A stretch of 26,318 nt of DNA. Source: a virus. The stretch covers positions 1 to 26,318 of IMG/VR virus record IMGVR_UViG_3300034066_002609; one strand, 5' to 3'. Shown here one piece after another: positions 1-26,318 of the stretch (position 1 is the first letter of the stretch; each line of letters opens with the position of its first letter). The notes under the pieces are model-generated. The model worked only from the letters and a program-made list of their open reading frames with translations. It was not told where the DNA came from and did no database searches. Position numbers and translations under genes: made by a program.

Positions 1-1
1 C

Positions 2-64
2 TCTATTGATGCGCAAGTAGACATGGAGCTTGACGAGGACGAAGACGACGAGGATGATGATTGA
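2..64 (+). CDS. C-terminal end of a protein with an acidic tail (partial)
   Basis: The reading frame entering the window ends at the TGA at 62-64. Its last residues are almost all Asp and Glu (DEDEDDEDDD at the very end). The start lies outside the window, so the family cannot be named. Acidic tails of this kind occur on single-strand DNA-binding and other nucleic-acid proteins, but also on many unrelated proteins. The stop shares its A with the ATG of the next gene, which suggests translational coupling. Confidence 0.6.
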   Translation, partial: SIDAQVDMELDEDEDDEDDD

Positions 65-438
65 TGCCTACTTACGACTACGAGTGCGATGGCTGTGGCG
101 ATAAGTTTGAGTTGTATCAGTCGTTTAGCGATAGCACTAAACGAAAATGCAAGAAGTGCGGAGAGAAAAAGCTAAGGCGTTTAATCGGATGTGGCATAGA
201 CGCGTTCTGCAATAATGTCACTACTATTGGCCAGATGGGCGAAAGAAACGCAAAGAAGGCAGGCCGATGCAAGGCTGAGGAATTGGCCGCAAAGAGTGAA
301 GACAAAAAGAAAAAGGCACAACAGCTAATGGGCAACGATTCTGGCAAACGACCATGGTGGAGAAATACAGACAAGCCTTTAGACCTAAAGAAAATAAAGA
401 ACGTAAAGAAGTATATAGAGGAGGGCAAAAAAGAATGA
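64..438 (+). CDS. FmdB-like zinc-ribbon protein
   Basis: A 124-residue protein opening with MPTYDYEC, the signature of the FmdB putative regulatory family. Four cysteines form a zinc ribbon: C8-x2-C11 and C29-x2-C32, followed by the family's typical KLRRLIG stretch. The remaining ~80 residues are highly charged and Lys-rich (KSEDKKKKAQQ and a basic C-terminus), longer than the short cellular FmdB core and possibly nucleic-acid binding. The ATG at 64 was preferred to the TTG at 61 because the family begins exactly at MPTY. Phage copies are common, but their role is not known. The TGA overlaps the next start in ATGA. Confidence 0.8.
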   Translation: MPTYDYECDGCGDKFELYQSFSDSTKRKCKKCGEKKLRRLIGCGIDAFCNNVTTIGQMGERNAKKAGRCKAEELAAKSEDKKKKAQQLMGNDSGKRPWWRNTDKPLDLKKIKNVKKYIEEGKKE

Positions 439-641
439 CTCCAAATGATGAATCTAATCCACATGTTGCTGTGGTATATGTTTTTGCAGAAGTTCATGAG
501 AAATTACCAGATGGTACAGCTTCTGGTAACCCTGTTGAAAAACGAAATATGACTTTGAAGATTAGTGGAACAGATAGATGGACGTGCGAGCGAAAGCTTG
601 CCGAAGCCCTGGAGGAATTACTCAAATGCTCCGCCAAGTAG
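435..641 (+). CDS. Small hypothetical protein
   Basis: A 68-residue product starting at the ATG of an ATGA overlap with the upstream stop. The central part (VAVVYVFAEVHEKLPDG) looks like a beta hairpin, and the C-terminus (CERKLAEALEELLKC) like an amphipathic helix. There are no catalytic motifs or membrane segments. An in-frame extension up to 354 exists, but it would run deep into the FmdB-like gene and is rejected. No family recognised; membership of the tightly packed early operon is the main support for it being real. Confidence 0.55.
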   Translation: MTPNDESNPHVAVVYVFAEVHEKLPDGTASGNPVEKRNMTLKISGTDRWTCERKLAEALEELLKCSAK

Positions 642-952
642 TACAGTCTCAGCCTTCTGTGAAGTATGGCTTTCAAGATGGTGGACATACCATTCTTGAA
701 TGTTCTAACTGCAGGATTCCTTTGGTAGATGTTTTTGTTATTCAGCCAGATCAAGACTTTGACTGGAAATGTAAGGCGAAATGCTGTTATTGTGGAGACA
801 TGTCGTTTGAAAAGAACGTCCATGGCTTATTTCGTTATTCTGGGGCGCAGAAGCCTAGCGAGGGAGAAGACACAGAGTTGGTTACACAAGTGACACATCT
901 GGAGTCTGAGGGGCAAAGCGTACTCTTCCATACCGCTCCGGGGACAAAGTGA
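626..952 (+). CDS. Cys-rich putative zinc-binding protein
   Basis: A 108-residue product. The start at 626 is preceded by GGAGG at 611-615 with about 10 bases of spacing; the longer version starting at 578 lacks such a site. Cysteines are grouped as ECSNC near residues 26-29 and KCKAKCCYC about 30 residues later, a pattern suited to one zinc ribbon or knuckle. It ends in a polar, Glu-rich tail without motifs. It overlaps the preceding gene by 16 bases. No named family is recognised; a small DNA- or protein-binding role is possible but is inference only. Confidence 0.6.
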   Translation: MLRQVVQSQPSVKYGFQDGGHTILECSNCRIPLVDVFVIQPDQDFDWKCKAKCCYCGDMSFEKNVHGLFRYSGAQKPSEGEDTELVTQVTHLESEGQSVLFHTAPGTK

Positions 953-1314
953 TGAGCATTATGGATGACGCCAAAGCCTTTCTTGACAAAAAAGAATACT
1001 CCTCTTCGGGAGGAGGGATTGGCGTTGGTGGAGAAGCTATCGACTGCGACGACAGAGAATGTGTGGCGAAGACAATATCTACTGCTCGCACAAATATCAC
1101 TAAATATTATATCCGTCGTTGCTACCGAGGGATTGATGCTGGGCTATTTTTTAATCCTCAGAATCATGCCAAGTCAGAATTGTCTAGAGAAGAGGGACAT
1201 CTTGGGAAACGACGATTCGAGTTTGCAGAAGTTACTAAGCAGTCGTTCGACGCTTATGTTAGTTTTCTAAAGAGCGGCAATACGTCGCTTCTTCGTATGG
1301 CTCAGAGGGTTTGA
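952..1314 (+). CDS. Hypothetical protein
   Basis: About 120 residues, starting in a TGATG junction with the upstream gene (ATG at 952; GTG at 949 and ATG at 961 are alternatives). A short charged N-terminus leads to a Gly-rich turn (SSSGGGIGVGG), then a basic mixed region (KYYIRRCYRG) and a helical C-terminus. There are no catalytic motifs, transmembrane segments or signal peptide. The family is not recognised. Its reality rests on the uninterrupted frame and the coupled start and stop. Confidence 0.55.
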   Translation: MSIMDDAKAFLDKKEYSSSGGGIGVGGEAIDCDDRECVAKTISTARTNITKYYIRRCYRGIDAGLFFNPQNHAKSELSREEGHLGKRRFEFAEVTKQSFDAYVSFLKSGNTSLLRMAQRV

Positions 1315-1316
1315 TG

Positions 1317-1622
1317 ATGGCTAAGAAGATTTTAGAACAAAAACCACTCTCGAAGATCGAGACCTACTACATCGACTCGTTGGTGTCTTTCAAGGGAATT
1401 GCCGAGATGGCTGAAGACATTGGCAGACCAGAATCAGAAATTGAATCTTATTACAAGCAAGCCAAGGCTAAGTCTCCAGGAAAATTTGGACGCCCATCTG
1501 AGGGGGTGACCATTATGACAGAGGCGGCTTCTATTGAAGGTGATGAGCAAGGGAAGGCGAATAGGTCAGGAAATAAGTTTATGGCTCATTACTCCAACAA
1601 TATTTTTAGGGGTCAAAAATGA
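1317..1622 (+). CDS. Small helix-turn-helix-like protein
   Basis: A 101-residue product. The segment from about residue 12 to 45 (KIETYYIDSLVSFKGIAEMA, then DIGRPESEIESYYKQA) reads as a helix, the usual 'GIAEMAEDIGR' turn and a recognition helix, as in short HTH DNA-binding or sigma-like proteins. The rest is a polar, probably flexible tail. The ATG at 1317 is chosen because AGAGGG at 1304-1309 lies 7 bases upstream; ATG 1314 is an alternative. The stop overlaps the next start as ATGA. A transcriptional or DNA-binding role in the early region is a reasonable guess, not shown. Confidence 0.6.
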   Translation: MAKKILEQKPLSKIETYYIDSLVSFKGIAEMAEDIGRPESEIESYYKQAKAKSPGKFGRPSEGVTIMTEAASIEGDEQGKANRSGNKFMAHYSNNIFRGQK

Positions 1623-2107
1623 TTAGTTTAGGCACTCTGTCAGAAGTTCTGTCTAAGGCTCCTTTTGACTCAACCTATTTGCTGGTAAGGCTTTCCGACG
1701 GGCAGTATGCTGTCGTGGAAGGCGAGTCAGCCTGTTGGCTTGAGCTGGCAGAATTTTGTTTTGATTGTCACCTGACAGTCAAATCTATGGAAATTAGATT
1801 TCGCTCTTCGTCTTTTGCTCCTTGCCCAGACGACGCAGAAGGCTATTTCTTCCGTTCTGGGGCAGCAGCATCCCTATCTGGTGACTCAAAGGCCTTTTCT
1901 CTTTTCTTCCTGGGCCACCTGTCTGGCAATAGTGTTCACGTTAAGGCTGTTGTCGTTCCCGAAATGGCAGTCGTTAATAGCGACATCCGTGATCCAGAGG
2001 ACAAGGAAACTGTGGGCCAGTACTTGATAACCGCGAGGGCGGTCCCCTATAGTCATGCCTCTGAAAAGCCGGAGGATGATTATGGCCAGGAAAGAGACGG
2101 AGAGTAG
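1619..2107 (+). CDS. Hypothetical protein
   Basis: A 162-residue product with an ATGA-coupled start. The sequence alternates hydrophobic and polar residues (TYLLVRLSDGQYAVVEG, SVHVKAVVVPEMAVV), suggesting a mostly beta fold. The C-terminus is acidic and polar. No metal-binding pattern, nucleotide-binding loop or membrane segment is visible. The last 26 bases overlap the next gene. No family is recognised. Confidence 0.55.
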   Translation: MISLGTLSEVLSKAPFDSTYLLVRLSDGQYAVVEGESACWLELAEFCFDCHLTVKSMEIRFRSSSFAPCPDDAEGYFFRSGAAASLSGDSKAFSLFFLGHLSGNSVHVKAVVVPEMAVVNSDIRDPEDKETVGQYLITARAVPYSHASEKPEDDYGQERDGE

Positions 2108-2546
2108 TCGCTACGAAAGTCGTTATGGTGGAGGTTGGGTCGCCCCCCAACAGATCCTGGCAGAATATATGTGTGAGAGGCAGGCATTGAAGGAAAAAAC
2201 TTCTTTGCCTGCTAAGTTTTGGGATCTCGACAGATGGAAAAAGATTTTTCTGCTTCAACTCAGGCTAGCTTTGAAGCTGCTTGAAACATATCACCCGACA
2301 GTAATATCTAGAGCGATACGTTCTCCAGAAGGCAAGAAGGCATACTCATTTGGTGCCCCATTCCTAAAAGATGCCCTGGCAAGAGAACAGCTAAAGTATG
2401 ACGCGGAAATACTTTCCTTAGCGTCTTCACCCACTACTCTTTTGTCGACGCCTCCCCCGAGCGGTAAGCAGGAGGTTGAGACAAGACCCGTTTTCTCTTG
2501 TTCTAGGTCTATGCGTTCCAAATTAGAGGAGCTTGAGCGTGGCTAA
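2082..2546 (+). CDS. Hypothetical protein upstream of recA
   Basis: A 154-residue product starting at ATG 2082, six bases after GGAGG at 2071-2075; the ATG at 2076 is too close to that site. The N-terminus is basic and Gly-rich (RYGGGWVAP). The middle is helical with aromatic and leucine residues (WKKIFLLQLRLALKLLETYH), and the C-terminal third is Ser/Pro-rich, ending in a basic-acidic helix. It overlaps the recA start by 8 bases. Its position suggests a recombination or replication accessory factor, but nothing in the sequence identifies one. Confidence 0.55.
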   Translation: MARKETESSRYESRYGGGWVAPQQILAEYMCERQALKEKTSLPAKFWDLDRWKKIFLLQLRLALKLLETYHPTVISRAIRSPEGKKAYSFGAPFLKDALAREQLKYDAEILSLASSPTTLLSTPPPSGKQEVETRPVFSCSRSMRSKLEELERG

Positions 2547-4614
2547 AAAAGTTGAGTCTGACCTTACGAAAGAAATGATCAAAAAGTATGGTGATGGAGT
2601 CGTCGTCTCTGCTCGCGACGTGATGAATCTTGAGGAAGAGAGAAAGCAAGTCATACCTTTGGCTCCAGCGCTAAATGTAGCCTTGCATGGAGGCATACCA
2701 GAGGGGACCTGGGTTACTTGTTCAGGACAACCCAAGAGTGGCAAGGAGCAACCAGTATCTGCGATAGTCCACACCCCTGCTGGTCCAATGAGGATTGGAG
2801 ACTTGTCTGTTGGAGACGAGATTTGTCATCCGTATGGCAAAAGTAATGTCGTAGGAGTATTCCCTCAAGGAGTGAAGCAGGTATATCGAGTTCACTTTGA
2901 CTCTGGAGATTATGCTGAGTGTGGGATAGACCACCTGTGGCAGGTCGGATGCTCTAAGACATTAAAGAAAAAAGTTGTTCGACTGTTCGACATCAAAGAT
3001 GACCTATATCTCAAGCAAAAAAATAACCGCTGGGGCAGGCGCCCAAAATGGACAGTTGATGTACCTTCCCCAGTATGCATGAATAAGCAAGAAGTCCCCG
3101 TAGATCCCTATGTTGTGGGATTATTGCTGGGGAATGGTTCAATGGTTACGAATAATATGTCTTTCACAACAATGGATAAAGAGCTAGCTGTTGTGGTGGG
3201 CAATCAAGGGAATTGTCAGGTTTCAGCCAATAGAAGTCTATATAGCTACAGGATAACTGCAAGCAGGGAGCTGAGAGGCTCTCTTTCTGAACTCGGGCTA
3301 ATGGGAAGGCACTCTCACACAAAGTGTGTCCCAGAAATTTATCTGTATAATTGGGCACCCGTTAGGCTTGCTGTATTGCAGGGATTGATGGATACCGACG
3401 GGACAGCAAATAAAAAAGGCGACTGTGAGTTCAGCACCGCGTCCAGGAAGTTGGCGGAAGACGTTAAGCATCTTGTCTTGTCTTTGGGTGGGCTTTGCTC
3501 TATTCGCATGACCAGAAAAGAATTGAACGGTAAGATGTTTCACTCCTATCGCTGTTTTATCCGTATGCCAGACGCAAGCGTTCTCTTTCGCGTCGACAGG
3601 AAAAAGAGTAGGTGTACAAGAAAAAGGACCAATTCTCTACGTCGTAGAATTGTTTCCGTCGAGTATGTGCGTGACGAGATGTCTGTTTGCATTGAGGTCT
3701 CGAGTGACGACGGTTTGTATTTAACCAATAACTTTATTGTCACACACAATACTTCCACAGCTCTGTCTTTTGCTGCACAGTGCCAGAAACCGGAATATGG
3801 GGCGAGACACGTTTATTATCTGAACGTGGAGGGGCGACTGAAAGAAATGAATCTGCGGGGAACGCTAGGTCTAGATCTAGACAAGATGACAATTGTTAGA
3901 TCTACCGCAGATAAAATCCTTTCTGCAAAAGACTATCTCACGCTAGCAATGCAGGTAATAAATACTCATCCTGGATGTCTTGTGATTATTGATTCCGTCT
4001 CCGCCCTGTGTGATGAAAAAGAAATGGATGAAGGTGTGGGGTACGAAAATAGAGGGGCTGGCAATAAGATCTTCGCTGGCTTTTGTCGCCAGGCGGCAAA
4101 CATAGTCCCAGTGAGGAACTGTATTGTCTGGGCGATTATGCATCTTACTCAGTCCCAGACTGGTTATGGCGGTTATGTCGAGAAGGGATCTAGGACATTA
4201 CAGTACCAGGCTGACGTACAAATGAGAGTTAAGTATGATAGACCATGGAAAGTCGGAGTTTCTGGAAGCGAAAAGCAAATTGGCCAGCAGGTTCATTGGT
4301 TGATTGAGTCCTGCGCTCTCGGGCCTCCTGGAATGGAAGTAGATTCGTACATTCGCTATGGCGTTGGGGTAGACAGGGTGTTTGAGGCCATCAATCTAGG
4401 CGTTCAGTTAGGCTTAGTGGGCAAGGCGGGAGCCTGGATGTCTCTTGACTATATGGAAAGACATGTCGCACTTTTAGGTTTGGATAAGTGGGGGGATGAA
4501 GCCATCAAGAAAACTAAGACTCAGGGCGCCGAAAAGTTGTATAAGCTTCTTCAAGACAATCCTGCCTGGATAGAAGTTCTGGAGAAAGAAATCTCAAAGA
4601 TGATTAATCCATGA
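2539..4614 (+). CDS. recA: RecA-like recombinase interrupted by an intein
   Basis: Encodes the strand-exchange ATPase that coats single-stranded DNA for recombination-dependent replication and repair. Without the 335-residue intein the host protein is 356 residues, normal for RecA. Visible features: the RecA-type lead-in IPLAPALNVALHGGIPEG, a Walker A motif GQPKSGK/T split by the intein, Walker B CLVIIDSVSAL, an L2-like region around HLTQSQTGYGG, and the C-terminal signature FEAINLGVQLGLVGKAGAW. GTG 2539 is chosen since AGAGGAG at 2525-2531 is well placed for it; the TTG at 2533 is too close. It is ATGA-coupled to the nuclease gene downstream. ATP binding requires removal of the intein, because the P-loop is incomplete until splicing. 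Confidence 0.93.
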   Translation: MAKKVESDLTKEMIKKYGDGVVVSARDVMNLEEERKQVIPLAPALNVALHGGIPEGTWVTCSGQPKSGKEQPVSAIVHTPAGPMRIGDLSVGDEICHPYGKSNVVGVFPQGVKQVYRVHFDSGDYAECGIDHLWQVGCSKTLKKKVVRLFDIKDDLYLKQKNNRWGRRPKWTVDVPSPVCMNKQEVPVDPYVVGLLLGNGSMVTNNMSFTTMDKELAVVVGNQGNCQVSANRSLYSYRITASRELRGSLSELGLMGRHSHTKCVPEIYLYNWAPVRLAVLQGLMDTDGTANKKGDCEFSTASRKLAEDVKHLVLSLGGLCSIRMTRKELNGKMFHSYRCFIRMPDASVLFRVDRKKSRCTRKRTNSLRRRIVSVEYVRDEMSVCIEVSSDDGLYLTNNFIVTHNTSTALSFAAQCQKPEYGARHVYYLNVEGRLKEMNLRGTLGLDLDKMTIVRSTADKILSAKDYLTLAMQVINTHPGCLVIIDSVSALCDEKEMDEGVGYENRGAGNKIFAGFCRQAANIVPVRNCIVWAIMHLTQSQTGYGGYVEKGSRTLQYQADVQMRVKYDRPWKVGVSGSEKQIGQQVHWLIESCALGPPGMEVDSYIRYGVGVDRVFEAINLGVQLGLVGKAGAWMSLDYMERHVALLGLDKWGDEAIKKTKTQGAEKLYKLLQDNPAWIEVLEKEISKMINP
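2746..3750 (+). mobile_element. LAGLIDADG intein in the RecA P-loop
   Basis: A 335-residue in-frame insertion between the Lys and Thr of the Walker A motif (GQPKSGK, then TSTALSF). The N-terminal block has the Hint feature RIGDLSVGDEI. Block B contains CGIDHLW. A two-motif LAGLIDADG endonuclease follows (VVGLLLGNG near 3112-3138 and LQGLMDTDG at 3376-3402). The end, CIEVSSDDGLYLTNN then FIVTHN/T, is a typical block F/G. The first residue is Glu rather than Cys, Ser or Ala. The block F Cys and block B Trp recall class 3 inteins, although the adjacent Thr of that triad is Ile here. The first nuclease motif has Asn where the catalytic Asp is expected. Confidence 0.92.
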
Positions 4615-5012
4615 AAGTAATTGGACTTAACGGAAAAATATACTCGTGGTCGTTTTCTGGTCGTAGCTATGATGGCCCAGGGGGACCAAAAAGGTCGGGC
4701 CTGCATGGGAAGGTGAGAGAGTTTCTGCGTACCATCTATCCAGTAGACAGGATAATGGAAGAGGTCGGGCTTCCTGGTTCTCATGGCCTTAGGCTTGATT
4801 TTTATTTGCCTTTAAGGCAGATAGCCATTGAGGCGCACGGAGAACAGCACTATAAATTCATCGCCCATTTTCATGGCACGATGATGGGCTTTCTTCGTGG
4901 GAAAGAGCGCGACGACAAGAAAAAGCAGTGGTGTGAGATCAACAACATTCGTTTGGTTGAGTTACCTTTTGATGGGGGAGACGAGCAATGGCGGAAGATG
5001 TTCCAGACGTAG
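4611..5012 (+). CDS. Vsr/DUF559-like PD-(D/E)XK nuclease
   Basis: A 133-residue protein. The core RLDFYLPLRQIAIEAHGEQH matches the active-site layout of the Vsr/DUF559 branch of PD-(D/E)XK nucleases (Asp in LDFYLP, Glu in AIEAHG, then QH). It is followed by a basic helix KERDDKKKQWCEIN and the closing strand IRLVELPF. Family members cut DNA at mismatches, branches or specific sites. Immediate coupling to recA suggests recombination or repair processing. It could instead be a free-standing homing-type nuclease; the substrate cannot be told from sequence. The start forms ATGA with the recA stop. Confidence 0.65.
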   Translation: MKVIGLNGKIYSWSFSGRSYDGPGGPKRSGLHGKVREFLRTIYPVDRIMEEVGLPGSHGLRLDFYLPLRQIAIEAHGEQHYKFIAHFHGTMMGFLRGKERDDKKKQWCEINNIRLVELPFDGGDEQWRKMFQT

Positions 5013-5452
5013 TAGTTGAAGTTCAAAAGGCTCTCGACAGTTTTGAGCAATCAGTTTTTCCTGTTGACGGGGAGGGGGCTATGAAGTATCTCTCCATTAG
5101 TCAGGATGAACTGCGCATGCTTTCTGCTGACGAGTGTGGTGAGGCAGCTGTTCTATTGGTGGCGTTATCATTTCATGTTTCCAAGCAGATCAATAAGCTC
5201 AAGGCTCAAATTAGATATTGTGGCGAAGCGATCATGAAGAATGTTGCGCCAAGACTTGCTAACTACAGATATAATTCTCCTGATGAGCGCATGTGCTTGG
5301 CGATTGCTGAGGATGACTTTTCTACGAAGATGAAAAGGCACGAGGTAACCCTATCTTGTCAAATGGATAGGATTGAGTATTTACCCTTAAGGCTAGAGAA
5401 GTCAGCAGATATGTTTTCTTCTTTGGCTGCTACGAGAAGGAGGAGATCATGA
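4988..5452 (+). CDS. Hypothetical alpha-helical protein
   Basis: A 154-residue protein with GGGGGAG at 4974-4980, seven bases before its ATG. It is predominantly helical, with long amphipathic stretches (ECGEAAVLLVALSFHVSKQI and the C-terminal DRIEYLPLRLEKSADMFSSL), and ends in a run of arginines (ATRRRRS). No catalytic motif. The position between the recA/nuclease pair and the helicase genes suggests a replication or recombination mediator, but no known mediator signature is seen. It overlaps the previous gene by 25 bases and is ATGA-coupled to the next. Confidence 0.6.
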   Translation: MAEDVPDVVVEVQKALDSFEQSVFPVDGEGAMKYLSISQDELRMLSADECGEAAVLLVALSFHVSKQINKLKAQIRYCGEAIMKNVAPRLANYRYNSPDERMCLAIAEDDFSTKMKRHEVTLSCQMDRIEYLPLRLEKSADMFSSLAATRRRRS

Positions 5453-5847
5453 GCGACGAGTTGATTGTTCAAATTAATGAGGCTGTGTCTGCTAAGGATT
5501 GGGCTAGGGTCACAGAGATAGCAACCAGGCTATTGTCTTCCCCTAAGACTTTGGGGGCTAAGAAGAAAAGAACAGTTGCTCCTTCCGATCAAAAGAAAGA
5601 GGTCGTTAGCTCTAATCGTTTTGTCGATGACAAGACATTAGAAAAACAGCATATACAGACAGACAAGAAGTGGTTAAAGCACGCTCAGCCGACCAGCCGT
5701 CGCCCCGCCTCTAGTAGAGACCCTGTGCAGGCCTTTTGTCCCAAGTGCAATAAGTCTCACATGGTAGCTCCAGCGATTGCAGCTTTACGACAAGGACTAG
5801 ATGCTGGAATTGTTTGTCCTTCATGCTTGAGAGGAAGTCGCAGATGA
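5449..5847 (+). CDS. Small protein with C-terminal zinc ribbon, upstream of the helicase
   Basis: A 132-residue protein with one of the best ribosome binding sites in the window (AAGGAGG at 5437-5443, five bases before ATG). The N-terminus is a short helical region (IVQINEAVSAKDWARVTEIA), the centre is Lys/Ser-rich and probably disordered, and the C-terminus carries a zinc ribbon CPKC...CPSC about 30 residues apart, ending in GSRR. The stop overlaps the dnaB start as ATGA. Adjacent placement hints at a helicase-associated role such as loading, which is inference; no loader family is recognised. Confidence 0.65.
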   Translation: MSDELIVQINEAVSAKDWARVTEIATRLLSSPKTLGAKKKRTVAPSDQKKEVVSSNRFVDDKTLEKQHIQTDKKWLKHAQPTSRRPASSRDPVQAFCPKCNKSHMVAPAIAALRQGLDAGIVCPSCLRGSRR

Positions 5848-7295
5848 ATAGTGACCCCTCATCAGAAAGGGCCGTTCTCGCAGGTTTGCTTCGCGGAGGT
5901 CATGATTCATATGTTGAGGTATCAGATGTTTTGACTGCGGATTGTTTTGTCTGTTCTTCGAACTGCATATATTACAGGTGTCTAGAAAAAGTCCTTTCTG
6001 AGCCAGGAAGCAAGGCAGATATTCCGTCAATTATGTCTGCTGCTGGGGTTCTTGGACTTTCTGATTTCTTTAGCAACCAGGATGAGCTAAAGTATTTGCG
6101 CGCACTAACAGTTACGGCAATTGACCCATCTAACTTGAGAAAGCAGGCGGCGAGACTAGTAAAACTGAAGAAGGCTAATGAGTTTTCTGAGGTCCTAAGT
6201 GAAGCATCTGTGAAGCTCGGCAGTGTCACCGGAGAGGAGACGTTGGGTGAGATTCTTGCTGTTGGTGAGGAGGCCGTCTTTAATTTTGTCGGGACTTTGG
6301 GAAATCAGAGCGACTCACTTTCTCACATATCCAAGGATCTTGATGAATATCTGGAATACTTGTCTAGTAATCCCTCAGACATGATGGGGGTTGGCTCAGG
6401 CATGCCTCAGTATGATGCTTCTATTGGTGGCGGTTTCCAGAGGGGGACTGTAAATATTATTGGTGCCAGGCCAAAGACGGGCAAGACTCAGCTAGCTGAC
6501 AATGTTGCTCTTCATGTCGCCGGAAAATTAGGTATCCCCGTCTTGAATCTTGACACAGAAATGTCAGCAAAAGAACACTGGCACAGAATGATAGCGAATA
6601 TGACTAGCATTTCTGTTGATCGCATCAAGTCTGGGAAGTTTGCTGGAGATCCAGCAGAGTCAAAGGCTGTTTTTAACGCTAAAGAAAAGATCAAGCAGAT
6701 GCCATACCACTATTCTTCAATAGCGGGACAGCCTTTTGAGGAGACAGTTGGCCTGATGCGTCGATGGTTATATAGGCACGTTGGGTTTGATGAGTCTGGC
6801 CAGACTAAGCCGTGCCTAATAGTATTTGACTATATCAAATTAATGGACGATAGGTCTATAACCAGGAACGTGAGTGAGTTTCAGGCATTAGGATTCTTGA
6901 TGACCAACCTTCACAATTTTGCAGTCAAGTATGATATTCCCGTTTTGGCGTTTGTTCAATTAAACAGGGATGGTATCAACGCTGAAGACACTAGCACTGC
7001 TTCTGGTTCGGACAGGATTATTTGGTTGTGTAGCAATTTCAGTATCTATAAATGGAAATCTCAGGAGGAAATGGCCGAGGAGGGGGCTGGTCCTGATGGT
7101 ATTCGCTACAATCTGAAGCTCATACCGGTTGTAACTAGGCATGGGAAAGGGGTAGACCATGGAGACTACATCAACATACAGGGGCAATATGAATTCGGGA
7201 GAGTTAGGGAGGGGCCAACGAGAAACGCCCTCCTCAGGAGCAAGTCTTCAAGGTCGGGATTCGATGCGCCCTCAGGCGCCCCTGCACAATTTTGA
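5844..7295 (+). CDS. dnaB: DnaB-type replicative DNA helicase
   Basis: A 483-residue protein, normal DnaB length, which unwinds the replication fork as a hexameric 5'-3' helicase. The N-terminal domain begins with the usual SSERAVLAGLL. The RecA-like domain has Walker A GARPKTGKT (from about residue 207), the NLDTEMS motif typical of DnaB, Walker B CLIVFDYIKLMDD, and AFVQLNRDG. The ATG at 5844 is used: it overlaps the upstream stop as ATGA and is preceded by a GAGGAAG site; an in-frame start at 5814 would add only ten residues from the previous gene. The final ~30 residues are low-complexity and overlap the primase gene. No intein is present in the P-loop. Confidence 0.92.
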   Translation: MNSDPSSERAVLAGLLRGGHDSYVEVSDVLTADCFVCSSNCIYYRCLEKVLSEPGSKADIPSIMSAAGVLGLSDFFSNQDELKYLRALTVTAIDPSNLRKQAARLVKLKKANEFSEVLSEASVKLGSVTGEETLGEILAVGEEAVFNFVGTLGNQSDSLSHISKDLDEYLEYLSSNPSDMMGVGSGMPQYDASIGGGFQRGTVNIIGARPKTGKTQLADNVALHVAGKLGIPVLNLDTEMSAKEHWHRMIANMTSISVDRIKSGKFAGDPAESKAVFNAKEKIKQMPYHYSSIAGQPFEETVGLMRRWLYRHVGFDESGQTKPCLIVFDYIKLMDDRSITRNVSEFQALGFLMTNLHNFAVKYDIPVLAFVQLNRDGINAEDTSTASGSDRIIWLCSNFSIYKWKSQEEMAEEGAGPDGIRYNLKLIPVVTRHGKGVDHGDYINIQGQYEFGRVREGPTRNALLRSKSSRSGFDAPSGAPAQF

Positions 7296-8307
7296 TCATG
7301 TCCGCGAAATCTCTAATCTAGCAACCCGGAAACTTGATGTTGTGATGGCTGCACTAGGCCTGCAATATCGTAATGCGGACAACTCCTTTATGTTGCCCTG
7401 CCCCGTTCATTGTGGGGATAATGTCACTGGTTGTCGAGTATACAACAATTCTCAGTTTGGCTTTTGGCAATGTTTTACTCGTGGTTGCGAGAAGATATTC
7501 CGCGACGATACCTTTGGCTTTGTTCGTGGAGTTCTGTCTCAAACTAGACACAGATGGGATATAGACAATACGAAGAAGGCTACTGTTCGAGAGACAGTGG
7601 ATTTTTTGAACTTAGTCCTTGGACCTACAACTGAGTCTGCCGCCGTAGATAGAAGTAAAAGGGACTTCGTCACGCAGACAAACAATCTTGCTGTTGAGCC
7701 TTCTAGTGACGGCAAATGGTCAAGAAACTTAGTTCGCTCCAGACTGACTATTCCTAGTCGTTTCTTTCTCTCTCGAGGTTTTTCTGTCGACGTTCTTGAA
7801 CGCTTTGATGTGGGGGAACCATCAAAGGGTGTTTTTTTTGGTCGCGCAGTAGTGCCTGTCTATGATCATTCTGGAAGTATGGCCGTCGGATTTTCTGCTA
7901 GGGCTATTGGCACAGAGACTCCGAAATGGATGCATTCTAAGTTCTCAAGATCTAGAGTTCTTTATAATCAGGCGGCTGCTTTTCTTGAGGCTCGACGCGC
8001 TGAAACTCTCATTTTGGTTGAAGGCCCCTGCGACGTATGGAGATTGTGGGAAGGGGGTTATCATAATGCAGTAGCGTTACTGGGTGTCTCTCTTACTGAT
8101 GCTCAACAGGTCCTTATGGAGTCGTCTGGGGCAAGTAGGGTAATAGTTTTTATGGATGATGACGAGGCTGGCCAGGTAGCAGCTCAAAAAATTATGAAGC
8201 AACTTTCTCGTTCTTTTCGTGTTGTCATCGCACATGCAGGTCAAGGTAGAGACCCTGCAGATCTTTCTGTCGATGAGATTAAGAAAATTTTAGGGAGAAT
8301 TGCATGA
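7264..8307 (+). CDS. DnaG-like primase with zinc finger and Toprim domain
   Basis: A 347-residue protein likely to make RNA primers with the adjacent helicase. The N-terminal zinc-binding region has CPVHC at residues 46-50 and further cysteines at 70 and 75. The Toprim domain shows the catalytic Glu in LILVEGPCD (E253) and the acidic cluster VFMDDDEAG (from D298), with GRAVVPVYD upstream as in DnaG-family proteins. The start is uncertain: ATG 7159 and 7189 are also in frame, but they would overlap dnaB by over 100 bases and add only a Ser/Gly/Arg-rich stretch; 7264 leaves a 32-base overlap. It is ATGA-coupled to the kinase gene. Confidence 0.87.
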   Translation: MRPQAPLHNFDHVREISNLATRKLDVVMAALGLQYRNADNSFMLPCPVHCGDNVTGCRVYNNSQFGFWQCFTRGCEKIFRDDTFGFVRGVLSQTRHRWDIDNTKKATVRETVDFLNLVLGPTTESAAVDRSKRDFVTQTNNLAVEPSSDGKWSRNLVRSRLTIPSRFFLSRGFSVDVLERFDVGEPSKGVFFGRAVVPVYDHSGSMAVGFSARAIGTETPKWMHSKFSRSRVLYNQAAAFLEARRAETLILVEGPCDVWRLWEGGYHNAVALLGVSLTDAQQVLMESSGASRVIVFMDDDEAGQVAAQKIMKQLSRSFRVVIAHAGQGRDPADLSVDEIKKILGRIA

Positions 8308-8954
8308 TATTGATTGGTCTGGCTGGACGTAAAGGTTCTGGAAAGGATACTTTGGCAGAAGCACTTGCGCACTGGTGGTCTGATGGTTTTCCTGAAAGAC
8401 ACGGCTCACTAAGCGACAGCAAAGTATATCATATGGCGGACCTACTCAAAAAATTTTCAGTGGAGTTGTTTGGCATTTCTAACCAGCTTGTTCATGGCAC
8501 CACAGAACAAAAAGACCAAGCTACTCAGTATGGTTGGGGAGACATGCCGACATACGATATGATGTCTGACTCTCGTCCGCCAAGAAACAAGAAAATGACT
8601 GTTCGAGATTTTCTGCAATATCTCGGCACAGAAATCTGTCGCAAGATGAGTCCATCTATTCATGTCGACGCGACGATGAGGAAGATTCGTTTTGACGCAC
8701 AAGGATCTGAAGCCAGACAATATCTTGCCGTTGTCGCAGATTTACGTTTTCCTAATGAGTGCAATGCTATCCGTGCCGCTGGCGGAAAAATTGTTTTGCT
8801 GACTCGTGGAGATACAGACAAATCGGACCTCCACATATCAGAAAATTCTTTGGATGACTATGAGTTTGATGCAATTATAGACAATGCAGAAATGACAAAG
8901 AAGCAACAGCTTAGTGCCGCCATTTCTTATTTGACGGGGGCATTCCGATTATAG
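8304..8954 (+). CDS. Deoxynucleoside monophosphate kinase
   Basis: A 216-residue P-loop kinase that would phosphorylate dNMPs to dNDPs for phage DNA synthesis. It opens with GLAGRKGSGKDTLAEAL (P-loop at residues 8-15), has the lid and substrate region VRDFLQYLGTEICR, and the strand VVADLRFPNECNAIRAAGGKIVLLTR characteristic of phage dNMP kinases. The length agrees with the family. Its 3' end (GGGGG, then TTATAG) overlaps the start of the next gene, which appears to use an ATT or ATA codon. Confidence 0.88.
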   Translation: MILIGLAGRKGSGKDTLAEALAHWWSDGFPERHGSLSDSKVYHMADLLKKFSVELFGISNQLVHGTTEQKDQATQYGWGDMPTYDMMSDSRPPRNKKMTVRDFLQYLGTEICRKMSPSIHVDATMRKIRFDAQGSEARQYLAVVADLRFPNECNAIRAAGGKIVLLTRGDTDKSDLHISENSLDDYEFDAIIDNAEMTKKQQLSAAISYLTGAFRL

Positions 8955-9982
8955 TAACTTTCCTAAGGTCTAGCTCTGTCGGCAGTTATGGCTGGTGTCC
9001 CCATAAATTCTTTATTACTTCTAACCTTGGTCACAAAGAGCCTTCCGGCAAAAAGGCTGAATCGGGAAATATTGTACATAAGGCTCTAGAGTTATTGGCC
9101 AGGAAAAAGCTTGCTCATCAAAGAGGAGAACAAAAATTTTATGATCCAGAGGTGGATACTGAGTTTGACACTTCCAGCTTTACTCCTGATTTAGCTATCC
9201 AGTCTGGCTGGGAGCACTATACCAACCCGGAAAGGACGGTCCATCCGTGGATGAGCGCCGACAGAGAAAAGTGTCAGTCGTGGACGTGGGATGTTTTACT
9301 TTTTAACGATGGCATGTTTTCTCCAGTCAATCGTAATGTCGTTATGCCAGAGCAGTTTTTTGAAATTGTGGTCGAAGAAGATTGGGCTAAATACGAATAT
9401 GAACTGCCAGATGGCCGTCGTTATGCTGGAAATCTAGTGTTGCGTGGCACTATGGACCTTGTGACAAGAGTAGGTCCGAGGATGATAGAATACATAGACT
9501 GGAAAACAGGTAAAAGACGATGTTGGATTAAGGATAAAATTAAAGAATATCCTGATATGCACGAAGACTTTCAGCTTCGCCTTTATCATTATGCACTTTG
9601 CCATTTATATCCAAAAGATGATATAATGATGACGATTTACTTCATTCAAGACGGAGGCCCTTATTCCCTTTGTCTTCATCGTTCGGACTTACCAGCGACT
9701 ATGTCTATGATTCGCACTGAGTTTGAGAAAATTCAGAAGGATAATACTCCATCAAGAATAATAGATAAAAATCCAAAAAATTGGAAGTGTCAAAGGCTTT
9801 GTCATTTCTATAATGATGCTCATCCAGATTCTGGCCTTTCCACATGCAATCACTATAGGCAGGAAATTATCCAAGTGGGTATGGATCGCGTCATAGCAAA
9901 ATATGCTAGGGGTGAGCCTTGGGCTGCCTATGGCTCGGGTGGTGGACGAACAGAAAAGTCGGAGGTTACCGATGTCTCCTAA
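8948..9982 (+). CDS. Cas4/RecB-like PD-(D/E)XK nuclease with probable Fe-S cluster
   Basis: A 344-residue nuclease if started at ATT 8948 (ATA 8951 is equally possible). Catalytic residues are visible in RGTMDLV and MIEYIDWKTGKR. Four cysteines match the Cas4/AddB Fe-S pattern of one N-terminal plus three C-terminal: C17 in WCPHKF, then C281, C285 and C300. The first standard start codon is TTG 9095, which would remove the family-typical FLRSSSVGSYGWCP segment and the first cluster Cys, so an upstream rare start is favoured. ACGGGGG at 8934-8940 lies seven bases before 8948. A role in DNA end resection with RecA is plausible. Confidence 0.8.
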   Translation: MIVTFLRSSSVGSYGWCPHKFFITSNLGHKEPSGKKAESGNIVHKALELLARKKLAHQRGEQKFYDPEVDTEFDTSSFTPDLAIQSGWEHYTNPERTVHPWMSADREKCQSWTWDVLLFNDGMFSPVNRNVVMPEQFFEIVVEEDWAKYEYELPDGRRYAGNLVLRGTMDLVTRVGPRMIEYIDWKTGKRRCWIKDKIKEYPDMHEDFQLRLYHYALCHLYPKDDIMMTIYFIQDGGPYSLCLHRSDLPATMSMIRTEFEKIQKDNTPSRIIDKNPKNWKCQRLCHFYNDAHPDSGLSTCNHYRQEIIQVGMDRVIAKYARGEPWAAYGSGGGRTEKSEVTDVS

Positions 9983-10463
9983 GATTGGAAGCCAGACAAC
10001 CCTTAACGAGGCAGAACAACGGCTAGCAAAATATTTAGCTACTGCAAGATACGCAAAAAATAGAGAAACCAGCACTAAAGATTTGAAGATTGGTCCACAG
10101 GATTGTGACATCACAGACTTAGAAGGTGTGGCAGCAGAAATTGCTTTTTGTAAAATGTTTAATATTTATCCAGATCTACAGATGGAGAATCGTCCGAACC
10201 ATGATGCAATGTTGCCAGGAGGCACTACTGTTGACGTAAAGGCTACCCGCTATCGTTCGGGAAAGCTTTTGGCCGTATTGGGCAAGGTCGACAAGATCAA
10301 TGGTTTAGATATGTATTCTTTAATCGTTGGAGAGTTCCCAGGTCCCTATGAGTTTCGAGGCTTTATGAACAGTGAGGATCTTTTGCGGCCAGAGCGCCTC
10401 ACGGACCTGGGGCACGGGCCGACGTATGCTGCACAGCAGAAAGACCTAAAGGAGCTATCATGA
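9972..10463 (+). CDS. Putative PD-(D/E)XK-like nuclease
   Basis: A 163-residue protein starting at ATG 9972, behind GGAGG at 9961-9965; the longer start at 9903 would overlap the upstream gene by 80 bases. The section GVAAEIAFCKMFNIYP...NHDAMLPGGTTVDVKAT gives an N-terminal Glu, a central Asp and a D-V-K triplet, as in Holliday-junction-resolvase-like and restriction-like folds. The C-terminus (EFRGFMNSEDLLRPE) resembles the substrate-binding end seen in phage members of that fold. The substrate is unknown. It is ATGA-coupled to mazG. It could also be an inactive structural relative. Confidence 0.55.
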   Translation: MSPKIGSQTTLNEAEQRLAKYLATARYAKNRETSTKDLKIGPQDCDITDLEGVAAEIAFCKMFNIYPDLQMENRPNHDAMLPGGTTVDVKATRYRSGKLLAVLGKVDKINGLDMYSLIVGEFPGPYEFRGFMNSEDLLRPERLTDLGHGPTYAAQQKDLKELS

Positions 10464-10786
10464 CCATTAACGAGTATCAAAGCGAAGCTAATGCTACGGC
10501 CATATACCCAGACTCCTCTTCATTAACTTATCCAGCGTTGGGTCTGGCAGGAGAGGCGGGCGAAATTTGCAATAAGGTAAAGAAGATCATCCGCGACGAG
10601 GGCGGGACTGTTTCAGAAGAGAAGAGGAATGCTCTTATCGACGAACTTGGCGATGTCTTTTGGTATCTTGCAGCAATAGCCAAGGACTTAAAGGTTACGC
10701 TCGATGAGGTCGCCAGACGAAACATCGAGAAACTTTCTTCTCGTCAAAAGCGTGGGAAGATTGGCGGTAGCGGGGATAATCGATAA
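10460..10786 (+). CDS. mazG: MazG-like nucleotide pyrophosphohydrolase
   Basis: A 108-residue all-alpha NTP pyrophosphatase. The metal-binding pattern is complete: E32-x2-E35 in LAGEAGE and E62-x2-D65 in DELGDVFWYLA. Phage MazG proteins hydrolyse NTPs or dNTPs, cleaning the nucleotide pool or altering host alarmone and nucleotide signals. AAGGAG at 10449-10454 precedes the ATG. It is the last gene of its tightly packed block; the first sizeable gap in the window follows directly. Confidence 0.9.
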   Translation: MTINEYQSEANATAIYPDSSSLTYPALGLAGEAGEICNKVKKIIRDEGGTVSEEKRNALIDELGDVFWYLAAIAKDLKVTLDEVARRNIEKLSSRQKRGKIGGSGDNR

Positions 10787-10790
10787 TCCC

Positions 10791-10819
10791 TTGATTTTCT
10801 TTCGTCCCACAAATAGTAT
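10791..10819 (+). promoter_or_regulatory. Possible sigma70-like promoter
   Basis: TTGATT (10791-10796) and TAGTAT (10814-10819) are separated by 17 bases, each matching the consensus at four of six positions. It sits at the start of the largest gap, just after mazG, and would drive the polymerase genes. A transcript from here would meet the terminator-like hairpin about 20 bases further on. Found by eye; matches of this quality also occur by chance. Confidence 0.3.
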
Positions 10820-10844
10820 GACGTCAAGAGAAGTCTTGGGGGTG

Positions 10845-10863
10845 GCGCTGGCAGCGTTTTTTT
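10845..10863 (+). terminator. Terminator-like hairpin after mazG
   Basis: CGCT (10846-10849) pairs with AGCG (10853-10856) around a three-base loop, extended by a G-T pair, and is followed by seven T (10857-10863). The stem is short, so it is at best a modest intrinsic terminator. It would end the mazG transcript or act as an attenuator for transcripts begun at 10791-10819. Confidence 0.45.
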
Positions 10864-10881
10864 CGTTGAGATTCCCCCCCT

Positions 10882-10908
10882 CCTAGCACACCAGCAGCGC
10901 ATGCTAGG
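10882..10908 (+). repeat. Inverted repeat in the dnaE leader
   Basis: CCTAGCA (10882-10888) and TGCTAGG (10902-10908) are perfect inverted repeats separated by 13 bases, ending 34 bases before the polymerase start. It may be an operator for a dimeric repressor or a hairpin in the 5' leader. With only 7 bp in the stem, chance cannot be excluded, but it lies in the only substantial leader in the first 15 kb. Confidence 0.45.
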
Positions 10909-10942
10909 CTCTATTTGTGACAAAGAATGGAAGGTTGTTACC

Positions 10943-12856
10943 ATGTCTTGGGTGCCTCTGCGCGTACATACGCACTTCAGCCTACTTAATTCGACATCCA
11001 AGCCAGACCAAGTCGCGACACGATGCCACTCTCTTGGTTATACGTCATGCGCAATTACCGATCATGGAACATTGGCGGGGACTGTCGCATTCTCAAAAGC
11101 TCTTCGCAAAAAAAATATTCGGCCCATTCTTGGGTGCGAGTTTTATCTTTCTGATTCGAAAAAGGAAAATGGGCAAGCAACTTCTCGAGTTTGCGTTTTG
11201 GCTAAGGGAGATGTCGGATGGAAAAATCTGATACATGCTTCTAGTGAATCGAACTCTCCTGAAAATTTTCACAAAAAGCCTACGCTTAGCCTTGAGCAAT
11301 TAGGCAGATACTCTTGTGGAGAGCTTGTTGCTTTTTCTGGTGGCCCTGGGTCTGATCTTTTTGCTGCCATTTTTGGAGATCTTAAGCTAGCAAATGATGC
11401 CGCTTCTTATGATGACGCTCGAAAAGAAGTATCTTCAGACTGGGAGTCCAGGATGCTTGGCGTCGTCAAGAAATATCGAGATGCGTTTGGCCCAGAGAAT
11501 TTTTGGATAGAAATTCAGGCTGTTGATCAAGACAATTTTCCTGCGTCTGCAGTGGCAGTTAATGCTCTACGCCATCTCGCTAAAAAGCATAAGCTGAACA
11601 CTGTTGCAGTACCAAATGCGTACTACCCATCTAAAGAAGATGCAGCTGATCAAAGGCTGTTGCTTTGTACGTCCATGCAGGCAACGCTTCCGACAATAAG
11701 GGCAGCGCTTGCCAAGAGGGAAGGGTCTGGACTAGATAAGTTTTTTCGCTCTAATCGCTATCACATTCCTTCTCTAGAAGAAGTCAAAGAACTACATACC
11801 CCAGAGGAAATTGAGTCCTCGATTAAGATTACAGAAATGTGTGCCGATTATGATATTCTCGGAAAGCCAATTCTCCCTAATTTTGACTGCCCTAAGGGAA
11901 TTAGTGCTGACGAGCACCTGAGGCAGCTCTGTAGAGAAGGTTGGAGGAAGAAGTTACCTGACGTAAAGGCCGATCATTCTCAGTATAATGTTTATGGTGA
12001 TCGCATTAAGCAGGAGCTTGGAGTTATTGTAGAGGCTGGACTAAGCGCATATTTTCTTGTTGTTCAAGAGTACTGCGCCTGGGCGCGATCTTGTGGCTGG
12101 CTTGTGGGTAAAGGTAGAGGTTCGGGAGCTGGTAGTTTAATTAGCTATCTGGTGAATATTACCGACGTAGATCCAATCAAGTACGGCCTTTTGTTTGAAA
12201 GATTTTATAACGCCGGTCGTAATCAACCAGGGCGAGTAAGCCTCCCAGATATTGATTGCGATTTTCCCATCTCTCACAGGGATGACGTTGTTCAGCACAT
12301 GAGAGAAAAATATGGCGAAGGGCATGTGGCACAGATGGTGACATTTAGTAGACTGCAAGGAAGAGCGGCTATCAAAGATGTTCTTAAGGCTCATGAAAAA
12401 GGCACGTTTGACGAGGTCAATAGGATTACGGAAAATATTCCAGATGAGGCATCTATCACTGAAGAGCTTCAGGAAATGAGAGAGGATACGGGGGAAGCCT
12501 CTATTCTACAGTGGGCACTTGAAAATAATGCCAAGGGCCTTTCTCAGTGGTGTCATATCGGAGACAGTGGGCAATTAGAAGGGCCTTTGGCTAGTGAATT
12601 TGCTCAGGCCATTCGCTTGGAGGGGGTGAAAAGGAATCAGGGGAAACATGCCGCAGGAGTAATAATAGCACCAAGGCCATTAACAGAATGCTGCCCTATG
12701 GTTTATGACAAGGCTACAGACCGTAGCATTTGCGGGGTTGAAATGAGCGATCTTGAGAGCATGGGTTTTGTCAAGTTTGACATTCTTGGTGTCGCGGCAC
12801 TAGACAAGATACAGGGTGTTGTTTCGCTTTTAAGGGGTGGTAAGGCAAGAACCTAG
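10943..12856 (+). CDS. dnaE: DNA polymerase III alpha, N-terminal half (PHP and catalytic palm)
   Basis: A 637-residue protein holding the PHP domain (RVHTHFSLL, AITDHGTLAG) and the palm of a DnaE-type polymerase. VGKGRGSGAGSLISYL, LPDIDCDF (D436 and D438) and VKFDILG (D613) supply all three catalytic aspartates; GRAAIKDVL and GKHAAGVIIAP are also conserved. Translation ends shortly after the third Asp at a TAG, in the linker before GVFQLES, which is found in the second gene at 13806. The two halves, without the intein, total about 1178 residues, close to intact DnaE. Start at ATG 10943; a TTG-type start at 10901 lies inside the inverted repeat. No split-intein sequence is visible at its C-terminus. 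Confidence 0.92.
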   Translation: MSWVPLRVHTHFSLLNSTSKPDQVATRCHSLGYTSCAITDHGTLAGTVAFSKALRKKNIRPILGCEFYLSDSKKENGQATSRVCVLAKGDVGWKNLIHASSESNSPENFHKKPTLSLEQLGRYSCGELVAFSGGPGSDLFAAIFGDLKLANDAASYDDARKEVSSDWESRMLGVVKKYRDAFGPENFWIEIQAVDQDNFPASAVAVNALRHLAKKHKLNTVAVPNAYYPSKEDAADQRLLLCTSMQATLPTIRAALAKREGSGLDKFFRSNRYHIPSLEEVKELHTPEEIESSIKITEMCADYDILGKPILPNFDCPKGISADEHLRQLCREGWRKKLPDVKADHSQYNVYGDRIKQELGVIVEAGLSAYFLVVQEYCAWARSCGWLVGKGRGSGAGSLISYLVNITDVDPIKYGLLFERFYNAGRNQPGRVSLPDIDCDFPISHRDDVVQHMREKYGEGHVAQMVTFSRLQGRAAIKDVLKAHEKGTFDEVNRITENIPDEASITEELQEMREDTGEASILQWALENNAKGLSQWCHIGDSGQLEGPLASEFAQAIRLEGVKRNQGKHAAGVIIAPRPLTECCPMVYDKATDRSICGVEMSDLESMGFVKFDILGVAALDKIQGVVSLLRGGKART

Positions 12857-12871
12857 AAAAGGAGAGATGTC

Positions 12872-13150
12872 GTGGCTAATGATGATGACATTGGACTGTC
12901 TGTTCGGCTAGCAGATCACAACTTGGCGCTTTTAGACGCTCTCTCTGAGTTGTCTAAAGCAAAGGTGGAGATAACTGTAAATCTCGGGAAATTAGTTAAG
13001 GCCCTGGTGCTTAAGGCTGGTGGCGAGGTTGTTCTTGACTCTGCATTCGTCGAGGCTGCAGACGACCCATGCTGTGCGTTGGAGACAAAGATAGGGAAAG
13101 ACAAAAGTGTTACCATTTGGGTTGAGAAGCACACGGAGATTGACCAATGA
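12872..13150 (+). CDS. Small hypothetical protein nested in the polymerase locus
   Basis: A 92-residue protein with a GTG start behind AAAAGGAGAG (12857-12866). It reads as an N-terminal helical region (LADHNLALLDALSELSKAK), another helix (LGKLVKALVLKAGG) and a beta C-terminus (KSVTIWVEKH). No known motif. It lies between the N-terminal polymerase half and the exonuclease and overlaps the latter by four bases, so it could be a small polymerase-exonuclease subunit. That is inference from position only. Confidence 0.65.
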   Translation: MANDDDIGLSVRLADHNLALLDALSELSKAKVEITVNLGKLVKALVLKAGGEVVLDSAFVEAADDPCCALETKIGKDKSVTIWVEKHTEIDQ

Positions 13151-13809
13151 ATTCTAATGTGATTATTTGTTTTGATTTTGAGACCGGTGGACTAGATATA
13201 AAGACAACTGAACCCATTGAGATTGCGGCAATAGCCATAAATCCCAGGACTTTAACTCCGATTCCTGATGGAACATTTTATAGTCTCTGCCGGCCTACAG
13301 ATTTTTCTATTTTGCAGGACGGGGCACTGGCGGTAAATGGAAAGACTAGGGGAGAGCTGCAGAAAGCACCCGAGCAGGAGATTGTGTGGAAAGCTTTTGC
13401 GGGATTTATCAAAAGGTTTAATCCCAAAGGCAATGGTTTTATGACATCCCCCATTCCTGCAGGCAAAAACATTCGACTTTTTGATCTTCCAATCTTCACA
13501 CGGATTTGTAGAAAATATGGTTTTGCTGATAAGAGTGGAGAGCAAAATCTTTTTCATCGTCGCAAAGTTTACGATCTAGAAGACATGTTAGAGTTTTGGT
13601 TTGAGAATTCTGACGAGCTTCCAAATAGAAAGATGGATACGCTCAGAAGTTATTTTGGTTTAAGCAAAGACGGGGCACACTCTGCTATGGTTGATACGCA
13701 GCAGACAGCAGATTTGATTACTAGATTCATGCGTCTTCATCGCTATCATGCATCCAAGACGTCGTTCAAGGGTGCGTGCGTTAGGACGGAGTCTTCAGTA
13801 AAGATATGA
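13147..13809 (+). CDS. DEDDh 3'-5' exonuclease (proofreading subunit-like)
   Basis: A 220-residue exonuclease resembling DNA polymerase III epsilon. ExoI is IICFDFETGG (D10, E12), ExoII lies in KNIRLFDLPIF, and ExoIII is HSAMVDTQQTADL (H178, D183), so the four acidic residues and the His of the DEDDh class are present. Known family members remove mispaired 3' ends during replication. Lying between the two halves of the polymerase, it is the natural proofreading partner. ATGA overlaps join it to both flanking genes. Confidence 0.88.
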   Translation: MNSNVIICFDFETGGLDIKTTEPIEIAAIAINPRTLTPIPDGTFYSLCRPTDFSILQDGALAVNGKTRGELQKAPEQEIVWKAFAGFIKRFNPKGNGFMTSPIPAGKNIRLFDLPIFTRICRKYGFADKSGEQNLFHRRKVYDLEDMLEFWFENSDELPNRKMDTLRSYFGLSKDGAHSAMVDTQQTADLITRFMRLHRYHASKTSFKGACVRTESSVKI

Positions 13810-15923
13810 AAAATTACAAGATGTCTTGCGGTTGTTCCTGGCCTATTATTGCCCCTCCCCCTAAGGAGGGGGCCTTGCCAATATTAGATGTCGACGTATT
13901 GCGACTGCCAGACTGCGTGACAGCGTGGGATTTAATGTCTGAGGGCACTACGAAGGGTGTTTTTCAGCTTGAGTCTAGGCTTGGTTCCTCGTGGGCAAAA
14001 AGACTCAAGCCGAGAAACAACGAGCACCTATCAGCACTTGGTGCGCTATTAAGGCCAGGCTGTCTGGCTGCTAAAGACGACAATGGCGTGTCTATGACTG
14101 AGCACTACTGTCGTCGTGTGAACGGAGAAGAGGTCGCGGAGTCTTTCGATCCTGCCTTAGACGAAATCCTTGGTTCCACAGAGCAGATTCTGGTCTACCA
14201 GGAACAGGCCATGCAGATTGGCGCTAAGATCGCTGGGTTTGACCTTAAGAATGTAGATAGGTTGAGGAAGGCCATCGGCAAAAAAGATCAACGGGAAATG
14301 TCTGAAGTAAAAAAGCTTTTTGTTGATGGTGCCGCACAGAAAAAAGTTGTTTCCGAGGACATGGCTGCTACTATCTGGGGGTGGATCGAGAAGTCTGGTC
14401 GATACTCTTTTAATAAGTGTGTTTCCTTTGATACTGCTTTTCTCCGCCCGAACGGCGACAAAGAAAGGCATACTGTCGAAGAACTTTTCTTTATCAAGAA
14501 TGATATAGAGTATGCTAGAGTTCGAGGCCTTGTGTATTTACATAACTTAATTAATGATAGGGGGCATTATGGCAGTGGATTTTCTTTGTGTAATGATGGT
14601 AGAATCGTTGAAAATATTATTAGAGATATTCGGTATTCAGGACATATTTATGTTTTGAGTATTACTACTGAAAGTGGAGCAAAGATAAGGGTCACTCATA
14701 ACCATAAGTTTCCGACGAGCGCGGGGATAAAGAAGGCCTCTGATCTAAGGTTGGGAGATGATCTTTATTCTTTTTGCTGGGGGCAAGACTGCTCCCACAT
14801 AGAAAAGATTTTACTAATAGAGGACGATGGCGAATGCAACACATATGATGTTACTATGGACGCGCCTAATCATAATTTTGTTGTCTCTTCCGGCATCGTC
14901 ACATGCAATAGCCATTCTATGTCGTATGGTCTTACTGGATATGACACAGCATATTTGAAGTCTCACTTCCCCGTTCAGTTCTACACCTCGTGGCTTTGTT
15001 TTGCCGAAGACAAGATTAAGCCAGACGAGGAAGTAATGGAGCTGGTTGAAGATGCCAGGAGGGCTGGTGTTCCAATTCTTCCTCCAGATCTAAGAAGCAA
15101 GGAAATGATTTTCCATACCGACGGGATAAGCATTTCTTTTGGATTAGGCAACATAAAGGGTCTTGGCGAAAATACTCTTGCTAAGATGTTTATTTTTGTC
15201 GAAGGGGTTGAAAAAAAGCTAGGAAGACCACTATCACAATGGACTTGGCTTGAGTGGGTTCTTTGTGTTGGGTCTAACTTCTTGTCGGCGACACAAAAGA
15301 TGATCATGTCTGGGGCTATGGATTGGTCTGGAGTTAAACGACAAAAGATGCTTGCTGAGTTGGAAGTGGTCGCTTCTTTGACAGACATCGAGATTGCTTG
15401 GATGATTGATCATTCGTGCGGCGACCTACTAAAAGATCTTCGTTCTCTGGCCAGGACCAAAAAAGATGGTGGCGGTTGTGCTAATGCTAAGAGGGTTTCT
15501 CTTGTGCTAGGTCATTCTGCTCTGCTAGAAAAACCACCCACACCACTTAATGACAATGTGGCATGGATGGCTTGGGCAGAAGAACAGGCCTTTGGTTTCT
15601 CTTTGACGTGTAGTCGGGTTGACGCGTGCGATCTTAATGACGCTAATACTACCGTCGGAGAATTTCTTGCTGGGAAAACCGGCTTTATCATGATGGGAGT
15701 TGAAATACGCTCCATCAGGATTATCAAAACAAAGAAAGGGACCGAAATGGCGTTCCTCTCTCTTGTCGACTCGTCTGGGGTGCTAGACGATGTTGTATGC
15801 TTCTCTGAGCCTCTTGAGGAGTATCGTTACCTCCTCACTCAGGGGAACACTGTCCTTGTTCAAGGCGAGCGAGACCCTAAAAAGAATTCGTTCGTCTTGC
15901 GTAAGGTTTTTCAATTGGCGTGA
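13806..15923 (+). CDS. dnaE: DNA polymerase III alpha, C-terminal half, with mini-intein
   Basis: 705 residues, 541 after intein removal. It resumes where the first half stops: TKGVFQLES, LRPGCLAAK, ILVYQEQAMQIG, RLRKAIGKK, then the FNK/SHS motif interrupted by the intein, then ILPPDLRSKE and IKGLGENTLAKMF. It ends with an OB-fold (FIMMGVEIRSIRIIKTKKGT...DDVVCFSE). It carries the fingers, thumb-side and C-terminal regions but none of the catalytic aspartates, so it must act with the 10943-12856 product. ATG 13806 is ATGA-coupled to the exonuclease gene but has a weak binding site; TTG 13875 with AAGGAGG at 13863-13869 is a strong alternative start. Confidence 0.9.
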   Translation: MKNYKMSCGCSWPIIAPPPKEGALPILDVDVLRLPDCVTAWDLMSEGTTKGVFQLESRLGSSWAKRLKPRNNEHLSALGALLRPGCLAAKDDNGVSMTEHYCRRVNGEEVAESFDPALDEILGSTEQILVYQEQAMQIGAKIAGFDLKNVDRLRKAIGKKDQREMSEVKKLFVDGAAQKKVVSEDMAATIWGWIEKSGRYSFNKCVSFDTAFLRPNGDKERHTVEELFFIKNDIEYARVRGLVYLHNLINDRGHYGSGFSLCNDGRIVENIIRDIRYSGHIYVLSITTESGAKIRVTHNHKFPTSAGIKKASDLRLGDDLYSFCWGQDCSHIEKILLIEDDGECNTYDVTMDAPNHNFVVSSGIVTCNSHSMSYGLTGYDTAYLKSHFPVQFYTSWLCFAEDKIKPDEEVMELVEDARRAGVPILPPDLRSKEMIFHTDGISISFGLGNIKGLGENTLAKMFIFVEGVEKKLGRPLSQWTWLEWVLCVGSNFLSATQKMIMSGAMDWSGVKRQKMLAELEVVASLTDIEIAWMIDHSCGDLLKDLRSLARTKKDGGGCANAKRVSLVLGHSALLEKPPTPLNDNVAWMAWAEEQAFGFSLTCSRVDACDLNDANTTVGEFLAGKTGFIMMGVEIRSIRIIKTKKGTEMAFLSLVDSSGVLDDVVCFSEPLEEYRYLLTQGNTVLVQGERDPKKNSFVLRKVFQLA
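13852..13871 (+). promoter_or_regulatory. GC-rich hairpin containing a perfect Shine-Dalgarno sequence
   Basis: CCCCTCC (13852-13858) pairs with GGAGGGG (13865-13871) around a six-base loop. The 3' arm lies in AAGGAGG (13863-13869), which is five bases before an in-frame TTG at 13875. If used, that start would give a C-terminal polymerase half lacking the first 23 residues, with its ribosome binding site sequestered in the hairpin. It lies inside coding sequence (APPPKEG), so it may instead be a codon-level accident. Confidence 0.4.
14418..14909 (+). mobile_element. Mini-intein in the C-terminal half of DnaE
   Basis: A 164-residue in-frame insertion (residues 205-368 of the 13806 product) splitting SFNK from SHSMSYG. 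It starts with CVSFDT (Cys1), has a block B GAKIRVTHNHKF, the feature ASDLRLGDDLYSF, a block F TYDVTMDAPNHNFVV and ends SGIVTCN before Ser+1. There is no homing-endonuclease domain, so it cannot mobilise itself. The penultimate residue is Cys instead of the usual His. Insertion is three residues downstream of the site of the cyanobacterial split DnaE intein (…Y/CFNKSHS), as I recall that family. Confidence 0.92.
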
Positions 15924-15937
15924 CCGGGAGATAAGTT

Positions 15938-16336
15938 GTGAACGAGTGTATTTTTATTGGTAATCTTACTCGAGATCCCGAGATCAAGAACGTCGGTGCT
16001 GAGCATCGCGTTGCCAGATTCACCCTGGCGGTTAATACTGGTGGGAGGAAGGGTAAGGATGGTGAGGAAGAAGTTGCCTTTATCGACTGCGAAGTCTGGG
16101 ATAAGGCTGCCGATCTCATCAGCAAATACATTACCAAGGGGTCCAAGCTTTGCGTTCAGGCTTCTGCAAAAACAGAGTCTTGGACAGACAAAGCTACGGG
16201 GGCTAAGCGCAGTGCTCTCCGGTTCCGAGTTCACAAATTTCACTTTGTCGGAAGCAAGCAACCTGCGTCGGCAGTAGCCGGTGCTGAAGATGAAGCGTGC
16301 TCGCAAACTGATTCAACTGAGGAAATCCCCTTCTAA
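15938..16336 (+). CDS. ssb: Single-stranded DNA-binding protein
   Basis: A 132-residue SSB with one OB-fold: NECIFIGNLTRDPEIK, VARFTLAVN, VAFIDCEVWDKAADLISKYITKG and LRFRVHKFHFVG. The linker is short, and the acidic tip ends EEIPF, like the DDIPF tail that docks partner proteins in bacterial SSBs. It protects single strands at the fork and during RecA loading. GTG start, with GGGAG at 15926-15930 seven bases upstream. The TAA overlaps the next ATG by one base. Confidence 0.92.
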   Translation: MNECIFIGNLTRDPEIKNVGAEHRVARFTLAVNTGGRKGKDGEEEVAFIDCEVWDKAADLISKYITKGSKLCVQASAKTESWTDKATGAKRSALRFRVHKFHFVGSKQPASAVAGAEDEACSQTDSTEEIPF

Positions 16337-17934
16337 TGGCAAGAGTACTTCTGGTCGGCGAAGCAACATGGCTACAAACTGGTTATGCAACCTACGCGTT
16401 GCAGATAGCTCAGAGGCTTGTTCAAGCTGGGCACGAAGTCGCTGAGATTGCTTGCTATGGAGATCCTAACGACAATAGGCGGGCTAAGAATACTTGGCCC
16501 GCCTTTTTCGTGACAGAAAAAAGCCAATCGTATCCACCTCCAGGCTTTTACAATACTCAACCAGCATTTGGGTCTACTGTATTTGAAGAAGTAGTTCTTG
16601 AATTTATGCCAGACATTGTGATCTCGGCAAGAGACCCGTGGACAGACGCTTTTATTTCCTATTCTCCTGTTCGCCCATTCTTCCGCTGGATCTATATGCA
16701 TCCTGTAGACGGAGAACCTCAAGATGAGGAGTGGATAGCCTCTGTTCATGATGCAGATGCTGTTCTTGCTTATTCTGACTATGGTCTTGATGTTTTGTCT
16801 GGCTATCCAGGACTTCGAATCTCTGGGGTTGCTGCCCCTGGGGCAGAGTCTGATGTTTTTCGTCCTATGGACAGGGATTCTGCGAGAAAGTCTCTGGGTA
16901 TACCAACAGAGGCCCTAGTTGTGGGGTCTGTGATGAGAAATCAGACCAGAAAACTTTTCCCCGAACTGTTCGAAGCATTTAGGAATTTGCTTGATCAGTC
17001 CCCCCCACACATTAGTAATCGGTTGTATTTGTATTGTCACACATCGTGGCCAGATGTCGGGTGGGATTTGCCTAAGTATATTCTTCGCAACTCCATATCT
17101 CATAGAACACTAATGACATTTGGTTGCCTCGACTGCTCTCGACCATTTGCTAGCCTTTGGCAAGAGCCAGCGGCATCATGCCCATTCTGTAGGTCTGGAA
17201 GGATTTCTACCCCCACAGTCGCTCTCGGTCTTCCGAGGGAGGTCATGGGGGCGGTGTATTCATCGATGGATGCTTGCGTTCAGTACTCCGTGTGCGAGGG
17301 TTTCGGGATGCCACAAGTGGAGTCAGCATATTGTGGCATACCAGTCTTCTCTGTCGATCACACGGCCATGGGTTCTGTCTGCCGATCGATTGGTGGAACA
17401 TTGATAAAAGTAGGAAGAACCTACTGTGAGCCAGAAACTGGGCGAGTGCTAGCCCTTCCCGACAATAATGACTTAGTAAAGAAACTATCTACTTTCTTGT
17501 CGTCGCCAAGACCAGCAAGGAAAGCTGCCGGAATCAGGCAGCGAGATGCTGCCTTATCTAACTTCTGCTATGATAAGGCTGCTGATGTCTGGGTAGATAC
17601 GATTTCCAAGCTGCCTCCTCCCAAGCGAGCCTACAACTCCCCAAAGACCAAACTTTTCGAGCCAGTAAGGCCACCAGAATCTTTGACTAATCATGAGTGG
17701 GTAAGGGAAGCGTTCTCTTCTGCGCTCGGCACCTCCATTTCATCTGTTGGATTTTTAGGTCAAAGAATGGTTAGAGACATATCTCGCGGATATTGCGATT
17801 CTCAGTTCGTACCGTCCCGCTTTTGCGTCCCAGGTCCTGGCGGAAAAATGCTTGGGTTCAATCGAGATTGTGCCTGGAGAATTTTTCTTGCGGAGCGCGA
17901 CCGTTTAGAATTTTGGGAGAAGGCACGATCATGA
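16336..17934 (+). CDS. GT4-like glycosyltransferase with an inserted zinc ribbon
   Basis: A 532-residue GT-B enzyme. The N-terminal domain begins VLLVGEATWLQTGYATYALQ. The C-terminal nucleotide-sugar domain has the E-x7-E type motif CEGFGMPQVES. Between them, four cysteines (C264-x2-C267 and C282-x2-C285) form a likely zinc ribbon not normally found in GT4 enzymes, and about 100 extra residues follow the GT core. The enzyme would transfer a sugar from a nucleotide donor to an unknown acceptor. It starts one base inside the ssb stop, linking the sugar genes to the replication operon, and overlaps the next GT as ATGA. Confidence 0.82.
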   Translation: MARVLLVGEATWLQTGYATYALQIAQRLVQAGHEVAEIACYGDPNDNRRAKNTWPAFFVTEKSQSYPPPGFYNTQPAFGSTVFEEVVLEFMPDIVISARDPWTDAFISYSPVRPFFRWIYMHPVDGEPQDEEWIASVHDADAVLAYSDYGLDVLSGYPGLRISGVAAPGAESDVFRPMDRDSARKSLGIPTEALVVGSVMRNQTRKLFPELFEAFRNLLDQSPPHISNRLYLYCHTSWPDVGWDLPKYILRNSISHRTLMTFGCLDCSRPFASLWQEPAASCPFCRSGRISTPTVALGLPREVMGAVYSSMDACVQYSVCEGFGMPQVESAYCGIPVFSVDHTAMGSVCRSIGGTLIKVGRTYCEPETGRVLALPDNNDLVKKLSTFLSSPRPARKAAGIRQRDAALSNFCYDKAADVWVDTISKLPPPKRAYNSPKTKLFEPVRPPESLTNHEWVREAFSSALGTSISSVGFLGQRMVRDISRGYCDSQFVPSRFCVPGPGGKMLGFNRDCAWRIFLAERDRLEFWEKARS

Positions 17935-19070
17935 ATATTCTGCACATAGGAAATTTTCATGATGGCACAGGTTACTCTAGGGCATGCGCTGAGACGGCCA
18001 TTGCTCTAGATGCATCTGGAGCAAACGTGATATGCCGTCCTATTACATTTAACGAGGCGGGGCGCCGCTGTCACAAGCGCATCTATGAGCTTTCAGACAA
18101 AGGTTTCCCTAGGACCATCGATGTGGTAATTCAACACACTCTGCCTAGTGCGATGGCCTACGATGGGAGAATAGGACTCAACGTCGCTAATTTTTACTAT
18201 GAGACCTCACATTTTCGATCTTCTGGCTGGGCTGTTCGTCTGAATCAAATGGATTTGGTTCTTACTACCCCAGGCGTTTCTGCTAACTCGTGTGTCGCTA
18301 GTGGCGTTACAAAGCCAGTGGTTGGTATTCCACTGTCTAGCGATCCAGACAGGTATATGTGCTCATATGAAATGCCTAAATGGCTAAGTCAGTGCAGGAA
18401 AAACAACAAATTCATCTTTTATACCATCGGCGAAAATGTCAGAAGAAAAAATCTTGGTGGTCTACTCAAATCATATTTCTTTGCCTTTGGCGCTACCGAC
18501 CCAGTAGTTCTGATTGTGAAGACAAGCGGCGACGCAAAACAGTTACACGCAATGATTGCTCAGATCGCAACAGGAATGAAGATGTGTAGGCATCCTGAGG
18601 TGTTGGTTGTCTCGGATCGACTTTCCGAGTCAGAAGTAATGGGTCTCCATCAGCACGCAGACTGTTTCGTCCAGGCTTCTTGCGGAGAGGCGTGGAGCTA
18701 TCCCGCCTTTGATGCTTTGGCCATGGGTAAAACGCCAATCGTTCCAGATACAGACACATACAGATCATACATAAATGACGCAAACGGTTACCTAGTAAAG
18801 ACTTACGTCGAGCCTTGTTCTGGTGGCTCCGAAGAGAGTGCTGGGATTTATCGTGGCGATGAGACGTGGGAGGCCCCATATACTATGGAGCTGGCCCAAG
18901 CGATGCAGAGGGCTTACCAGGAGGAAGGGTCGCGTCAGACTAAATCCCTGCGCGGCTTGGATACGGCGTACCAATTCACCCCCGAAAGGATCGGCAAGAT
19001 CCTTCTGGAGGCTATCACCAATGAGACGCAAGAAAAAGTTATGGCAGGACTTTGTCGAGGAATCTCATGA
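17931..19070 (+). CDS. GT4-like glycosyltransferase
   Basis: A 379-residue GT-B protein starting MNILHIGNFHDGTGYSRAC, the usual first strand and Gly loop. The C-terminal domain includes FYTIGENVRRKNLGGLLKSY and the donor-binding region CGEAWSYPAFDALAMGKTPI, where the first Glu of the E-x7-E motif is seen and the second is an Asp. The ATG at 17931 is used because it is ATGA-coupled; an upstream in-frame start at 17793 would be buried in the previous gene. The 3' end overlaps phoH by 50 bases. The acceptor is unknown. Confidence 0.8.
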   Translation: MNILHIGNFHDGTGYSRACAETAIALDASGANVICRPITFNEAGRRCHKRIYELSDKGFPRTIDVVIQHTLPSAMAYDGRIGLNVANFYYETSHFRSSGWAVRLNQMDLVLTTPGVSANSCVASGVTKPVVGIPLSSDPDRYMCSYEMPKWLSQCRKNNKFIFYTIGENVRRKNLGGLLKSYFFAFGATDPVVLIVKTSGDAKQLHAMIAQIATGMKMCRHPEVLVVSDRLSESEVMGLHQHADCFVQASCGEAWSYPAFDALAMGKTPIVPDTDTYRSYINDANGYLVKTYVEPCSGGSEESAGIYRGDETWEAPYTMELAQAMQRAYQEEGSRQTKSLRGLDTAYQFTPERIGKILLEAITNETQEKVMAGLCRGIS

Positions 19071-19764
19071 TCAAGATCAGATCCCTTGGCAAGAACTGAG
19101 AGATGCTGGAGGTAAAAAAGGAGAAGATGTTCGGAAGGTCAACAAGAAGATCACAGCCAAAACTCCGAATCAGCAGACCTATCTAAACTGCATGCATGAT
19201 CACACCATAACTATTTGCACTGGTCCAGCAGGATGTGGCAAAACCTACATGGCATGCGCCCTAGCGGCAAACCTTTTGACCGAAGACAAGATAAAGAAGG
19301 TGATACTTACGAGGCCTATTGTTGAGTGTGGACAAAAGCTTGGTGCTTTGCCTGGGACCCTTGGGGAAAAAACTGACCCATATATGATGCCTATGTTTGA
19401 TGCCTTTGGGGACTTCATGGAGCCTAAGATCCTTAAGTCTTATAGGTACAATGGGACTATTGAGGTAATTCCTCTTGAGACGATGAGGGGCAGGACCTTT
19501 CACGACGCATTCATCATTCTTGATGAGGCCCAGAACGTGACAAGGAGACAGATGAAAATGTTTATGACGAGATTTGGGCAAAATTCCAAAGTCATTGTCT
19601 GCGGGGACACCACGCAGTCCGATCTTCCAAGCTCGGAAATAAATCCTCTCTCATGGATTTGGGACAGACTGGGACATCCAGATATAGCCAAGGTTGCGCT
19701 TGGGCCTGAGGATGTGCAAAGACACGGTCTGATTCGTCATATTTTGGAGAGACTGGGAGAGTAA
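19021..19764 (+). CDS. phoH: PhoH-like ATPase
   Basis: A 247-residue P-loop ATPase. Walker A is GPAGCGKT at residues 68-75, with VILTRPIVECGQKLGALPG after it and Walker B AFIILDEAQNVTRRQMKMFMTRFG, then VIVCGDTTQSDLP, the hallmark order of the PhoH family (related to helicase superfamily 1). A basic, charged N-terminal extension of about 45 residues precedes the domain. CTGGAGG at 19005-19011 supports ATG 19021 over a frame that extends back to 18823. PhoH is widespread in phages with no settled function; an RNA-related role is often proposed. Confidence 0.92.
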   Translation: MRRKKKLWQDFVEESHDQDQIPWQELRDAGGKKGEDVRKVNKKITAKTPNQQTYLNCMHDHTITICTGPAGCGKTYMACALAANLLTEDKIKKVILTRPIVECGQKLGALPGTLGEKTDPYMMPMFDAFGDFMEPKILKSYRYNGTIEVIPLETMRGRTFHDAFIILDEAQNVTRRQMKMFMTRFGQNSKVIVCGDTTQSDLPSSEINPLSWIWDRLGHPDIAKVALGPEDVQRHGLIRHILERLGE

Positions 19765-19782
19765 CTTCTTTCGGTACTCGCT

Positions 19783-19810
19783 CCTCTGGTTCGAGTTTTC
19801 GAGCCAGAGG
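19783..19810 (+). terminator. Stable hairpin after phoH, possible terminator or RNA processing site
   Basis: CCTCTGGTTCGA (19783-19794) pairs with TCGAGCCAGAGG (19799-19810): 12 pairs including one G-T, closing a GTTT loop. It is followed by TCTTCCT rather than a clean T run. It occupies most of the 86-base gap between phoH and the next glycosyltransferase. The stem is the strongest seen in non-coding sequence here. Termination, transcript stabilisation or RNase cleavage are all possible. Confidence 0.5.
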
Positions 19811-19850
19811 TCTTCCTACCCCATAGATCTGCGGGTAATATCGACAGACC

Positions 19851-20891
19851 ATGCTTTCACGGGACAAAAAACAAATGCCAGAAATAACGAGCATTCTGGA
19901 TGCTTGCATCAGAAGTTGTGGAGAGCAGGGAGCAAAAAGGCTCAGGGTCTTAACTTTTCCCACGCACGAAAGATACCAGTCCACCCTTTCTCATGTCGAC
20001 GCACACTTCTTGTTGTGGAATGGTCCAGGCATCAAGCAATGGAATCACGACTTTTCTTCCGTTCCTCAAAATCATTTACTGCTTCCATATTCTGAGGTTG
20101 GCCCGGCCATACCACCAGGAATTGTTCCAGACCTTGTGATTTCTCAGCACGACATACAATACAAGATGGCTATGGCTGCTGCCAACTACTTCAGCGTCCC
20201 ACTAATTAGAATGGAACATACTCTCCCTCACCCAAAAACAACGCTTTGGCCTCCTGAGGGAGACTTCAACATTTACATTACTCAGGAGCAGCGCAGCCTA
20301 TGGAGAGGAAAAGATACGGATCCAATTATCCGCAATGCAATAGATACAGACCTTTTCTGTTTGTCAGATAAAAAAAGGAAGCCTGTTTGTCTGTCCGTTG
20401 TGAATGACTGGATTAGAAGGGATCAGGTTTGTGGGTATTCGTACTGGGTTAATGCTACAAAAAATTTGCCCACCAAAGTAGTTGGAGACACCCCAGGACT
20501 TTCTGTCGCGGCCAAGAACACTCAGGAGCTGTGCAGATTCTACCAAGAGTCACTCATTTTTCTTTGTACTGCCACGCATAGTACATCTCCAGTAACATTG
20601 CTCGAGGCTATGTCTGCTGGATGTTGTGTTGTGGCCAACAGGATATCGGCGACAGAAGAAGCTATCAGACACGGAGAGAACGGTTTTCTTGTTGACTCTC
20701 CGGATGAAATGAATGCAATAGTGAGTAGGATCATTACGAATCCAGACTATTGTGTCTCTATTGGTCAGAAGGCGAGGGCGTCCATTGTGAAAAACAATGG
20801 GATGAAAAGATTTACCGACGACTGGAATCGCACTCTTAAAGAGGCTGTTCTGTCGCCGTGGTGGAGGCGATTATGGTCAAAATCCGACTGA
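19851..20891 (+). CDS. GT4-like glycosyltransferase
   Basis: A 346-residue GT-B protein. The N-terminal domain is less typical. The C-terminal domain is clear: STSPVTLLEAMSAGCCVVAN, then ATEEAIRHGENGFLVDSPDEM, the usual GT4 donor site and following loop. Ser/Pro in the motif replace the first Glu of E-x7-E, while the second Glu (LLEAMSAG) is kept. ATG 19851 is the first start after the hairpin gap; ATG 19875 is an alternative and neither has a strong binding site. It opens the second glycosylation block. Confidence 0.75.
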   Translation: MLSRDKKQMPEITSILDACIRSCGEQGAKRLRVLTFPTHERYQSTLSHVDAHFLLWNGPGIKQWNHDFSSVPQNHLLLPYSEVGPAIPPGIVPDLVISQHDIQYKMAMAAANYFSVPLIRMEHTLPHPKTTLWPPEGDFNIYITQEQRSLWRGKDTDPIIRNAIDTDLFCLSDKKRKPVCLSVVNDWIRRDQVCGYSYWVNATKNLPTKVVGDTPGLSVAAKNTQELCRFYQESLIFLCTATHSTSPVTLLEAMSAGCCVVANRISATEEAIRHGENGFLVDSPDEMNAIVSRIITNPDYCVSIGQKARASIVKNNGMKRFTDDWNRTLKEAVLSPWWRRLWSKSD

Positions 20892-21322
20892 GTATTGGCG
20901 AGCCTGTTATGCGATTGCCTGGCTACATAGAAATAGATCCCACCACATCACCCAATGTCAATCTGGGAGATCTTTCTGCTTTTGCAGAAGTCGGTGAGGC
21001 GGAAGAGATTCTTGCCTCTGACATACTAGACTTTTATCCTCAAGAACATAGGTTTGCACTCATCTCCCATTGGCGTTCTAGGCTGGGTAGGGGAGGAGTT
21101 CTTTCTATTGGAACTATCGAGTCGGTCGACGCTTGTTCTACTTTTGCTGGGACTGGAGATATTCAAAGCTTCAGGTCTATGCTTTTTGGCCACAGTAACA
21201 GACGTAGGCTGAGCTGTGGGACTCTTCCAGAGATAGTGGCAATGGCTAGTGACTCAGGAATGAAAGTGGCCCGCTCATACATTAAGAATTTCTTTGCCTA
21301 TGTGGAGGCTATCCGTGAGTGA
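20873..21322 (+). CDS. Short SAM-dependent methyltransferase-like protein
   Basis: About 149 residues. It begins KIRLSIG...LPGYIEIDP, then VNLGDLSAF, EEILASDILDFYP, SRLGRGGVLSIG: the order of a class I methyltransferase (motif I strand, acidic residue, the 'ASDxLxxF' turn and the GG-LSIG strand). It lacks the usual GxGxG loop and is shorter than most relatives, so it could be inactive or use an atypical SAM site. ATG 20873 is preferred due to TGGAGG just upstream; GTG 20858 has none. Neighbours suggest methylation of a sugar or glycan. Confidence 0.55.
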   Translation: MVKIRLSIGEPVMRLPGYIEIDPTTSPNVNLGDLSAFAEVGEAEEILASDILDFYPQEHRFALISHWRSRLGRGGVLSIGTIESVDACSTFAGTGDIQSFRSMLFGHSNRRRLSCGTLPEIVAMASDSGMKVARSYIKNFFAYVEAIRE

Positions 21323-22106
21323 TGAAATTAGTACGTCCTGTAGGGGTTGTTTTTTCTCGGTCGTAAAAGACGGTAAACAAAAAGATTGTTATGCCGACAT
21401 GTTCCCCGTCCTTAAAGAAAGTGAATCACTCATCATGGATGGTGACTACTTTAAGACAAGCAAAAGGTTCTGCCCATACTATCGGCCAGATTCTTGGGCG
21501 GGGGAGCTTTCTCAACAGCAAGCTCTCGTTAAGGCTAACAGAGAAAGAACGCTTGAGGTCGCAGCAGTTGTTTCTTGCGAAAACAAAACGCTGGAAGACC
21601 TTAAGGAAACAGTGGCCAATCTTGTAGAGCAGACCGAGAAATTGCATAATGTTGTTTTTGTTACCACTACAACTGGAGGCATTAGGCCGTCGCAAGTTGT
21701 TTTGTACATGAGAGATCAAAAAGTACCGTTTTCTTGGTCTGTCAGAGATATTCGCGACCCTTCATATGCTGAGTATGATGCTATTCATGAGGGCGCCCAA
21801 GATGCGAAAGGCGTTTTTCTCCTGTTCTGTGTGGCGGGAAGAAGAATTAGCAAGACCATCGTGGAAGACCTGGACTATCAAGTGACATGGCTTAATCGTA
21901 GAGTTGCACTGGTAGACACCAGAGAGATTCACGGGACTATCGTCCAATCTGGCATCTATTCTGCGGTTGGTGGTTGGTCAGAAGTTTCATGGGAAGATAC
22001 TGGCGAAAAAACTTTCTCCGTAGCAGAAAAAATTAGAAGGATGGCAAAGTCTCAAGGTTCTAAAATTATTATTTTAGATGGGGTGTTGATTCATGGCCAG
22101 GAATGA
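21315..22106 (+). CDS. GT-A-like protein with N-terminal Cys cluster
   Basis: A 263-residue protein starting at GTG 21315, with TGGAGG about eight bases upstream. The N-terminus carries C9-x2-C12, C25 and C53, a likely metal-binding module. From about residue 70 the sequence follows a GT2-type Rossmann layout (VAAVVSCENKTLEDLKETVA, KLHNVVFVTTT, and an acceptor-like 'YDAIHEGAQDAKGVFLLF' stretch), but a clear DxD metal site is not visible. It may be a degenerate or structural glycosyltransferase. It overlaps the preceding gene by 8 bases and the following by 14. Confidence 0.55.
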   Translation: MSDEISTSCRGCFFSVVKDGKQKDCYADMFPVLKESESLIMDGDYFKTSKRFCPYYRPDSWAGELSQQQALVKANRERTLEVAAVVSCENKTLEDLKETVANLVEQTEKLHNVVFVTTTTGGIRPSQVVLYMRDQKVPFSWSVRDIRDPSYAEYDAIHEGAQDAKGVFLLFCVAGRRISKTIVEDLDYQVTWLNRRVALVDTREIHGTIVQSGIYSAVGGWSEVSWEDTGEKTFSVAEKIRRMAKSQGSKIIILDGVLIHGQE

Positions 22107-22851
22107 TCGCGTTTCAGTCGCGATATGCAATAGGAACTATGGCAAGCTTTTGCCTGGAGCACTGGATAGTGCTGCCGCAGAAAAGCCGTCAATCATAGCT
22201 TTGTGCGACGATGGCTCTACTGATGACTCGGTAGATGTGGTGATGAAGGGGCTTGAGTCTCCACGCCAAGAGATCGTGAGCGGCATTCCTTGTGTCTCAG
22301 GAACATGGAATGGCACCCCCCTTATTCTTGCTGCAGCCGAAATTGGGCGTGGACTTGCTCCCGCTCGGAATGTGGCGCTAAAGATTTCTTGGGACAAGGC
22401 AGACTTTTTCGCCATACTTGATGCGGATGACAGATTTCTGCCTGGCAGACTAGACAAGTGCCTTAGCATGCTGAATAAATATGGCGAAATAGCTGGTGCT
22501 GTTTATACAGACTATTATCATGTGCGTGGTGAAGATGAGGTTTTATCTCATCACTGCAAAACATCGTTCGACAAGAAGAGACTTTTTTTTGAGAATATCG
22601 TTCATTCTGCTTGCGTGGTGAGGAAGACGGCTCTGGATGAGGTTGGATGCTATTCAGAAGACATGGATGCGTCAGAAGACTACGAGTTATGGATGAAGAT
22701 CGCGTCAAAAAGAATCATACTTCATATTCCTGAAGTCACTATGTTAGTCAAAGAAGGTCCGTGGCAATTTTCAAGAAATACGTCTTCTCAGAAGTGGGTA
22801 AAGTACAATAAAATAGCAAGAGACAGACATTGCAAGAATTTGCTGTCGTAA
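22093..22851 (+). CDS. GT2 family glycosyltransferase
   Basis: A 252-residue GT-A enzyme with all family marks: VSVAICNRNYGKLLPGALDS, the nucleotide-binding CDDGSTDDS, GLAPARNVAL, the metal site FAILDADDRFLPGRL and the catalytic-base region SEDYELWMKIA. It would transfer a sugar with inversion from a UDP- or GDP-sugar. It is the most canonical GT in the cassette. It overlaps both neighbours. Confidence 0.9.
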   Translation: MARNDRVSVAICNRNYGKLLPGALDSAAAEKPSIIALCDDGSTDDSVDVVMKGLESPRQEIVSGIPCVSGTWNGTPLILAAAEIGRGLAPARNVALKISWDKADFFAILDADDRFLPGRLDKCLSMLNKYGEIAGAVYTDYYHVRGEDEVLSHHCKTSFDKKRLFFENIVHSACVVRKTALDEVGCYSEDMDASEDYELWMKIASKRIILHIPEVTMLVKEGPWQFSRNTSSQKWVKYNKIARDRHCKNLLS

Positions 22852-23525
22852 TATCAGCGACTAATGCCGGAAGGCGTATGAAAGGTAGGGGGCCTAAGGC
22901 ACTTATCGATATTGGCAATGGGGAGACACTAATAAGTCGTCAGATATCTATGGCGCAAAAGGCTATGCCCGACGCTCAAATTGTTGTTGTTCTTGGTTGC
23001 TGTGCTGACAAGGTCAGGAAAACGCTTCCCAAGGACGTTCTGGTCGTCGAAAATGAAGATCATTTACAGACAAATGTCGCTAGGTCGTTGCTAATCGGAA
23101 TGTCTTCGTGTCTCTCAAAAAAAACAATGCTCATATGTGGAGATCTTGTCTTTAATTCAGACTTCTTGGCGTGTCTTCCATCGACAGGCTCAGCAGTAAT
23201 TATTGACGAGAACAGGTCTCAACGAAGCGCTGGCGTTGGTTGTAATATAGATAGTGGTAGTGTTGAGCATTTTACCTATGGGGTTTGGCCAAAGTGGGGG
23301 CATGCTGCAATCCTTGAAGGAAGGGAACTTGATCTCTTCAAGAGGGTGGCCGCAATGGACCGATGCTATAGGTGGTTTTCTTACGAAGTTCTTAACTCCG
23401 TATTACAAAAAGGCGGAACCCTGGCTGCTTCTTATCCTGACACAGCAAGTCTAATAGAAGTAGACAGCATTCATGACGTCATGATGGCTAGAAATTTGTG
23501 TAGTCTTCACGGGGTGGGTGGATGA
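22830..23525 (+). CDS. Sugar-phosphate nucleotidyltransferase-like protein
   Basis: A 231-residue Rossmann-like protein. The N-terminal VVISATNAGRRMKGRGPKAL resembles the G-x-G-x-R-M...PKAL loop of MobA/GlmU-type nucleotidyltransferases. LISRQISMAQ, IVVVLGCCADKV, TMLICGDLVF (metal Asp) and a C-terminal DSIHDVMMARNL follow the family order. It would activate a sugar-1-phosphate as an NDP- or CMP-linked donor for the nearby transferases. The start is TTG 22830; the next in-frame ATG (22878) falls within the nucleotide loop and is too late. It overlaps the GT2 gene by 22 bases. Confidence 0.7.
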   Translation: MQEFAVVISATNAGRRMKGRGPKALIDIGNGETLISRQISMAQKAMPDAQIVVVLGCCADKVRKTLPKDVLVVENEDHLQTNVARSLLIGMSSCLSKKTMLICGDLVFNSDFLACLPSTGSAVIIDENRSQRSAGVGCNIDSGSVEHFTYGVWPKWGHAAILEGRELDLFKRVAAMDRCYRWFSYEVLNSVLQKGGTLAASYPDTASLIEVDSIHDVMMARNLCSLHGVGG

Positions 23526-24283
23526 AAATACTTGTACAAAATGATGGTCTTGGATCTCCAGCAATCGCGTTTGGATTTGCTTTGTTGGGCGAAGAAGTTG
23601 TTTTGTGGGACCCGTCAAGACTAGCAGCTTTTGAGGCTTTTGGACGATTAAAGCCAGACATTTATGTCGGCCCTTCGTCTGGTCTTACCCCGGCCATTTT
23701 GCGATCAAGAGGAAACGCTATCCTCGCGCTATGGAAGGATGGCGAAGAGATAGAAAAGCCCGATCGATGCTTCACATATTCAGAGCTTGAGATTCCTTGG
23801 CCATATATTGACTGCGAGACAGAAAAAAATAGTCTTTTGGCTGCCGATGTACTTTTGCTGGGTGACTACGATGCCTCTTTCAATTCTTTTTTGTCCCCAC
23901 TCTTTGAGCAGAAATATGTTTCTAGAGCATATGGCCCATCCCCATGGCCTATCCCCTACTATGCTGGCACGCTAGACGAGCCAGAAATTGATTCAGCAAT
24001 AGCCTCTTCCAAGGTCGTTGTCCTCTGGGGTGGTAGAAGCAATAGCCGTTGGGTTATGAGGGCAGTTAGGTCGGGGGCGCTACCAATTTTAGTGGGGGCA
24101 AAAATCGAAGGCTGCCCTTGTCTAAACTATGAGAATCCAGAATCTTTTATCTCTGGGGTGGGAGAATATGTCTCTGACGACGAACAAAGGGGAAAAGTTG
24201 TAGCGTCCATACAAGAATGGGCACTTTCAAAAAAACCCTACGAAGTAGCACAAGCAATCATCAAGGCGTCATTCTTATGTTGA
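23522..24283 (+). CDS. Glycosyltransferase-like protein
   Basis: A 253-residue protein with an ATGA-coupled start. The first strand MKILVQNDGLGSPAIAFGFAL and the C-terminal part (KVVVLWGGRSNSRWVMRAVR, SGALPILVGAKIEGCPCLNY, ENPESFISGVGEYV) resemble a small GT-B enzyme of the CgeB or group 1 kind, where the second part would bind the donor. It is shorter than usual for that fold (~350). No complete E-x7-E motif. Probable sugar-transfer role by context. Confidence 0.5.
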   Translation: MKILVQNDGLGSPAIAFGFALLGEEVVLWDPSRLAAFEAFGRLKPDIYVGPSSGLTPAILRSRGNAILALWKDGEEIEKPDRCFTYSELEIPWPYIDCETEKNSLLAADVLLLGDYDASFNSFLSPLFEQKYVSRAYGPSPWPIPYYAGTLDEPEIDSAIASSKVVVLWGGRSNSRWVMRAVRSGALPILVGAKIEGCPCLNYENPESFISGVGEYVSDDEQRGKVVASIQEWALSKKPYEVAQAIIKASFLC

Positions 24284-24879
24284 GCATTGTTCTTGATCTC
24301 CCATCCAACCTAGAAATGTTGACCAAATGCTTATCTATGATTAGCGTTCATGCTCCGTCGACAGAAACAGAGGTGGTTGTCCCCTGGGAGGGTGACAGCA
24401 ATGAAATACTTTCCACCATGAGGGCATTCTCTTCTAGGTTTTACTGGAAGGTAGTTTTGTGTCCGGAGGGGTCTGGTGGCTATCTGCCTGCCATGGCCGC
24501 AGCATCTTCCCCCACCCCAATCATTATGAGTCACGCGATACTCTTAGACAAAGCTTCCCTTTCTGTTCTTGAAAAGACGAAGGGCGGCAGAGCATGCGTA
24601 TATAGGGCAGACAATTTCCCATTACAGTATGACCCCTATTCCTTTTGGATTCCTGAGAATTACAAAGAGTACTGCCTTACTCAACCCTGTCAAACGCAAG
24701 ATATTCAAGTATATCCGGAATCGCTCTGTTTTGTTGGTTCTGACACACTTCCTTATGTCGACACACATGTGTTGTTATTAGGGGACAAAAAGATGATCAG
24801 TGGTGTCTCTAACTGTAGCGTTAAAATTATTAGTAATGCTGACAGAACGAGGTTCCCCCCTGATGAAAGTAACATTTGA
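24277..24879 (+). CDS. Degenerate GT2-like protein
   Basis: A 200-residue protein. ATG 24277 overlaps the upstream stop by seven bases; an earlier frame start at 24217 is rejected. LSIVLDLPSNLEMLTKCLSM, TETEVVVPWEGDS and SSPTPIIMSHAILLD mimic the first half of a GT2 fold, but the aspartates of the nucleotide and DxD sites are not in the expected places. It may be an inactive or highly diverged glycosyltransferase. Aromatic and Cys residues are frequent in the second half. Confidence 0.45.
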   Translation: MLSIVLDLPSNLEMLTKCLSMISVHAPSTETEVVVPWEGDSNEILSTMRAFSSRFYWKVVLCPEGSGGYLPAMAAASSPTPIIMSHAILLDKASLSVLEKTKGGRACVYRADNFPLQYDPYSFWIPENYKEYCLTQPCQTQDIQVYPESLCFVGSDTLPYVDTHVLLLGDKKMISGVSNCSVKIISNADRTRFPPDESNI

Positions 24880-25543
24880 CCATATAGAGGGCTGGGGCAA
24901 AATTACCAAAATGGATGTGATTCATTCTCCATGTTGGGCTACTGTCGAAGAAGAATCTCCTGATGAGATGTTGGAAAATGGATGGTTGCCGTGGCAAGGC
25001 AAGTGGTTTCCTGCCAGATCCGTTAGATATGATCTGTCTGCGACTCGTTTTGGAAAAACAACAATAAAAAATTCTAAAAAAGTCATAACATCAAGAAGGA
25101 AGCCAACTTGCGTCGAGTATGAGTCCGTCGTTCACTTCTATTCTGAATACAAAAAATTTACTAGTCCTCATGTTTTTGAAGAAATTAAAAAAAATCCTGA
25201 ATATTCATGGCTTACTTTCGAAAAGAATGAAGAGGCAATTGGATTCGTCTGCTATCTTCTCTACCCCCATTCTTTTGTTGGCGTGCAGTTCGCCTGGGAC
25301 TATCAAGAACCAGGATTATCATTAGGTTCTGTCAGCACATATCAGGAGACAATTCTAGCTCAAGAATTGGGCTGTCGTCATTACTATCTCATGGGTGGTT
25401 ATGAGGACGATAGTATTTACAAGTCTCGAAATCCTGGCTTTGAGTGGTGGACAGGAACGTCTTGGTCTAAAGATGTTGTTGCCTACGAAGCACTTTGCCA
25501 CAGAGACACAGACATAATTTTGGAAAATCATGTTCATCTATGA
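24863..25543 (+). CDS. GNAT-fold protein resembling aminoacyl-tRNA-protein transferases (ATE1/Bpt)
   Basis: A 226-residue protein. The C-terminal part, IGFVCYLLYPHSFVGVQFAW, then LSLGSVSTYQETILAQELGC and RHYYLMGGYEDDSIYKSRNP, follows the pattern of arginyl/leucyl-tRNA-protein transferases (…SLG…E…A…G…YYLG…M.YK). The N-terminal Cys pair of ATE1 is not evident. Known members transfer an amino acid from aminoacyl-tRNA to a protein N-terminus; in this sugar cassette it might instead acylate an amino sugar, as Fem- and GNAT-type enzymes do. ATG 24863 is inside the upstream 3' end (17-base overlap). Confidence 0.5.
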   Translation: MKVTFDHIEGWGKITKMDVIHSPCWATVEEESPDEMLENGWLPWQGKWFPARSVRYDLSATRFGKTTIKNSKKVITSRRKPTCVEYESVVHFYSEYKKFTSPHVFEEIKKNPEYSWLTFEKNEEAIGFVCYLLYPHSFVGVQFAWDYQEPGLSLGSVSTYQETILAQELGCRHYYLMGGYEDDSIYKSRNPGFEWWTGTSWSKDVVAYEALCHRDTDIILENHVHL

Positions 25544-25730
25544 GCCTCAACAACCTTTAGAAGTAGACACGCCTAAGGGGCGAGGGCGCGTCTGGCTTGT
25601 TACAGACTATGGTGCTGAAATAGAAAAGTTGTTTGCTGTAATAATCAACGAAAATGGCGAAATATGGGAATTCACCAATAAAGATATCAAAGCCACAAAG
25701 AATATCACTATGGGCAGGGGAGAATGGTGA
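25530..25730 (+). CDS. Small hypothetical protein, beta-rich
   Basis: A 66-residue protein: TPKGRGRVWLVTDYG, LFAVIINENGEIWEF and NITMGRGEW suggest a small beta barrel of SH3-like kind, common among short phage early proteins. Its start overlaps the preceding gene by 14 bases, and its TGA shares an A with the next ATG. No function is recognised. Confidence 0.6.
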   Translation: MFIYEPQQPLEVDTPKGRGRVWLVTDYGAEIEKLFAVIINENGEIWEFTNKDIKATKNITMGRGEW

Positions 25731-26318
25731 TGATCGTTTCTTTTTGTCCACATCAATTTACTCTCATAGGTACGGATGTATGCGGAAAATATCAAGGAGA
25801 AGTTCATTCGATCAGGGTGCATCTTAAGTCTGGTGTTTGGGTCGCTTCACACGGAGGAGAGACTGCGGTCTTTAGAGACTGGGCGAGAGTTGGCCCTCAG
25901 GAAGCAGAAGCAGAGATCTTGGCTCAACAAATTGCCCTAGAGACAGAGTCTTCTGGCTGGATTCCAAATGAAAATTACTCTGGTCAATCTATGACCCATG
26001 CATGTATGCGTCGCGGCGGCATATGTTCGATCATTAGCAGTAGCCTCGGTGAATCTGGGCCGTTCATATTGCCATATTCTGATGGTTTTGAAAAACACGC
26101 GACGCTAATCGATATGACAAGTATTCAAAGTCAAGATCATCATTACCTAAGGGAAAATGACGGGCATAGCCTCACGATGATGACGGGCATGGCTGTGCGC
26201 GCCATGGCGTCAAGAGACTGGCGTGCGCTAGGTGGGATTTTAGATCAGGCGTGGAGGCTGCGTGCTGATAACATACCTCAGTCTGTCATGGACTATTACA
26301 ATGAGGCAATGCTATTGG
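25730..26318 (+). CDS. Uncharacterised protein, weak GHMP-kinase resemblance (3' end missing)
   Basis: An open frame of 196 residues runs off the window. ATG 25730 is chosen because AGGGGAG at 25716-25722 is well spaced; ATG 25724 and GTG 25727 are possible. The N-terminus CPHQFTLIGTDVCGKYQG and the later AMASRDWRALGGILDQAWRL followed by a short helix resemble the first strand and the C-terminal helical part of GHMP sugar kinases such as the heptose or fucose type. The Gly/Ser-rich ATP loop (PxxxGLGSS) expected between them is not seen, so kinase activity is doubtful. Confidence 0.5.
   Translation, partial: MIVSFCPHQFTLIGTDVCGKYQGEVHSIRVHLKSGVWVASHGGETAVFRDWARVGPQEAEAEILAQQIALETESSGWIPNENYSGQSMTHACMRRGGICSIISSSLGESGPFILPYSDGFEKHATLIDMTSIQSQDHHYLRENDGHSLTMMTGMAVRAMASRDWRALGGILDQAWRLRADNIPQSVMDYYNEAMLL

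What the first reader, a model, noticed from the sequence alone, without database searches (positions are those of the whole stretch)
10943..15923. DNA polymerase III alpha split into two genes around a proofreading exonuclease
The N-terminal gene ends just after the third catalytic Asp; the C-terminal gene resumes before GVFQLES, and the lengths add up to one intact DnaE (about 1178 residues without the intein). Between them sit a 92-residue protein and a DEDDh exonuclease. No split-intein halves flank the break, unlike the cyanobacterial split DnaE. The halves would have to associate non-covalently, perhaps with the exonuclease as part of the complex.
Basis: partly seen in the sequence, partly recalled or inferred. 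Interest (0 to 1): 0.75.

Follow-up and report, generated by a model that had tools for sequence, protein, structure and literature searches.

The report
Phage DNA polymerase in two chains
A large family of uncultured phages makes its only detected DNA-copying enzyme as two separate proteins, encoded on either side of a proofreading gene, and has kept this arrangement through deep evolutionary time; one lineage appears to have joined the two halves again.

Summary
The window encodes a DnaE-type Pol III alpha in two ORFs: 10943-12856 (PHP, palm, thumb) and 13806-15923 (fingers, OB, plus a mini-intein). Between them lie a 92-aa ORF and a DEDDh exonuclease. The break matches E. coli alpha residues ~573-580. 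The same N - exonuclease - C order occurs in 92 viral loci with distinct sequences, which form one clade. In 18 long records (69-171 kb) the pair is the only family A, B or C polymerase found. Both halves are under strong purifying selection and catalytic residues are invariant. No split-intein halves or intron flank the break, and the window's junctions are translationally coupled (ATGA). A subgroup (L290/L293/L294) carries the halves as one ORF with the exonuclease upstream; tree and neighbouring genes place it inside the split clade, so it is probably a natural re-fusion (AU p about 0.05). Best explanation: a two-chain replicase assembled non-covalently, with the exonuclease as proofreader. 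The 92-aa protein is confined to the window's own clade. Split phage replicases are known (T4-like gp43, jumbo-phage minimal Pol III), so this is a new, deeply conserved variant of a known kind. Physical assembly is inferred, not shown.

The parts
10943..12856 (+). N-terminal half of DNA polymerase III alpha (DnaE type): PHP, palm with catalytic D436/D438 and D613, thumb; 637 aa
   Evidence: Pfam PF02811 and PF07733; matches E. coli alpha 4-577, Z 34.7; AF2 pLDDT 86.3; catalytic residues invariant in family
12872..13150 (+). 92-aa ORF (GTG start) behind a Shine-Dalgarno-like AAAGGAG; present only in the window's close clade; no Pfam or PHROG match
13147..13809 (+). DEDDh 3'-5' exonuclease, 220 aa (D10, E12, D113, H178, D183); overlaps the 92-aa ORF by ATGA
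   Evidence: Pfam PF00929, PHROG_192 'DNA polymerase exonuclease subunit'; all five catalytic residues invariant in the 20-row alignment
13806..15923 (+). C-terminal half of DnaE: Cys-containing leader (C8, C10, C37), fingers, helix-hairpin-helix, OB fold; 541 aa without intein; start overlaps exonuclease stop by ATGA
   Evidence: PF17657; PF01336 below cut-off; matches E. coli alpha from 573
14418..14909 (+). mini-intein of ~164 aa inside the C half, between FNK and SHS (CVSFD...VTCN|S)
   Evidence: weak PF14890 match; PDB 4o1r match; absent from the aligned relatives; residues ~205-368 of the C ORF

Best explanation
The phage's replicative polymerase is a two-polypeptide DnaE. The first gene makes the PHP-palm-thumb chain carrying all three catalytic aspartates. 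The second makes the fingers-OB chain. The chains are translated from one operon as N - (small ORF) - exonuclease - C, with overlapping start and stop codons favouring adjacent, near-equal synthesis. They then associate non-covalently across the palm/fingers junction to rebuild an active site like that of one-chain alpha. The DEDDh exonuclease made between them is the proofreading subunit, playing the part that epsilon plays in E. coli. The split happened once at the base of this phage clade and has been kept; one lineage probably re-fused the chains. Shown: gene anatomy, order, conservation, selection, sole-polymerase status in long records, fold of each half, placement of the fused form. Inferred: physical association, enzymatic activity, exonuclease binding.
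For: N-EXO-C order in 92 distinct loci, forming one clade with SH-aLRT 100. Catalytic palm residues and DEDDh invariant. dN/dS 0.03-0.08 in both halves for unsaturated pairs. One DnaE and no family A or B polymerase in 18 records of 69-171 kb. ATGA overlaps at 92-aa/EXO and EXO/C in the window; C starts within 56 nt before to 24 nt after the EXO stop in 87 of 92 loci, -4 being commonest. Each half models like the matching part of alpha: N half Z 34.7 to 2hnh residues 4-577, C half Z 18.7 to 573-910. Fused forms L290/L293/L294 join the same two segments through a 7-aa linker with palm motifs intact, nested inside the split clade (99), with their exonuclease and several flanking genes closest to members of that subgroup.
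Against: No biochemical evidence. The complex itself could not be modelled. The AU test does not firmly exclude the fused form as sister rather than nested (p 0.052 and 0.057). In E. coli, palm and part of the fingers were fitted as one rigid body (PMC4703070), so the halves must hold a demanding interface. All relatives are uncultured contigs, and the records carry no completeness estimate.
Confidence: 0.86

Rival explanations
1. The halves are joined covalently after expression, by trans-splicing of protein or RNA (undetected split intein or split intron).
For: Cyanobacterial DnaE is joined this way (established knowledge), and these phages are rich in inteins and homing endonucleases.
Against: The N half ends in ...SLLRGGKART and the C half begins with a conserved CGC leader, neither resembling intein sequence; the same is seen across relatives. 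No Rfam intron match in the window or in L053 and L049. ORFs with their own starts, overlapping the exonuclease stop, fit independent translation.
Confidence: 0.05
2. The genes are degraded remnants or a sequencing/assembly artefact.
For: The window's PHP site has lost four probable metal ligands.
Against: 92 distinct loci, purifying selection, invariant catalytic residues, frames offset with two ORFs between.
Confidence: 0.01
3. The two chains are not one enzyme: the N chain acts mainly as a nuclease or regulator and the C chain supports the host's polymerase.
For: No physical evidence of association; no beta clamp (PF00712) found in 22 phage records, so host parts may be used.
Against: Palm catalytic triad and fingers motifs are both kept; the pair is always adjacent; a natural one-chain form exists; no other polymerase is found in long records.
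Confidence: 0.05
4. A refinement rather than an exclusive rival: the exonuclease is also a structural bridge that holds the two chains together (obligate three-subunit core).
For: EXO lies between N and C in 92 loci; when the chains are fused it lies upstream but stays adjacent; coupled translation.
Against: Gene order may reflect only co-expression. The same-site split in phage phiT1 shows only a 49-aa ORF between the halves and no exonuclease match nearby.
Confidence: 0.3

Closest known systems
Split gene 43 (43A/43B) family B polymerase of T4-like Aeromonas phages 25 and 44RR (PMC2988022)
   Same: Phage replicative polymerase encoded as two polypeptides; those of phage 25 co-purify and have polymerase activity
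   Different: Family B, not C; associated with a homing endonuclease or untranslated spacer; described in a few phages rather than across a deep clade
Minimal split Pol III alpha of group 2.2 jumbo phages (Iyer et al. 2021, PMC7824862)
   Same: Pol III alpha catalytic core in two proteins in phages
   Different: There: distant genes, no other Pol III domains, beside a family B polymerase. In Atu_ph07 the Pfam palm match covers only positions 18-98 and no fingers match is found, so the break is elsewhere. Here: full PHP-to-OB enzyme, adjacent genes, sole polymerase found
Cyanobacterial split DnaE with split intein
   Same: DnaE encoded in two genes
   Different: There a split intein ligates the chains; here no intein flanks the break, which lies at a different site. 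The window's own intein is a separate cis mini-intein
Rossellomorea phage phiT1 (PV767480) DnaE in two ORFs
   Same: Break at the same palm/fingers junction
   Different: A 49-aa ORF between, no exonuclease match nearby, no Cys leader; the tree puts it outside the clade (with a fused Bacillus phage DnaE, support 68), so probably independent (AU p 0.09)
E. coli Pol III core (alpha-epsilon)
   Same: DnaE-type alpha with a separate DEDDh proofreader
   Different: One-chain alpha; epsilon binds the PHP domain through a C-terminal tail (PMC4703070), whereas this exonuclease has only ~30 residues after its domain

Membership tests
DnaE-type C-family Pol III alpha | PHP, palm with three catalytic Asp, fingers, OB fold in DnaE order | tested here: met
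   (OB sequence match below the Pfam cut-off but the fold aligns)
DnaE-type C-family Pol III alpha | Single polypeptide | tested here: not met
   Two ORFs in different frames, repeated in 92 loci
DnaE-type C-family Pol III alpha | DNA polymerase activity | not testable with these tools
   catalytic residues invariant
Cyanobacterial split-intein DnaE | Split intein N- and C-fragments flanking the break | tested here: not met
   Sequences at N end and C start across relatives
Iyer group 2.2 minimal split Pol III alpha | Lacks PHP and other Pol III domains; genes far apart; family B polymerase present | tested here: not met
   PHP present, genes adjacent, no PF00136 in 18 records
T4-like split gp43 | Family B polymerase | tested here: not met
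   C-family domains, no PF00136 in relatives; may work alike, not a member
DEDDh DnaQ-like exonuclease | D-E-D-D-h catalytic residues | tested here: met
   Pfam RNase_T; five residues invariant
Epsilon subunit of Pol III | Binding to the polymerase PHP domain and clamp | not testable with these tools
   No interaction data; only ~30 residues follow the domain
Self-splicing intein (in C half) | Intein splicing domain with terminal nucleophile and Asn | tested here: inconclusive
   Starts with Cys, ends with Asn before Ser; Pfam 29.4 bits against cut-off 35.8; low-confidence model

The most novel reading that the evidence does not exclude
A clade-wide three-chain core replicase: the polymerase active site is built between two separate chains, and the exonuclease translated between them is an obligate structural bridge, with the conserved Cys leader of the C chain (perhaps zinc-binding) evolved to hold the new interface.
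Probability: 0.25. Interest if true: 0.78.

Novelty: new variant of a known kind. Interest (0 to 1): 0.6.

Why it matters
It would show that a bacterial-type replicase, usually one chain, can work for long evolutionary times as two non-covalently joined chains broken at the palm/fingers junction. The family offers natural experiments: the ancestral split, a probably independent same-site split in phage phiT1, three-piece forms with a homing endonuclease gene, and a likely re-fusion. It gives ready pairs for reconstitution, for split-polymerase engineering, and for testing how epsilon-like proofreaders dock. The full-text library searched holds no paper found to describe this family.

Tried and rejected
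Intron explanation: no Rfam matches. The window's family in cultured phages, plasmids or bacterial genomes: INPHARED and PLSDB hits are only ~25-35% identical, and only two contigs in GTDB genomes belong to the clade, one in a Flavobacteriales MAG and one in a Lokiarchaeota MAG, probably misbinned phage. Homology between the 92-aa protein and the ~60-aa 'SCC' protein of relatives: none found (hhalign probability 0.2%). Phage-encoded beta clamp: none found with PF00712 in 22 records; other clamp types were not sought. A fold match for the Cys leader alone was not sought. Kinship of phiT1's split with this clade: disfavoured by the tree but not excluded (AU p 0.0945).

Full report
WHAT IS THERE. 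The window is a 26,318-base virus record. On the + strand an apparent operon runs N half (10943-12856), 92-aa ORF (12872-13150), DEDDh exonuclease (13147-13809), C half (13806-15923), then SSB (15938-16336). Pfam finds PHP and DNA_pol3_alpha in the N half, RNase_T in the exonuclease, and DNA_pol3_finger plus weak intein and OB matches in the C half. The C ORF carries a ~164-aa insert between FNK and SHS that begins with Cys and ends with Asn before Ser, as inteins do. The neighbourhood is a replication module: RecA-like, DnaB-like helicase, primase, dNMP kinase, PD-(D/E)XK nuclease, MazG, PhoH.

WHERE THE BREAK LIES. Sequence search maps the N half to E. coli alpha up to ~576 and the C half from 580. 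AF2 models agree: the N half (mean pLDDT 86.3) aligns to 2hnh residues 4-577 (Z 34.7, rmsd 3.7 A over 562) and the C half (mean 77.8, intein below 50) to 573-910 (Z 18.7, rmsd 3.1 A over 325). The third catalytic Asp (D613) lies 24 residues before the N half's end. In the one-chain homologues whose junctions were read, the same two segments abut through 0-9 residues. In E. coli palm and part of the fingers were treated as one rigid body in fitting (PMC4703070, residues 281-432 + 510-810), so the split goes through a packed unit.

NOT AN ARTEFACT. The halves are in different frames with two ORFs between. Searches of IMG/VR with N and C halves and with deeper members gave 92 loci with distinct C halves in the order N-EXO-C, a few of them (L053, L058, L217 and kin) with the N half itself in two pieces. 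N halves are 46-72% and C halves 39-73% identical to the window's. For unsaturated pairs dN/dS is about 0.03-0.08 in N, EXO and C. Catalytic residues of palm and exonuclease are invariant in the alignments. Eighteen long records (69-171 kb) hold one DnaE palm (in two pieces in three of them) and one fingers domain, and no family A or B polymerase. The records have no completeness estimate, but the pattern is uniform.

COUPLING. In the window the 92-aa/EXO and EXO/C junctions are 4-nt ATGA overlaps, and the 92-aa ORF has a Shine-Dalgarno-like AAAGGAG. Among relatives the C start lies within 56 nt before to 24 nt after the EXO stop in 87 of 92 loci, -4 being the commonest value. These starts are mechanical ORF starts, so individual values are approximate.

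THE C-HALF LEADER. Split members carry ~20-25 residues ahead of the fingers that one-chain DnaEs lack, with CxC in 80 of 92 loci, followed by a Cys invariant in the 34-row alignment (C37). It is modelled with high confidence (pLDDT 91-94). Zinc binding is a guess; a few members lack the CxC.

WHAT LIES BETWEEN. The 92-aa protein was found only in the window's clade. Many other members have a ~60-aa protein with an SCC motif there, unrelated by profile comparison; some have nothing (L023, L065) or other genes (L020, L049). Only the exonuclease is constant. So the 92-aa protein is unlikely to be a general assembly factor.

EVOLUTION. In a 34-row tree the split family is one clade (SH-aLRT 100). 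The fused EXO-N/C forms (L290, L293; also L294) sit inside it (99, then 92); a 113-row FastTree agrees on the inner node (0.998). The AU test is borderline (p 0.052, 0.057), so sister placement is not formally excluded. Independent support comes from their exonuclease, which is closest to L242/L244 (49%), and several flanking genes that match the same subgroup. The fused gene has a 7-aa linker, no Cys leader and intact palm motifs. I read this as re-fusion, a natural indication that the halves are one enzyme. Phage phiT1, an isolate, shows a split at the same site without an exonuclease match nearby and groups with a fused Bacillus phage DnaE (support only 68; AU p 0.09 for joining it to the clade). 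Other phage DnaEs are broken elsewhere: KLEB27-3 by an HNH gene, Jayan near the catalytic Asp motif, vB_BpsS-140. In L053 and its kin a homing-endonuclease gene splits the N half just before PDIDID, giving a three-piece enzyme.

MECHANISM. The best reading is non-covalent reassembly of a two-chain polymerase with the exonuclease as proofreader. The window's PHP site has lost four positions kept by most relatives (D16N, H134G, D225N, H227Y) that by alignment fall at metal-ligand positions of active PHP exonucleases (PMC5636811 describes the nine-residue trinuclear site), so here the DEDDh enzyme is the likelier proofreader. Association, activity and exonuclease docking are inferred.

KNOWN OR NEW. 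Split family B polymerase 43A/43B of phage 25 co-purifies and is active (PMC2988022). Iyer et al. (PMC7824862) describe a minimal Pol III alpha split over distant genes in jumbo phages that also have a family B polymerase; in Atu_ph07 only palm positions 18-98 are matched and no fingers, so that is a different enzyme and break. Cyanobacterial DnaE uses a split intein (established knowledge). None is this system. Full-text searches found no description of it; absence from that library is not proof. Verdict: new variant of a known kind.

Noticed in passing
L290:5286-9402 (also L293, L294): Relatives with the two DnaE halves as one 1,138-1,139-aa ORF and the exonuclease just upstream; probably a re-fusion inside the split clade.
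   Followed up: yes
L053:3117-6110 (also L056, L058, L217): N half itself broken just before the catalytic PDID motif by a homing-endonuclease gene, and the second piece has ~90 extra leading residues: a DnaE in three pieces.
   Followed up: partly
window 2533-4611: RecA-like gene with a large intein-like insert (LAGLIDADG match) interrupting the Walker A motif after SGK; the apparent first intein residue is not the usual Cys or Ser.
   Followed up: no
window 14418-14909: The C-half mini-intein has Cys rather than His before its terminal Asn (VTCN|S); it is absent in close relatives, whereas L255 and L305 carry inteins at a different site (RPG|C).
   Followed up: partly
window 10943-11650 (PHP domain): Four probable PHP metal ligands kept by most relatives are lost in the window (D16N, H134G, D225N, H227Y).
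   Followed up: partly
L176:4989-8271 (phage phiT1, PV767480): A cultured phage with DnaE split at the same palm/fingers junction around a 49-aa ORF, apparently independently.
   Followed up: partly
L092, L093: Contigs of this phage clade sit in a Flavobacteriales MAG and a Lokiarchaeota MAG, probably misbinned.
   Followed up: no
between N half and exonuclease in many relatives, e.g. L036:6120-6302: A conserved ~60-aa protein with an SCC motif and no clear family (weak PHROG_2183 match of unknown function).
   Followed up: partly
22 long phage records (G001-G019, G021-G023): No bacterial-type beta clamp (PF00712) found although the polymerase is DnaE type; the clamp used is unknown.
   Followed up: partly
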